This document shows, piece by piece, positions 1 through 64,000 of a stretch of 64,000 bases of DNA. The DNA is from Neisseria sp. oral taxon 014 str. F0314. GTDB lineage: Bacteria > Pseudomonadota > Gammaproteobacteria > Burkholderiales > Neisseriaceae. Position 1 is the first letter of the stretch, and the number at the start of each line of letters is the position of its first letter. The notes under the pieces were generated by a model, which was not told where the DNA came from, did no database searches, and saw nothing but the letters and a program-made list of their open reading frames with translations. The translations under genes were made by a program, and so were the position numbers. The stretch covers positions 2,108,001 to 2,172,000 of the forward strand of contig NZ_CP040504.1 in the NCBI RefSeq assembly GCF_005886145.1, read 5' to 3'.

Positions 1-669
1 CAAACGCGTCGCCAGCTGGGTATTTCATCGGATATGCATGACTACAGCCGCACCATGTTTGTCTGCCGTATGAGGCATACTTTATCCAACCAACACACGG
101 CATACGAATGTTTCCATTACGGCCGTACGATTGCATTGCTGCCGCTGGAAGAATATCTGACCAATACGGTGATTACCGTAGACAGCGATAAAGCGGAAAC
201 GATTAAAAATCTTAGTCCCGAAGAGTTGGCGGCTACAGTGAAAGAACAGTTGAAAGGCCGCTTGGGGGATATGGAATTGGTCAGTACCATCCATAATTAC
301 CCATTGGTAGGTATGATTGCCCAACGGTTTTACGGTACGCGCAGTGCTTTGATAGGCGATGCCGCAGTGGGTATGCATCCTGTTACGGCTCATGGTTTTA
401 ACTTGGGATTGTCCAGTGCCGATATTTTGGCCAAACTGGTTCTTGAAGCCGAGCAGCGCGGGCAGGATATTGGCGCTTCCAGTTTGTTGGAAAAATACAG
501 CAGTAAACACATGTTGCATGCCCAGCCGATTTACCACGGCACGAATATGTTGTTGAAACTTTTTACTAATGAGACTGCTCCGGCTAAATTGTTACGCGGG
601 TTGGTTCTGCGGGCCAGTAATAATTTCCCGCCGCTGAAAAAATTGATTACCAAGCAGTTGACCGGCTGA
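1..669 (+). CDS. ubiM: UbiH/COQ6-family FAD monooxygenase, C-terminal part (UbiM-like)
   Basis: The reading frame is open from base 1, so the N-terminal FAD-binding (GxGxxG) half lies outside the window; 222 codons are visible. The motif ALIGDAAVGMHPVTAHGFNL is the conserved GD(A)..HP..G.G.NLG segment of flavin hydroxylases of ubiquinone synthesis, which contacts the FAD ribityl chain. In Neisseria the member of this family is UbiM, which hydroxylates the ubiquinone ring. The assignment to UbiM rather than UbiH/UbiF is inference from the genus. The gene ends at a strong DUS hairpin. Confidence 0.65.
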   Translation, partial: QTRRQLGISSDMHDYSRTMFVCRMRHTLSNQHTAYECFHYGRTIALLPLEEYLTNTVITVDSDKAETIKNLSPEELAATVKEQLKGRLGDMELVSTIHNYPLVGMIAQRFYGTRSALIGDAAVGMHPVTAHGFNLGLSSADILAKLVLEAEQRGQDIGASSLLEKYSSKHMLHAQPIYHGTNMLLKLFTNETAPAKLLRGLVLRASNNFPPLKKLITKQLTG

Positions 670-686
670 TTGGGTGTGGATAACCG

Positions 687-727
687 AAGGCCGTCTGAAA
701 CGATTAATCGTTTCAGACGGCCTTTTT
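687..727. terminator. DUS inverted repeat terminator
   Basis: Two head-to-head DUS copies form AAGGCCGTCTGAAACGAT/ATCGTTTCAGACGGCC followed by a T run. It lies between the convergent ubiM-like gene and the queuosine transporter and can terminate both. Confidence 0.85.
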
Positions 728-736
728 AGTATGAGG

Positions 737-1423
737 CTAAGATTCTTGGGTCAATATTAAAGTGTTGTTTTCTGAATCGGATTGTTTCAGTGCGGTCAGC
801 TTTTTCGTCAGAATATTTAAAATCACACCATAGGCCGGAAGGAAAAATAAGGTACAGATAATCAATTTGAACAAATAATCGACCAAGGCAATACCTGGCC
901 AGTGTGCAGCCATAAATTCGTCGCTGCCCGAATAAAAGGCGATACTGAAAAACATCAGCGTATCAAGAGCATTGCCGAATATGGTTGAAGCGGCTGGTGC
1001 AATCCACCATGTTTTCAGACGGCGTAACCTAGTAAACACAAAAATATCTAAAATCTGGCCGAATACATAAGCCGAAAAGCTGGCAAGAGCGATGCGCCCG
1101 ACGAATGAATTAAATTGGGATAAGGCTGCCCAACCGGTCCAATTGCCGCTGCTGAACAGTACGGAAAATACGTATGACAGTAATAGGGCAGGAAGCATTA
1201 CCCAAAAAATAATTCTGCGCGCCAGCCGCGAGCCGAAAATCCGTACGGTTAAATCGGTGGCTAAAAAGATAAAAGGAAAAGTAAATGCCCCCCATGTGGT
1301 ATGTATGTTGAAAATGCTAAAGGGAAATTGAACCAGATAATTACTGGCCGCGATAATCAGGATGTGGAATAACGCGAGCCAAAATAGGGCCTTTTGCTGT
1401 TGGACTTGAGTGAAATGATACAT
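737..1423 (-). CDS. yhhQ: YhhQ/QPTR-family queuosine precursor transporter
   Basis: A 228-residue membrane protein with about six hydrophobic helices. The pattern FPFIFLATDLTVRIFG and the polar helix NALDTLMFFSIAF are typical of the VUT/QPTR (YhhQ) family, which imports preQ0, preQ1 or queuine for queuosine tRNA modification. It lies downstream of queF on the same strand, separated by 91 bases that include a DUS pair. The linkage to queF supports a role in 7-deazaguanine salvage; which precursor is taken up cannot be told from the sequence. Confidence 0.85.
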   Translation of the reverse strand: MYHFTQVQQQKALFWLALFHILIIAASNYLVQFPFSIFNIHTTWGAFTFPFIFLATDLTVRIFGSRLARRIIFWVMLPALLLSYVFSVLFSSGNWTGWAALSQFNSFVGRIALASFSAYVFGQILDIFVFTRLRRLKTWWIAPAASTIFGNALDTLMFFSIAFYSGSDEFMAAHWPGIALVDYLFKLIICTLFFLPAYGVILNILTKKLTALKQSDSENNTLILTQES

Positions 1424-1450
1424 AGTGTGTTTTAGTCTTTTAAAAAAATG

Positions 1451-1489
1451 GTTTCAGACGGCCTTTTGAATGAATGAGGCCGTCTGAAA
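1451..1489. repeat. DUS inverted pair between queF and yhhQ
   Basis: TTTCAGACGGCC and GGCCGTCTGAAA arms around a 14-base loop. It lies between two genes read in the same direction, so it may act as a partial terminator within a queF-yhhQ unit. Confidence 0.75.
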
Positions 1490-1514
1490 GTGAAGAAAGG
1501 TAGTTGAGTACGGG

Positions 1515-1988
1515 TTACAAGGCGTCGTATTTAAACAAACGCTCACGCGCCAATGTTTCAAATTCTGTCTTGGGTTTGCCGTAATTGGCAAAAGGATGGA
1601 TAGCGATACCGCCGCGCGGTGTGAATTCACCGCATACTTCGATGTATTTCGGATCCATCAGTTTAATCAGGTCATTCATAATGATATTGACACAGTCTTC
1701 ATGAAAATCACCATGGTTACGAAAGCTGAACAGATAAAGCTTGAGTGATTTGCTTTCTACCATTTTAACCGACGGAATGTAGCGGATATGAATGGTCGCG
1801 AAATCCGGCTGTCCCGTTATTGGACACAGGCTGGTAAATTCGGGACAAATGAATTTGACGAAATAATCGTTGTTGGGATGTTTGTTATCGAATGCTTCCA
1901 ATATAGATGGATTGTATTCGGACGGGTATTGGGTCTTCTGATTGCCCAGCAGCGAGATGCCGCCCAGTTCTTCGGTATTACGAGACAT
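1515..1988 (-). CDS. queF: NADPH-dependent 7-cyano-7-deazaguanine reductase QueF
   Basis: 157 residues, the short unimodular QueF type. It reduces the nitrile of preQ0 to the aminomethyl group of preQ1 in queuosine synthesis. The substrate thioimide cysteine is in [18 protein letters not shown], and the segment [21 protein letters not shown] carries the ESKS and FRNHxxFHE motifs shared with GTP cyclohydrolase-like T-folds. The frame stays open upstream to about 2129, but I chose the ATG at 1988: it has AAGGAA nine bases upstream, and the family begins at MSRNTEE. The upstream part is a non-coding riboswitch leader. Confidence 0.93.
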
Positions 1989-1995
1989 TTTGGAT

Positions 1996-2034
1996 TTCCT
2001 TAGTTTTTTAATGTGGGAGGATTTCGAACCACGA
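1996..2034 (-). promoter_or_regulatory. preQ1-I riboswitch in the queF leader
   Basis: On the minus strand the leader reads CGTGG, a loop TTCGAAATCCT, CCCAC, then ATTAAAAAACTAAGGA immediately before the queF start. This is the class I preQ1 pattern: a short GC stem, a C-containing loop and an A-rich tail ending in CUAAGGA that folds back as a pseudoknot. The Shine-Dalgarno sequence AAGGA is part of the tail, so ligand binding should hide it and block queF translation. The match is by eye to the well-known B. subtilis aptamer. Confidence 0.85.
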
Positions 2035-2551
2035 TGCGGGATTTTAATATAAATGGGGAAAATAGTGTGGAAAATGATACAGATGCGAAAAATGAGGTTG
2101 GTGTTTTTTATCTTGGAATATCCGAACAATGAAGCCGACTGTAAGTAACTGGCATTTAGTTGATTGAAATTTGAGGTAAATTTTCAGTAATTTTGTACTG
2201 AGAAATAGTATCGGCATGATAAGAGTTGAACTAAGTTCAGAGAGGTAATCTCTAATGCTAATTCATCATGGATAAGGCGCAAATCAAAAAGTATATTATG
2301 TAATAATCATGTATTATAAAAGATATATCAGTCACTTAACCTCAAATAATAATATCTTATATGCATAATAACACCCGTTTGTTGTTTGTAGAAACCGATT
2401 GTCAGATTTTTATTATAAAAATAATAAGCTGAATTAGTATACCGCTACACAGTCAGTACTCAGTACACATTATTTAAGCGGGCGGGCGGTATCTTAGTCT
2501 GTTCCGCGGCCTCTAAGGCAAATCTAATTTTATTAACGAAGAGAATATACA
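2035..2551. other. AT-rich intergenic region upstream of the MarR gene
   Basis: About 500 bases with no convincing gene. It should carry the divergent promoters for queF and for the efflux locus. Visible elements are two adjacent small palindromes (TGAACTAAGTTCA at 2227-2239 and an AGAGA/TCTCT pair at 2241-2254) and a CAGTAC direct repeat at 2454-2466. Any of these could be operator sites for the MarR protein, but nothing proves it. Confidence 0.5.
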
Positions 2552-3046
2552 ATGAGTTTTTCACAAGCTGAATTAGTCAACGCGCTGCGTTTGTTATCTG
2601 GACGCTTGCCTGAATTTTCGGAACAACAAACCCAAGTGGGCAGATTACTGCGAATTGTAACCGAGCGTCTGAGCGACCATTTGAATGAAAACCTGAAAGT
2701 ATTAGGTATCAATGAGAATTTGTGGTTCGCTATGATGGCAGTGTATGTCAGCCCGAACAGCGAGATACTGCCTTCGCGCCTGAGCGATATGATGGATTTG
2801 ACCCGTACCAGTGCGACGCGTCTGTCTGATGAAATGGTGGAACGAGGATGGGTGGAACGGCATATCAATCAGCAAGACCGCCGTCAGATTGTGTTAAAAT
2901 TGACTCCCGAAGGTGAAGCGTTTATCCAAAAAGTGTGGCCGCAGGTATCCAGTAAAAGCGGTGAAGCTTGGCAGGATTTCACCAATGAAGATTACGCCCA
3001 GTTGCAATATCTATTGAGCAAGTTGCTGAACCGTTTGGAAGGCTGA
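2552..3046 (+). CDS. MarR/EmrR-family transcriptional regulator
   Basis: 164 residues with a winged-helix core: the recognition helix region LSDMMDLTRTSATRLSDEMV is followed by a wing with the conserved DRR signature (NQQDRRQIVLKLTPEGE). It is the first gene of an efflux locus (outer-membrane lipoprotein, membrane-fusion protein, MFS pump), the same logic as E. coli emrRAB. By analogy it probably represses the locus and is released by pump substrates such as lipophilic weak acids. It is not closely similar to FarR of pathogenic Neisseria as I remember that protein. Confidence 0.85.
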   Translation: MSFSQAELVNALRLLSGRLPEFSEQQTQVGRLLRIVTERLSDHLNENLKVLGINENLWFAMMAVYVSPNSEILPSRLSDMMDLTRTSATRLSDEMVERGWVERHINQQDRRQIVLKLTPEGEAFIQKVWPQVSSKSGEAWQDFTNEDYAQLQYLLSKLLNRLEG

Positions 3047-3093
3047 TTGCAGACAATAAATATGGCAGGCGTAGGATTAACACGGAGTCTGTC

Positions 3094-4488
3094 ATGAAAT
3101 TCAATATTGCCAAATGGAGCATAGGCGTTTTAACCGTATGTACGTTAAGTGCCTGTGCCCAATTCGGCAAACAGGCGCCGTTGGAAGAACCAACGGCGTA
3201 TTCATTATCCGAAGGCAAATCAGCAGTAATGGCTAAAGATGCGTGGTGGCTGCAACTACACGATAAAAAACTTAATTTGCTGATTGCCCAAGCGATTCAA
3301 ACATCTCCCGATTTAAGAGTAGCGAAAGCTCGTTTTGATCAGGCTCAGGCACAACTGGGTCTTACGGAGGCAGCAACCAAAACCCAAATAGGTTTTTCGG
3401 TGCGCGGAGCCGGAGCATATGTTTCACCCAAGCCTGCTTCGCGGCAAGGTGAAACAGATAATACTCTGTTGCTGGCCAATGCAGCCTTGCAAGGAAGCTG
3501 GGAGTTTGATTTTTGGGGTAAAAACCGGAATCAAATTGCTTCAGTTTTAGGTAAACGGCAGGCAATTCTTTATGAGGCCCGCCAGACAAGAATTATGTTG
3601 GCCAATGCCGTGGCTGCACAGTATTTTGCTTGGCAATCTTTAGAGGAACAGCAAAAATTGCTTGCCCGTCGTACTGAAACGGCTGATAAAACTCTACAAC
3701 TGATGCAGCGGCGTGTCCGAGCAAAGCTGATGCCGCCTGAATCACTTTATCAGATAGAATTGTTACAGCATCGTTTACAGTTGGAGCGACTGTCATTAGA
3801 GCAGCAAACTGCCAAAGTCCGTAACAGCTTGTCGGCTTTGACTGGAAATGCGCCATATACGTTGCCCGTTCGGTTTCCCGAAGAGATGGCAAACGTACCA
3901 AATTTACCTGTCGACAGAATTTATGCTGATCTGCTTGCTGTACGCCCTGATATTGCAGTTCAAAAATCGCTTTTGGAATCAAAATATCATGCGATTAAAT
4001 CAACTGAGGCCGAGTTTTATCCCAATATTGAATTGAAAGTGTTAGCCGGCATGGCGCATATTGATGCGTTTAATGTGATACATGGGCGTAATTCGGCAAT
4101 GCTTGGCATACTTCCTGCATTAAATCTTCCAATTTTTACTTCCGGAGCGTTACAGTCTAAATTGTGGGGTAGGCGTGCCGAATATAACGAACAAGTTGCG
4201 ATATATGATCGGACAGTCTTAAACGCTATGCGTTCGGCTGCGGATGCAGTAGTGGATTACCAAAGTTTGCAAGCCAAGAAACTTGTATGGGATAAAATGT
4301 TGAATACTTCCGGAAAATCAGTACGGGCGGTTCAAAACCGTGTAAAAGTTGGTTTGGAAAACGGATTGGATGTGTTGCAAAAACAGGAAGAAAGGTTGCA
4401 GCTCCAAATGCAGGCAGTCCAATATCAAGCGGAATACCTGACGGCATGGAGTAACTTACATGCTCAGTTGGGTGGTGGTGTCAAATAA
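3094..4488 (+). CDS. Outer-membrane efflux lipoprotein (NodT/TolC family)
   Basis: 464 residues. The N terminus has a lipoprotein signal peptide with lipobox LSAC. Two OEP repeats follow (residues ~45-240 and ~265-455) with long coiled-coil helices, including SPDLRVAKARFDQAQAQLG and the second-half counterpart VRPDIAVQKSLLESKYHAIK. Such proteins form the trimeric exit duct of tripartite pumps. It lies 47 bases after the MarR gene and precedes the adaptor and pump genes, so this locus carries its own exit duct rather than relying on MtrE. Confidence 0.88.
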   Translation: MKFNIAKWSIGVLTVCTLSACAQFGKQAPLEEPTAYSLSEGKSAVMAKDAWWLQLHDKKLNLLIAQAIQTSPDLRVAKARFDQAQAQLGLTEAATKTQIGFSVRGAGAYVSPKPASRQGETDNTLLLANAALQGSWEFDFWGKNRNQIASVLGKRQAILYEARQTRIMLANAVAAQYFAWQSLEEQQKLLARRTETADKTLQLMQRRVRAKLMPPESLYQIELLQHRLQLERLSLEQQTAKVRNSLSALTGNAPYTLPVRFPEEMANVPNLPVDRIYADLLAVRPDIAVQKSLLESKYHAIKSTEAEFYPNIELKVLAGMAHIDAFNVIHGRNSAMLGILPALNLPIFTSGALQSKLWGRRAEYNEQVAIYDRTVLNAMRSAADAVVDYQSLQAKKLVWDKMLNTSGKSVRAVQNRVKVGLENGLDVLQKQEERLQLQMQAVQYQAEYLTAWSNLHAQLGGGVK

Positions 4489-4846
4489 CTGTCAGCGATT
4501 TTCAGACGGCCTAGATTGTTGTATCGCGAAAATTCAATTTCTACTTTGATTTTTTACAGGGACGATTACTTGAAGGGAATGTTGAAAGAATTATCTGGAA
4601 TCTGATGTAGTCTAGGTAAAATTACTTGTGTTACTGTAAATATATATTGATATTATTGCTTGATTAAATAGTAAAGCAATTATAGAATGCGCCGTTCTTT
4701 ATTAAGTGTTTAAATTAACTATATAAAATTTCTTTTGGCATAAATTTTTGTCCGTAAATCGGTATGATTAAAATATTTTTAGGTAATATATTGTTTCATA
4801 ATAGAAAATTATAATCAATTGAACTTGTAATCGGGATTGTAAACTC
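4489..4846. other. AT-rich intergenic region before the adaptor gene
   Basis: 358 bases without an ORF. It has one single DUS near 4500 and a very AT-rich stretch at 4610-4830 that could hold a separate promoter for the adaptor and pump genes. I see no clear terminator or repeat. Confidence 0.5.
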
Positions 4847-6034
4847 ATGAGCAACAAGCAGGAAAATGCTTCCGTCAAGAGTGGAACGGAGGCATTGAGA
4901 ACCGATTTTCCATATCGCCGCAAACGCAACCTGACGTTAGTTACTTTGCTGTTTATTATTATTGCGTTAGGTGTCACGCTAGCTTATTTTTTATTTTGGC
5001 AGCATGAAGAGGAAACGGAAGATGCCTATGTAGCGGGACATTTGGTGCAGATTACGCCGCAAATTACTGGAACGGTACGCAAAGTAATGTTTGACGACAC
5101 CGAGCTGGTCAAAAAAGGCGATGTGTTGATTACGTTGGACGACAGTGATTTTCAGTTGGCCTATGACCGTGCTCAAAATGAGCTGATTCAGGCCATTCGT
5201 CAGAATAAACAGCAAACGGCCACCAATTCGCAAGCAAAGGCACAAGTCTTGTTGAGAAAGGCCGATTTGGCGCGCGCGCAAGCTGATTTAAGGCGTAGAG
5301 AGTTGCTTTCGGGAACAGACGCGATTTCGGGAGAAGAATTGAGTCATGCCCGTGCCGCCGTAGTGCAGGCTCAGGCTGCGTTGAAAGCTGTTGAAGCGGC
5401 GGAAACTTCTGCTCAGGCCGCTATCGGGAATAATATTCCGTTGCGCCAGCAACCTGCTGTTCAGACGGCCGTCAGCCGCATAAAAGATGCGTGGCTTAAT
5501 TTGCAACGTACACAAATCCATGCTCCGATAGCGGGGCAGGTTGCCAAGCGTAATGTTCAGGTCGGACAACGCATTACGCAAGGGGTTCCCTTGATGGCAG
5601 TGGTTCCGCTCGATAATTTATGGGTGGATGCCAATTTTAAAGAATCCCAATTGCGTAAAATGCGCATTGGTCAATCGGTTGAAATGGTGTCCGACCTTTA
5701 TGGCAGTAAAGTAGTTTATCACGGTAAAGTGATGGGCCTGTCGGCAGGAACGGGCAGTGCGTTTTCACTATTGCCGGCACAAAATGCAACGGGTAATTGG
5801 ATTAAAGTGGTACAACGTGTTCCAGTTCGTATCAGTCTTGATCCAAGGGAGTTGCGTGCTAATCCGTTACGGATGGGGCTGTCAATGACGGTAAAAGTTG
5901 ATATTTCTGAATCTACGGGAAAAGGAATGGCTTCTACGGCGGAAAAAGGCACGGTACTTCCGGAAACAGACAAAGTAGATTGGGCTGTGGCTGATGCTTT
6001 AATTGAGAAAATATTTGAGAAATATTCAAAATAA
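4847..6034 (+). CDS. EmrA/HlyD-family periplasmic adaptor
   Basis: 395 residues. A cytoplasmic tail is followed by one membrane helix (LTLVTLLFIIIALGVTLAYF), the EmrA signature ETEDAYVAGHLVQITPQITG, a lipoyl/barrel-sandwich domain, a long alpha-helical hairpin (~residues 105-205) and a beta-barrel domain. It links an inner-membrane MFS pump to an outer-membrane duct. The upstream duct gene and downstream pump gene complete the system. The final ~35 residues are low-complexity and poorly conserved in such families. Confidence 0.9.
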   Translation: MSNKQENASVKSGTEALRTDFPYRRKRNLTLVTLLFIIIALGVTLAYFLFWQHEEETEDAYVAGHLVQITPQITGTVRKVMFDDTELVKKGDVLITLDDSDFQLAYDRAQNELIQAIRQNKQQTATNSQAKAQVLLRKADLARAQADLRRRELLSGTDAISGEELSHARAAVVQAQAALKAVEAAETSAQAAIGNNIPLRQQPAVQTAVSRIKDAWLNLQRTQIHAPIAGQVAKRNVQVGQRITQGVPLMAVVPLDNLWVDANFKESQLRKMRIGQSVEMVSDLYGSKVVYHGKVMGLSAGTGSAFSLLPAQNATGNWIKVVQRVPVRISLDPRELRANPLRMGLSMTVKVDISESTGKGMASTAEKGTVLPETDKVDWAVADALIEKIFEKYSK

Positions 6035-6037
6035 CGT

Positions 6038-6073
6038 TTCAGACGGCCTTCGGAATAAAAAGGCCGTCTGAAT
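6038..6073. repeat. DUS inverted pair between adaptor and pump genes
   Basis: TTCAGACGGCCTT and AAAAGGCCGTCTGAA arms, followed by TTTTTAT. It resembles a terminator but lies inside an apparent operon, so it may attenuate transcription into the pump gene. Confidence 0.75.
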
Positions 6074-6091
6074 TTTTATAGGTGGTTGTCA

Positions 6092-6132
6092 AATAATGTA
6101 TGGTTTGCACCGACAGCAAACCATACATTATT
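6092..6132 (+). promoter_or_regulatory. Perfect 17-bp inverted repeat before the MFS pump gene
   Basis: AATAATGTATGGTTTGC and its exact reverse complement flank a 7-base loop ACCGACA, ending about 54 bases before the pump start codon. There is no U-tract after it and it is not a DUS. It could be an RNA hairpin in the leader of the pump mRNA (stability, anti-attenuation, translation control) or a dimeric repressor site. Confidence 0.7.
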
Positions 6133-6185
6133 CGAGTAGAATCGGATATGTTTTAAAGGCGTGTCTGGGAAATGGTAGTATAAAA

Positions 6186-7712
6186 ATGGCTTATCCTCCT
6201 TTGCAGGGATTCAGGCTAGTATGGGTGACGTTTTCATTAAGTCTTGCTGTGTTTATGGAAGTGCTGGATACGACGATTGCGAATGTGGCGGTGCCTGTGA
6301 TTGCCGGTGATTTGGGCGCGGCACTTACTCAAGGAACATGGGTGATTACTTCGTTTGCCGTTGCTAATGCGATTTCAGTACCCCTGACGGGCTTTTTGGC
6401 TAAACGTTTCGGTGAAGTGAGGCTGTTTATCGGTTCGGTAATCGGGTTCGTCATTATGTCATGGCTATGCGGAATTGCACCTAATTTGCAATTACTGGTC
6501 TTGTTCCGGATATTGCAGGGATTCATTGCCGGACCGTTAATTCCTTTATCTCAAAGTCTGTTGATGGCTTCTTACCCGCTTGAAAAAAGAACATTGGCAC
6601 TGGCACTTTGGGCAATGACAGTCGTGGTCGCACCTGTGCTCGGACCGATTTTGGGCGGTTGGATTTCGAATAATTGGCATTGGGGCTGGATTTTCTTTAT
6701 TAATGTTCCCATCGGTATCGTTTCTGCTGTTATTGCGTGGAAACAGTTAGGAAACCGGGAAACAGAAATTTTTAAAACACCCATTGATTTCATCGGCTTG
6801 GTATTGATGATAGTTGGTGTGGGTGCATTACAGATGATGCTTGACAGGGGCAAGGAACTGGATTGGTTTGAATCCAATGAAATTATTATTTGGGGAATTA
6901 CAGCAACAGTCTGCTTAATTTACTTTATCGTATGGGAATTGGGGGAAAAGCATCCTGTTGTAGATTTGTCTTTGTTTAAAGATAGGAATTTTACTATTGG
7001 AGTTTTGACGACTTCGCTAGGTTTTATGGTGTACATGGGTACACTAACCCTATTGCCTTTAGTATTGCAGTCGAATTTGGGTTACACCGCAACATGGGCG
7101 GGGTTAGCAGCTGCGCCGGTGGGATTGTTGCCAATCTTGCTGTCTCCGATTATTGGCCGGTTCGGCAATAGGGTGGATATGCGGATACTGGTTATGACTA
7201 GTTTCCTTGTGTTTGCCTTCACTTTTTATTGGCGTACCGATTTTTATGCGGGTATGGATATGAAGAATGTGGTTTGGCCGCAATTTTGGCAGGGACTGGG
7301 AGTGGCCATGTTCTTTTTGCCACTAACGACCATTACATTGTCGCATATGAAGGGAGAACAAATTGCTTCCGCCAGTAGTTTATCGAATTTTTTGCGGGTA
7401 TTTATGGGTGGTGTCGGAGTTTCAATCGTTAGTACGATGTGGGAACGTAGAGAAGCTTTGCATCATACCCAGTTAACTGAACAAATTACACCGTATTCGG
7501 AAATCGTTCGTCAAACTGTCGATGGAATGGCACAGTTAGGATCAGGCGAGGAGCAAACATTAAGATCTATTAACAATATCATTACACAACAAGGATTTAT
7601 TATCGGTTCAAATGAGATTTTCTTGGCAGGTAGTATTTTGTTTATTGTAATGATAGTTATTATTTGGGGAGCCAAACCACCATTTGGAGGTGTCAGTGAC
7701 GGAAGACATTAA
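6186..7712 (+). CDS. EmrB-type DHA2 MFS multidrug transporter
   Basis: About 508 residues and 14 hydrophobic segments, as in DHA2 drug:H+ antiporters. Helix 1 carries the LDTTIANVAVP signature (motif D1), the loop after helix 2 has GFLAKRFGEVRLF (motif A), and helix 5 has VVAPVLGPILGGWI (motif C of antiporters). I prefer the ATG at 6186 (MAYPPLQGF) to an earlier in-frame start at 6096, because the earlier one would translate the 17-bp inverted repeat. With its adaptor and outer-membrane partners it should expel lipophilic toxins across both membranes. Confidence 0.9.
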   Translation: MAYPPLQGFRLVWVTFSLSLAVFMEVLDTTIANVAVPVIAGDLGAALTQGTWVITSFAVANAISVPLTGFLAKRFGEVRLFIGSVIGFVIMSWLCGIAPNLQLLVLFRILQGFIAGPLIPLSQSLLMASYPLEKRTLALALWAMTVVVAPVLGPILGGWISNNWHWGWIFFINVPIGIVSAVIAWKQLGNRETEIFKTPIDFIGLVLMIVGVGALQMMLDRGKELDWFESNEIIIWGITATVCLIYFIVWELGEKHPVVDLSLFKDRNFTIGVLTTSLGFMVYMGTLTLLPLVLQSNLGYTATWAGLAAAPVGLLPILLSPIIGRFGNRVDMRILVMTSFLVFAFTFYWRTDFYAGMDMKNVVWPQFWQGLGVAMFFLPLTTITLSHMKGEQIASASSLSNFLRVFMGGVGVSIVSTMWERREALHHTQLTEQITPYSEIVRQTVDGMAQLGSGEEQTLRSINNIITQQGFIIGSNEIFLAGSILFIVMIVIIWGAKPPFGGVSDGRH

Positions 7713-7730
7713 TTGTCTTTATAAGCTAGA

Positions 7731-7768
7731 GAAGAGGCCGTCTGAAAAAGTTTTCAGACGGCCTCTTC
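7731..7768. terminator. DUS inverted repeat terminator
   Basis: GAAGAGGCCGTCTGAAAA and TTTTCAGACGGCCTCTTC form an 18-bp stem with a 2-base loop between convergent pump and thrB genes. Confidence 0.88.
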
Positions 7769-7788
7769 ATTTTTAAAAGAGATGTTTT

Positions 7789-8706
7789 TTATTCCAAGTT
7801 CAATAGTAAATCTCTAAAAACATTTGGATCTTTGATAAAGGTAATTTCTCCTGATTGTGGAAAGTGGAAATCAATAAGTCGTGATACCCAGAAACGGATA
7901 CAGCCGGCACGTTGTGCAATGGGGAAGTAGATTTTTTCTTCTATAGATAAAGGGCGGATACTCTCGTAACCACTGATGAAGGCGTCCTTTAAGGATATAT
8001 CCAACTTGTTGTTCGAAGAACGTGCCCAGTCGTTGACGGCAATTGCCAAATCATACATAAAATTACCGTTACATGCATAATAAAAATCAATAAAACCAGC
8101 TACATTTTCACCGTCAAGCAAGACGTTGTCTTTAAATAGATCAGCATGAATAATGCCAGATGGCAAATGATTACCAAGGTTATTGTCCAAATGGGAAATT
8201 TCAGTTTGCAGCAAGTCAGCATCTTCTTTGCTTAATACCGGTAACAATCGTTTATATGAGTCATGCCACCAAATATCATAACGAGGATTTTTCATTTTCC
8301 AAGGGAAATCCTGTCCTGCAATATGCATTTTTGCCAGCATGGCTCCGGTATGAAAACATTGGGTGGGAGTTGGCCAGCTTGTGTCTGATCCTTTCAGGCA
8401 AGTCACTAAACAGGCAGGTTTCCCAGATAATGAAGAATCCAACTTGCCGTCTTTGCGGGAAATAGGAGAAGGGCATGCAACACCATTATTGCTTAAGTGT
8501 CTGTTTAAGCGTAGAAAAAAAGGCAATTCTTCTTGTTTTAGAGTCTCAAATATTGTAAGAACATAACGTCCAGAAGATGTGGTTAGAAAATAATTACTGT
8601 TTGTAATCCCTTGAGCAATACCTTGGAGTGAGATAAATTCTCCCAAATCGTATTGTCTAAGAAATTGGTGAATTTCGTCTTCAGAAACGCTGGTGTAAAC
8701 AGACAT
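7789..8706 (-). CDS. thrB: Homoserine kinase (aminoglycoside-phosphotransferase fold type)
   Basis: 305 residues. This is the APH/choline-kinase-like ThrB found in Neisseria, Pseudomonas and relatives, which phosphorylates homoserine for threonine synthesis. The catalytic loop is [13 protein letters not shown] (HxDxxxxN) and the metal-binding DFG-equivalent is [13 protein letters not shown]. The N-lobe segment [22 protein letters not shown] holds the nucleotide-binding strands and lysine-equivalent region. An upstream in-frame start at 8715 adds three residues; the ATG at 8706 ([11 protein letters not shown]) matches the family start. Confidence 0.92.
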
Positions 8707-8715
8707 GGTTTGCAA

Positions 8716-9164
8716 AGCCTAAAGTTTAGATACTATTTCTCTTAGTATCTTGGTAAGTAAAAAGTTCTCAACCGCTTAATCATATCAAAAATTCATTTTA
8801 CTAAAGTATAGCGATTCTTTTTTAAAGAAAATCTCTGGGCTGGGGTATTTGCCATAAAATAAAAATTTTATCGAAATATTTCTTTGAATAATAGTTATTT
8901 GCGGGTTGGGGTAAATTTTTGCGGTTGTTTGACTTGACTGGTGGGGTGTGGGAGGGGTATAGTTCGGTTCTTCGCTGCGCTGCGGCGGTGTTTCGGGCTG
9001 TTAATTATTAATTATAGCACGAAGCACGGGTTCTTTAACAATACAGATTACCGATAAGTGTGGGTGCCGAGGCCCCACACTGTTGAGAAGAAGACAAGAC
9101 GATGTTAGTAGACATTGTTCTGTTGGTTTCTTTGAAGCAGACCAGAAGTTAAGAAGTTAGAGAT
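8716..9164 (+). promoter_or_regulatory. rRNA operon promoter and leader
   Basis: The best promoter is TTGACT at 8934-8939 and TATAGT at 8958-8963, 18 bases apart. The remaining ~200 bases up to the 16S gene form the leader, including CACTTATCGGTA-type complements to the region after 16S that build the 16S processing stem (leader TACCGATAAGTGTGGG near 9049, spacer CCACACTTATCGGTA near 10731). The first part also contains the thrB promoter on the other strand. Confidence 0.75.
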
Positions 9165-10709
<1,545 letters not shown>

Positions 10710-10765
10710 GAGAGAAGGGGTTTGGGCATCCACACTTATCGGTAAACTGTAAGATGCGGCAGGAA

Positions 10766-10842
<77 letters not shown>

Positions 10843-10864
10843 GAAGCTACGGTCTGCAGGATAC

Positions 10865-10940
10865 GGGGGCATAGCTCAGTTGGTAGAGCACCTGCTTTGC
10901 AAGCAGGGGGTCATCGGTTCGATCCCGTTTGCCTCCACCA
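10865..10940 (+). tRNA. tRNA-Ala (TGC)
   Basis: A 76-base cloverleaf with encoded CCA; anticodon TGC at 10898-10900. Second spacer tRNA, 22 bases after tRNA-Ile. Confidence 0.97.
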
Positions 10941-11294
10941 AATATTTCCCAAATCAAAACGAGTTGCAGCGAAGTGCAGCTTATTTTGATTTGCGAAGTA
11001 AATAGCAATATTGAACGCATCGATCTTTAACAAATTGGAAAGCCGAAATCAACAAACAAAGACAATGTGTCTGTTTTTGACGATTGGCCGATTGCAAACG
11101 GTCAGTTGTCTCCTTAAAAGGAAAAGAAAAACAGGTACAGTATTTGGGTGATGATTGTATCGACTTAATCCCGAAAGACAAAAGGCGGGATTAAGACACA
11201 ACAAGCAGTAAGCTTTATCAGAGTAGGAAGTTCAAGTCTGGTGTTCTAGTCAACGGAATGTCGGACGAAGTCAGAGAGGTTCTTGAAATGATAG

Positions 11295-14185
<2,891 letters not shown>

Positions 14186-14279
14186 TATCATTTGAAGAAC
14201 TTCAAATAGAAAAGCTTACTGACTGATTCAGTCATTACCCATCATTGATTATCGGCTTTACCGATTTGTACAGTTTAAG

Positions 14280-14393
14280 TTTGGCGGCCATAGCGAGTTG
14301 GTCCCACGCCTTCCCATCCCGAACAGGACCGTGAAACGACTCAGCGCCGATGATAGTGTGGTTGTTCCATGCGAAAGTAGGTCACTGCCAAAC
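14280..14393 (+). rRNA. rrf: 5S ribosomal RNA
   Basis: TTTGGCGGCCATAGCGAG at the 5' side pairs with GGTCACTGCCAAA at the 3' side; the internal CCCATCCCGAACAGG segment is diagnostic. Confidence 0.95.
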
Positions 14394-14405
14394 ACCCATA
14401 CCGGA

Positions 14406-14439
14406 CCCCTGATACGAAAAGTATCGGGGGTTATTTTTT
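14406..14439 (+). terminator. Intrinsic terminator of the rRNA operon
   Basis: CCCCTGATAC, loop GAAAA, GTATCGGGGG, then TTATTTTTT. Confidence 0.9.
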
Positions 14440-14589
14440 GTGCGGGAGGTGTGGCATGATGCAGACAAATATGTATTATAAAGGGTGTGATTATAAGTTT
14501 GTTGTTGATATGGATTGCCGATCTGTTATGATGCTGACTGTTGCGGCGGTTGCCGTGTAGACTTTGATTGAGTGACAAGGATAAAGAAG

Positions 14590-14880
14590 ATGAAGCACAT
14601 ACTGTTTGGCATTCTGGCATTGTTGGCCGTACCGTTGGCGTTGGCGGCGGTCAATATCAATACGGCGACGGCGGCCGAATTGGAGGCGTTGCCGGGCATC
14701 GGTCCGGCCAAAGCGAAGGCGATAGTGGCCTACCGCCAGCAGAACGGCCAGTTCAAAACGGTGGAGGATTTGAAGAAGGTGAAGGGTATCGGCGAGGGTA
14801 TCTTCTCGAAGCTGAAGGATGAGGCGTCGGTGGCGCCGCCGGCGGCGAAAAAGGCCGTGCCGGCGGTGAAACAACAGTAA
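14590..14880 (+). CDS. comEA: ComEA-type helix-hairpin-helix competence protein
   Basis: 96 residues: a signal peptide ending ALAA, then a HhH DNA-binding domain with the duplicated hairpins LPGIGPAKAKAIVAYRQQNG and VKGIGEGIFSKLK, then an Ala/Pro/Lys-rich tail. ComE(A) binds incoming DNA in the periplasm during natural transformation. In Neisseria several identical copies lie directly after rRNA operons, as here. The ATG at 14590 has AAGGA upstream; a GTG at 14572 is a less likely start. Confidence 0.93.
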   Translation: MKHILFGILALLAVPLALAAVNINTATAAELEALPGIGPAKAKAIVAYRQQNGQFKTVEDLKKVKGIGEGIFSKLKDEASVAPPAAKKAVPAVKQQ

Positions 14881-14985
14881 CCGTGTCGCGCCGGCGGGGC
14901 GACGGCCCTTGCGGCGGCGGTGCAGGAAAAAGCCGGAACAGCTGTTCCGGCTTTGATGCCGTTTATACGGCCGGAAATGGCCGGG

Positions 14986-15159
14986 CTAACGCCAATAGCG
15001 CCACCACGGCATATCGTCGGGGCGCCACGGTTTTTGCAGGTAGGGGCTGGCCGGAAAGTTGCCGGCCAGAATGCGTCTGCTGTCCGCTGCCAGCTGCGGT
15101 TTGCCCAGCTTCTTATACGCCAGCTCCATCATGGCCAACGATGCTTCAACATGCGGGCC
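14986..15159 (-). pseudogene. bamD: C-terminal fragment of bamD/comL
   Basis: Read on the minus strand, about 54 codons encode VEASLAMMELAYKKLGKPQL, continuing to PDDMPWWRYWR and a stop. This is the conserved C terminus of the outer-membrane assembly lipoprotein BamD (ComL in Neisseria), including the tail ending DDMPWWRYW. The frame is closed by a TAA at 15172-15174 and nothing upstream resembles the rest of the protein. It is a remnant; an intact bamD must exist elsewhere because the gene is essential. It probably marks a recombination junction at the rRNA-comEA end. Confidence 0.8.
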
Positions 15160-15352
15160 GCAAACGCCTGCTTACGGCGTTGGAGACTCGGTAAGGGAGC
15201 CGGCCTTGTGGCGCTTCGGCTTCGTAAAACTGCCGTGTCAGAAACAGCTCTTACCTTATGGCCGCTTGTTTCGCTTCTGAATTATTTTAAGTTTATGAAA
15301 AATCTATAGATAGATATGATGTAACACGGTAATTCGTTATAATACTGCCTTT

Positions 15353-15889
15353 ATGAGTCAATTTCAGACGGCTTTGTCAATTTTCATGTTCAATTTTACT
15401 TGTCCTATTGAAAATCCTGCCTTTCTGTTACCACACAGCGGGCATATGATTCTTATCGATCGTGTGCTTGAGTATGGTGATGATTATGTTTATGTTGAGG
15501 CGAGGGTAGATGAAAAACATATTCTTTTGCATGATGGCGCCTTGCCCTCAACGGCAGGAATGGAGATTATGGCGCAGTCCATCGGTGCATTTGCGGGAAT
15601 ACAAGCTTTATTAGCAAATGAACAAGTGAAGCTGGGTTTTTTATTAGGAACGCGCAGATTGGACTTGTATGCAGAAAATGTTCCAATTGGAACAAAATTA
15701 TTGGCAACAGCCAAAGTTTCCACTCAGGACAACAATGGTATGGGGGTGTTTGACTGTGAGCTGCGCTGGACTGACGCACCGGAAATGATAAAACATTTGT
15801 TACCTACTGACGGCTTGTTGGTGCGGGCTGCCCTGAATGTGTACAGTCCGAAAGATGCGAAGGTTGGAAAAGAAAAGAGGCCAAGCTAG
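15353..15889 (+). CDS. ApeP-like hotdog-fold 3-hydroxyacyl-ACP dehydratase
   Basis: 178 residues, or 167 from the internal ATG at 15386. It has a hotdog fold related to FabA/FabZ: FLLPHSGHMILIDRVLEYGD near the start and STAGMEIMAQSIGAFAGIQA as the central helix. It precedes a ketoreductase and a ketosynthase, the order apeP-apeQ-apeR at the end of aryl polyene clusters, so it probably dehydrates the growing polyene. A TATAAT at 15338-15343 lies so close that a transcript starting there would favour the ATG at 15386. The C-terminal tail is lysine-rich and unusual and may be altered. Confidence 0.72.
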   Translation: MSQFQTALSIFMFNFTCPIENPAFLLPHSGHMILIDRVLEYGDDYVYVEARVDEKHILLHDGALPSTAGMEIMAQSIGAFAGIQALLANEQVKLGFLLGTRRLDLYAENVPIGTKLLATAKVSTQDNNGMGVFDCELRWTDAPEMIKHLLPTDGLLVRAALNVYSPKDAKVGKEKRPS

Positions 15890-16179
15890 CACGCAAAGAT
15901 AGTCTCGGCAAATTTAATTGGGTGATTTTGGCAAATGACGACACTGCGTTCAAATTTTGTAAAGATGCACGCAAACAGACTGGCTATTTATTTTTTGTAT
16001 GTATAGCATCTTGAATATAGGCAATATGTATGACGTCGGGGTTCTGGTTCGATTGGAGCAATCATGGACGGGACAGATTCTATAATGAAATGAGAGGTCG
16101 TTGGCGAAGTACCTGCAACAGGCCGTCTGAAAAATAATTTTTTAAGTAACCCGTTAAGCTCAAACGAAAGAAAAACTCC
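15890..16179. other. Intergenic region with protein-like remnants
   Basis: 290 bases that interrupt an otherwise tight ape-type operon. A second frame overlapping the end of the dehydratase gene runs on with protein-like composition (FNWVILANDDTAFKFCKDA) to a stop near 16014. A 35-codon ORF at 16030-16137 reads MTSGFWFDWSNHGRDRFYN and ends inside a DUS. I do not recognise either; they look like pieces of degraded genes. Confidence 0.4.
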
Positions 16180-16908
16180 ATGACCGAAACCATTTTAATC
16201 ACAGGCTCCAACCGTGGCATAGGCAAAGCCGTCGCACTCGGTTTAGCTGAGGACGGCTTTGATATCGTCCTTCATTGCCGCAGCCGCCGCGATGAAGCCG
16301 AAGCCGTAGCGGAAGAAATCCGCGCTTTGGGCAGACAGGCGAGGGTGTTGCAGTTTGATGTGTCCGACCGCGCAGCCTGCCGAGATATTTTGACTGCCGA
16401 CATTGAGGCAAACGGCGCGTATTACGGCGTAGTGTTGAACGCCGGACTGACGCGCGACAATGCCTTCCCCGCGTTTTCAGACGACGATTGGGATTTGGTG
16501 CTGCGTACCAATTTGGACGGTTTTTATAATGTGTTGCACCCGTTGACCATGCCGATGATACGCCGCCGCAAAGCCGGACGGATTGTGTGCATGGCGTCGG
16601 TGTCCGGTTTGACGGGCAACCGCGGGCAGGTCAATTACAGCGCGTCCAAAGCGGGCTTGATCGGCGCAGCGAAAGCCTTGGCGGTCGAACTGGCGAAGCG
16701 CAAAATCACCGTCAACTGCGTGGCGCCAGGCTTAATCGATACAGAGATTGTCGATGAAAATGTACCCGTCGAAGAAATTTTGAAAGCCATCCCCGCCGCG
16801 CGTATGGGGCTGCCGGAAGAAGTGGCGCATGCGGTGCGCTTCCTGATGGATGAAAAAGCGGCGTACATCACGCGTCAAGTGATTGCGGTGAACGGAGGTT
16901 TGTGTTGA
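16180..16908 (+). CDS. FabG-like 3-oxoacyl-ACP reductase (ApeQ-like)
   Basis: 242 residues, a classical short-chain dehydrogenase: cofactor loop TGSNRGIGKAVA, NAG at VVLNAGLTRDN, catalytic Ser in ASVSGLTG and catalytic YxxxK in NYSASKAG. Its stop overlaps the GTG start of the next ketosynthase, indicating tight translational coupling. In aryl polyene clusters the ketoreductase in this position is ApeQ. A general fatty-acid FabG is the alternative, but the neighbours favour a polyene role. Confidence 0.85.
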   Translation: MTETILITGSNRGIGKAVALGLAEDGFDIVLHCRSRRDEAEAVAEEIRALGRQARVLQFDVSDRAACRDILTADIEANGAYYGVVLNAGLTRDNAFPAFSDDDWDLVLRTNLDGFYNVLHPLTMPMIRRRKAGRIVCMASVSGLTGNRGQVNYSASKAGLIGAAKALAVELAKRKITVNCVAPGLIDTEIVDENVPVEEILKAIPAARMGLPEEVAHAVRFLMDEKAAYITRQVIAVNGGLC

Positions 16909-18140
16909 ATACCAGAAGAGTCGTAGTAACGGGCATAGGCGGCATTACTGCCTTCGGCCGCGATTGGCAAAGCATACAGGCGGCGTTTAAAGCCGAAAAA
17001 AATGCCGTCAAATACATGGATTGGCGCGAACGTTTCCCCGAATTGGAAGCGCAACTGGGTGCGCCGATTGAAGGCTACACTCCGCCCGAACATTGGACGC
17101 GCAAGCAGCTCAGAAGCATGGGGCGCGTGTCGCACCTGTGTGTCGATGCGGCGGAGCAGGCCCTGACGGATGCAGGTTTGCTTGGAGACGAAAGTATTAC
17201 TGACGGACGCATGGGCGTGGCGTGCGGTTCGTCTGTCGGCAGTACCAAAGACATCGGCGACATGGGCGAACTTCTGAACACCGGCACATCGCGCAATTTC
17301 AACGCCAATACCTATGTGCGCATGATGCCGCATACGACCGCCGCCAATATCGGCATCTTTTTCGGATTGAAAGGGCGCATCATCCCGACATCGAGCGCGT
17401 GTTCGTCCGGCAGCCAAGGCATAGGCTATGCCTACGAAGCCATCAAATACGGCATGATAGACATGATGCTGGCGGGCGGTGGCGAAGAATTTTGTCCGTC
17501 CGAAGTGTATGTTTTCGACTCGCTCTACGCCGCCAGCCGCCGCAACGGCGAACCCGAACTGACCCCGCGTCCTTACGACAACGGACGCGACGGCTTGGTC
17601 ATCGGCGAAGGCGCAGGGATTTTCGTGTTGGAAGAATTGGAACACGCCAAACGGCGCGGCGCGAAAATCTATGCCGAACTCGTCGGCTACGGTGCCAACA
17701 GCGACGGCAGCCACGTTACCCAGCCGCAAAAAGAAACCATGCAGAAATGTATGGAACTCGCGCTGCAAGACGCAGGCATTACGCCCGACAAAGTCGGCTA
17801 CGTCAGCGGCCACGGTACGGCGACCGAAAAAGGCGACATCGCCGAAACGCTGGCGACCGAAGCCGTGTTCGGATTCATTCCCATGAGTTCGCAAAAAAGC
17901 TATCTCGGCCATACGCTCGGCGCGTGCGGTGCGCTGGAAGCGTGGTTCACCATCGAAATGATGAACAGCGGCTGGTTTGCCCCAACCGTCAATCTGAACG
18001 ACATCGACCCGCGCTGCGGCAAGGTGGACTATATTTTGAGCGGCGGCCGCGAAATCGAAACGGATTATGTAGTCAGTAACAATTTCGCTTTCGGCGGCGT
18101 AAATACTTCGTTAGTGTTCAAACGCTGGCAGGCTTATTAG
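16902..18140 (+). CDS. FabF-like beta-ketoacyl-ACP synthase (ApeR-like)
   Basis: 412 residues with the complete Cys-His-His triad: Cys in PTSSACSSGSQG, His in SGHGTATEKGD, and His in KSYLGHTLGACGALEA, plus the glycine-rich NNFAFGGVN end. It extends acyl chains by decarboxylative condensation. The start is GTG at 16902 with GGAGG six bases upstream, overlapping the ketoreductase stop. Together with that gene and the dehydratase it completes an elongation cycle. It resembles the terminal ketosynthase ApeR of aryl polyene pathways. The chain-length factor, carrier proteins, acyltransferases and exporter are not in the window. Confidence 0.85.
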   Translation: MLNTRRVVVTGIGGITAFGRDWQSIQAAFKAEKNAVKYMDWRERFPELEAQLGAPIEGYTPPEHWTRKQLRSMGRVSHLCVDAAEQALTDAGLLGDESITDGRMGVACGSSVGSTKDIGDMGELLNTGTSRNFNANTYVRMMPHTTAANIGIFFGLKGRIIPTSSACSSGSQGIGYAYEAIKYGMIDMMLAGGGEEFCPSEVYVFDSLYAASRRNGEPELTPRPYDNGRDGLVIGEGAGIFVLEELEHAKRRGAKIYAELVGYGANSDGSHVTQPQKETMQKCMELALQDAGITPDKVGYVSGHGTATEKGDIAETLATEAVFGFIPMSSQKSYLGHTLGACGALEAWFTIEMMNSGWFAPTVNLNDIDPRCGKVDYILSGGREIETDYVVSNNFAFGGVNTSLVFKRWQAY

Positions 18141-18167
18141 AAACCGAATGACAGATTTAGTCATGAT

Positions 18168-18210
18168 GAGGCCGTCTGAAAAGCAGGGAAACCTTTTTCA
18201 GACGGCCTCT
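18168..18210. terminator. DUS inverted repeat terminator
   Basis: AGGCCGTCTGAAAA and TTTTTCAGACGGCCT arms between convergent ketosynthase and PPTase genes. One arm doubles as the last codons and stop of the PPTase gene. Confidence 0.85.
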
Positions 18211-18815
18211 AGTTTGCCCAGACTATCAACATTCAAGTCGCCGTAAAAAAGCCAATCGATTCGGACATCTTCGCCACGCCAGACGCAGGCTAAGGTAAAG
18301 TCCGGGGTCAGCCGGGCAGTAATGCCGTGCCAGCCATTTTGGTGCGGCACACGCAATCCGCCAACTTCATTGCCGTAAAACCGATAACCGACGTTTGCCA
18401 TATCGGCAGGGAAATTCAATCCGGCGGCTTTCAGCAGGGCTTCTTTGGTGCACCATAAGCGATAGAATATTTCCGCCTGCCAGTTGTGGCGGCAGAGGTA
18501 TTCTTGTTCTTCGGCGGTACATACCCATTCGGACAGCGATCTGAAGTCGCGCGGACGGACAGCTTCTAAATCTACTCCGGCGGGTATCGGGTAATCGGTG
18601 CACAAAAGGGCGGCAAAACCTTTGCTGTGGCTGAGCGAAACAACGGGGGAATCTGCCAGTTGTTTCAATGCACGGCTGACTTTCCAATCGGTGCGCTCAG
18701 CCAATTGTGGAGCATGTTCGATGCGGTGCCGGTCGTGTAAATTCAATGAATTATTGCGATAGGAAGCGGCCAGCAACGGGTCTCCGAGCAGACAGCGCAG
18801 AATACGGTCGGTCAT
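18198..18815 (-). CDS. 4'-phosphopantetheinyl transferase (Sfp/AcpT type)
   Basis: 205 residues. Motifs are VSLSHSKGFAA, AGVDLEAVRP (the GVDxE magnesium-binding motif) and YRLWCTKEALLKAAG (WxxKEAxxK). Such enzymes load the phosphopantetheine arm onto carrier proteins. Aryl polyene clusters carry their own PPTase, so this convergent neighbour likely serves the adjacent ape-type genes. The C terminus LEAV and the stop codon are supplied by a DUS. Confidence 0.88.
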   Translation of the reverse strand: MTDRILRCLLGDPLLAASYRNNSLNLHDRHRIEHAPQLAERTDWKVSRALKQLADSPVVSLSHSKGFAALLCTDYPIPAGVDLEAVRPRDFRSLSEWVCTAEEQEYLCRHNWQAEIFYRLWCTKEALLKAAGLNFPADMANVGYRFYGNEVGGLRVPHQNGWHGITARLTPDFTLACVWRGEDVRIDWLFYGDLNVDSLGKLEAV

Positions 18816-18840
18816 GAGGATGAAAGCAAAAAACGGCTAA

Positions 18841-18882
18841 AACAAAACCATCGGCAGATAAATATCCGATGGTTTTGTTTTT
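18841..18882. terminator. Terminator of the lipoprotein gene
   Basis: AACAAAACCATCGG and CCGATGGTTTTGTT arms around an 11-base loop, with T/A runs on both sides. It is not a DUS pair. It separates the lipoprotein gene from the PPTase gene on the minus strand. Confidence 0.85.
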
Positions 18883-18896
18883 GTGTCGGGACAAAT

Positions 18897-19415
18897 TTAG
18901 TTGATGCTGCCTTTTAAGACTACGCGGCTGTTCCAAGTACCGATGTGGCATTCGTATTCGCTGCCGCCAACGGTTCTTTTGTCAAAATAGCTGACTACCT
19001 GAACGGCATGTTTGTTGCGGCGTTGGGCAGTGCTTTGGAAGCGTTTGACGGCGCTCAGGAAGGCACGTTGGCAGGTTTCATCGGGGCTTTTGCCGACTGC
19101 GTTGGCTACTTGGCGGGAGGTCAGGGTCGCACCGCTGGTATTGCCGTAGGAAACGCGGATATTGGGATCCAATACGGATTTGGCTTCTTCGGAACTCAGA
19201 GCGGTATTGGCTTTGCACATATAACCGTCGTTTTGGCCCTTGTTATTGATTTTTCGGCCCTCACCGATGCTTCGGCAGGCTGAGGACGAATTGGTTGCGG
19301 TTGTTGCGGATGTATGATTGCCGCCGGCGTCGGCGGAAGAGCTGTGACCGCTGTTGGCACAGGCTGTCAGGGCGATGGTGGCGGAAATCAGTAAAAGTTT
19401 GGAAAATGTAGCCAT
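18897..19415 (-). CDS. Small lipoprotein of unknown function
   Basis: 172 residues. The signal peptide has lipobox LTAC at residues 16-19, followed by a Ser/Thr/Ala-rich linker of about 25 residues, then a compact basic domain with four cysteines (ACRSIGEGR, GYMCKAN, ETCQRAF, YECHIGTW) that could form two disulfides. The ATG at 19415 has GGAG upstream; the frame is open further upstream but without coding character. It stands alone between terminators. I do not recognise the family; export to the periplasm or outer membrane is clear. Confidence 0.8.
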   Translation of the reverse strand: MATFSKLLLISATIALTACANSGHSSSADAGGNHTSATTATNSSSACRSIGEGRKINNKGQNDGYMCKANTALSSEEAKSVLDPNIRVSYGNTSGATLTSRQVANAVGKSPDETCQRAFLSAVKRFQSTAQRRNKHAVQVVSYFDKRTVGGSEYECHIGTWNSRVVLKGSIN

Positions 19416-19697
19416 AACTTTGCTCCAAGAAATAATTTTAAGGGATGAATTGACATAGGAATTATATCGCACACCCCGTATGTTAACAAAGTGTTTGTTT
19501 AGGTAGGACGTAAACGTACAAATCGGATGGCAGGTAATCAAATAGTTTGCAGGCCGTCTGAAAAAGTTAAGAATGCGTTGATGGAGGCAAAAGATGCGGT
19601 GGTTGCCGGTGTAGGCACAAATTGGACACACAGGAAATGCAAAATAAAAAAGTTGCGCCAAGTGAAGGTGCAACCAATTGTTTAATTTATGAATTTT

Positions 19698-19773
<76 letters not shown>

Positions 19774-20069
19774 TCCGAGGTAAGGGCGTATTGTAGCACA
19801 AAACGGCAGGGAGGCAAGCCGGCGGGCGGGATCGAAGGGGGTATAATGACGACTCTTGTAAAATACATTACCGGTCATGAAAAACCGTACTTAACTATAT
19901 CTTGCCTTCGCCGGACATATGGCGGTGATACCTCATTCTTTCCGTGCCGATTTTGGCGCGGTCGGTTAATTTGACGGCGTTGGACACATTTATCCCGCCT
20001 TATCGGAATAACAACGCAAAACCGCTATAATACCGTGCATCATTATTGAGGCCGTCTGAAAGCCGAACC
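19774..20069. other. Intergenic region upstream of ubiD
   Basis: No gene is visible. TATAAT-like elements occur near 19840 and at 20026-20031; the latter is a candidate -10 box for ubiD, without a good -35. A single DUS at 20049-20060 directly precedes the ubiD start. Confidence 0.5.
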
Positions 20070-21548
20070 ATGAAATACAAAGACCTACGCGACTTCATCG
20101 CCATGCTCGAACAGCAGGGCAAACTCAAGCGCATTGCCCATCCCGTTTCCCCGCATTTGGAAATGACCGAAATCGCCGACCGCGTGCTGCGCGCCGAAGG
20201 GCCGGCGTTGCTGTTTGAAAACCCGATTAAGCCCGACGGTACGCGCTACGATTATCCCGTGTTGGCAAACCTGTTCGGCACGCCCGAACGCGTGGCGATG
20301 GGCATGGGTGCGGACAGCGTGTCCAAGCTGCGCGAAATCGGGCAGACGCTGGCGTATTTGAAAGAACCCGAACCGCCCAAAGGCATTAAAGACGCGTTTT
20401 CCAAACTGCCGCTGCTGAAAGACATTTGGAGCATGGCGCCGAACGTGGTGAAAAATGCGCCGTGTCAGGAAATTGTATGGGAAGGCGAAGACGTTGATTT
20501 GTATCAACTTCCGATTCAGCATTGCTGGCCGGAAGACGTTGCGCCGCTGGTAACGTGGGGCTTGACCGTCACGCGCGGGCCGCACAAAAAACGCCAAAAT
20601 CTCGGCATTTACCGCCAACAATTAATCGGCAAAAACAAGCTGATTATGCGCTGGCTGTCGCATCGCGGCGGCGCGCTGGATTATCAGGAATTCCGCAAAC
20701 TCAATCCCGATACGCCGTATCCCGTCGCCGTCGTGCTCGGCTGCGACCCCGCCACCATTTTGGGCGCAGTAACGCCCGTTCCCGATACCTTGAGCGAATA
20801 CCAGTTTGCCGGACTGCTGCGCGGTTCGCGGACGGAACTGGTGAAATGTATCGGCAACGATTTACAAGTGCCCGCCCGCGCCGAAATCGTGCTGGAAGGC
20901 GTGATTCATCCGAACGAAACTGCGTTGGAAGGCCCATACGGCGACCACACGGGCTATTACAACGAGCAGGACCATTTCCCCGTGTTCACGGTCGAACGCA
21001 TCACCATGCGCGAAAACCCGATTTACCATTCCACCTACACGGGCAAACCGCCCGATGAACCTGCCGTTTTGGGCGTGGCGTTGAACGAAGTGTTCGTGCC
21101 GCTCTTGCAAAAGCAGTTCCCCGAAATCACTGATTTCTATCTGCCGCCCGAAGGCTGCTCCTACCGCATGGCGGTGGTCAGCATGAAAAAACAGTACGCC
21201 GGACACGCCAAGCGCGTGATGATGGGCTGCTGGTCGTTCCTGCGCCAGTTTATGTACACCAAATTCATCATTGTGGTGGATGACGATGTGAACGTGCGCG
21301 ACTGGAAAGAAGTCATCTGGGCAGTAACCACGCGCATGGACCCCGTACGCGACACCGTTTTGGTGGAAAACACGCCCATCGACTACCTCGACTTCGCCAG
21401 CCCCGTCAGCGGGCTCGGCGGCAAAATGGGGTTGGACGCGACCAACAAATGGCCGGGCGAAACCGACCGCGAATGGGGACGGGTGATCAAAAAAGACCCT
21501 GCGGTTACGGCTAAGATTGATGAGATTTGGGGGGAGTTGGGGTTGTAA
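20070..21548 (+). CDS. ubiD: 4-hydroxy-3-polyprenylbenzoate decarboxylase UbiD
   Basis: 492 residues, full length. UbiD removes the ring carboxylate in ubiquinone synthesis using the prenylated FMN made by UbiX. Family signatures include the [13 protein letters not shown] and [16 protein letters not shown] segments and the C-terminal [20 protein letters not shown]; the E-R-E catalytic residues lie in the central and C-terminal parts. The start [10 protein letters not shown] at 20070 fits the family; eight upstream codons, derived partly from a DUS, are in frame but unlikely to be translated. Confidence 0.95.
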
Positions 21549-21641
21549 AAACAGGCGTTTCAGGCAGCCTGCACCTTTTGGAAGGCCGTCTGAAAGCAGC
21601 GTTTCAACAAAATTTCCAAACAATATTAGGCATTTTGGAGC

Positions 21642-22166
21642 ATGGAAACACGAAAAATATCCCGCCTAATCCTCCGCCCTTGGGCGCTGACCGATGCCGA
21701 AGCGGTGTATGAACAGGCCCGCAACCCTAAAATCGGGGCAATGTGCGGCTGGCCTCCTCATACCGGCGTGGCGGAAAGCCGTGAGATTATTGAACACGTC
21801 CTCTGCAAGCCGCATAGTTTTGCCATTTGCTTGGAAGATAATAAAGCGATAGGCAGCATCAGCCTACTTTTTCAAAATGACAGCAATCTGCCAATGAGCG
21901 ACCGTGAAGCGGAAATAGGTTATTGGCTGGGCGAGGATTTTTGGGGAAAGGGCTATGCAACTGAAGCGGTGCAATCAGTTGTCGCCTATGCTTTTGAGGA
22001 ATTGTCTCTGGTTCGGCTTTGGGGTGGAACTTATCAGGAAAATACTCCTTCGCAACGCGTGCTGGAGAAATGCGGATTTTATCCTCATCACACTGAAGAA
22101 CACTTCTTTTCCAAGCCGACGGGTGAGACGCATAGGGCGGTAATATATGCGTTGGAGAAAGCATAG
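21642..22166 (+). CDS. GNAT-family N-acetyltransferase (RimJ/RimL type)
   Basis: 174 residues. It begins RLILRPWALTDAEAVYEQARNP, typical of RimJ/RimL-like acetyltransferases, and has the acetyl-CoA pyrophosphate loop DFWGKGYATEAVQSVVAYAF (Q/RxxGxG/A variant). It ends at a palindrome convergent with mdaB. The substrate (ribosomal protein N terminus, amino acid or antibiotic) cannot be deduced. Confidence 0.85.
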   Translation: METRKISRLILRPWALTDAEAVYEQARNPKIGAMCGWPPHTGVAESREIIEHVLCKPHSFAICLEDNKAIGSISLLFQNDSNLPMSDREAEIGYWLGEDFWGKGYATEAVQSVVAYAFEELSLVRLWGGTYQENTPSQRVLEKCGFYPHHTEEHFFSKPTGETHRAVIYALEKA

Positions 22167-22243
22167 CGTCTGGCAGTCGTCCTTATTTTCAGGCCGTCTG
22201 AAAGCAGGGTTCGGACTGTTTCTGGCGTGTGCTTTCACTGTCG

Positions 22244-22271
22244 GTAGGTCGGGCATTCATGCCCGACCTAC
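22244..22271. repeat. 28-bp palindrome (REP-like or terminator)
   Basis: GTAGGTCGGGCAT, two bases, ATGCCCGACCTAC: a perfect palindrome between convergent genes. It is GC-rich, not a DUS and lacks a T run. It may be a dispersed REP-like element that also serves as a bidirectional terminator. Confidence 0.7.
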
Positions 22272-22276
22272 GGCTT

Positions 22277-22867
22277 CTACCCTCTGCCGAACACCTTCTC
22301 CAAATGTGTCCGATAATCCGCCAAATACTGCTCCACCTGCGGATTCTTGATGACATCGTTACAGATGAACGAGGGCAGGCGCGTGGTGCCGAGGAACTCA
22401 TTGGCTTTGTGGAAATGCAGGTATACGCCGTCCACGCCCGCGCCCTCAAAGAAATCGCCTTCGCGGGTAAATGCCTCAATCGGCGCGTTCCAAGTGGATG
22501 AAATCATGTGTTTTTTGCCATGCAGCAAGCCGCCCGTGCCGTAGCCTTCCGTCGGGTTGACACGGTGGCGGCCGTCGTTGGCCACCAGCTTGTTCTCGCC
22601 CACGCCTGCGGTAAACACTTCATCGATATATTTTTTCACCGTCCACGGCTCGCCCATCCACCAGCCGGGCATCTGCCAAACCACCGCGTCCATCCACAGC
22701 CATTTTTCCACCTCGGCATCTTTGTCGTAGCCTTCTTCAATCACGGTTTCCTTTACCGCATGGCCGAGTGCGGTCAGCGTGTCGCGTGCGGTTTGGTGCA
22801 GCGTGTGATTCAGGCGGCCGGCGGAATGGCCGAAATGTTGGCCTCCGTCAATTAACAGAATATTCAT
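22277..22867 (-). CDS. mdaB: NAD(P)H:quinone oxidoreductase MdaB
   Basis: 196 residues with a flavodoxin-like fold. The MdaB signatures are NILLIDGGQHFGHSAGRLN at the N terminus (FAD phosphate loop), WQMPGWWMGEPWTVKKYIDEV and TEGYGTGGLLHGKKHMISSTWN. It reduces quinones by two electrons and protects against oxidative stress. It is divergent from crgA across a 102-base intergenic region, the arrangement known in N. meningitidis, where CrgA controls mdaB. Confidence 0.93.
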   Translation of the reverse strand: MNILLIDGGQHFGHSAGRLNHTLHQTARDTLTALGHAVKETVIEEGYDKDAEVEKWLWMDAVVWQMPGWWMGEPWTVKKYIDEVFTAGVGENKLVANDGRHRVNPTEGYGTGGLLHGKKHMISSTWNAPIEAFTREGDFFEGAGVDGVYLHFHKANEFLGTTRLPSFICNDVIKNPQVEQYLADYRTHLEKVFGRG

Positions 22868-22969
22868 GTTTGTTCCTCAAATATTTGCGTTGAAAAAGCA
22901 TTATTATACCCCGATGCTTTATAATGAAAACAGCAATAATTGCAAAACACTTTTCTAGGAAAAGCAATA
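22868..22969. promoter_or_regulatory. Divergent mdaB/crgA control region
   Basis: 102 AT-rich bases between divergent starts. It contains ATTATACC and TTTATAATG promoter-like boxes facing opposite ways, and good ribosome sites on both sides (GAGGAA for mdaB, AGGAAAA for crgA). LysR-type regulators normally bind such regions; no unambiguous T-N11-A site was fixed by eye. Confidence 0.65.
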
Positions 22970-23872
22970 ATGAAAACCCATTCAGACGAACTGGCCGTGT
23001 TCGTGCAGGTGGTGGAAAGCGGCAGTTTCAGTCGCGCGGCAGAACGGCTCGGGCTGGCCAACTCCGCCGTCAGCCGTACCGTGAAGCGGCTGGAAGACAA
23101 ACTCTCCGCCAACCTGCTCAACCGCACCACGCGCCAACTGCGGCTTACCGAAGAAGGCTGCCGCTTTTTCGAGCGCGCGCGGCAGATACTGCATGACATT
23201 GAAGCCGCCGAGACCGAAATCCTCTCCGCAGGCGGCGCGCCGCAGGGCGTGCTTCGGGTGGATTCCGCCACGCCCACGCTGCTGCACCTCGTCGCTCCGC
23301 TGGTACGCCCGTTCTGCGAACGCCACCCGCAAGTGTCGCTGCTGCTCACCTCGTCCGAAGGCTACATCGACCTCATCGAGCGGCGCGTGGACATCGCCAT
23401 CCGCGCAGGCAGCCTGCACGACTCCGCCTTACGCGCCCGCCATCTGTTCGACAGCCGTCTGAAACTCGTTGCCGCGCCCGATTATCTCGCCCGCCGCGGC
23501 ACGCCCCAAACCGTCGCCGACCTGTCGCAGCACACCCTCATCGGCTTCTCCGAGCCCAAAACTCTGAACAACTGGCCGTTTGCCGATACCGGCCACACTC
23601 CTTACGCCGCCGTGCCGCAACTGTCCGCCAACAGCGGCGAAACCATCCGCCGCCTGTGCCTGGAAGGCAACGGCATCGCCTGCCTGTCGGATTTCACCGC
23701 CGCCGCCGATATTGCTGCGGGACACCTGCACGAACTCCTGCCCGACCGCGCCTTGAACGAAGCCAAACCGTTTTACGCCGTCTATTACGGCGACAATGCC
23801 GTCAGCCCGAAAATCCGGGCTTTTGTGGATTTTTTTGCGGAGCAGTTGGAGAGGAAGGCTCTGAAAATATAG
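22970..23872 (+). CDS. crgA: LysR-type regulator CrgA
   Basis: 300 residues. The N-terminal winged HTH reads ELAVFVQVVESGSFSRAAER, followed by a linker helix and an effector domain from ~residue 90. The sequence is very close to what I recall of meningococcal CrgA (contact-regulated gene A), including NSAVSRTVKRLEDKL and DIAIRAGSLHDSALRARHLF. In N. meningitidis CrgA is an octameric regulator that represses its own gene and mdaB and affects host-cell attachment. The ATG at 22970 is chosen over one ten codons upstream because of AGGAAAA. Confidence 0.85.
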   Translation: MKTHSDELAVFVQVVESGSFSRAAERLGLANSAVSRTVKRLEDKLSANLLNRTTRQLRLTEEGCRFFERARQILHDIEAAETEILSAGGAPQGVLRVDSATPTLLHLVAPLVRPFCERHPQVSLLLTSSEGYIDLIERRVDIAIRAGSLHDSALRARHLFDSRLKLVAAPDYLARRGTPQTVADLSQHTLIGFSEPKTLNNWPFADTGHTPYAAVPQLSANSGETIRRLCLEGNGIACLSDFTAAADIAAGHLHELLPDRALNEAKPFYAVYYGDNAVSPKIRAFVDFFAEQLERKALKI

Positions 23873-23971
23873 CTTCAATGAAGTTTTAATACATAACAAA
23901 GCAGCCTGCATTTTGAATCTCCCAAGTGCAGGCCGCTTTTCTATTTTTCAAACAGCCTTCAACTTCTAAAG

Positions 23972-24154
23972 GCCGTCTGAAAATCTGATTTCAGACGGCA
24001 TATCAATCTGCTCTTGCGGCGGTTTTCAGAAACACCGGCGGTATATTGTGGTGAAATGCGGTAGGATTCGGAAAGGCGATGGGGCGACATTTCGGACTCA
24101 TGTGTAGAGAATAAGCAAAGGCCGTCTGAAACATTTGTTTTCAGACGGCCTTTG
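23972..24154. repeat. Two DUS inverted pairs
   Basis: The first pair (23972-23999) follows crgA and the second (24117-24154) follows the AsmA gene from the other strand. Each can act as a terminator; the ~115 bases between them show nothing else. Confidence 0.8.
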
Positions 24155-24157
24155 TCG

Positions 24158-26275
24158 TTATTCGCGGTTCGGGTTCAGCCATTGCCATTGTTCTTTCAAT
24201 GTGTTTTCAAGGGCTTTCTGTTTTTCGGCCGGAGTGCTCAGGCCGTTGGTCAGGCGGCTGTAATCTATGGTGATGGACGGATTGTTAATCGGACCGTTGA
24301 TTTTGAGCGGGATGGGTTTGGCCTTCGGATTGCGGGCGTTGCGTATCAGCATTTCTTCCGACAACTCTTGTTTGCCCAAGTCGGTAAAGCCGTTGCTGAC
24401 AATCAACAGGCTGTCGGATGTAACTTCGGTATTGAAGTGGCGGCTGATACCTTGGTCGATGGTGCTGGTGAGCGAGAAGCGGCGGAATGGGGTACGCGGG
24501 ATTTCGCCGTTGTGCCCGCGGCGCGAAATGGTGCCGCTTTGCATGATGTTGTCGATGTCTATGCCCAGCCATGCGCCGTTGGAAACATTGAGCGTGAGTG
24601 TGCCTTTGAGTGTTTTGGTCAGGCTGGTCCGGTCTTGTCCGCGGGCAGTCAGGTCGATAACAGCATCGCCTGTGCCGCTGATGCTGTTGACGGTAAGAAG
24701 ATCTTGCAGCAGGCGGCGTACCTGTACGCCCTGCGCGTTCTGTTGGAGGTGGTAGGACGGCGGCTCGGTGTTGGCCATGCTGATGCCGCCTTCGGTTTTG
24801 CCGCCGTAAAGTCCGGCTTTGAAGTTGCTCAGGGCGATATGGTCTTTGTCGGCAGAAAGCAGGGTTTCGACATTGTCCAGTTGCAGGCCGGGCAGGGTGA
24901 TGGCATCGATTTTGATTTGGGCTTCAATCGTAGGCGCTCCGGAGCGGCTGAGGAATCCGGGATAAGCCTTGCCGGAATGTGTTTGCAGGTCGTCCCAGTA
25001 AGGGGTGAGCGAGAGTTTGCTGAGGGCGATGCCCGCTTCGAGGCGCGGCTGTTGCTCCGGTTCGGCGGCATATCGAACGGTCAGTGCGGCGGGCTGACGG
25101 TCGAATAAGCCTTTGAACTGTCCCTGCCAGTGGTTCAGGTCGGGCATGGAGAACGAACCTTCGAACGCGCTGATAAAGCGCGGCCGCGGAGCTTTGATGA
25201 GGGTGTCTTGATGGGTGTTGATGCGTAGGCCGTCTGAAAACGCGCCTTTGCTGCGCTGCCAGATGGCGGGGCCGGAAAGGGTGAATGTGGTGTATTGCTG
25301 CTCGGTTTTGTGGCCTGCGTTGAATTTGAAGTTGTCGAGCACGGCGATGCTGGGACGCAGACTGACTTTGTCCAGCTCCAGCGAACCGTCCCAGCGGCTT
25401 TCCGATGTACCGGCGGTAAAGGCGCTGCTCAGGGCGTTGAGGCTCAGGTGATTGTTTCTCAGGGTAATCAGCGGGCTTTGCGCGGTCAGGTGCAGGTTGT
25501 GGAACGAGCTGTCGGCACGCAGGTTGAAGTTTCTGGCTTGAAGGGTGCTGCTTTGCGGTTGCCAGAGCAAGGCGCTGTCAGTGCTGACCGTCAGCGTATG
25601 GTCGTTCAGACGGCCTGCCGCTTCCAGATGGAACGAAGGGGTTTCCCAGTTGCCGCCGGACGTCCGCCAGATGCCGTTGCCCTGCCAGCGCAGCGGCAGC
25701 GTGTCGTGTTGGAGCGTACCGTTGATTTTAAACGGCCTGCCGCCTGCTTCGGGCCGCTGCGTGTTCAGGCCGAAGTTTTCGATTTTGTAGCTGCCCTGCG
25801 GCAGGCGCACATCGATACGGCTGCTTTCGATAATGAGGCGGTTGGGGGTGGAGCCGGCGGGCTGTTGCCATAAATCTTGAAGGTTCCAGCCGTCGGGGGT
25901 TTGTTCGAGTGTGGTGTCCGCACCGGAGACTACCCATTTTTCGATGGGCGCGTTGTCCGACCACAGTGCCGACCAAGCAAAGCCGATTTTTGTTTCGCGG
26001 ATGAGGATGGCCGGATGGTTGCCGTCGGGTGTGCTGATGACGACGTTTTTCAAGGTGAGGGTGGGGCGCGGCAGCAGGCTGCGGCCGACCGACCGGTCGA
26101 AATTGATGGTACGGCCGGTTTTGCGGATGAACGCTTCGGTATGGCGTCGGACTTGATCCGTGCTGAAAACATGATGCAGCAAGACATTCAGGCCGATGGT
26201 GGCGAGAATTGCGGCCAAGATGCAAAAGGCAGCCAGTTTCAGCCAGAATTTTCCGGAATGCAGCAGACGAATCAT
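24158..26275 (-). CDS. AsmA-family envelope protein
   Basis: About 705 residues from MIRLLHSGKFWLKLAAF. One N-terminal membrane helix is followed by a large periplasmic domain with the AsmA beginning (GRTINFDRSVGRSLLPRPTLTLKNVVIS) and the typical C-terminal AsmA_2 region (LRRLLQDLLTVNSISGTGDA-like, ISRRGHNGEIPRTPFRRFSL). AsmA-like proteins form long hydrophobic grooves and take part in lipid transport or outer-membrane homeostasis. An upstream in-frame start at 26419 is unlikely. The ORF is intact and full length. Confidence 0.87.
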   Translation of the reverse strand: MIRLLHSGKFWLKLAAFCILAAILATIGLNVLLHHVFSTDQVRRHTEAFIRKTGRTINFDRSVGRSLLPRPTLTLKNVVISTPDGNHPAILIRETKIGFAWSALWSDNAPIEKWVVSGADTTLEQTPDGWNLQDLWQQPAGSTPNRLIIESSRIDVRLPQGSYKIENFGLNTQRPEAGGRPFKINGTLQHDTLPLRWQGNGIWRTSGGNWETPSFHLEAAGRLNDHTLTVSTDSALLWQPQSSTLQARNFNLRADSSFHNLHLTAQSPLITLRNNHLSLNALSSAFTAGTSESRWDGSLELDKVSLRPSIAVLDNFKFNAGHKTEQQYTTFTLSGPAIWQRSKGAFSDGLRINTHQDTLIKAPRPRFISAFEGSFSMPDLNHWQGQFKGLFDRQPAALTVRYAAEPEQQPRLEAGIALSKLSLTPYWDDLQTHSGKAYPGFLSRSGAPTIEAQIKIDAITLPGLQLDNVETLLSADKDHIALSNFKAGLYGGKTEGGISMANTEPPSYHLQQNAQGVQVRRLLQDLLTVNSISGTGDAVIDLTARGQDRTSLTKTLKGTLTLNVSNGAWLGIDIDNIMQSGTISRRGHNGEIPRTPFRRFSLTSTIDQGISRHFNTEVTSDSLLIVSNGFTDLGKQELSEEMLIRNARNPKAKPIPLKINGPINNPSITIDYSRLTNGLSTPAEKQKALENTLKEQWQWLNPNRE

Positions 26276-26466
26276 GATAAGGGCACAGAGTAAAACGGTT
26301 GACAGTATAGCATAAGGCCGTCTGAAAACTTTAATTTGCCATGATGTCCGACCGCCGGCGGTTGTTCGGCGGCGACAGCGGATTATGTTAACATCGGTTG
26401 CGGCGGCTCCTGTTTTCAAACAGAGCGGCGCGCCGGATTCGACAGCCTGTTTCAGGGAGGGTAGAC

Positions 26467-27345
26467 ATGATTATTGTAATGCAGAAAAAGGCGGGTGCGG
26501 AGGAAGTGGCCCGCGTGGTCGGCATTATCCGCAGCCGCGGCCTGACCGAACATATTTCGCAGGGCAGCGAACGGACGGTTATCGGCGCCGTCGGCGACGA
26601 GCGGGTGTTCCGGTCCAACGAATTGGACAATCTGCCGGGCGTGGAGCGCGTTATCCGCATTCTTAACGACTGGCAAACCATCAGCCGCGAAGTGCAGCCC
26701 GAAGACAGTGTGATTCACGTTCGTGGCGTGGCTTTCGGCGGCAGCAGGATGCTGGATATTACCGTGGACGAGCAATCCGCCGGACGCGCCGATGCAGTGT
26801 ATGCCGACCCGTTTTATCTGCCTGCGCGCGCTTATACGGGGTGGGATACCGGCAAAGGCAGGGCGCAGGAAACGGATATGAAAGACAGCCTGCAACGCCT
26901 GCATGAGGCAGGTAAACCGGTGTTGGTGCGGATACGAGACGTGCGCCAGATTGAAGCGGCGCTGGCGGCGGAAGCGGACATTTTGTATCTGGGCGGCGAA
27001 TTGATGGACAACCGGGCCTTGCAGGATGAAGTAGGCCGTCTGAATACGCCGGTAGTGCTATGTAAAGACAAACACCATCGCGCGGACGACTGGCTGGTAG
27101 CGGCGGAACACATTGCCCAACGCGGCAACCGCCATGTGATTTTGGGCGAAGCGGGTACGCTCAGTTTCGAGCCGGAACATACACGCCGGCTGGACGTCGA
27201 CGCCATCGTGCGCGTGCGGCGCGCGAGCCATCTGCCCGTTATCGTCAATATTACACGCCTGTGGCATAACGATATGCCGCAGAACGTGTTGTATAGACTG
27301 GCGGTGGCAGCCGGCGCAAACGGGGTCATCAGCAGCCTGAAGTGA
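26467..27345 (+). CDS. DAHP-synthase-like protein lacking catalytic motifs
   Basis: 292 residues. The N-terminal ~95 residues match the ferredoxin-like regulatory domain of AroF-type (I-beta) DAHP synthases (MIIVMQKKAGAEEV, ERTVIGAVGDER, LPGVERVIRILNDWQTISRE). The C-terminal part keeps a barrel-like pattern, but GPCSVE, RGGAFKPRTSPY, CERG and DPSHATG are replaced (for example HVILGEAGTLSFEPEH and LPVIVNITRLWHND). It is therefore probably not a DAHP synthase and may be a regulatory or repurposed homologue. The start has GGAGGG upstream. Confidence 0.75.
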   Translation: MIIVMQKKAGAEEVARVVGIIRSRGLTEHISQGSERTVIGAVGDERVFRSNELDNLPGVERVIRILNDWQTISREVQPEDSVIHVRGVAFGGSRMLDITVDEQSAGRADAVYADPFYLPARAYTGWDTGKGRAQETDMKDSLQRLHEAGKPVLVRIRDVRQIEAALAAEADILYLGGELMDNRALQDEVGRLNTPVVLCKDKHHRADDWLVAAEHIAQRGNRHVILGEAGTLSFEPEHTRRLDVDAIVRVRRASHLPVIVNITRLWHNDMPQNVLYRLAVAAGANGVISSLK

Positions 27346-27502
27346 ATTTTCAGACGGCCTGCCGCGTCTGTTGAGGGGAGATTGCAAGATGTGCGGAAAC
27401 GGCAGCCGGAAACCGCCTGATGCCGCCGTTTCCACCCAAGGTCTGAACCAAATCCGTTATCGCTTTGCCGTGATTTGGTCGGCGCACACACGCAATCGGG
27501 TA

Positions 27503-27540
27503 CAAAAAAACGCACCGTATCGCAGACGGTGCGTTTTTTT
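27503..27540. terminator. Terminator of the cytochrome c5 gene
   Basis: AAACGCACCGT, loop ATCGCAG, ACGGTGCGTTT, with A and T runs on the outside, located 20 bases after the cycB stop on the minus strand. Confidence 0.88.
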
Positions 27541-27559
27541 CGGCTTTCAAAGCGGGCTT

Positions 27560-28432
27560 TTAGAATTTGGCACCCGACTGATTGGCCATGTAGTCGACGG
27601 CTGCTTTGACTTCATCGTCGCTCAGGCCGGAATTGCCGCCTTTGGCAGGCATGGCGTTGAAGCCTTCGAGCGCGTGTTTGTGCAGCGTGTCCTTACCTTG
27701 TTTGATACGCGGTGCCCAGTCTTCTTTTTTGCCGACATGGGGAACGCCGGGAACGGCGCCGCCGTGGCAGGCTTGGCAGCTTGCCTCATAGACTTTTTTG
27801 CCGTCCGCACCGCTAGAGGCGGGAGCGGCCGCTCCTTTGTCTTCCGCTTTGGCGGCATCTGCTGCGGCAGGCGCGGCAGATGCAGTACCGTCGGTCGCAG
27901 CGGAAGCGGCGGCGGGAGCAGCACCGGAAGCCGCTGCATCGGCAGGAGCGGCAGCGTCAGGATCGGGGAAGCTGGCCCCGCCTTTGTTGGCCATATAGGT
28001 AATTACCCGTTTCAATTCCTGATCGGTCAAATCGGCCGCGCCGCCTTTGGCGGGCATGGCGTTAAAACCGTTCAAAGCGTGTTGGAACAGGGTGTCGAAG
28101 CCTTGTGCGATACGGGGCGCCCAATCGCCTTTGTTATCAAGTTTGGGCGCATTGGGGACGATGCTGTCGGCTGCGTGGCATTGGATACAGATTTTGTTGA
28201 AAATCTGATCGCCTTTGCGTTCGCCGACGGCGATGCCGTCGCCCATCGTAACCTGTCCGACAGGCTGGATGCGGGTCTGGGTGGCGGATTCGGTGGTGGC
28301 GGCTACGTCTCCGAAAGAACCGCTGCCTGCCAGTTTGATGCAGAAGAAAACGACTGCAAGCAGGATAACGATGCCGCTCACAAGGGTGAATAATGCCGAG
28401 CCGCCGGCTCTGATATTACTTGGTTGTTTCAT
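27560..28432 (-). CDS. cycB: Di-haem cytochrome c5
   Basis: 290 residues. An N-terminal membrane anchor (LFTLVSGIVILLAVVFFCI) is followed by two homologous cytochrome c5 domains, each with a CxxCH haem site (CIQCHAAD at ~78 and CQACHGGA at ~220) and an axial Met in FNAMPAKGG. They are joined by a ~65-residue Ala/Pro linker. In Neisseria this protein carries electrons from bc1 to terminal oxidase cbb3 and to nitrite reductase AniA. The long linker should let the distal domain reach its partners. Confidence 0.92.
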   Translation of the reverse strand: MKQPSNIRAGGSALFTLVSGIVILLAVVFFCIKLAGSGSFGDVAATTESATQTRIQPVGQVTMGDGIAVGERKGDQIFNKICIQCHAADSIVPNAPKLDNKGDWAPRIAQGFDTLFQHALNGFNAMPAKGGAADLTDQELKRVITYMANKGGASFPDPDAAAPADAAASGAAPAAASAATDGTASAAPAAADAAKAEDKGAAAPASSGADGKKVYEASCQACHGGAVPGVPHVGKKEDWAPRIKQGKDTLHKHALEGFNAMPAKGGNSGLSDDEVKAAVDYMANQSGAKF

Positions 28433-28843
28433 TTGGTAGGCCTCACCGTCAGTTTTGGATTGTGCTTTAGGTTTGTAATCGGAAGTATCCGGAGAACCGG
28501 TCGTCCGGCTTCCCGTTTGCAGGGTAATCCGGCTTATCCGGAGTACGGCGCAAAGCGGTGCAAGAGGGGGAACGGCGGGGTTCGGATGCTTTTTAGTATG
28601 TTAAATGCAATTAACAATATTTTGCTGGATTATACTGAATTCACAGGGGGTTTCCAATCGCTGATGCCGAAATTCTGTAAAAAAATCTGTAAAATAATGA
28701 AGGCGGGCTATCTGAAACGCTTTGTTTTCAGGCCTTGCGGCGGGGAGAATGCTTTGTTGTGCAATGTAGCGCTTTATTGATTTGGCGCAGAAAATTTTGC
28801 CAATGCGGGATTTTTAAGTTAATCTTACGGCTTTCGTTGAGCC
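28433..28843. other. Intergenic region between cycB and tRNA-Arg
   Basis: About 410 bases with no credible gene. The minus strand should carry the cycB promoter; the AT-rich stretch at 28590-28690 is the best candidate. The sequence TATCTGAAACGCTTTG near 28710 resembles a decayed DUS pair. Confidence 0.5.
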
Positions 28844-28919
28844 GCACCCATAGCTCAGTTGGAAGAGCGTCAGTTTCCGAAGCTGGAGGCCACAGGTTCG
28901 ATCCCTGTTGGGTGCGCCA
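28844..28919 (+). tRNA. tRNA-Arg (CCG)
   Basis: A 76-base cloverleaf with encoded CCA; acceptor GCACCCA pairs with TGGGTGC. The anticodon CCG is at 28877-28879. A DUS hairpin follows after nine bases. Confidence 0.95.
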
Positions 28920-28928
28920 GAATGGATG

Positions 28929-28965
28929 GAGAGGCCGTCTGAAAATCTGTTTCAGACGGCCTCTT
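28929..28965. terminator. DUS inverted repeat terminator
   Basis: GAGAGGCCGTCTGAAA and TTTCAGACGGCCTCTTT arms between tRNA-Arg and the convergent aminotransferase gene. Confidence 0.85.
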
Positions 28966-28978
28966 TGCATGGCGCGGT

Positions 28979-30172
28979 TTATTTCAGCACTTCGGCAAAC
29001 GCATCGGCAACATAGGCGATATTCGAAGCATTCAGCCCGGCGACGCACATTCTGCCGGAATCCAGCAGGTAAACGGCAAATTCGTCGCGCAACCTGCGGA
29101 CTTGTTCCACGCTCAATCCTGTGTAGCTGAACATGCCGCGCTGTTTGATGAAATAAGTGAAATCGCGGTCGGGGATTTGGGCGTTCAAGACGTCGTAAAG
29201 TTTCTGCCGCATGGCGTGGATTCGATCGCGCATGACATAGACTTCGTTTTGCCACAAGGCGTAAAGTTCCGGGCTGTTCATCACGTCCGCGGCAATATAC
29301 GCGCCGTGTGCGGGCGGGCTGGAGTAGATGCGGCGGACGGTGAATTTGAGTTGTCCGAACACCAATTCCGCTTCTTCTTTATTCGGGCAAACCACGCTCA
29401 AACCGCCGACGCGATCGCCGTAGAGCGACAGGTTTTTCGAGAAGGAATTGCTGACGAACAGCGGCAAATCCATTTCCACCGCTTTGCGGATGGTGTAGGC
29501 ATCGCTGTCCAAATCGCCGCCGAAGCCTTGGTAGGCGATGTCCATAAACGGAATCAGTTTGCGCGTTTTGATGATTTGCAACACTTCGTCCCATTGCTGT
29601 TCCGACATATCCACGCCGGTCGGGTTGTGGCAGCAGGGGTGCAGGATTAGGATACTGTGTTCGGGCAGGGTGTTGAAAAACGCGGTCATTTCGTCGAATT
29701 TCACGCCGACGGTGGCGGGGTCGTAATAAGGATAAGTGCCGACCTCGAAACCTGCGCCTTCAAAAATGCCGCGGTGGTTGTCCCAAGTCGGATCGCTGAC
29801 GTAGGCGCGCGCTTCAGGGAACCAGCGGTGCAGGAAGTCCGCCCCGACTTTGAGCGCGCCCGAGCCGCCCAAAGTCTGTACGGTAACGATGCGTCCTTGC
29901 GCGAGCGCGCGATTGTCTTTGCCGAACAATAAATGCTGCACCGCGCTGCGGTAAGTGTTCAAACCTTCCATCGGCAGGTAGGGCGACGGCGCAGGCACGG
30001 CGGCGCGGGCGGTTTCGGCACGGCTCACGGATTCCAACACGGGCATTTTACCTTCGTCGTCGAAATAAATGCCTATGCTCAAATTGACTTTTTCGGGTCG
30101 CGGGTCGTTTTTGAAGGTTTCGACCAAACTCAAAATCGGGTCGCCGGGGTAATATTCGATGTGGCGGTACAT
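28979..30172 (-). CDS. tyrB: Aromatic amino acid aminotransferase (TyrB/AspC family)
   Basis: 397 residues, fold-type I, PLP-dependent. The PLP lysine is in [16 protein letters not shown] (SxSKxxxLYxxRxG), PLP phosphate contacts are in [10 protein letters not shown], and [11 protein letters not shown] is the NPTG motif. It starts [13 protein letters not shown] at 30172, with AAGGA eight bases upstream; in-frame starts further upstream are poorer. It transaminates tyrosine, phenylalanine and probably aspartate; the exact preference cannot be read from sequence. Confidence 0.9.
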
Positions 30173-30249
30173 TTTGTACATCCTTGTTCGGATTCGGATA
30201 ATGAAAACACGGAAAGATTGTGGCACAAAGGCCGATTGTTGACAATCGG

Positions 30250-30291
30250 AGGCCGTCTGAAAAACGTGCGCATATATTTTTCAGACGGCCT
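30250..30291. repeat. DUS inverted pair between divergent genes
   Basis: AGGCCGTCTGAAAAA and TTTTTCAGACGGCCT arms lie between the divergent tyrB and folP starts, so this pair cannot terminate either gene. One arm runs into CTATAATGG, a -10-like box for folP. Confidence 0.8.
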
Positions 30292-30327
30292 ATAATGGCG
30301 TTTTTCCAACCATCCGCAGGAATTTTC

Positions 30328-31191
30328 ATGAAGCCGTCCGTCTGGCAGGCAGGGCGTTTCCGTATCGACCTTGCCCAACCGAAAATCATGGGCATCGCCA
30401 ACATTACGCCTGACTCGTTTTCCGACGGCGGTTCGTATTCGCAAAATGTCAAAACGGCGCTGGCCCACGCCGAGCGGCTGTTGAAAGACGGTGCGGACAT
30501 TCTCGACATCGGCGGCGAATCGACGCGGCCCGGGGCGGATTATGTCCCGCCGGAAGAAGAATGGCGGCGGGTGGCCCCCATATTGGCGGAAGTGGCGAAA
30601 TGGAATGTGCCCGTCAGCGTGGACACACGGCGTACGGAGATAATGCGGCGCGCTTTGGAACAAGGCGTGGCGGACATTATCAACGATGTTGCCGCCCTGA
30701 CCGACGAAGGCGCACTGGCGCTGCTGGCGCGGCAGCCGGACACGGGTATCTGCCTGATGCACATGCGGGGCCTGCCGGAAAATATGCAGGACAACCCGCA
30801 ATACGGAGATGTTGCCGGCGAAGTGGCGCGTTATCTGTCCGGCCGGGCCGAAGCGTGTATGGAGGCGGGCATCGCCGCAGAACGGCTGGTGCTCGACCCC
30901 GGTTTCGGCTTCGGTAAAAACCTGCAACACAATATCGAGCTGATGCGGCACTTGCCCGAATTGATGGCGGAAACGGGCTTTCCGCTGCTGATCGGCGTGT
31001 CGCGCAAACGTATGATAGGCGAGCTGACCGGCGAGGCAGACGCGGCGGAACGCGTACACGGCAGCGTGGCGGCGGCTCTGGCTTCCGTGGCGCGCGGCGT
31101 GCAAATCGTGCGCGTGCATGACGTGAAAGCGACGGCGGATGCGTTGAAAGTGTGGCGGGCTCTGGGCGTATTCCAGCCGCAGGCCGTCTGA
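30328..31191 (+). CDS. folP: Dihydropteroate synthase
   Basis: 287 residues, TIM barrel. It joins p-aminobenzoate to the pterin diphosphate in folate synthesis and is the sulfonamide target. Signatures are [16 protein letters not shown] (loop 1), [14 protein letters not shown] (loop 2), [10 protein letters not shown], and the C-terminal [13 protein letters not shown]. The ATG at 30328 has AGGA upstream. The last codons CAG GCC GTC TGA are a DUS, giving a QAV C terminus. It precedes glmM in the same direction, a common folP-glmM arrangement. Confidence 0.95.
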
Positions 31192-31292
31192 AACTAAGTT
31201 TTTTGAACCGTATCTAATTCATTTTAAAACCTTAAAAATTTTCCCCAACTTTATCAGATACCGATTCGGTATCTGTAGCAACGGAGTATCAC

Positions 31293-32633
31293 ATGGCAAA
31301 AAAATATTTCGGTACCGACGGCGTGCGCGGCGAAGTCGGTCAGTTCCCGATTACCCCTGATTTCGTATTGAAACTCGGCTACGCGGCGGGACAGGTGCTG
31401 GTGCAGCATGACAGCGAACACCGGCCGACTGTGTTAATCGGTAAAGACACGCGCATTTCCGGCTATATGCTCGAAGCCGCGCTGGTGGCGGGTTTCACCT
31501 CTGCCGGAGTCAATGTGATTCAGACCGGCCCGCTGCCCACGCCGGGCGTGGCCTATCTGACCCGTGCTCTGCGCCTTTCCGCCGGCGTGATGATTTCCGC
31601 GTCGCACAATGTCTATTCCGACAACGGCATTAAGTTCTTTGCCGAAGGCGGCGTGAAATTGAGCGATGAAATCGAGCTGGAAATCGAAGCCAAAATCGAC
31701 GAGGAAATGAAAACCCAGCCGTCCGACCGGCTCGGACGCGCCCGCCGCATCAACGGTGCGGACGACCGCTATATCGAATTTTGCAAATCCACCTTCCCCA
31801 ACCATCTTGATTTGCGCGGGCTGAAGCTGGTGGTCGATACCGCCAACGGCGCGGGTTACCATGTTGCGCCCAAGGTATTCCACGAACTCGGCGCGCAGGT
31901 GGTCAGCATCGGCGACGAGCCGAACGGCTACAACATCAATGAAAAATGCGGCGCCACCCATCCCAAAACGTTGCAGGCGGCCGTATTGCAGAACGAAGCC
32001 GACTACGGCCTCGCCCTCGACGGCGACGGCGACCGTCTGATGATGGTCGACCGCAACGGCAAAGTATACGACGGCGACAGCCTGATTTACGTCATCGCCA
32101 AAGCCCGTGCCCTCGAAGGCATCGAAATCGGCGGCGTGGTCGGCACGGTCATGACCAATATGGCGATGGAAATCGCGCTCAAAGAGCAGGGCGTTCAGTT
32201 CTGCCGCGCCAAAGTCGGCGACCGTTATGTGTTGGAACAGCTCCACCAGCGCGGCTGGCTCATCGGCGGTGAAGCCAGCGGCCATATTTTGTGCATGGAC
32301 AAACACAACACCGGCGACGGCATCATTTCCGCGCTGCAAGTCTTGGCCGCGCTGCGCATTTTGGGGCAGGACTTGGCCACCGTGTGCGCCGACTGGCAGC
32401 CGTATCCGCAAACCATGATTAACGTGCGCATCCAGAAGGGCCAGAAATGGCAGGAAGCTTCGGCGGGCGTATTGGCCGAAGTGGAAAAAGAACTCGAAGG
32501 GCGCGGCCGCGTGGTGTTGCGCGCATCGGGCACCGAGCCGGTTGTGCGCGTGATGGTCGAAGCCAAACAGGCCGACTGGGCCAAAAAAGGTGCGGAACGC
32601 ATCGCCGCGGCCATTCAGGGTTCTAAAAAATAA
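31293..32633 (+). CDS. glmM: Phosphoglucosamine mutase GlmM
   Basis: 446 residues, full length. It converts glucosamine-6-P to glucosamine-1-P for peptidoglycan and LOS precursors. The phosphoserine loop is [16 protein letters not shown] (serine ~residue 104), metal binding is [14 protein letters not shown], substrate binding is [13 protein letters not shown], and the phosphate loop is [20 protein letters not shown] ribosome site lies eight bases before the ATG. A DUS-free terminator follows. Confidence 0.96.
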
Positions 32634-32652
32634 ACGGTGCCTGCGCCCCAAA

Positions 32653-32690
32653 CGGCAGCCGGACGGATTCTGCGTCCGGCTGCCGCCTTT
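32653..32690 (+). terminator. Terminator of folP-glmM
   Basis: CGGCAGCCGGACG, loop GATTCTG, CGTCCGGCTGCCG, then CCTTTATTTTT. It is a GC-rich hairpin not built from DUS. Confidence 0.9.
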
Positions 32691-32807
32691 ATTTTTCACC
32701 GACGGCCTTGCGAACGTTTCAGACGGCCTCATCTCTTGGTAAAATAGCCCGATATGACGGAAAGGCCGTCTGAAAGCCCAACGCATTTTCTTTTGGAACC
32801 CAGCCCG

Positions 32808-33500
32808 ATGTTTGCATTCTTAGAAGCCTTTTTCTCCCAATACGGTTACGCCGCCGTGTTCCTCGTGCTGATTGCATGCGGTTTCGGCGTGCCTATCCCC
32901 GAAGACATTACACTGGTTACCGGCGGCGTGATTTCCGGTCTGGGCCAAGCCAACGCGCACATGATGGTGTTGGTCGGTATGCTCGGCGTATTGGCGGGCG
33001 ACGGCCTGATGTTTGTTGCCGGACGCGTGTGGGGGCACCGCATTTTGGACTTTAAGCCCGTTGCCCGCGTAATGACGCCCAAGCGTTACGCCCAAGTGCA
33101 GGAAAAATTCGACAAATACGGCAACTGGGTGCTGTTCGTCGCCCGTTTCCTGCCCGGCCTGCGCACCGCTGTTTTCGTTACCGCAGGTATCAGCCGCAAA
33201 GTCTCCTATCTGCGCTTTATCCTGATGGACGGACTGGCCGCCCTGATTTCCGTACCGGTGTGGGTGTATCTCGGTTCGTATGGTGCGGAAAACATCGATT
33301 GGCTGATGGCCAAAGTCCATAGCCTGCAATCGGGGCTGCTGGTGTTGATTGGCATCGGCGCGGCCGTGCTGCTGTTTTTCTGGTGGAGGCGCCGCCGCCG
33401 CATCAGCTTCTTCCGCGCGAAACTCAGTGAACTGCGCGACAAACGTAAAGCCGCCAAGGCAGCCAAAGCTGCGAAAAACGCGGGCCAAAGTTCGGAATAG
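32808..33500 (+). CDS. DedA-family membrane protein
   Basis: 230 residues. DedA/SNARE-associated domain with the family motifs GFGVPIPEDITLVTGG (acidic re-entrant segment) and RFLPGLRTAVFVTAG (F.R..PG.R). The C terminus is a positively charged tail (RRRRRISFFRAKLSELRDKR and an Ala/Lys repeat). Such proteins flip phosphatidylethanolamine or undecaprenyl phosphate. The start MFAFLEAFF at 32808 is preferred to an upstream ATG at 32754 that would translate a DUS. Confidence 0.88.
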   Translation: MFAFLEAFFSQYGYAAVFLVLIACGFGVPIPEDITLVTGGVISGLGQANAHMMVLVGMLGVLAGDGLMFVAGRVWGHRILDFKPVARVMTPKRYAQVQEKFDKYGNWVLFVARFLPGLRTAVFVTAGISRKVSYLRFILMDGLAALISVPVWVYLGSYGAENIDWLMAKVHSLQSGLLVLIGIGAAVLLFFWWRRRRRISFFRAKLSELRDKRKAAKAAKAAKNAGQSSE

Positions 33501-33522
33501 CGGCAGTCTGTCAAACACGGTT

Positions 33523-33567
33523 AACAGGCCGTCTGAAAGATTCGCGGTTTCTTTCAGACGGCCTGTT
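33523..33567. repeat. DUS inverted pair between dedA and ansA
   Basis: AACAGGCCGTCTGAAAG and CTTTCAGACGGCCTGTT, a 17-bp stem 10 bases before the asparaginase start. It probably ends dedA transcription, which would leave ansA with a promoter within or just after the hairpin, or with read-through. Confidence 0.8.
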
Positions 33568-33577
33568 CACGGAAAAT

Positions 33578-34570
33578 ATGATGAGACGGAAAATTTTTGT
33601 ACTCTACACCGGCGGTACCATCGGCATGAGCCGCGGCAGCGACGGCCTGCGTCCCGATACCGCCCTTGCCGGAAAAGCCCTGCAACCTTTTTCAGACGGC
33701 CTCGACTTTGATTGGCACATCTGCGATCCGCTTATCGATTCGTCCGCCGTTACGTTGGAAGACTGGCGCGGCTGGCTGGACATCCTCGCTGCAAAAATCC
33801 CGCAGTACGACGGCGTGCTGGTGCTGCACGGCACGGACACGATGGCCTATACCGCCAACCTGTTCGCACTGGCGTTGCAGGGGCTGGACAAACCCGTCGT
33901 CCTGACCGGTTCGCAATGGCCTTACGATGCGGACGGCAGCGACGCGCCGTTCAACCTGTCCGTTGCCGCCGCCGCGTTTTCACTCGGTTTGAAAGAAGTG
34001 GTCATCGCCTTTGACGGCAAGCTCTATCCCGCCGTCGGCAGCAGCAAAGTCAGCACCGAAATCGCCGCCGGTTTCGCCAATCCCCATTTCGGCGCCGTCG
34101 CAGAATGGCATGAAAACACAGGCTGGCAAAACCTGATGCCGAGGCCGTCTGAAAACAACCGTTCAGACGGCCTGCAAGTATCGGTGCTCAATCCCGCCGC
34201 CGAAGTCGCCTGCCGCACCCTGATTCCCGGTTTCGCCGTCCGAGACCTTTCAGACGGCCTCAAAACCACCCGCGCCAAAGCCCTCATCCTGCAAAGCTAC
34301 GGACACGGCAACGCCCCGGCCTTACCGGAATTTATCGAAGCCGTGCGGCAATTTACCCGCAAAGGCGGGCTGCTGCTCAACATCAGCCAGGTACCGCAAG
34401 GCTGCGCCGCCGCTGTCTACGCCCAAGGCGGCCCGTTGCGGCAGGCAGGCGCGTTAACCGCAGGCAAATGCAACTTGGAAACCGCAACCGCACTGCTCAC
34501 CTTGGCGGTAAGTAACGGCTGGGATGCGGCCACCGTAACAAAAAAATTGGAAGAAAACCGGCTGGTGTAG
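33578..34570 (+). CDS. ansA: Type I L-asparaginase
   Basis: 330 residues. The nucleophilic threonine is in VLYTGGTIGM and the second catalytic Thr-Asp pair in VLHGTDTMAYTAN; AFDGKLYPAVGSSKVST supplies the conserved lysine region. It lacks a signal peptide, fitting a cytoplasmic type I enzyme that hydrolyses asparagine. The coding sequence contains several DUS copies, one as an inverted pair at 34142-34173 in the loop between the N- and C-terminal domains (PRPSENNRSDGLQ) and others translated as FSDGL or LSDGL. Confidence 0.92.
   Translation: MMRRKIFVLYTGGTIGMSRGSDGLRPDTALAGKALQPFSDGLDFDWHICDPLIDSSAVTLEDWRGWLDILAAKIPQYDGVLVLHGTDTMAYTANLFALALQGLDKPVVLTGSQWPYDADGSDAPFNLSVAAAAFSLGLKEVVIAFDGKLYPAVGSSKVSTEIAAGFANPHFGAVAEWHENTGWQNLMPRPSENNRSDGLQVSVLNPAAEVACRTLIPGFAVRDLSDGLKTTRAKALILQSYGHGNAPALPEFIEAVRQFTRKGGLLLNISQVPQGCAAAVYAQGGPLRQAGALTAGKCNLETATALLTLAVSNGWDAATVTKKLEENRLV
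34142..34174. repeat. In-frame DUS inverted pair inside ansA
   Basis: AGGCCGTCTGAAAAC and GTTCAGACGGCCTG lie inside the asparaginase reading frame. The hairpin is a whole multiple of codons in context and keeps the frame open. Confidence 0.88.
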
Positions 34571-34631
34571 GTGCCGTGCCGAATATCCGGCCGAAACCGA
34601 AAAAATTTTAAAATCAAAAGAGTAGCCTGAA

Positions 34632-35720
34632 ATGACCGCTTATCAGCAGCAGTTGCGAGACAAAACCGATTATCTGAAAAAACTTTTCCAAGGTCTCGAT
34701 TTCCCTGAGATAGAAGTTTTCGAATCTCCCGAACAGCATTACCGGATGCGCGCCGAATTCCGCATTTGGCACGAAGGCGGCGAAATGTTTTACGCCATGT
34801 TCGAACGCGGACAGAAAGCAAGCGGCGCAAGCCTGATACGTTGCGACCAATTTCCCGCCGCCTCCGAGTCCATCAATGCCTTGATGCCCAAGCTCATCGA
34901 AGCCGCCGCGCAAAATCCCGAACTCAAAAACCGCTGGTACGCCGCTGAATTTCTGTCTGCACTGAGCGGCGAGATGCTCGTTACCATGATTTACCACAAA
35001 AAACTGGGCGAAGCGTGGCAGCGTGCCGCCGAAATTTTGGCGCGTGAATTGGGCATCCATATCATTGGTCGGAGTAGGGGGCAGAAAATTGTTTTGACTC
35101 AAGGCTATATAACCGAAGAGCTGAACGTAAACGGCAAAACCTTCCGCTACCGCCAAGTCGAAGGCAGTTTCACCCAGCCCAACGCCCGCGTGTGCGAAAA
35201 AATGCTCGGTTGGGCGTGCGATGTCGCGCAAAACCTGAGCGGCGACCTGCTCGAACTTTACTGCGGCAACGGCAATTTCACCCTGCCGCTCTCGCAGTAT
35301 TTCCGTCAGGTGTTAGCGACCGAAGTGTCCAAAACTTCCGTTTATGCCGCGCAGTGGAACATCGAAGCCAACCAAAGAGACAATATCAAAATCGCCCGCC
35401 TCTCCGCCGAAGAATTTACCAAAGCCTATACGCAAAGCCGTGAATTCCGCCGCCTGCAAGAACAGGGCATTTTGCTGAAAGATTACGTTTTTTCCGCCAT
35501 TTTTGTCGACCCGCCCCGCGCCGGCGTCGATGAAGAAACCCTCAAGCTGGTTTCGCAGTTCGACAACATCATCTATATTTCCTGCAACCCCGAAACCCTG
35601 CGTGCCAACCTCGACACCCTCTGCCGAACCCACACCGTCAAACGCGCCGCCCTGTTTGACCAGTTTCCGTTTACGCACCATATCGAAAGCGGTGTTTGGC
35701 TGGAGAGGAAATTAAAGTAA
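34632..35720 (+). CDS. trmA: tRNA (uracil-54-C5)-methyltransferase TrmA
   Basis: 362 residues, the usual TrmA length. It makes T54 in the T-loop of tRNAs. SAM binding is at DLLELYCGNGNFTLPLS; the catalytic cysteine is in IIYISCNPETLRANL and the general base in FPFTHHIESGVWLERK. The N-terminal RMRAEFRIWHEGG belongs to the RNA-binding part. It starts at an ATG 61 bases after ansA. Confidence 0.95.
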   Translation: MTAYQQQLRDKTDYLKKLFQGLDFPEIEVFESPEQHYRMRAEFRIWHEGGEMFYAMFERGQKASGASLIRCDQFPAASESINALMPKLIEAAAQNPELKNRWYAAEFLSALSGEMLVTMIYHKKLGEAWQRAAEILARELGIHIIGRSRGQKIVLTQGYITEELNVNGKTFRYRQVEGSFTQPNARVCEKMLGWACDVAQNLSGDLLELYCGNGNFTLPLSQYFRQVLATEVSKTSVYAAQWNIEANQRDNIKIARLSAEEFTKAYTQSREFRRLQEQGILLKDYVFSAIFVDPPRAGVDEETLKLVSQFDNIIYISCNPETLRANLDTLCRTHTVKRAALFDQFPFTHHIESGVWLERKLK

Positions 35721-35761
35721 AGGCCGTCTGAAAAAGCGATGGATCGCTGCAATAAACAACG

Positions 35762-35793
35762 GGGCCGTCTGAAAACAAAATTTTCAGACGGCC
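35762..35793. terminator. DUS inverted repeat terminator
   Basis: GGGCCGTCTGAAAA and TTTTCAGACGGCC arms, preceded by a single DUS at 35721, between convergent trmA and lolA. Confidence 0.83.
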
Positions 35794-35813
35794 TTTGTTT
35801 GAGGACGCGGGAA

Positions 35814-36434
35814 TCAGTTACTCAATACGTCCACGCCTTTGGGTGGGGTGAATTTGAATGCGTTGCGGGAGAGGTTGGGTTTGGTGTTCAGGTTGCTGAA
35901 GCTGATGGTGGTTTCGTTGCCGAAGCCGTCTTTAAGCTGCATGGCGGCGAGGTTGTCGCCTTTGAAGCCGATGCGGATGTATTGGTAGCCGGCGTTGTTT
36001 TTCTTGGGCGTGGCCAAAACATAGCTGATGCCGTTGCTTGCACCGTCTTCTTTGAGGGCGTAGCTGCTGTCAAGCGCGGTTTTGTTGGAGAGGATGGCGG
36101 CGGGGCTGTCGCCGATGGTCTGGTCTTGGGCGGATTTGGTTACTTGGGCCAAATCGACGTCGTAGAGCCAGATGGTTTTGCCGTCGCCGACGATGGTTTG
36201 TTTATATGGTTTGGTGTATTCCCATTTGAACAGGCCGGGGCGCAGGATTTGGAATGTGCCGTTGGTGGTTTGGGTTTTCTTTTTGCTTTTGACGGTTTGG
36301 CTGAAACTGCCGCTGATGCCGTCTGAATCGTTGTTGAACTTTTTGAGCGCGTCGACCGCGCCTGCCTGCGCAAGCCCGACGGTTATGCTCAGGCCTGCGG
36401 CGGCAAGGAATTTCAGCAGGGTGTTTTGTTTCAT
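35814..36434 (-). CDS. lolA: Periplasmic lipoprotein chaperone LolA
   Basis: 206 residues with a signal peptide ending GLAQAGA. The mature protein has the LolA half-barrel pattern: ISGSFSQTVKSKKKTQTTNG, LRPGLFKWEYTKPYKQTIVGDGKTIWLYD, and DGFGNETTISFSNL. It ferries lipoproteins from the LolCDE complex to LolB. AAGGA precedes the ATG. Confidence 0.94.
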   Translation of the reverse strand: MKQNTLLKFLAAAGLSITVGLAQAGAVDALKKFNNDSDGISGSFSQTVKSKKKTQTTNGTFQILRPGLFKWEYTKPYKQTIVGDGKTIWLYDVDLAQVTKSAQDQTIGDSPAAILSNKTALDSSYALKEDGASNGISYVLATPKKNNAGYQYIRIGFKGDNLAAMQLKDGFGNETTISFSNLNTKPNLSRNAFKFTPPKGVDVLSN

Positions 36435-36851
36435 GTGTCGTCCTTCCTTTCGGCTGGATGTGGTGGATTCGCGGCAGACGGACGGTGCATCCGTGCTGCC
36501 GGATAGTTTAAGTGCGACTTAGTATAGGTGTTATTCGGCGGGAAACAAGCCTTAATTGCGGCGTTTAATTTTTGTAAAAACGGACGCTGGTTTTTAATTC
36601 GTTGAAATCCAAAGGGTTTCTATGATTGGGGCGGAAATCGGTTTCACATTTATTTAATCGGGTTTTGGTATTTTTGTTGCAGGTTTATTGTTTTGTGCGG
36701 TATTTTATTGTTGTAAATGCGGTAATGTTATTTGAATATTGCTACTTTAAATTACATGCGGTTAGCCAAACGGCGGCGGCTGTATTAAGATTGTATATGA
36801 GATATGCGACATGTCCGCCGCATGCGGGCATGGATTTTACCGGAGATTTTT
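36435..36851. other. Intergenic region between lolA and the surface-protein gene
   Basis: About 417 bases holding divergent promoters, AT-rich from 36560 to 36790. No gene, DUS or repeat is visible. GGAG just before 36852 is the ribosome site of the next gene. Confidence 0.5.
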
Positions 36852-37889
36852 ATGAAGAATATCAAATTGCTGTCCGCTTTGGCCGCCGTCGGCGCGTCTT
36901 TCGTTGCTTTCGAGGCCCATGCGGGCATGGTGAGCGATGCGCACGGCAACGTGGGCTACGACACCGCCGAAGAATGCGATGCGGCGGTGCAGTCGGGTCA
37001 GGCCAAATTTTATGAATCTTTTACTCATAAACCGACTTTGAAACGTCCGGGCGAAACCAGCGTCCAGGCGGCGACGATTAAGGATTTGGGTCCGCAATAC
37101 CGTTTGGGCGCGTGCGATAAGGGCGTGGGCCGCAGGATGGGGCGCGACGGGGTGTCCAAAGCCTTGCAAGGAAAATATATCCCGTTCAGCCCGGATATGC
37201 AGGTGAACGTGTATCTGGATGCTTCGGGCAAACCGACCCGCGCGAGTATGCAGCAGTGCGACAACTGGTTTTCGGGTAACGCGCCGCGCGCCGTTCCGCT
37301 GCCGCCGGAGCGTGCGCCCGAACCCGCCGCCGAAGCGGCTCCGGCCAAAAACGAGTCGGCTGCCGAAAAAAAAGCCGGTGCGCGTCCGTATGTGTTCGGT
37401 ACGGCGGGTGCGTTGCGCGACGGGGCTTCTGTGAAACGGGGCAACCGCCGCAATAAAGACCGCGATACTTCCGCTGCCGGACAAGTCGGCGCGGGCGTCC
37501 AGTTCAACGAATGGCTGGGCGGCGAAGTGTATTATCAGGGCGGCGACAAACAGGAATACGACGCGCCTGAAAACCTCGGCAACGAAAAAGTGGAAGTGCG
37601 CAACGACACTTACGGCGGACGCCTGACCGCCGGCACGAAAGTCGCCAAAAAAGCGCGCGTGTTTGCAAAAGCGGGCGTGGCGGGCGTGCGGCACAAATCG
37701 AAAACCGCCGGTGCGAAAGACTCCGACACCAAAGCTCGCGCCACCGCAGGCGTGGGTGCGACGGTTGACGTCAACGACAACTGGGCCGTCCGTGCGGATT
37801 ACGACCACTATTTCAAACGCAACAGCGACGAAGACGTGAAATGGAAAGGTGCGGATTATCTGGGCGTGGGTGCTCAGTATAAATTCTGA
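36852..37889 (+). CDS. Two-domain outer-membrane beta-barrel protein of unknown function
   Basis: 345 residues. A signal peptide ends FEAHA. Residues ~24-135 form a soluble domain with three cysteines (EECDAAV, LGACDKGV, MQQCDNW). A ~30-residue Pro/Ala/Glu linker (PPERAPEPAAEAAPAKNESA) leads to a C-terminal ~170-residue domain of alternating hydrophobic strands ending VGAQYKF, with the terminal Phe recognised by BamA. The barrel size fits an eight-stranded OmpA/opacity-like protein. I do not recognise the N-terminal domain; a periplasmic or surface-exposed role is inference. Confidence 0.75.
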   Translation: MKNIKLLSALAAVGASFVAFEAHAGMVSDAHGNVGYDTAEECDAAVQSGQAKFYESFTHKPTLKRPGETSVQAATIKDLGPQYRLGACDKGVGRRMGRDGVSKALQGKYIPFSPDMQVNVYLDASGKPTRASMQQCDNWFSGNAPRAVPLPPERAPEPAAEAAPAKNESAAEKKAGARPYVFGTAGALRDGASVKRGNRRNKDRDTSAAGQVGAGVQFNEWLGGEVYYQGGDKQEYDAPENLGNEKVEVRNDTYGGRLTAGTKVAKKARVFAKAGVAGVRHKSKTAGAKDSDTKARATAGVGATVDVNDNWAVRADYDHYFKRNSDEDVKWKGADYLGVGAQYKF

Positions 37890-37906
37890 TTGCGAGCGTT
37901 TTTCCA

Positions 37907-37930
37907 AACCGGCCTAGCAGGCCGGTTTTT
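37907..37930 (+). terminator. Intrinsic terminator of the surface-protein gene
   Basis: AACCGGCC, loop TAGCA, GGCCGGTT followed by TTT. Confidence 0.88.
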
Positions 37931-37992
37931 ATTCGGGCGGGTTTTCAGACGGCCTGCGGTATAATGGGGCAACGTTGTCCGATTGGATTGAT

Positions 37993-38823
37993 ATGCCTTA
38001 CAACCCTTATCCCTTGTTGGAACAGGCTTTGCTGGAGCACCATACCGACCGCAAGGGCGAGATGGTAGACAGCTTGTCCGCCGCCGTTGAAAATAACGGG
38101 CTGACTGCCGGAGGCGTCGCGCCGCCGCTGGACTTCCGCCACGCGGGACGACCGCCGAAGCCTGTTTTGGTCGCACCGTCGCAACTGACGCCGCGCAAGA
38201 TGAACACGGCCGAAGGCTATGCGGCGATGCTGCACGCGATTGCGCATATCGAGTTCAACGCCATCAATCTGGCTTTGGACGCGGCATACCGTTTCCGCAC
38301 GCTGCCGTTTCAGTTTGTGCGCGACTGGGTACGGGTGGCGAAGGAAGAGGTGTACCACTTCCGCCTGATGCGCGAAAGGCTGCGCGCTTTCGGCTTCGAT
38401 TACGGCGATTTCGAGGCACACAACCATTTGTGGGACATGGCGTATAAAACCGCCTACGACCCGCTGTTGCGCATGGCGTTGGTGCCGCGCGTATTGGAAG
38501 CGCGCGGGCTGGACGTTACGCCGGGGATACGCGCAAAGGTGGAACAGCGCGGCGATTCGGAAACCTGCGGCGTGTTGGACATCATTTACCGCGACGAAGT
38601 GGGCCATGTCGCCATCGGCAACCATTGGTATCAACACCTCTGCCGCGAACGCGGTTTGGAACCTGTCGCCCTGTTCCGCAGTCTGATTGCCCGTTACGAT
38701 ATGTTTATCTTCCGCGGCTATGTGAACATCGAAGCGCGCGAAAAAGCCGGCTTCAGCCGCTTTGAATTGGATATGTTGGAAGATTTCGAGCAGGGTTTGA
38801 AACAAGGCAAAAAGGTCGTCTGA
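37993..38823 (+). CDS. DUF455 ferritin-like protein
   Basis: 276 residues. DUF455 proteins have a four-helix ferritin-like fold with a probable di-iron site; candidate ligands are in LHAIAHIEFNAINLAL, VAKEEVYHFRL and YRDEVGHVAIGNHW. The reaction is unknown. The ATG at 37993 is the likely start, though a TTG six codons upstream is in frame. The terminal codons GTC GTC TGA lie in a mucosa-type DUS. Confidence 0.85.
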   Translation: MPYNPYPLLEQALLEHHTDRKGEMVDSLSAAVENNGLTAGGVAPPLDFRHAGRPPKPVLVAPSQLTPRKMNTAEGYAAMLHAIAHIEFNAINLALDAAYRFRTLPFQFVRDWVRVAKEEVYHFRLMRERLRAFGFDYGDFEAHNHLWDMAYKTAYDPLLRMALVPRVLEARGLDVTPGIRAKVEQRGDSETCGVLDIIYRDEVGHVAIGNHWYQHLCRERGLEPVALFRSLIARYDMFIFRGYVNIEAREKAGFSRFELDMLEDFEQGLKQGKKVV

Positions 38824-38853
38824 AAACCCTGAATCCGGATTTTCAGACGACCT
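38813..38853. repeat. Mucosa-type DUS inverted pair
   Basis: AGGTCGTCTGAAAA and TTTTCAGACGACCT. This is the AG-mucDUS variant rather than the AG-DUS used in most of the window. One arm overlaps the DUF455 stop codon. Confidence 0.85.
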
Positions 38854-38868
38854 CTGTTGAGGAACGTT

Positions 38869-39828
38869 ATGTCTCACCATCACGAACACCATCATCACGC
38901 ACACGCCCACACGCATACCGCCAACAAAAAAGTATTGCGCGTGTCATTCATCATCATTGCCGCCTTTATGCTGCTGGAGGCGTTCGGCGGCTGGCTGACC
39001 CACTCGCTCGCACTGCTTTCCGACGCAGGGCATATGTTCAGCGATGCATTTTCCTTGGGCGTGGCGTTGTGGGCGTTCAAACTCGGCGAAAAAGAAACCA
39101 CGCTGCAAAAGACCTTCGGCTACAAACGTTTTGAAATCCTCACCGCCATGTTCAACGGCTTGTCGCTGGTGGCCATCGCCGTGCTGATTTTCTACGAAGC
39201 CGTCAAACGCCTGCTTTATCCGCCCGAAATCGCCACGCTGGGGATGCTCGTCATCAGCGTCGTCGGCCTGCTGGTCAACATCGGCGTGGCGGTTTATATG
39301 CTGAAAAACAGCGACACCGAAGCCAACGTCAACATGCGCGGCGCGTATCTGCACGTTTTGAGCGACCTTGTCGGCTCGATCGGCGCGATTGCCGCCGCCG
39401 TACTCATGATGGCGTTCGGCTGGAAATGGGCAGACCCGCTCGCCAGCGTGTTCGTTGCCGCACTGGTCGGACGCAGCGGCTGGAGCCTGCTTAAACAAAC
39501 GCTGCACATCCTGATGGAAGGCGCACCGGAAAACATTCACACCGACGACCTGCTCGCCGTTATCCGCAACACCGACGGCGTCAAATCCGTCCACGACCTA
39601 CACGTCTGGACGATTACCAGCAATATCAACGTCCTATCCTGCCACATCGTCGTGGACGGCAGCATGACCGTTGCCGAATCCGAACAAATCGCCTACCGCA
39701 TCGAACACGAGTTGTCCCACAAAAACATCGGACACTGCACCATCCAAATCGAAAGCGAACGCCACCCGCACAAAAACGAGATTTTGTGTTCGCCCTATGC
39801 AGAAGCACATCACAGCCACAGCCATTAA
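38869..39828 (+). CDS. Cation diffusion facilitator (CzcD/ZitB-type metal exporter)
   Basis: 319 residues with six membrane helices. The metal site is formed by two HxxxD motifs, SDAGHMFSDAFSLGVAL in helix 2 and LHVLSDLVGSIGAI in helix 5. His-rich segments lie at both ends (HHHEHHHHAHAHTH and HHSHSH), and the cytoplasmic C-terminal domain has VHDLHVWTITSNINVLSCHI. It should export Zn2+ or related divalent metals by H+ antiport. GAGGAA precedes the ATG. Confidence 0.93.
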   Translation: MSHHHEHHHHAHAHTHTANKKVLRVSFIIIAAFMLLEAFGGWLTHSLALLSDAGHMFSDAFSLGVALWAFKLGEKETTLQKTFGYKRFEILTAMFNGLSLVAIAVLIFYEAVKRLLYPPEIATLGMLVISVVGLLVNIGVAVYMLKNSDTEANVNMRGAYLHVLSDLVGSIGAIAAAVLMMAFGWKWADPLASVFVAALVGRSGWSLLKQTLHILMEGAPENIHTDDLLAVIRNTDGVKSVHDLHVWTITSNINVLSCHIVVDGSMTVAESEQIAYRIEHELSHKNIGHCTIQIESERHPHKNEILCSPYAEAHHSHSH

Positions 39829-39836
39829 ACCAACAA

Positions 39837-39863
39837 GGCCGTCTGAAAACCTTTCAGACGGCC
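39837..39863. repeat. DUS inverted pair
   Basis: GGCCGTCTGAAA and TTTCAGACGGCC with a tiny loop, between the metal exporter and gph; AG-DUS type. Confidence 0.8.
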
Positions 39864-39881
39864 TCCACCAAAGGAAAACAC

Positions 39882-40529
39882 ATGATACAAGCCGCATTGT
39901 TCGACCTCGACGGCACACTCGCCGACACCGCCCTAGACCTCGGCGGCGCACTCAACACCGTATTGCGCCGCCACAACCTGCCCGAAAAAAGCATCGCGGA
40001 AATCCGCCCGTATGCCAGCCACGGCGTGGCCGGCCTGTTGAAAATCGGCGTCGGCATGACTGCCGAACATCCTGATTTCGCAGCATGGCGGCAAGAGTGC
40101 CTTGAAGCATACAGCCTTTGCTATGCCGACAAAACCACGCTGTTCGACGGCGTGAACGAAATGATTGCCGAACTCGACAGACGCGGCATCAAATGGGGCA
40201 TCATCACCAACAAACCCATGCGCTTCACCGACAAACTCGTCCCCAAACTCGGCTTCACCATCCCACCCGCCGTCGTCGTCAGCGGCGACACCTGCGGCGA
40301 AGCCAAACCCAGCGTTAAACCCATGCTGTATGCGTGCGAACAAATCCACGCCGATCCGCAACACACGGTTTACGTCGGCGACGCCGAACGCGACATGCAG
40401 GCCGGACGCAACGCGGGCATGAAAACCGTACTTGCCGACTGGGGCTATATCGCTGCCGAAGACCAAACCGAAACATGGCCGTTCGACCACCGCATCGCAT
40501 CGCCTTCGGCATTGCCGGATTTGTTGTAA
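39882..40529 (+). CDS. gph: Phosphoglycolate phosphatase (HAD family)
   Basis: 215 residues. HAD motif I is FDLDGTLADTALD, motif II lies in WGIITNKPM, and motifs III/IV are AKPSVKPML and YVGDAERDMQAG. Gph removes 2-phosphoglycolate formed during DNA repair or oxygenase side reactions. The ATG at 39882 has AAAGGAAAA upstream. Other HAD hydrolases of similar length are possible, but motifs fit the Gph group. Confidence 0.85.
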   Translation: MIQAALFDLDGTLADTALDLGGALNTVLRRHNLPEKSIAEIRPYASHGVAGLLKIGVGMTAEHPDFAAWRQECLEAYSLCYADKTTLFDGVNEMIAELDRRGIKWGIITNKPMRFTDKLVPKLGFTIPPAVVVSGDTCGEAKPSVKPMLYACEQIHADPQHTVYVGDAERDMQAGRNAGMKTVLADWGYIAAEDQTETWPFDHRIASPSALPDLL

Positions 40530-40545
40530 GCCGGCAGGAAAGCAA

Positions 40546-40588
40546 AAGGCCGTCTGAAAAACCTTAAATCGGATTTTCAGACGGCCTT
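40546..40588. terminator. DUS inverted repeat terminator after gph
   Basis: AAGGCCGTCTGAAAA(ACC) and TTTTCAGACGGCCTT arms; AG-DUS type. Confidence 0.82.
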
Positions 40589-40621
40589 CACATTCATTAA
40601 ACCGTTTCAGACGGCCGCCGA

Positions 40622-40783
40622 CAGGGCGGATACCGAAGCAATACAATACAAACTCGGCGGATCTCCGTCTTGGCGAAATACAGCAAAGGCAAACAAGTCA
40701 ACAAGCTCGATTTGGAAGTAAACGGCAGCAAAATCAGCGTGGAAGACTTGGAGAAATGGCTGGACGCAAACGGCTTGCGGTAA
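40622..40783 (+). pseudogene. Possible 3' remnant of an unknown gene
   Basis: An open frame without a start codon ends with KISVEDLEKWLDANGLR and a stop. Its composition (YSKGKQVNKLDLEVNGS) looks like a real protein C terminus with a terminal helix. It is cut off on the left by DUS-rich sequence at ~40600. I do not recognise it; chance is possible. Confidence 0.35.
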
Positions 40784-40840
40784 GCCGCCCGTTTGGGATT
40801 GTCCGCTTGGGTGTTAAAGATTTTGCGGAAGGATGAAGAG

Positions 40841-41706
40841 AGGTCGTCTGAAAATGGGATTTCTGTTTCAGACGACCTTTTGTTGTAGCGGCAATCTTGT
40901 TCTTTTTCAGTACGACGGGGAAGAATGGCAGAGAAGTTTTTGGCGTAGTTTGTTCATAAGAAGAGGTCGCCTGAAATTGAGTTTGCGGTTTCAGACGACC
41001 TCTTGCCGTATCAGCAACCTTGTTCCTTCCCACGTCTGGCGGGGGAAGGTTAGGATGGGGGTGGCTTTGTGGCTTTAGGTAAAATCAAATTCGTGCAGCC
41101 CATAGAGCCACCCTCTCCCCAGCCCTCTCCCGCTGGACGGGAGAGGGGGCAGGCTGCATGTAGTGGCATAGATTTCTGTCCGACTACCGTCATTCCCGCG
41201 CAGGCGGGAATCCACTTTTGAATCTCGGCAACTGTTTTCAAACATCTGTTTCTTAGGATTTCCGATGGATTCCCGCCTGCGCGGGAATGACGGCGGCGGG
41301 GTGTTTGGCGTGATTTGTTTATAAGAAAAGGTCGTCTGAAACCAAGTTTTCAGTTTCAGACGACCCCTTGCCGTATCAGCAACCTTATTCCTTCCCCCGT
41401 CCGGCGGGGAAAGGTTAGGATGGAGGGTGGCTTTGTGGTTTTAAGCAAAATCAAATTGGTGCAGCCCATAGAGCCACCCTCTCCCCAACCCTCTCCCGCC
41501 GGACGGGAGAGGGGGCAGGCTGCACGTCTCGGCATAAATTTCTGTCCGACTACCGTCATTCCCGCGCAGGCGGGAATCTATTTCTCAGCAACAGAAATCT
41601 TAAGAACAATCCAAACAAACCTAATCCCACAGATGGATTCCCTCCGCAGCCTGTCCTCGCGTAGGCGGGGGCGGGAATAACGGGGGCGGGGTCTGATTAT
41701 GAAAAA
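40841..41706. repeat. Mosaic repeat array, left block (three units)
   Basis: Units begin with a mucosa-type DUS pair and end with a (T/C)GGCGTRRTTTGTTYATAAG-like sequence. Unit 0 (40841-40963) is internally deleted. Unit 1 (40964-41328) and unit 2 (41329-41706) are full, ~365-380 bases. Each full unit has a GGCGGGGRAAGG segment, GCAGCCCATAGAGCCACCCT, a CTCTCCCGC/GCGGGAGAG-like inverted pair, and two dRS3-like ATTCCCGC/GCGGGAAT elements in opposite orientation; the second dRS3 of unit 2 is damaged. No ORF is credible here. Confidence 0.85.
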
Positions 41707-41756
41707 AGGTCGTCTGAAAATGAAATTTGAGTTTCAGACGACCTTTGAGGGATAAA

Positions 41757-43172
41757 TCACGATTTACGTTGTATCTGAATGGGAGACGCTATTGGCCTTC
41801 CCTTTTCATCAAAAATCAGCATCCATGTTTCACAACAGAATTTTTGCATTGCTTCCGTTTGCTCCCCATCCGTCAATGCTTCCCATTCGGGATTATTTTT
41901 TGCGTTCCAATCAGGATAAATTTTATTTATAAAATCATTTATCGTTATTTCCGCAAAAGACAACTGCCCGTTATCCTTTAATTGTTCCCATCCAAAGTTA
42001 CATGCTTTTAAATTAGTAAATGACAAATCCGCATTTTTTAAGTTGGCGTATTGTAAGTTGGCGTAACTCAAATCAGCATTTTTTAAGTTAGCATTCTTCA
42101 ACTGGGCATTTCGTAATTCGGCGCGATGCAAATTAGCTTTTTGTAAATTAGCATCAATCAAAATAGCATTTTGTAAATCAGTCCCTATTAAACGAATATC
42201 TTGCAACTTAGCTGACCACAAGTTGGCCCCATCCAACTTAGCTCCCGTTAGTCGGCATCCTTGAAGCTTAGCTCCGACAAACGCAATTCCCCGAAAATCC
42301 GCTCCTCTCAAATCTAAGTTTGATAAACCCCTATCCCTAGCAATTTCACTCACCACACTTAAATGAAAACTCATTCCTGCCAAGCAAATATTAGACAGCA
42401 TTTCGGGAAAATCCCGCAAATTGAGTTGCTTGTTTTCCTGATTCAAACTCAATAATACATGGGTTAAAGCCACACCCATCGGGCTTCTTGCCTTCCGCCG
42501 CAATTCATCAATGATGTCCTTCCGTGTTTGATCAGATAAATTTTTCTTTTCCAGCTTCTCTAAACTATCCTGCTGCATCGCCTGCCAAGCGGATTTTAAT
42601 AAATTGAACGCTGGTAAACGGAAACTTTCCCCGTAATCTCCTCGAAAAAACGGCAGTAGATTATAGATGGCGGAAATCTGCAAAGCGACCGCGCCCTCCC
42701 GTTTGCTGAATGTATCGAAATCGGCGGCATCCGGCTTTTTGGCATATTCTTCGGATTGTTCCATCGTTTGCTCTGTAATTTCTGCTCCGTCTTTTGAGCT
42801 GCTTTTCTGCGTGGTTTTACTGACGGTTTTTATTTCCGGCAAATGTACTCCGCTGACCCATTCTGATAGTTTTTGAAATTCTTTCAGATTAATGTCTTTG
42901 CGCTGGTTCTCGATTTGCTGCCTGTTGTTTTCATCGCGGAAATGCCAGATGACGAAAGCGACAGGGGCGGAAACAATCAGAATGATGAAGTTCCAATAGC
43001 CGACGGAATTGCTGTCGCTGTTTCTGATGGCTGCAAGATAAGCAAGCACAAAAATGATTACTGACATGGCTCCTGCACACAAAACTTTTACCGCATTGCT
43101 CTGTCCATCCAGCCAAGTCTTACTTTTACTGATTGTTTCCGTGATTTTCTTCCAGATATTCCATTTCGCCAT
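41757..43172 (-). CDS. Membrane-anchored pentapeptide-repeat protein
   Basis: 471 residues. Two N-terminal membrane helices (VLCAGAMSVIIFVLAYLAAI and WNFIILIVSAPVAFVIWHF) are followed by a charged helical region (~residues 80-270) and then about 20 A(D/N)LXX pentapeptide repeats (~285-415; LDLRGADFRGIAFVGAKLQG, ANLKNADLSYANLQYANLKN), which form a right-handed beta-helix, and a C-terminal tail. The start at 43172 (MAKWNIWKK) is nine codons inside a longer frame and has GGGAA upstream. The gene is AT-richer than its neighbours and sits between copies of a mosaic repeat. The function is unknown. Confidence 0.82.
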   Translation of the reverse strand: MAKWNIWKKITETISKSKTWLDGQSNAVKVLCAGAMSVIIFVLAYLAAIRNSDSNSVGYWNFIILIVSAPVAFVIWHFRDENNRQQIENQRKDINLKEFQKLSEWVSGVHLPEIKTVSKTTQKSSSKDGAEITEQTMEQSEEYAKKPDAADFDTFSKREGAVALQISAIYNLLPFFRGDYGESFRLPAFNLLKSAWQAMQQDSLEKLEKKNLSDQTRKDIIDELRRKARSPMGVALTHVLLSLNQENKQLNLRDFPEMLSNICLAGMSFHLSVVSEIARDRGLSNLDLRGADFRGIAFVGAKLQGCRLTGAKLDGANLWSAKLQDIRLIGTDLQNAILIDANLQKANLHRAELRNAQLKNANLKNADLSYANLQYANLKNADLSFTNLKACNFGWEQLKDNGQLSFAEITINDFINKIYPDWNAKNNPEWEALTDGEQTEAMQKFCCETWMLIFDEKGRPIASPIQIQRKS

Positions 43173-43260
43173 TTCTTCGTTCCCTTTATTGAATTTCAAG
43201 CCATATCGCGTCCGGCGGCAGCACGGATTTTATAGTATTGCGTAATGGCAAAAAAGGAGA

Positions 43261-43668
43261 AGGTTGTCTGAAACTGAGTTTACGGTTTCAGACGACCTTT
43301 TGTCGCAGCAGCAACCTTGTTCCTTCCCCCGTCCAGCGGGGGAAGGTTAGGATGGGGGTGGCTTTGCGGCTTTAGGCAAAATCAAATTGGTGCAGCCCGT
43401 AAAGCCACCCTCTCCCCAGCCCTCTCCCGCCAGACGGGAGAGGGGGCAGGTTGCGCGTAGAGACATAGATTTCTGTCGCACTACCGTCATTCCCGCGCAG
43501 GCGGGAATCTACTTTTCGGCGAAGAAATCTTAAGAACAATTCAAACAAACCTAATCCCACCAATGGATTCCCGCCTGCGCGGGAATGACGGCGGTGGGGT
43601 GTTTGGCGTGGTTTATTCATAAGAAAAGGTCGTTTGAAAACCTTGAAATCAGGTTTTCAGACGACCTT
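43261..43668. repeat. Mosaic repeat array, right unit
   Basis: A full unit in the same orientation as those left of the pentapeptide gene: a DUS pair with one altered arm (AGGTTGTCTGAA/TTTCAGACGACCT), the GGGGGAAGGTTAGGATGGGG segment, the CCCTCTCCC/GGGAGAGGG pair, two opposed dRS3-like elements, the shared tail, and a closing DUS pair at 43627-43668. It shares long near-identical stretches with unit 2, for example AATCTTAAGAACAAT(C/T)CAAAC. Confidence 0.85.
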
Positions 43669-43687
43669 TATGTCTTGGTTTCGGGTG

Positions 43688-45073
43688 TTATTTCTTCAAT
43701 TCCGCCAAAATCTCGTCAACGGTTTTCTTCGCGTCGCCGAAGCACATCACGCTGTTTTCGTTGAAGAACAGCGGGTTTTGCACGCCTGCGTAGCCGGTGT
43801 TCATCGAGCGTTTGAAGACGACGACTTCTTTTGCCTTCCACACTTCCAACACGGGCATGCCGGCAATCGGGCTGTTCGGGTCGGTTTGGGCGGCTGGGTT
43901 GACGGTGTCGTTCGCGCCGATAACCAGCACTACGTCGGTTTCGGGGAAGTCGTCGTTAATTTCGTCCATTTCCAAAACGATGTCGTAGGGGACTTTGGCT
44001 TCGGCGAGCAGTACGTTCATGTGACCGGGCAGGCGGCCGGCGACGGGGTGGATGCCGAAGCGTACTTCGGCGCCGTTTTTACGCAAAAGCTCGGTGATTT
44101 CGGCAACGGGGTATTGCGCCTGCGCCACTGCCATGCCGTAGCCCGGGGTGATGATGACGCTGCTTGCATTGCGCAGCATTTCGGCGACTTCGGCGGGTTT
44201 GGCTTCGCGGTATTCGCCGATTTCTTCGCCGTCTGCCGCAGCCGATGAGCCGTCGGTACCGAAACCGCCTGCGATGACGGAGATGAAGGAGCGGTTCATG
44301 GCTTTACACATGATGTAGGACAGAATCGCGCCGCTGGAGCCGACCAGCGCGCCGGTGACGATGAGCAGGTCGTTGGAGAGCATGAAGCCTGCCGCTGCGG
44401 CCGCCCAGCCGGAGTAGGAGTTCAGCATGGACACGACCACGGGCATATCCGCGCCGCCGATGGAGGCGACCAAGTGCCAGCCGAATGCGAGGGCGATCAG
44501 GGTCATCAGAATCAGGATGAGGCCGCTGCCGTCAACGGATACGAACACCAGCATCAGGATAAAGGATAAAACCAATGCGGCGAGGTTGAGCTTGTGTTTG
44601 GCGGGCAGTTGCAGCGGCGCGCTGCTGATTTTGCCGTTAAGCTTGCCGAACGCGACCAGCGAGCCGGTAAAGGTTACGGCGCCGATGAAGATGCCCAAAT
44701 AGACTTCGACCAAATGGATGGTGTGCATATCGGATGAGATGTCGCCCGGCTCGATATAGCTGTTGAAGCCGACCAAAACCGCCGCCAAGCCGACGAAGCT
44801 GTGCAGAAGTGCAATCAGCTCGGGCATTTCGGTCATTTCTACTTTTTTGGCTTTGTAGATGCCGATGGCCGCGCCAATCAGCATGGCGATGATGATCCAG
44901 CCCAGTCCGTTGGTGTTTTCGGAAAACACGGTAACGAACAAGGCGACCGCCATCCCCGCTACGCCGGAATAACAGCCCTGCTTGGCGGTTTCCTGCTTGG
45001 ACAGCCCCGCCAGCGAGAAGATGAACAGTATCGCGGCTACGATGTACGCCGCTGTAACGAGTCCTGAAGACAT
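43688..45073 (-). CDS. pntB: NAD(P) transhydrogenase subunit beta
   Basis: 461 residues. The first ~280 contain nine or so membrane helices forming part of the proton channel; the C-terminal NADP-binding domain III begins near [20 protein letters not shown] (GYGxAVAQAQ) and includes [15 protein letters not shown]. With PntA it couples proton entry to NADPH formation. In this operon it is the last gene, separated from pntA by four accessory genes. Confidence 0.95.
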
Positions 45074-45123
45074 GGTGATTCTCCAATTATTTGTGAAAGT
45101 AACTGATTGTGAAACAGGTATTA

Positions 45124-45155
45124 AGGCCGTCTGAAAACCGTTTTTCAGACGGCCT
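45124..45155. terminator. DUS inverted pair upstream of pntB
   Basis: AGGCCGTCTGAAAA and TTTTTCAGACGGCCT between the effector-like gene and pntB, both read leftward; it may end the accessory segment. Confidence 0.8.
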
Positions 45156-45188
45156 CTTCAAGCTGCATTAGTCAGGGCAATGTTTGCT

Positions 45189-45944
45189 TCAGACAGAACG
45201 GGAGAAGCCTCGTTGTTGTTCTTGTTGAATATTTTGGTTTTCTTGAGCAACAAGCTGTTGTTGCCGCTCTTCTTCTAAAGCCTGTTGGACTCTTTCGTTG
45301 AAACTGGCAACTTTGTCAGGATTATCGGCCAAAAGTTTTTTTGCATACGAACCGTCGGTATCATTCAATAATCCTTGCAGCATAGCCATGGTTTCTTCGT
45401 ATTTGGATTGGGGTTTCTCTTGAGAAGAATTTAAGGGTTTATGTTGTTGTTCCCAATTTTGACGGATACGTTTCAATTCTTCTTCGGGGATTAACAAAGA
45501 ATTTTCTCCAGGCGTAAGGGCCATTCCCAAATCAGGGTCTTTTAAATTCATGCCCCTTAACAAGGTAGAAGCAACCGAATTGCTGTTCTGTCCCAAGCCC
45601 AATATAGGGTATGAGGGATTGCGTCTGTTGATTTCCTGGCCTATTTCATACCCTAAATTGAATTTATGCATGACTTCTTCGTAGCTTCCCTCGAAAACTA
45701 TTTCTTGGTTTTGAGAGGGATGATAAAACCTCATTTTAGCTTCTTGTTCATTGTAGACACGTAATCTGTCAGAAGGTAAATAACCTATTGGTTTAATTTC
45801 TCCGTCTTGTGAAGTTGCTAGCCCGTTTAATTCGTGTATTGGACGGTTATTCGGGTCCAATACGACAATAAAATTATGTCCTGCCGTGCCACCAATTAGC
45901 GGAAGTTGTGATTTAACGATTTTATAGTTTCCGGTATCTGCCAT
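45189..45944 (-). CDS. Unknown protein with an effector-like N-terminal domain
   Basis: 251 residues, no signal peptide or membrane segment. Residues ~5-130 form a globular domain with GGTAGHNFIVVLDPNNRPIH, ELNGLATS, GYLPSDRLRVYNEQEAKMRF and YPILGLGQNSNSVASTLLRG. The conserved-looking His and Asn/Ser positions and the ..HELNGLATS.. pattern recall secreted hydrolase-type effectors found beside lipoproteins in other Proteobacteria, but I cannot name a family. The C-terminal ~100 residues are Gln/Glu-rich and helical. The ATG at 45944 has AAGGAA; it starts two bases after the upstream lipoprotein gene ends. AT-rich. Confidence 0.7.
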   Translation of the reverse strand: MADTGNYKIVKSQLPLIGGTAGHNFIVVLDPNNRPIHELNGLATSQDGEIKPIGYLPSDRLRVYNEQEAKMRFYHPSQNQEIVFEGSYEEVMHKFNLGYEIGQEINRRNPSYPILGLGQNSNSVASTLLRGMNLKDPDLGMALTPGENSLLIPEEELKRIRQNWEQQHKPLNSSQEKPQSKYEETMAMLQGLLNDTDGSYAKKLLADNPDKVASFNERVQQALEEERQQQLVAQENQNIQQEQQRGFSRSV

Positions 45945-45946
45945 TT

Positions 45947-46369
45947 TCAATTTCCTTTTTCAGTATCTTCTACGATTTGTTTTTCAACGTTCAAAGAATC
46001 CAACCCCTTTTTAGGAGAGACAATGATGCGGTAAATATGTTTTGCACGACCGCTTCCGGAATGTCCTCCTGTAGCTCTTGACCGAATATACCCGTTATAT
46101 TCGCAAAACTCTTTTCCTGCCACACAAGTCATACCCATATTTGAAACTACATTTTGGATATTTTCAGGGCTATTGTCGCCGTTTAAATGGGACGAAACCA
46201 TTTTTCCCAACTCTTCTTTCTCCGGTTTATTGGGAAATATTTTAGTAATATATTCTTTGATTTCTCCTTTAGGCAGGTGATCATAATTGACAGACATCCT
46301 TGGAAAGCCCAAATCACAAGCAGTAAGAAAAAATGATGAAATCAAGATAATGATGGAAGACTTTTTCAT
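45947..46369 (-). CDS. Small lipoprotein, possible partner of the effector-like protein
   Basis: 140 residues. The signal peptide has lipobox LTAC (residues 15-18). The mature part has two further cysteines (GMTCVAGKEFCEYNG) and a Gly/Ser-rich SRATGGHSGSGRAKHIY segment. It has an AAGGAAA ribosome site and is followed within two bases by the effector-like gene, suggesting co-translation. The arrangement resembles an immunity or accessory lipoprotein beside an effector, but the function is unknown. Base composition is AT-rich relative to the surrounding pnt genes. Confidence 0.7.
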   Translation of the reverse strand: MKKSSIIILISSFFLTACDLGFPRMSVNYDHLPKGEIKEYITKIFPNKPEKEELGKMVSSHLNGDNSPENIQNVVSNMGMTCVAGKEFCEYNGYIRSRATGGHSGSGRAKHIYRIIVSPKKGLDSLNVEKQIVEDTEKGN

Positions 46370-46461
46370 ACTAATTTCCTTTGTATTTCATAGCAGGGCA
46401 GGTCGGGTTGGTAAGCTCAACCCTCTGCCCGGCTTTCAGACGGCCGTTGCCCCAAGCGACA

Positions 46462-46863
46462 TTATCCGCCGCCGAATTGTGCCAAAAACTCTTCTTCGGT
46501 CAGCTTGGGCGTGTCGTTTGCCAGTTCGTAATACGGGGCTTTGGCGTCGATGAAAATCTGCTCTTCCAATGTGAAATCGGCGTTGTCGGCAAACAGTCCG
46601 GCGAAGACGAAATAGCTGTCGTTCGGCAGGAAATGGTAGAACAGGTGGGTACCGCAGTTTTTGCAGAACGCGCGTTCCGCCCATTCGGACGAATGGTAGC
46701 GGGCGATGTTTTCACCGCCGTCGATTTTCGGCGGTTTGGCGGCAATCAGCGAAAACGTCGCGCCGCTGCCCCAAATGCGGCACATTCCGCAATGGCAGGC
46801 GTGGACGTGTTTGTCGTGTTCCACTTCTAAAGATACGTCGCCGCACAGGCATTTTGCTTTCAT
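46462..46863 (-). CDS. GFA/CENP-V-domain protein
   Basis: 133 residues. Zinc-binding cysteines are arranged as in the GFA family: CLCGDVSLEVE, HACHCGMCRIWGSG and FCKNCGTHLFYH. The family was named for glutathione-dependent formaldehyde-activating enzyme, but most members have unknown reactions. It lies inside the pnt operon with a GGAG ribosome site. Confidence 0.88.
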   Translation of the reverse strand: MKAKCLCGDVSLEVEHDKHVHACHCGMCRIWGSGATFSLIAAKPPKIDGGENIARYHSSEWAERAFCKNCGTHLFYHFLPNDSYFVFAGLFADNADFTLEEQIFIDAKAPYYELANDTPKLTEEEFLAQFGGG

Positions 46864-46896
46864 GGTCGAACTCCTAAATATTGGGGAATCGGGTTT

Positions 46897-46953
46897 CAGG
46901 CCGTCTGAAAAAATGTTTTAGCGAAACTCGCTACGCTCGTTTTCAGACGGCCT
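46897..46953. repeat. Wide DUS pair
   Basis: CAGGCCGTCTGAAAA and TTTTCAGACGGCCT separated by ~27 bases that themselves contain GCGAAACTCG/CTACGCTCG; between the GFA and MAPEG genes. Confidence 0.7.
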
Positions 46954-46959
46954 CTACCG

Positions 46960-47343
46960 TCAAACGGCGGCAACAAACAGCCCGATAATGCAGCATAATC
47001 CGCCCGCCCACGTCAAAGACCGCATGGTTGATTTATCTGCCAGATAGCAATAGATAAAGGCGAGGCGGAAGGCGATGAATAACACGGCCAGCAGGTTGAT
47101 GGTCGATTGTTCGGCGTTGCCTGTGGCGTGTGCCACCAAAACGGCGGCGGCAAAGGGTGCGAAGGTTTCGAAGCCGTTTTGCTGCGCGGCATCGGCACGC
47201 GCCGACAAGCCTTGCGTATGGGCGAGAAACTCGCGCGGATTGCGGTTGTCCGACGGCTTGAAACCGCCGGTCGCTTTGGCGATGGTGGCGCAAAACAGCG
47301 GCAGCAGGTAGGCAAGCAGGATGCACCAGTAGGCTAAAGTCAT
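46960..47343 (-). CDS. MAPEG-family membrane protein
   Basis: 127 residues and four hydrophobic segments. The MAPEG pattern is NPREFLAHTQGLSARADAAQ followed by NGFETFAPFAAAVLVAH. Related proteins are glutathione transferases or peroxidases, and bacterial ones are mostly uncharacterised. It starts three bases after the pntA stop, so it is translationally coupled to pntA. Confidence 0.88.
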   Translation of the reverse strand: MTLAYWCILLAYLLPLFCATIAKATGGFKPSDNRNPREFLAHTQGLSARADAAQQNGFETFAPFAAAVLVAHATGNAEQSTINLLAVLFIAFRLAFIYCYLADKSTMRSLTWAGGLCCIIGLFVAAV

Positions 47344-47346
47344 GCT

Positions 47347-48888
47347 TTACCCTTTCCTAAACATATTCAGCATCCGCCGCGTAACGAAAAAGCCGCCGAA
47401 GATGTTGACGCTGGCAATCAGGATGGCGATGAACGCAAGCAGGGACACGAAACCGTTGCCTTGGCTGATTTGCAGCAGCGCGCCGACGACGATGATGCCG
47501 GAAATGGCGTTGGTCACGGACATCAGCGGGGTATGCAGCGAGTGGCTGACGTTCCAAACGACGTAGTAGCCGATAACGCAGGCGAGGACGAACACGATAA
47601 AGTGGTTCAAAAACGCTTCGGGTGCGACCGCGCCGACCCACAGCACCAACACGGCGGCGATGACGGCAGGAGCGAGTTTTTTCCACAGGGGAACGGGTTT
47701 CGGCTCAGGCTTGGCGGCAGGTGCGGCTTTTTCAGACGGCGTTTGCTGCGGCTGGGCGGAAACTTGAATCGGCGGAGGCGGGAAGGTGATTTCGCCGTCG
47801 CGGGTGACGGTCATATTTCGGATAATCACGTCTTCGAAGTCCAGCGTGATTTCGCCGTCTTTGTTCGGGCTTAACAGCTTGGTCAGGTTCACCAAATTGG
47901 TGGCGTAAAGCTGGGAAGACTGTCCGGCAAGGCGGTTTGCCATATCGGTGTAGCCGATGATTTTCACGCCGTTGTCGGTCACAAACAATTCGCCCGGTTT
48001 GGTGAGTTCGCAGTTGCCGCCCGTCGCCGCCGCCAAATCGACGATGACGGAACCGGATTTCATGCTTTCCACCATTTCTTTGGTAATCAGCTTGGGCGCG
48101 GGTTTGCCCGGAATGGCGGCGGTGGTGATGATGATGTCCACTTCTTTTGCCTGCTCGGCAAAGAGTTTCATCTCGGCGGCGATAAATTCGTCGCTCATCA
48201 CTTTGGCATAGCCGTCGCCGCTGCCGCCCGATTCTTGCGGAAAGTCGAGTTTCAGGAATTTACCGCCCATCGATTCGATTTGTTCCGCCACTTCCAAGCG
48301 GGTATCGAACGCGCGCACCACTGCGCCGAGCGAGTTTGCCGTACCAATCGCCGCCAAACCAGCCACACCTGCACCAATCACCAAAACTTGCGCAGGCGGC
48401 ACTTTGCCGGCGGCAGTGATTTGACCTGTGAAGAAACGGCCGAAAGCGTTGGCGGCTTCAATCACGGCGCGGTAGCCGCTGATGTTTGCCATTGAAGACA
48501 AAGCGTCCAAAGCCTGCGCGCGGGAAATACGGGGCACCATGTCCATCGCCAGTGCGTTCACTTTCTTGGCGCGCAAGGCTTCCACCAAAGCCTCGTTTTG
48601 GCGCGGCCACAGGAAGCTGACGATGGTTTGGCCTTCTTTAAGCAGCGGCAGCTCGCCTTCGGACGGCGCGTTGACCTTATAAATCAAAGGGCAGGCCCAA
48701 ACCGTCGCTTTGTCGGCAACGGTCGCGCCTGCCGCTTGGAAAGCCGCATCGTCAAGGCTGGCGGCCAAACCTGCGTTTTTTTCGACTACGGTCTCGAAAC
48801 CCAGTTTCTGCAACAGGGAGACGGTAGCGGGTGTGCAGGCCACGCGGGTTTCGCCTGCCAGAGATTCTTTTGGAATACCGATTCTCAT
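47347..48888 (-). CDS. pntA: NAD(P) transhydrogenase subunit alpha
   Basis: 513 residues. The NAD-binding domain I spans ~1-380, with [20 protein letters not shown] at the start and the Rossmann loop [20 protein letters not shown]; a Pro/Ala/Lys linker and four membrane helices follow. It is the first gene of a leftward operon pntA-MAPEG-GFA-lipoprotein-effector-like-pntB. AAAGGAT precedes the ATG. Confidence 0.95.
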
Positions 48889-49098
48889 CTCTTAATCCTT
48901 TTCTGAATAAAAAAGCAGTGTAAATAAACTTTAACGATAGTGTTATAACGAATTTCGCCGCCGCTGACAATAGCGGCGGCCAAATATAGAATGCAAAGAA
49001 GTGTGTATGCGTTCCGTATGGACGTTGCGCGGTTCGGGCGGGAGGCCGGAGAGTGTGTTAGAATGAATCATTTAGAAAATAATGAAAGGAACAGAATC

Positions 49099-49506
49099 AT
49101 GCGCCTGCTTCACACCATGCTGCGCGTCGGCAACCTCGAAAAATCCCTAGATTTTTATCAAAACGTTTTGGGCATGAAACTCTTGCGCCGCCGCGATTAT
49201 CCGGAAGGCAGGTTCACGCTGGCTTTTGTCGGCTACGGCGGCGAGGACGAAAACACGGTTTTGGAACTGACCCACAACTGGGACACCGAAAGCTACGATT
49301 TGGGCGACGCCTACGGCCATATCGCCATTGAGGTGGACGATGCTTACAAAGCCTGCGAACGTGTAAAAGAGAAGGGCGGAAAAGTCGTGCGCGAGGCTGG
49401 GCCGATGAAGCACGGCACGACCGTCATCGCTTTCGTCGAAGACCCCGACGGCTATAAAATCGAGTTTATCCAGAAAAAAAGCGGCAATGATTCGGTGAAA
49501 TACTGA
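49099..49506 (+). CDS. gloA: Lactoylglutathione lyase (glyoxalase I)
   Basis: 135 residues. It isomerises the methylglyoxal-glutathione adduct. The metal ligands are His5 ([11 protein letters not shown]), Glu in [10 protein letters not shown], His in [10 protein letters not shown] and Glu in GYKIEFIQ, all present as in the Ni2+-dependent enzymes. The ATG at 49099 has AAAGGAA upstream; an open stretch of 36 codons before it is not conserved-looking. Confidence 0.95.
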
Positions 49507-49530
49507 TTGGCGGCTTTGCGGATAGTGATG

Positions 49531-49567
49531 AGGCCGTCTGAAAGCGGGAGATGCTTTCAGACGGCCT
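49531..49567. terminator. DUS inverted repeat terminator
   Basis: AGGCCGTCTGAAAG and CTTTCAGACGGCCT then TTTTATTTT, following gloA. Confidence 0.87.
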
Positions 49568-49664
49568 TTTATTTTGATTTGAGTGGCGGGCTGATTCGTG
49601 TTGACGGTGTAAATGAAAGGGCAGGCCGTCTGAAATACGGTTTGCCGGCACCGGATAAACGGTT

Positions 49665-50414
49665 TTAGCTCAACTCCTGCTGTTTCCGGCTCAACAGGGC
49701 GTGCACTTCCTGTGCGGCAGCGTAGCGGTCTTCGGGGGCGGCTATCGGGTCGAGGAAATGCAGCTCGGCCTTGCCCGAAGGCTGGCCGATAATCATGCAG
49801 ATGGATTGCCACAGGCTGATATCGCCGTAGTAGGCCATGTGCGGGTTGGGGCTGCTGCCGTCGGGGTTGGGGTAGCGGCAGAGCACGGGAATCAGCGGGA
49901 CGTTTGCGTTATAGGCCGTCTGAAAAAAGCTGGGTTTAAACGGCAGGATTTCTCGGCCTTCTGTACTGGTGCCTTCGGGAAACAGGGCGACCGTGTCGCC
50001 GTTTTGCAGGGCTTCGGTAACGTTGTTGATTTTGGCGGTATTGCCTTTGGTGCCTTTGTTGCGTGTGACATAAACGGTTTGCGCCTGCGTGGCGAGGTAG
50101 CCGACCACCGGCCATTTGGCAACGTCGTCTTTGGCGACGAAGCGGCCGGGAAAGGCGCCGTTTACCGCCATGATGTCTAGCCAGGAGATATGGTTGCAGA
50201 TGAGGAGTTGCCCGCGGCCTTCGACGGGCGGCGTGCCGAACGTTTCCAGCTTCATGCCGCAGGAGGCGAGCACGCGCAGCGACCACAACTGGATGGCGCG
50301 CAGTTTGCGCCGTTTGCTGTAAAAGGGAAACAGGAAGAACATTTCCGCCATGCCGTAAAGCAGGCAGACGGCGATGCAGGAAAGGCGGAAGGCGAAGCGT
50401 AATTTGGCAGTCAT
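49665..50414 (-). CDS. PlsC-type 1-acylglycerol-3-phosphate acyltransferase (OlsA/NlaA-like)
   Basis: 249 residues with an N-terminal hydrophobic segment. The acyltransferase motifs are LLICNHISWLDIMAVNG (HxxxxD, here NHISWLD), the substrate motif VALFPEGTSTEGRE and VPLIPVLCRYPNPDG. Located just downstream of an OlsB-like N-acyltransferase on the same strand; such pairs make ornithine lipids (OlsB then OlsA). A role in phosphatidic acid synthesis, as described for meningococcal Nla enzymes, is the alternative. Confidence 0.85.
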   Translation of the reverse strand: MTAKLRFAFRLSCIAVCLLYGMAEMFFLFPFYSKRRKLRAIQLWSLRVLASCGMKLETFGTPPVEGRGQLLICNHISWLDIMAVNGAFPGRFVAKDDVAKWPVVGYLATQAQTVYVTRNKGTKGNTAKINNVTEALQNGDTVALFPEGTSTEGREILPFKPSFFQTAYNANVPLIPVLCRYPNPDGSSPNPHMAYYGDISLWQSICMIIGQPSGKAELHFLDPIAAPEDRYAAAQEVHALLSRKQQELS

Positions 50415-50462
50415 GTCAAAAGGGGAGTGTTTGTGTGTGTCGGGCGTGGATTTGAATCGTTT

Positions 50463-50504
50463 CAGGCCGTCTGAAAGGCTGGATTCGCACTTTCAGACGG
50501 CCTG
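50463..50504. repeat. DUS inverted pair
   Basis: CAGGCCGTCTGAAAG and CTTTCAGACGGCCTG between the two acyltransferase genes, both leftward. Confidence 0.8.
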
Positions 50505-50517
50505 TGTGCCCTGACGT

Positions 50518-51267
50518 TTATGGGCGGGGGGCGAATTTTTGCAGATAGCGGTCGCTCAGTTTCGTGATGTCCATCATAATCAGCACGTCGGCGCAACTGA
50601 AAGCCTCGTCGACGCAAGGTTCGCCGCAAAACCACGCGCCGGCTTTGAGGTAGCCTTTAATCAGCGGCGGCGTTACGGGGTTTTCGGACGGGGTGATCCG
50701 GTCCCATTTCAGCGGGTTGAGCGCTTTGACGCGCCATTGTTCCGGCGCGAGGTATTTGGTTTTCAGGATGTGGTAGAGCCCCGCCGCGTCGCTGCCGCCG
50801 TCGCGCATTTCGATGCTGCCGCAGCCTATCATGAAGCGCAGGTTTTCGTCTTTCATGAATTTGACCAGCCCCGTCCACAGGAGCATGACGAGGCCGCCGT
50901 TGCGGTAGTCGGGGTGGGTGCAGGCGCGGCCGAGTTCGACGGTCTGCGGCAGGATGTCTTTCAACGGGGTGAGGTCGAATTCGTGTTCGCTGTACCAGCC
51001 GCCGACTTTTTGGGCGGTGTCTTCGGTAATCAGCCGGTAGCAGCCGATGACTTCGCCGGTGGCGTCGTCGAATGCGAGGAGGTGGTGGCAGTATTGGTCG
51101 TAAGGGTCGACGTCGCGGCCGTCGTCGCTTTCGATTTCCGCACCCAGTTCTTGGGCGAAGACCTGATAGCGCAGGCGTTGCGCGGCTTCGATTTCGGCTT
51201 GGGTTTCGGCAAGGCGTACGCTCAGGCCGATTTTGGGACCGGTTTGATTGAAACGGCTTTGCGCCAT
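50518..51267 (-). CDS. OlsB-like N-acyltransferase (GNAT fold)
   Basis: 249 residues. The pattern RLAETQAEIEAAQRLRYQVF with later VIGCYRLITED and VELGRACTHPDYRNGG is that of ornithine-acyl-ACP N-acyltransferases and related autoinducer-synthase-like GNAT proteins, which use acyl-ACP. The C-terminal ~60 residues (PPLIKGYLKAGAWFCGEPC) are also typical of OlsB-like proteins. With the PlsC-type neighbour it could form an ornithine-lipid pathway. Confidence 0.8.
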   Translation of the reverse strand: MAQSRFNQTGPKIGLSVRLAETQAEIEAAQRLRYQVFAQELGAEIESDDGRDVDPYDQYCHHLLAFDDATGEVIGCYRLITEDTAQKVGGWYSEHEFDLTPLKDILPQTVELGRACTHPDYRNGGLVMLLWTGLVKFMKDENLRFMIGCGSIEMRDGGSDAAGLYHILKTKYLAPEQWRVKALNPLKWDRITPSENPVTPPLIKGYLKAGAWFCGEPCVDEAFSCADVLIMMDITKLSDRYLQKFAPRP

Positions 51268-51420
51268 AGTTGTACCTGTTTGAATGGGGGAGAATGGGCG
51301 ATTATAGCGGATATGGGGCGGGATTTATATCGCCGGCGGCCAAATGGTGGGGATTTCGGGAATTATGACGCTTGGGGTGTTGCAGGTTTGGATGTTCGGC
51401 GGGGGGCGGGAAAACGGTTA

Positions 51421-51452
51421 AGGCCGTCTGAAAAACTGTTTTCAGACGGCCT
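51421..51452. terminator. DUS inverted repeat terminator after hemO
   Basis: AGGCCGTCTGAAAA and TTTTCAGACGGCCT just after the hemO stop on the minus strand. Confidence 0.85.
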
Positions 51453-51466
51453 ATTGAATGAACGGC

Positions 51467-52084
51467 TTAATGGCGGTGCGCCTGCATTCCTTCCGGCGCT
51501 TCCGCACCTGCGGGCAGGCCGAAGGTCTCGCGCAACACGACTTTATAGAAGGCGAACGCTTCTTTCGCGCCTTCAATCGCTTCGGCTTGGTCGGCTTCGC
51601 TCAAAGGCAGGGCGTTTAGGAGTTCGACAAAGGCACGCCAGTGTTTGCCGCGTCCGGCAGGGTGCGCCGCCAGATGGCGCGCGCCTTTTTCTTCGCTGAA
51701 ATCGAGTTTTTTCGCGTGTTTGAACAGGAAGGCCGCGCCCAGATTGGAGCCTTCGGCGCAGTAGAGCCAGCCGATGGCTTTATTGCCGGTTTCGTGCGGC
51801 AGCGGTTTGCCGTATTCGTAGGGCTGTTCGCCCAAATCGGCCAAATCTTTGACCACGGCATCGTAACGTGCCATGTATTCCAGTTCGGGAATGGCTTTGT
51901 TCAGTTCGGGGTTTTTGTAGATGTGGTCCACTGCTTTGTGGAACACGGATTGCAGTTTCAAAAATTTGATGTAGTTTTCGTTGCTGGCGAAAGGTTCGAC
52001 CGACATCACCAGATTGTCTACGCTGTCGTGGATGGTGGCGGTTTTTTCTTTGAGTGTTTTGGCAAAAGTGATTTCATTGCTCAT
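51467..52084 (-). CDS. hemO: Haem oxygenase HemO
   Basis: 205 residues, close in length and sequence to neisserial HemO. It opens haem to release iron inside the cell. The proximal His lies in TIHDSVDNLVMSV, the distal helix contains GNKAIGWLYCAEGSNLGAAF, and the C terminus ends in HRH. It follows hmbR on the same strand, 75 bases downstream, so uptake and degradation of haem are linked. AAAGGAAA precedes the ATG. Confidence 0.95.
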   Translation of the reverse strand: MSNEITFAKTLKEKTATIHDSVDNLVMSVEPFASNENYIKFLKLQSVFHKAVDHIYKNPELNKAIPELEYMARYDAVVKDLADLGEQPYEYGKPLPHETGNKAIGWLYCAEGSNLGAAFLFKHAKKLDFSEEKGARHLAAHPAGRGKHWRAFVELLNALPLSEADQAEAIEGAKEAFAFYKVVLRETFGLPAGAEAPEGMQAHRH

Positions 52085-52106
52085 TGTGTTTCCTTTCGGG
52101 GGTTGT

Positions 52107-52146
52107 TTTCAGACGGCCTTTTGATGATTTGAAGGCCGTCTGAAAA
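52107..52146. repeat. DUS inverted pair between hmbR and hemO
   Basis: GTTTTCAGACGGCCTT and AAGGCCGTCTGAAAAC. It may reduce read-through from hmbR into hemO. Confidence 0.82.
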
Positions 52147-52159
52147 CGGTTAAACGGGT

Positions 52160-54532
52160 TTAAAACTTCCATTCCAGCGATACGGCGTAGTTGCGGCCGG
52201 GCGCGCGGTAGCGTTCCAAGCCTTTGCCGTCGCGGTCGACCGCGTTGGTGGTGCTGTAACTGTACAAACCGCGCAGGGAATCCCAAGTGGTGTATTTGCG
52301 GTTGAACAGGTTGTACACGCCCGCACGCAGGGTCAGGTTTTTCACCGGTTTGTAGAAACCATACATATCGAACACATAAGCCGATTTGTTCAGCCACGGG
52401 TAATCCTGTACTTTTTTCTGCAAAGGCGTACCCCAGCCGTTGTTTTCATAAACGGTGTATTGCGCGTCTTTGGCCTTTTTCGCGCCCAGATAGGTCAGGC
52501 GGGAGAATACGCCCCATTTTTCGCTCGGGCTTTCGTAGTCGATGCCGGCAATCACTTTCAGCGGCTGGGTGGACAGCAGGCTGTTGTCGCCCGACAGTTT
52601 GCTTTTCGCGTAACCGACCGAACCGAACAGCTTCCAGCCTTCAGGTACGAAAGAGACTACTTTGTCCAGATTCAGACGGCCTGTCAGCTCGATACCGCGG
52701 ATTCTGGCCTTGTCGATATTCTGCATCTGCCAATCCAGTTTTTCGGTGTAGGGGTCGCTGCACAGACCGTAGTAATAATCCATCTGGGTGCAGCCGGGTT
52801 CGCCGCTGGCGGTCAGTTTCCGCTCTTCAGACAGGAAATTGCGGTAGTTGCTTTGATACAGGTTGGCATCCAGCATGCCCTTTTCGCCGCGTCCTTGCAG
52901 GGAGAGGGTGTGGGTGGTGCTGCGTTCGGCTTTCAGGTTGGGGTTGGGCAGCCAATTACCCGAACCGTGGTTGTAGGTGAAATACACTTCGGACGCATTG
53001 GGGACGCGGTAGCCGGAAGTGATGTCGTAACCGACACGCCAAGCCTGATTCAGTTGCGCCGCCAAACCGGCGAAACCGCTCCAGCCGCTGTAAGTATTGG
53101 GTGCGGGCGGGGTTTTGTCGCAGGCATGACAGTCGGCATTCAGTTGCTGCGGCGTCATTTTGGTGTGGTCGTAACGGATGCCCGCGCGGCTTGAAAACAC
53201 GCTGTTCCATTGGATTTGGTCGGACAGCGAGAAACCGTAGTTGGTGGTTTTCACCGGATGCTGAATCGTGCTGGTCGTGCGGGAAACACGGCCGCTAAAA
53301 TAATAATCGTCGCGGTTTAAGTTTTCGAAATCACGCCGGCTGGCGAAGGTTTTGAACGACAGGCGGTGCTGCCCGCCCAGTTGCAACGGCTGGCTGTCCA
53401 AACGCAAAGTAAAACGTTTGAATCGGGTGTCCATGCTGCGGTTGTAGATTTCGCCAACTTCCTTTTTACCGTACTCAGTTTCCCATGTAGTGTAATTCGT
53501 CGGGAACAAGCCTTTGTAGTTAACCGCGGATACTTTGGTTCTCTGATAGTCGATGTCCGCTTTTACTAGGGACAGCCAACCGGATTGAGGCGTCCATTCG
53601 TAAAACAGGTTGGCATTGCGCCGTCTGTTTACATCGTCGGCTTCGCGCCACGCGGAAGTCATTAAATTATAAGACTCTTCATTTGTGTAATTATGCCCCT
53701 GCTGTCCGTTGAGCGATGCGCCGACACGGTGGTTCTCATTGATTTGATAACCGATTTTGGCCAAGAAGCTGTGGTATTTGTGTTTGGACGGATCGGGAAT
53801 GCCGCGTGCCGAACCGCGGATATTCGCGCCGCTGCCTTTGCCTTCGACCGCATAGCCGCGGTTGCCTGCGCTTTCGGTTTCATGACCGCGCCGTTGTGAA
53901 TAAAGCAAGGCTGCATCGACGCTGCCGTTATCCATGCCGAAGCCGACTGTGTTCGTCCATTCGCGGTTGCGGCTGCTGTAACCGTTTTTCATCATCACGC
54001 CGAACTGCCGCTCAGGCAGCAGCAAATCGCGCCCTTGCAGGGTTTGGTAATTCACCCCGCCGCCCAAGGCGCCGCTGCCGGTATTGAAAGAGTCCGCTCC
54101 TTTTACGATGTCGATGTTGCGCACCAACTCAGGGTCGATGGACAAACGTGAACTGTTGAAATTGCCGTAACGGGCATACAGTGAGTTTTCTTCGGAATCA
54201 GGCAGGCTCACGCCGTCTATGCTCACGCCGACACGGTTGCCTTCCACGCCGCGAATGGCAAAGCCTTTCTGATGGCGGCCGCTGTCGCTCAGGCCGACAT
54301 CGGTGGAATAACGCACCAAGTCTTTGTTGTCGCGTATCATTTCCTGTTGGATGCGGCCGAGGTTGACCCGTTCCACGGCGGCGGGCGCGTTGCGATGTCC
54401 TTTTACCGTTACCTGCTTCAGTTCGGTCTGTGCGGGAGCGGTTTCGGATGCGGCGGCGTCCGCAGCGAAAACGGGATTGCCGAAGATGCTGCCGATAAGG
54501 GCGGCAAGGGGGAGTATGTGTGATGGTTTCAT
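52160..54532 (-). CDS. hmbR: Haemoglobin receptor HmbR, TonB-dependent
   Basis: 790 residues. The signal peptide ends PVFAA, a TonB-box-like ELKQVTVKG follows, then the plug domain with NAPAAVERVNLGRIQQEMI and GVEGNRVGVSIDGVSLPD, and a 22-strand barrel ending SLEWKF. The TonB-dependent receptor segment GYRVPNASEVYFTYNHGSGN and the extracellular loop cysteines (NADCHACDK, EPGCTQM, GLCSDP) match meningococcal HmbR closely. It strips haem from haemoglobin. The meningococcal phase-variable poly-G run is absent: at 53371-53379 codons are mixed GGC GGG. Confidence 0.94.
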   Translation of the reverse strand: MKPSHILPLAALIGSIFGNPVFAADAAASETAPAQTELKQVTVKGHRNAPAAVERVNLGRIQQEMIRDNKDLVRYSTDVGLSDSGRHQKGFAIRGVEGNRVGVSIDGVSLPDSEENSLYARYGNFNSSRLSIDPELVRNIDIVKGADSFNTGSGALGGGVNYQTLQGRDLLLPERQFGVMMKNGYSSRNREWTNTVGFGMDNGSVDAALLYSQRRGHETESAGNRGYAVEGKGSGANIRGSARGIPDPSKHKYHSFLAKIGYQINENHRVGASLNGQQGHNYTNEESYNLMTSAWREADDVNRRRNANLFYEWTPQSGWLSLVKADIDYQRTKVSAVNYKGLFPTNYTTWETEYGKKEVGEIYNRSMDTRFKRFTLRLDSQPLQLGGQHRLSFKTFASRRDFENLNRDDYYFSGRVSRTTSTIQHPVKTTNYGFSLSDQIQWNSVFSSRAGIRYDHTKMTPQQLNADCHACDKTPPAPNTYSGWSGFAGLAAQLNQAWRVGYDITSGYRVPNASEVYFTYNHGSGNWLPNPNLKAERSTTHTLSLQGRGEKGMLDANLYQSNYRNFLSEERKLTASGEPGCTQMDYYYGLCSDPYTEKLDWQMQNIDKARIRGIELTGRLNLDKVVSFVPEGWKLFGSVGYAKSKLSGDNSLLSTQPLKVIAGIDYESPSEKWGVFSRLTYLGAKKAKDAQYTVYENNGWGTPLQKKVQDYPWLNKSAYVFDMYGFYKPVKNLTLRAGVYNLFNRKYTTWDSLRGLYSYSTTNAVDRDGKGLERYRAPGRNYAVSLEWKF

Positions 54533-54597
54533 GGCTTAAATATCTCGAATGATTGAAATAGCCCGTTATTGTGAAGAATCAGTTTTTGTATAAAATT

Positions 54598-54616
54598 GTT
54601 AATGATAATATAAATC
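54598..54616 (-). promoter_or_regulatory. Probable Fur box upstream of hmbR
   Basis: GTTAATGATAATATAAATC matches about 14 of 19 positions of the consensus Fur site (GATAATGATAATCATTATC), 66 bases before the hmbR start, in an AT-rich promoter region. Confidence 0.65.
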
Positions 54617-54832
54617 GTTTTGTTTTAATCTGCAATTTCATTTTTACATTTATTTAGGAAAATGTTGTTTTATTAGGCATAAAAAGAGGTTTTACGGCTT
54701 GTTTTTGTAATATACCGTTAATTAAGTAGTGGTTTGCTTATTTGCAGCGACGCGCGGCCTGTTTTCAGACGGCCTCAATGAACTGAACGGCGCGGTTTGC
54801 GCCGGTATGCCGGTTTGCGCTAAGATAGCCGC

Positions 54833-54918
54833 AGAAGTCGGGGTGCTGCTGCCGTAACGGGTGGCGGCTGAGATGATACCCGTGAACCTGATACAGATAA
54901 TGCTGGCGTAGGAAACTG
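54833..54918 (+). promoter_or_regulatory. TPP (THI-box) riboswitch
   Basis: All conserved parts are present: TCGGGGTGC, GGCTGAGATGATACCCGTGA, ACCTGATACAGATAATGCTG and GCGTAGGAA. It binds thiamine diphosphate and lies in the leader of thiM-thiD. A terminator hairpin 30 bases further on indicates control by transcription termination. Confidence 0.95.
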
Positions 54919-54948
54919 ATGAAACTTTTTGTATTTTTTCGTTTTTTG

Positions 54949-54990
54949 GAAAAGCACGGCTTCCGTCCGGTTCGGAAGGCGTGCTTTTTT
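54949..54990 (+). terminator. Riboswitch expression-platform terminator
   Basis: AAAAGCACGGCTTCCG, short loop, CGGAAGGCGTGC followed by TTTTTT. It should form when TPP is bound and stop transcription before thiM. Confidence 0.85.
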
Positions 54991-55043
54991 GTATTCCGGC
55001 GCGGTTTCAGACGGCCGGCAACACGTTTAGCGGAGCGGTGATT

Positions 55044-55850
55044 ATGCAGATTCGTTTTTTAGACAAGGTGCGCAGACAAAATCCGTTGGTACACAACATC
55101 ACCAACGGCGTGGCGATGAATTTCACCGCCAACGGTTTGCTGGCTCTCGGCGCGTCGCCGATTATGGCGGACGAAGTATCGGAAATGGCGGACATGGCGG
55201 CGATATGTTCCGCACTGCTGATTAATATCGGCACGTTGCGCCGGCAGACCGTCGAGGCGATGCTGGCGGCGGGGAAGGCGGCCAACGCGCGCGGGATTCC
55301 GGTGGTGTTCGATCCGGTCGGCGCGGCGGCGACGCAGTTCCGGCGCGATACGGTGGAGCGGCTGCTGGCCGAAGTCCGGTTTGCGGCCATACGCGGCAAT
55401 GCGGCGGAAATGGCTTATATTGCGGGCGGCGCGTGGCAGGGTAAAGGGGTCGACGCGGGCGGCGGCGCGGCAAATGCGGCGGAAGTCGCGGCAACGGCGG
55501 CGAAGCGTTACGGCTGCGTGGCGGCGGTGAGCGGCGCGACCGATTATGTTTCAGACGGCCTTTGCACGGTCGCGGTGGCGAACGGTACGCCGCTGTTTCC
55601 GAAAATCACGGCTTCGGGCTGCCTGCTCGGTTCGGTCGTCGCGGCGTTTCTGGCCGTGGCGCCGGAGCAGGAATATTTGGACGCGGCCGCCGAGGCGTGC
55701 GCGGTGTATGCCGTTGCGGGCGAGACGGCGGCCGAAGGGCTGGCGGCGGCGCAGAGCGGTACGTTCGGCGTCAGATTGGTGGACAGCCTTGCGGCGGTAA
55801 CGGCGCGGCAGGTCTCGGAAGCGGCACGCACGAGTGTGCAGGCCGTCTGA
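55044..55850 (+). CDS. thiM: Hydroxyethylthiazole kinase
   Basis: 268 residues, ribokinase-like. It phosphorylates the thiazole alcohol for thiamine salvage. Motifs are PLVHNITNGVAMNFTANGLL (substrate site), VVFDPVGAAATQFRRDT, and FPKITASGCLLGSVVAAFLA, where the catalytic residue position normally reads GTGC and here is ASGC, as in ThiM. The ATG at 55044 has GGAG upstream. The C terminus QAV and the stop come from a DUS. Confidence 0.94.
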   Translation: MQIRFLDKVRRQNPLVHNITNGVAMNFTANGLLALGASPIMADEVSEMADMAAICSALLINIGTLRRQTVEAMLAAGKAANARGIPVVFDPVGAAATQFRRDTVERLLAEVRFAAIRGNAAEMAYIAGGAWQGKGVDAGGGAANAAEVAATAAKRYGCVAAVSGATDYVSDGLCTVAVANGTPLFPKITASGCLLGSVVAAFLAVAPEQEYLDAAAEACAVYAVAGETAAEGLAAAQSGTFGVRLVDSLAAVTARQVSEAARTSVQAV

Positions 55851-55869
55851 AAACACAAGGAGGTTGGAA

Positions 55870-56682
55870 ATGGAACAAGAACGGTTCGTACAGACATTGA
55901 CCATCGCAGGCTCGGATTCCGGCGGCGGCGCGGGCATTCAGGCGGATTTGAAAACCTTTCAGATGCGCGGCGTATTCGGAACCAGCGCCGTTACCGCGGT
56001 AACGGCGCAGAACACGCTCGGCGTGGCGGCGGTGCACCTCGTGCCGACCGAGGTTATCCGCAGCCAGATTGAAGCCGTGCGCGACGATTTCCAAATCAGC
56101 GCCTTCAAACTCGGTATGCTGGGAACGGCGGAAATCATCGAATGTGTGGCCGAATGCCTGAAAGAATGCAGTTTCGGCCCGATGGTGCTCGACCCCGTGA
56201 TGATAGCCAAAGGCGGCGCGCCGCTGCTGCACGATTCGGCGGTGGCGGCGATGAAGCGGCATCTGCTGCCGCTGGCCGACGTGCTGACGCCCAACCTGCC
56301 CGAAACGCAGGTGCTGACCGGCGTCGATGTGGAAAACGCGCAGGACGCCGAACGCGCGGCGCGGATTTTGCAGGATGCCGGCGTGAAGACAGTCGTCATC
56401 AAAGGCGGCCATTCGGGCGGCAGCCGCAGCGCGCAATGCACGGACTGGGTGTTCCTGCCCGACGGGGAGAAACTGGAGCTGTCGGGCCGCCGCTACCCGA
56501 CGCCGCATACGCACGGCACGGGCTGCACGTTTTCGGCCTGCGTAACGGCGGAGCTGGCCAAAGGCTTCAGCGTGGAGAATGCGGTGAAAACGGCGAAAGC
56601 CTATATCGCCGCCGCCATCGCCAACCCGCTGAACATCGGTTCGGGACACGGGCCGGTCAACCATTGGGCGTATCGGGACTGA
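55870..56682 (+). CDS. thiD: Hydroxymethylpyrimidine/phosphomethylpyrimidine kinase
   Basis: 270 residues. ThiD phosphorylates HMP twice. Motifs are TLTIAGSDSGGGAGIQADLK at the start, FGPMVLDPVMIAKGGAPLL, and the anion hole/catalytic TPHTHGTGCTFSACV. It is 19 bases after thiM with AAGGAGG before the ATG, so it shares the TPP control. Confidence 0.95.
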   Translation: MEQERFVQTLTIAGSDSGGGAGIQADLKTFQMRGVFGTSAVTAVTAQNTLGVAAVHLVPTEVIRSQIEAVRDDFQISAFKLGMLGTAEIIECVAECLKECSFGPMVLDPVMIAKGGAPLLHDSAVAAMKRHLLPLADVLTPNLPETQVLTGVDVENAQDAERAARILQDAGVKTVVIKGGHSGGSRSAQCTDWVFLPDGEKLELSGRRYPTPHTHGTGCTFSACVTAELAKGFSVENAVKTAKAYIAAAIANPLNIGSGHGPVNHWAYRD

Positions 56683-56811
56683 AGGCCGTCTGAAAAAACG
56701 CGGCCGGCTTCCCGATTCTGCCGGCCGCCGAAATGATTTACAATCCGCACTGTTTTCAAACCAAAGCCGCCGCTTAAATGCGGGGGCGGCATTTCAAGAC
56801 AGGATAAAATC

Positions 56812-57228
56812 ATGCAGATTACTTCAAAATGGATGGACGGTATGTGTTTCGTGGCGACCGACGAGGCCGGTCACAGCGTGGTCATGGAAGGTTCGGCGGC
56901 AGAAGGCTGCGTCAGACGCGGCCCCAGCCCGATGGAAATGCTGCTGATGGGCGTGGCGGGCTGCTCCAGCACGGACGTGGTCATGATTGTCGAGAAGCAG
57001 CGGCAGGACATCACCGGCTGCCAAGCGGCGGTAACGGCCAAACGCGCCGAAGAGCCGCCGCGCGTGTTCACCGAAATCCATATCCATTTCACGGTAACCG
57101 GACGCGGCCTGAAAGCGGGCGCGGTCGAACAGGCCGTCCGGCTTTCCGCCGAAAAATACTGTTCCGCCTCGATTATGTTGGGCAAAACGGCCAAAATAAC
57201 CCACAGCTTCGAAATTGTCGAAGCATAA
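56812..57228 (+). CDS. OsmC-family protein
   Basis: 138 residues. The OsmC/Ohr fold is seen from GPSPMEMLLMGVAGCSSTDVV (first redox cysteine) and the second cysteine in SAEKYCSASIMLGKTAKI. These proteins reduce organic hydroperoxides or hypochlorite-related oxidants. It follows thiD in the same direction after 129 bases and has an AGGA ribosome site. Confidence 0.9.
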   Translation: MQITSKWMDGMCFVATDEAGHSVVMEGSAAEGCVRRGPSPMEMLLMGVAGCSSTDVVMIVEKQRQDITGCQAAVTAKRAEEPPRVFTEIHIHFTVTGRGLKAGAVEQAVRLSAEKYCSASIMLGKTAKITHSFEIVEA

Positions 57229-57302
57229 CGTTTCAGACGGCGCCGCAGGCCGTCTGAAAACTGGCAAGAAAAGTCCGCGCTGGTTATAATGGCAACAAAA
57301 AA

Positions 57303-57344
57303 CAGGCAGATATATTCAAACCGTAACCGGAATATATCTGCCTG
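57303..57344. repeat. Perfect 15-bp inverted repeat
   Basis: CAGGCAGATATATTC and its exact complement GAATATATCTGCCTG flank a 12-base loop, 75 bases after the OsmC stop. It is not a DUS and has no T run. It may be a transcript-end hairpin or an operator. Confidence 0.7.
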
Positions 57345-57423
57345 CGCGGGCTTCTCTCTCTATATGCTGCCTTTATAATACTCGGCGTTTTCTTGTGCAC
57401 TTATTGTGCAGGCCTGTGTTGAT

Positions 57424-57435
57424 ATTGTCAACAAT
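57424..57435. promoter_or_regulatory. Candidate GntR-type operator
   Basis: ATTGTCAACAAT is a near-palindrome of the TTGTnnACAA kind bound by FCD-type GntR regulators, 68 bases before the GntR start. It overlaps the TTGATATTGTCAACAATTTTAA stretch that could be the promoter, which would suit autoregulation. Confidence 0.4.
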
Positions 57436-57503
57436 TTTAATTTTTATGAACGGCAGGCATCCGCCCTGCGTCTGCCTTCGGGAAAAACCGGAAACCTACC
57501 CCC

Positions 57504-58223
57504 ATGATGAATAACGAAAATAAAACCGTCAATGCACCGACAACGTCCTCATTGATTCTGGAAGAGCGCCACGATTCCGAGCTTTTCCGCGTGTACGCCC
57601 TGATTTTAGACGGCATTACCGACCATGTGCTGCTGCCGGGCAAAAAGCTCACCGAATCGGAACTCTGCCGCCAGATGACCTGCTCGCGCAATACCGTGCG
57701 CAGTGCGCTTTCGCTGCTGGCGCACGATAAAATCGTCGATTTGCAGCCCAACCGCGGCGCATTCGTGCATGTGCCCGATTTGAAAGAAATGCAGGACGTG
57801 TTCAACGCACGCATCGAAATGGAGGGTATGATTCTGGGTATGCTGGTCGACCTTCCCGACTTGGAGGCGCGCTTGCAGCCGCTCTATGCCATGATAGAAC
57901 ACGAAGAGGCCGCGTCCGGCAGCGGCGACCGCGTGGGCTGGAACCGCCTCTCCAACGCCTTTCACGTCGAACTGGCGCGCCTGCTGGACAACGACGTGCT
58001 GTTCGACATTATGAACACGCTGTGCGCCCGCTCGTCGCTGATTGTGGCGGTGTTCGATGCCAAGCGCCGCGAGAAACGCCCCATCAACACGCATACCCAC
58101 GCCGAGCACCGCGAAATTTTAGACCTGCTGGTCAGCGGCAAACGCAACCGCGTGGTGAAAATCATGCGCCGGCATCTGGGCGCGTGCATCGAGCGCCTGG
58201 AACAAAAATTCGAGGCGCAATAA
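57504..58223 (+). CDS. GntR-family regulator, FCD subfamily
   Basis: 239 residues. The N-terminal winged HTH (~residues 25-95) has GKKLTESELCRQMTCSRNTV and the wing FVHVPDL; the C-terminal all-helical FCD domain has metal-binding-type residues (FNARIEMEGM, HVELARLLDN, THAEHREILD, RRHLGACIERLE). FCD regulators sense carboxylic acids. Neisseria has a well-studied member, GdhR, controlling glutamate dehydrogenase and lactate permease; this may be it, but I did not compare the sequences. Confidence 0.85.
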   Translation: MMNNENKTVNAPTTSSLILEERHDSELFRVYALILDGITDHVLLPGKKLTESELCRQMTCSRNTVRSALSLLAHDKIVDLQPNRGAFVHVPDLKEMQDVFNARIEMEGMILGMLVDLPDLEARLQPLYAMIEHEEAASGSGDRVGWNRLSNAFHVELARLLDNDVLFDIMNTLCARSSLIVAVFDAKRREKRPINTHTHAEHREILDLLVSGKRNRVVKIMRRHLGACIERLEQKFEAQ

Positions 58224-58233
58224 CCGGATTCGG

Positions 58234-58269
58234 TAAGGCCGTCTGAAAAGTCTGTTTCAGACGGCCTTA
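58234..58269. terminator. DUS inverted repeat terminator
   Basis: TAAGGCCGTCTGAAAA and TTTCAGACGGCCTTA between the GntR and DeoR genes. Confidence 0.83.
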
Positions 58270-58325
58270 AGTTTAAATATTACGTACCGGCCGCACGCCG
58301 TTTGTATTCCCCGACGGACGAAACC

Positions 58326-59135
58326 ATGAAACCCCAAATCCGACGACACGAAAAAATCACCGCATTGGTGCGCGAACACGGCTTTATGTCCGTCGAACAA
58401 CTGGCCAGAGAATTGGAAGTTACCCCGCAGACCATACGCCGCGACATCGGCATCCTGAGTGCGGAAAACGTCTTGCGCCGCTACCACGGCGGCGCGGCCT
58501 TGGGCGAGGTGCTGCTCGAAGGCGAATTCGGGCAGGGCGGCCGCCACAGCCGCAGGGAAGAGAAAAACGCCATCGCCCAGCTCATCGCCGCCCATATTCC
58601 CGACAACGCCTCATTATTCATCAGCATCGGCACCACGATGGAGGCCGTTGCCGCCGCGTTGATCAAACAGCGGAAAAACCTGCGTATCATCACCAACAAC
58701 ATCTACGTCGCCGCCCTGGCCTCCGCGCGCAGCGACTACACCGTCATCATCACCTCCGGCGTCGTCCGCCCGCTGGACGGCGGCGTAACCGGTGTCGCCA
58801 CGGTGGACTTCATCAACCAGTTCAAAGTCGACTACGCCGTATTGAGCACGCACGGCGTGGAAGGCGACGGCTCGCTGCTCGATTACGACTACAAAGAAGT
58901 AAGCGTGATGCAGGCGATGATGGCCAACGCTCGGGTGCGCTTCCTCGGCGTGGATCACAGCAAATTCCAGTCGCACGCGCTGGTGCGGCTGGGTGACATC
59001 ACCGATTTCGACAGGGTCTTCACCGACCGCGCTCCCGACGGGGAAATGCAGAAAATCCTCACCGCCGCGGGCGTGGAATGGTTGGTTCCCGAAATCTGCC
59101 AACATGCAACGGAAACAGCAAAGGACGAAAAATGA
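58326..59135 (+). CDS. DeoR-family regulator
   Basis: 269 residues. The N-terminal HTH is FMSVEQLARELEVTPQTIRR followed by the DeoR signature DIGILSAENVLRRYHGGA; the C-terminal sugar-phosphate-sensing DeoRC domain has SLFISIGTTMEAVAAAL and LDGGVTGVATVDFINQFKVD. GlpR-like regulators belong here. It overlaps the GST gene by four bases (ATGA), so the two are co-translated. The effector and targets are unknown. Confidence 0.88.
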   Translation: MKPQIRRHEKITALVREHGFMSVEQLARELEVTPQTIRRDIGILSAENVLRRYHGGAALGEVLLEGEFGQGGRHSRREEKNAIAQLIAAHIPDNASLFISIGTTMEAVAAALIKQRKNLRIITNNIYVAALASARSDYTVIITSGVVRPLDGGVTGVATVDFINQFKVDYAVLSTHGVEGDGSLLDYDYKEVSVMQAMMANARVRFLGVDHSKFQSHALVRLGDITDFDRVFTDRAPDGEMQKILTAAGVEWLVPEICQHATETAKDEK

Positions 59136-59752
59136 AACTATGGTCTTCGACAACCAGCCCCTATGTACGCAAAGTGCGCGCCGCCGCCATCCATCACGGG
59201 CTGGAAAACCGGATAGAACTGGTAACCGTCAAATCGTCGTTCGCCGCCGAATCGGCGCACAACCAAGACAACCCGCTCGGCCGCATCCCCGTATTGCAGC
59301 TCGATAACGGCGAATGGCTGTTCAACAGCAACGTCATCGCCGAATACCTCGATTCCGTCGGGCAGGGCGCGCCGCTTTACCCGCAGGACGCAAGCCGCTG
59401 GCAGGTGCTGAACCTGCACGCGCTGGCGGAAGGGCTGCTGGAAAACACCGTCGCCATGATTGCCGAAAAAATGCTGCGTCCCGAAAACGAATGGTGGACG
59501 GCGCGGCACGAACAAATCAAACAACGCAACGCGCGCACCGTCCCCGTGTTGGCCGAGCACCTGCAACCCTTCGGCACGCAGCTCAACATCGGCACGCTGT
59601 TTGCCGTGTGCGCCGTCGACTTCCTGCTGTTCAGGGACAATCTGACCGGTGCCGCCGGATTGGCGGGCATTTCTGAACTGAAGGCGTGGGCGGATGAAAT
59701 GAATGCGCTGCATCCCTGTTTGGCCGCAACCAAACCCCGTGTTTCAGCCTGA
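59132..59752 (+). CDS. Glutathione S-transferase
   Basis: 206 residues. The thioredoxin-like domain starts MKLWSSTTSPYVRKVRAAAI, with glutathione contacts at NPLGRIPVLQL and LFNSNVIAEYLD, then an all-helical C-terminal domain. The substrate is unknown. Its start codon overlaps the DeoR stop. Confidence 0.9.
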   Translation: MKLWSSTTSPYVRKVRAAAIHHGLENRIELVTVKSSFAAESAHNQDNPLGRIPVLQLDNGEWLFNSNVIAEYLDSVGQGAPLYPQDASRWQVLNLHALAEGLLENTVAMIAEKMLRPENEWWTARHEQIKQRNARTVPVLAEHLQPFGTQLNIGTLFAVCAVDFLLFRDNLTGAAGLAGISELKAWADEMNALHPCLAATKPRVSA

Positions 59753-59887
59753 TGCCGTGCGAGGCCGTCTGAAAAAAGGTTTCAGGCGGCCTGATTTCTA
59801 AAACGGCACGACTCAGGTAAAATAACCGATTTCGATTTCCCGTTCGGGCGGCAGGCCGTCTGAAAAATACATTCGCCGGATTCCATC

Positions 59888-61579
<1,692 letters not shown>

Positions 61580-61592
61580 ACAGCAAAATTAC

Positions 61593-61623
61593 AAAGGCCG
61601 TCTGAATTTTTCAGACGGCCTTT
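61593..61623. terminator. DUS inverted repeat terminator
   Basis: AAAGGCCGTCTGAA and TTCAGACGGCCTTT with a 3-base loop, between glnS and the peptide genes that point toward it. Confidence 0.87.
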
Positions 61624-61668
61624 GCAGTTTGATTGGCAGGAACCAAACCTGCCTTACTGCGTTATTTA

Positions 61669-61797
61669 TTATAAGATAGGAAACCACAGACGAATGTCAT
61701 TATAGTAGTGGGGCGGCACAGACGGATCCGGAAGCGGCCAACGGATTATCATGCCACCGGAAACATATTGAAGTTCTTTACTGTCGATTTCTTTCAT
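61669..61797 (-). CDS. Double-glycine leader peptide 1 (microcin-like precursor)
   Basis: 42 residues. The leader MKEIDSKELQYVSGG is a textbook double-glycine leader of class II bacteriocins and microcins: a charged start, EL at -7/-6, V/S at -4/-3 and GG at -2/-1 of the cleavage site. The 27-residue core contains RWPLPDPSVPPHYY and ends RLWFPIL; it has six prolines, two tryptophans and no cysteine. AAGGAGA stands seven bases before the ATG. It is paired with a second such gene upstream. C39-type ABC exporters cleave such leaders during export; none is in the window. Confidence 0.85.
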   Translation of the reverse strand: MKEIDSKELQYVSGGMIIRWPLPDPSVPPHYYNDIRLWFPIL

Positions 61798-61894
61798 TTT
61801 GAAATCTCCTTTCGTCAATTAAAATCAATAAAAATAAAAAATACAGAACTCTGAGGTGTGATTGGCAGGATATTCAACCTACCTTAACTGCGTT

Positions 61895-62050
61895 TTATAA
61901 AAAGAAAGGCAACCACAGATGAGGATTATTATAGCGGCGGGGCGGGGTAGACGGATTACTTCGGGGCAGTACAGACGGATCCGGAAACGGCCAAGGGAGT
62001 ATCCCGCCACCGGAAACATATTGAAGTTCTTTGCTGTTGATTTCTTTCAT
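61895..62050 (-). CDS. Double-glycine leader peptide 2 (microcin-like precursor)
   Basis: 51 residues. The leader MKEINSKELQYVSGG differs from peptide 1 by one residue. The 36-residue core begins GILPWPFPDPSVLP, has a 9-residue extra segment rich in Pro/Ser/Arg relative to peptide 1 (RSNPSTPPRR), and ends HLWLPFFL. It has ten prolines, four arginines or histidines in the centre and no cysteine. AAGGAGA lies seven bases before the ATG, and the ~35 bases before the start are nearly identical in both genes. It is upstream of peptide 1 in the direction of transcription; the AT-rich region 62085-62260 should hold the promoter. Confidence 0.85.
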   Translation of the reverse strand: MKEINSKELQYVSGGGILPWPFPDPSVLPRSNPSTPPRRYNNPHLWLPFFL

Positions 62051-62264
62051 TTTGAAATCTCCTTTCGTTAATTAAAATCAATAAGAATACATGGTTCAGA
62101 TACCGTTCATGGTTTCTGATAATTTTTAGAGTTATTTCTCTTAATTTGTTTCTTAAATTCCAATTAAGTTGTGAAAAATAATTTATACCCGCCTGTGTTA
62201 GGAAAATGCTGATTTTATTAATATAAATTCAAATCCCATTGGCTGTGCTTTGATAATAAGTTGA

Positions 62265-62525
62265 TGCCTGTTCTCCAAGCCCCGCCTTGATGTTGTGCGC
62301 GGCGAAGACGGCAAATCCCTGTTGTTTACCGGTTTCCTCAACCCCGGATCGGTTAAAGAAATCGCCGCCTACATCGAAGCGGCCGCCAACGATTTGCCTG
62401 CGGAGAGCCGCCGGCAGTTTGAACGGCTGGGCGATTTCGTTACCGACCGCAAAAAGCGTTAGCAGGGCAAGTCCGTGTTCAACCGCACGGTTACGCTGAA
62501 AGATTCTTGGCAGCCCAAGCGGTAA
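62265..62525 (+). pseudogene. glnS: Decayed 3' end of a second glnS
   Basis: The plus strand encodes [20 protein letters not shown], then [34 protein letters not shown], an in-frame TAG at 62460-62462, then FNRTVTLKDSWQPKR and TAA. This is the C terminus of GlnS, about 80 percent alike to the intact gene's end by eye. No 5' part is present. It lies just beyond the peptide cassette, directly before the DUS pair and rho. Confidence 0.9.
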
Positions 62526-62534
62526 AACCGATAC

Positions 62535-62564
62535 AGGCCGTCTGAAACGAGTTTCAGACGGCCT
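62535..62564. terminator. DUS inverted repeat terminator
   Basis: AGGCCGTCTGAAAC and GTTTCAGACGGCCT with a 2-base loop, right after the glnS remnant; probably the original glnS terminator. Confidence 0.85.
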
Positions 62565-62738
62565 CCTGTCTGTTGTCATAACATTTGACACCTGCGTGCC
62601 GACTGCCTACAATTCGGGTTTCCAAAAAATTCTCCGCCGACCGGCAGCCCGAAATTCCCTTTTACAAAATCCTTTCTTTTCAGACGGCCTCCCGTCTTCC
62701 GTTCCCATTACGACTACATCCATCCAAAACCGACGACT

Positions 62739-63998
62739 ATGCACGTTTCAGAACTACAAACCCAACATATCTCCAAACTACTGGAAATGGCCGAGCAGCA
62801 CGGTATCGAAAATGCCAACCGCCTGCGCAAACAAGACCTCGTGTTTGCCATTGTGCGCCAGATGATGAAGCAGGGCGAGAGCTTCACCTGCTCGGGCACG
62901 CTCGAAATCCTGCCCGACGGTTTCGGCTTCTTACGCAGCGCCGATACTTCCTATCTTGCCGGCCCTGACGATATTTATGTGTCGCCGAGCCAGATACGCC
63001 GCTTCAACCTGCATACCGGCGACACCATCGAAGGCAGCGTGCGCGTTCCGAAAGACAACGAGCGCTACTTTGCGCTGGTGCGGCTCGACAGCATCAACTG
63101 CGACGATCCGGAAGCCTGCAAACACAAAATCCTGTTTGAAAACCTCACGCCGCTGTTTCCGACCAAACAGTTCAAACTGGAACGCGACATCAAGGCGGAA
63201 GAAAACCTGACCAGCCGCGCCATCGACCTCGTTTCCCCCATCGGCCGCGGCCAGCGCGCCCTGCTGGTGGCGCCGCCGAAAACCGGTAAGACCGTGATGC
63301 TGCAAAACATCGCCCACGCGATTACCGCCAACTATCCCGACGTCGAACTCATCGTCCTTTTGATTGACGAACGCCCCGAAGAGGTTACCGAAATGAGCCG
63401 TTCCGTGCGCGGCGAAGTCGTCTCCTCCACCTTCGACGAACCGGCGCAGCGTCATGTTCAAGTTGCCGAAATGGTGATTGAAAAAGCCAAGCGCATGGTG
63501 GAACACAAAAAAGACGTGGTCATCCTGCTTGACTCGATTACCCGACTCGCCCGTGCCTATAACACTGTCGTGCCGACCTCCGGCAAAATCCTCACTGGCG
63601 GCGTGGACGCCAACGCGCTGCACCGTCCCAAACGTTTTTTCGGCGCCGCGCGCAACGTGGAAGAGGGTGGTTCGCTTACCATCATCGCCACCGCTCTGGT
63701 GGAAACCGGCAGCCGCATGGACGACGTGATTTACGAAGAATTTAAAGGCACGGGCAATATGGAACTGCACCTCGACCGCCGCATGGCCGAAAAACGCCTG
63801 TTCCCCGCCATCAACATCAACAAATCCGGTACGCGCCGCGAAGAGTTGCTGGTGCCGAACGACCAGTTGCAGCGCATGTGGCTCTTGCGCAAATTCCTGC
63901 ATCCGATGGACGAAATCGAGGCCACCGAATTTTTGGTGGGCAAACTCAAAGATTCTAAAAACAACGACGATTTCTTCGAACTGATGCGCGGCAAATAA
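62739..63998 (+). CDS. rho: Transcription termination factor Rho
   Basis: 419 residues, complete. The N-terminal RNA-binding domain has [17 protein letters not shown] and the cold-shock-like RNP1 region; the ATPase domain has Walker [13 protein letters not shown], Walker [17 protein letters not shown], the Q-loop and R-loop [15 protein letters not shown], and the arginine-finger segment. It forms the hexameric helicase that ends untranslated transcripts. A DUS lies about 50 bases upstream of the start. Confidence 0.97.
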
Positions 63999-64000
63999 AT

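Follow-up and report, generated by a model that had tools for sequence, protein, structure and literature searches.

A tandem pair of double-glycine-leader peptide genes between glnS and rho of an oral Neisseria as candidate orphan effectors exported in trans

Two short genes lie in tandem on the minus strand between glnS and rho in the window, the whole 64,000-nucleotide stretch of Neisseria DNA analysed here. Precursor 1 (61672..61797 (-); MKEIDSKELQYVSGG / MIIRWPLPDPSVPPHYYNDIRLWFPIL) is 42 aa long, runs from 61797 to 61672, ends at a stop codon at 61671-61669 and has a core of 27 residues with a net charge of 0. Precursor 2 (61898..62050 (-); MKEINSKELQYVSGG / GILPWPFPDPSVLPRSNPSTPPRRYNNPHLWLPFFL) is 51 aa long, runs from 62050 to 61898, ends at a stop codon at 61897-61895 and has a core of 36 residues with a net charge of +2. 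From the sequence, an AAAGGAG ribosome-binding site precedes each gene, at 61806..61812 (-) for precursor 1 and at 62059..62065 (-) for precursor 2, with 8 bases between its end and the ATG in both cases, and 37 of the 39 bases upstream of the two start codons are identical. The leaders, MKEI(D/N)SKELQYVSGG, differ by a single amino acid (D/N). A first-pass annotation of this DNA had described two minus-strand ORFs of 42 and 51 codons with AAGGAG sites, and both were found at the positions that it gave; the core features that it listed, P(L/F)PDPSV, YN(D/N), an LW(F/L)P end and a length difference of 9 residues, were also correct.

The pair is carried by a low-GC insert (61630..62265; 37.4% GC vs 52.8% for the whole window) placed between glnS and a degenerate duplicate of glnS that covers its 3′ end only. 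This remnant (62266..62512 (+)), located between the peptide genes and rho, is 82.2% identical over 247 bases to 61320-61566, contains one in-frame stop and matches Pfam PF20974 above cut-off. Sequence comparison indicated that the intact glnS 3′ end of the same locus (61320..61566 (+)) is its probable parent, the best of 29 other glnS ends (loci from 29 of 45 other genomes) reaching 78.4%. Downstream of the peptide genes (-), and also of glnS (+), lies an inverted pair of DNA uptake sequences that resembles a terminator (61590..61626 (-)), with a 17-pair stem, recognised by consensus scan only. Such uptake sequences mark Neisseria, and the window has AGGCCGTCTGAA 74 times and the AT form twice. 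A sigma-70-type promoter scan yielded nothing convincing close upstream of either peptide gene on the minus strand, its strongest site being on the + strand near rho, and the search for a shared upstream motif returned mostly AT-rich words. Since all Rfam matches were sub-threshold, a structured RNA in place of the peptide genes was rejected; tRNA-linked integration of the insert was likewise discarded because 58000-64000 contains no tRNA.

To place the insert among related genomes, 30 rho loci were looked at, from the 44 genomes with a match. glnS was present within the 3.2-kb rho locus in nine of the 30, own included. The glnS-rho gap of the other eight measures 199-397 bases in seven and 1233 bases in one (L037, genome G044), where a permease-like gene, identified by eye, occupies the place of the peptides. 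glnS-rho is therefore an insertion slot in occasional use.

The leaders were scored with a leave-out HMM whose training set was 14 leaders from elsewhere in the genome, excluding the window pair. Results showed 28.3 bits for precursor 2 and 25.1 bits for precursor 1, while the next different ORF among 2449 start-to-stop readings of the window (20-110 aa, nested starts included) obtained 4.8 bits and the maximum over 20 dinucleotide-shuffled windows was 9.5 bits. The leaders of the pair are far above the background of this model, in agreement with the double-glycine leaders claimed by the first-pass annotation. NCBIfam TIGR01847 scored the precursors at 13.6 and 13.9 bits, just below its cut-off of 15.7, and Pfam gave nothing above cut-off on either of them, so routine annotation would probably not name these two ORFs. 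For comparisons across genomes we used a second leader alignment (A1), built from the own genome, whose own count of 18 matches is thus by construction. At a loose E <= 5 the leader model matched 44 of the 46 Neisseria genomes; 6 of 14 control genomes were matched by TIGR01847 at E <= 10, one of them above cut-off. Leader counts across genomes were therefore taken at E <= 0.001.

The cores are proline-rich (22% and 28%), contain Trp, have 0% and 3% Gly and no Cys, and carry a middle with Arg, Tyr and Asn; the expectation of Pro-rich cores without Cys was thus borne out. The precursors are paralogues, and the length difference between them preserves the frame. Comparison of the two genes gave a dN of 0.028 and a dS of 0.131 for the leader, and a dN of 0.290 and a dS of 0.116 for the core. 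Based on 15 changed codons in this one pair, these rates fit a constant leader joined to a changing core, as had been anticipated. An excess of amino-acid changes was seen only in the core of the window pair; the L083 pair of the same genome has a core dN/dS of 0.236/0.331.

Relatives of the pair with a GG leader were not found at E <= 0.01 in 199 relatives, the other 45 Neisseria included, and the proposal to look for the pair in other Neisseria therefore met no counterpart at this threshold. The same search produced four weak matches beyond the own genome, which were judged to be chance because a pattern check revealed no GG-leader ORF at those loci. Plasmids gave one poor match only (Halopiger, E 0.6), and of 50 stretches in viral contigs that fit a pattern, 0 encode a relative of the pair. 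When compared with other GG cores, the window cores reached best E values of 0.054 (among 54) and 0.091 (among 91), with no clear homologue.

The first-pass annotation had suggested looking for a C39 exporter and an HlyD partner elsewhere in the genome, and both are present. Pfam Peptidase_C39 has one match in the single-contig genome of 2,502,058 bases, located 921 kb from the window pair. It belongs to a 711-codon open frame for an ABC protein of ~700 residues, in which the C39, membrane and ATPase domains are all above the Pfam cut-off. Residues 11-691 align with 4ry2, a solved bacteriocin exporter; some eukaryotic ABC transporters outrank 4ry2 by E-value, without the C39 part. Among the best 25 of 185 NCBIfam matches, bacteriocin and type I exporters are on top, all below their own cut-offs. 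The catalytic Cys, His and Asp of the C39 domain were read by eye only, and the named relatives of the protein, from Neisseria wadsworthii (86%) and a Neisseria MAG (75%), agree with the uptake sequences in placing the genome in Neisseria. An HlyD-type gene adjoins the exporter (Pfam above cut-off, NCBIfam TIGR01843 below), and a TolC-type gene (TIGR01844 above cut-off) follows ~2.2 kb beyond it. Four GG-leader ORFs lie between the HlyD-type and TolC-type genes, and one of these four has a leader like those of the window (MKELNTSEQHYISGG). The surrounding genes resemble a capsule locus; a type IV pilin-like gene (L002:6779-7243 (-); NF007862, below cut-off) also adjoins the exporter.

Genome searches with TIGR01847 and A1, followed by reading of the places found, showed that the window pair is part of a dispersed repertoire. 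In 12 places, the genome contains 20 GG-leader ORFs that are intact and one more that is interrupted by a stop after GG; the ten places measured lie 4 to 1066 kb from the exporter. The first-pass annotation had noted neither this repertoire nor the duplicated glnS 3′ end. The cores are strongly unlike one another and include glycine-rich microcin-like (e.g. L163), Trp- or Pro-rich and acidic ones. The interrupted member (L084:2238 (-), genome 2314737-2314699) has its in-frame stop right after the GG leader. Another ORF (L081:2840 (+), genome 1075339) encodes a core with ten consecutive His and two Cys, perhaps metal-binding, and is flanked by a 76-base direct repeat. At L079, two similar GG-peptide modules (a 356-base repeat, 92.7%) enclose a 124-residue ORF (L079:919-1293 (-)) that resembles a membrane protein by eye, has no Pfam match and is a candidate for an immunity gene.

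In this genome, the glnS locus, L081, L082 and the first of the L083 loci have flanking direct repeats of at least 40 bases, and none of that length was found at L002 and L080; the test left out L084, L162 and L163. The repeats at L082:2542, L083:2923, L081:2840 and the window pair measure 41 to ~300 bases, some of them being a copy of a neighbouring gene end or terminator; at L078 and L079 it is the peptide genes themselves that are repeated. Flanking by direct repeats was rejected as a rule for peptide genes, since 13 of 150 random window points also had a repeat of at least 40 bases and just 10 of 33 loci in other genomes did, five of these (L117, L118, L132, L146 and L148) in peptide-gene clusters.

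We then compared the distribution of leaders and exporters within the family. Leader A1 matched 10 of 46 Neisseria genomes, own included, and 0 of 37 genomes from other genera of the family. A C39 match of more than 115 bits was present in 13 of the 46 (20 at any level), and leader matches occurred in 7 of these 13 genomes vs 3 of the 33 others (one-sided Fisher p = 0.0025); counted the other way, such a C39 match was found in 7 of 10 leader-positive vs 6 of 36 leader-negative genomes. The association persisted when the own genome was left out (p = 0.006) and when all 20 C39-positive genomes were counted (p = 0.011). Three genomes run counter to it, with GG leaders but no C39 match above 115 bits: G015, which is 85% complete, and G037 and G038, drafts of ~40 and ~30 contigs. 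They may be incomplete assemblies or hold orphans left after exporter loss.

Reading the stretches around many, not all, of the matches in seven other genomes yielded 91 GG-leader ORFs, 89 of them distinct. Together with 18 from the own genome they make 109, and a ribosome site of the form GGAG or AGGA precedes 86 of these. Single genomes hold up to about thirty such ORFs, many with unlike cores. Whole-ORF dN/dS was about 0.08-0.21 in five cross-species G030-G005 pairs, which are under purifying selection; the GG-leader class is therefore protein-coding. Cross-species pairs involving the own genome had a dS near saturation. In G025, ten GG-leader ORFs are packed into 2.7 kb, with two further ones 8 kb on (L117, G025:C1:526000-542000); this cluster is ~0.58 Mb from the exporter of that genome and contains repeated blocks up to 99% identical, as if precursors multiply through local duplication.

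Short Pro/Trp-rich cores recur in the exporter clusters of G022, G001 and G005. In addition, proline occupied the third- or fourth-last position in 22 of 86 cores vs 12.4 expected. This signature was noticed post hoc and then tested on cores outside the noticing set, where it occurred in 10 of 42 vs 5.3 expected (p = 0.025); combined with a hydrophobic or Arg last residue, it occurred in 8 vs 2.5 expected (p = 0.0018). The over-representation of a C-terminal proline signature in otherwise unlike cores is suggestive only.

On balance, we favour the reading that the window pair encodes orphan effectors resembling class II microcins, exported in trans and probably used in competition. Both ORFs would encode precursors of peptides that are secreted unmodified. 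The sole C39-peptidase ABC exporter would recognise their 15-residue leaders, cut after GG and, with its HlyD partner and the TolC-type channel, release cores of 27 and 36 residues whose body is proline-rich and tryptophan-containing rather than glycine-rich. A single exporter may serve ~20 precursors around the chromosome; if it is shared in this way, a new core would need only a small orphan gene and no dedicated transporter. Judged from sequence, export of the pair is quite likely, and, given export, an antagonistic role is a reasonable expectation: the cores would most likely be narrow-spectrum antagonists of related bacteria, acting like class II microcins. Effectors directed at related bacteria are favoured by the large and varied repertoire, by the divergence of the cores and by the type of exporter. 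As the two paralogues combine one leader with two diverging cores, the pair might cover two targets or evade immunity. Two points stand against antagonism. An immunity-like membrane-protein ORF of at least 25 aa was not seen by eye beside the pair, and the closest experimentally tested GG peptides of Neisseria, the Naps, offer a different precedent.

Naps are three short GG-motif peptides that promote gonococcal autolysis with no detectable antimicrobial activity (PMC11798529). That the window peptides are autolysis peptides of this kind is a rather unlikely alternative. Like them, Naps are small Neisseria peptides with predicted C39 processing, their island has 38% vs 53% GC, much as the window insert has, and the want of an immunity gene by the pair would suit such a role. 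However, the pair lies at another locus, next to glnS and rho and without the nap neighbours napP and napF, and its repertoire is dispersed. Naps are also described as cationic and predicted to be alpha-helical, whereas one window core has no net charge, so that the two are not both cationic, and at 22% and 28% proline the cores are not clearly helical. Furthermore, up to ~thirty GG-leader ORFs per genome with many unlike cores exceed what autolysis would appear to need. In addition, nap is described as largely a feature of gonococcus and meningococcus, N. bergeri and N. lactamica being the exceptions (PMC11798529, 2025).

Microcin-like effectors stay the preferred reading, and class II microcins such as microcin V show the same combination of a short precursor, a GG leader, a C39 ABC exporter, a membrane-fusion protein and a TolC-type channel in the genome. 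In one survey, which does not contain the word Neisseria, class II microcins are glycine-rich (12-26% Gly) and encoded near their exporter, in contrast to the high-proline, glycine-poor cores of the window at their 921-kb distance (PMC11494933). Class II microcins also have adjacent immunity, for which the window pair has no candidate in view. Because glycine content and exporter proximity fail, we do not file the pair as class II microcins, although its mode of action may be similar.

Pheromones, too, can be exported through GG leaders and C39 exporters, as in ComC/ComA. Signalling peptides that report density or kin identity to a receptor encoded elsewhere in the genome are an improbable alternative. 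Pfam ComC is the best match to precursor 1, at a sub-threshold E of 0.14, and the cores are short and lack Cys. GG-leader pheromone systems nevertheless have a sensor kinase and a regulator beside the peptide, where the pair has glnS and rho and no such gene directly beside it was seen; a large mixed repertoire is also a better fit for effectors.

A further possibility is that the two ORFs are decaying or unexpressed relics of a duplicated, once functional precursor gene whose export or activity was lost. The degenerate glnS remnant flanking the pair, the failure to find it in the other species searched, the GG ORF elsewhere in the genome that stops right after GG and the want of a convincing promoter all point in that direction, but both frames are open, both ribosome sites are intact and the paralogues differ in length in frame; relics are distinctly improbable. 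Being 921 kb from the exporter and found in no other species searched, the pair could be decaying or very young. Least probable of all is a role as proline-rich peptides taken up into cells, with the ribosome or a release factor as their binding target: antimicrobial peptides of this kind are strongly cationic with repeated PRP motifs, and the window cores, despite their proline content, their Arg/Tyr/Asn-containing middle and a PPRRYN that loosely resembles proline-rich insect peptides, have little charge and, by eye, no PRP repeats.

Other known systems share some traits with the candidate effectors. In class IIb bacteriocins the two peptides are unlike each other, carry GxxxG motifs and share one immunity gene; the window pair likewise has two consecutive genes, yet these are paralogues, with no GxxxG in the cores by eye and no immunity ORF seen. 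For each of the three roles put forward by the first-pass annotation, a two-peptide bacteriocin, ribosome-targeting peptides and a signal pair, some defining features are missing here. The bacteriocin-type signal domain proteins of Treponema denticola also have their precursors in tandem, a leader of bacteriocin type and ABC exporters; they are secreted and killing was not detected, and they differ in being clustered by the exporter and much larger (PMC11879956). Within Neisseria, the meningocin genes NMB0097/NMB0098 of N. meningitidis, likened here by description, are two secretion genes on which a diffusible inhibitor depends; according to a 2022 review, the peptide genes of that inhibitor had not been identified (PMC9263626).

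According to the same review, no Neisseria bacteriocin had been characterised both genetically and biochemically, and bacteriocin genes had been reported in oral Neisseria genomes (PMC9263626). Elsewhere, putative bacteriocin islands are named in meningococci (PMC8627216) and secretion of a diffusible toxin is thought absent in one N. subflava strain (PMC13375697), and the 2025 Nap paper treats its own GG peptides as largely a pathogen trait (PMC11798529). A search of the open-licence PMC literature gave no description of a dispersed GG-peptide repertoire in Neisseria. Dirix et al. reportedly performed a genome-wide GG screen of Gram-negative bacteria in 2004.

In several species of Neisseria, the leader model brings to light as many as ~thirty short ORFs per genome for predicted exported peptides. 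Many lie at a distance from the exporter, where a search of its surroundings would miss them. The old question of the bacteriocin genes thereby becomes a list of peptides open to synthesis and testing. A possible route also emerges by which naturally transformable bacteria could gain new cores without a new transporter. More tentatively, several Neisseria lineages might possess a one-exporter, many-peptides arsenal of up to ~thirty orphan precursors set between housekeeping genes, with a constant leader and freely exchangeable cores, in which the Pro/Trp-rich cores would represent a new effector class that may explain the meningocins, Neisseria bacteriocins reported long ago but still lacking genes.
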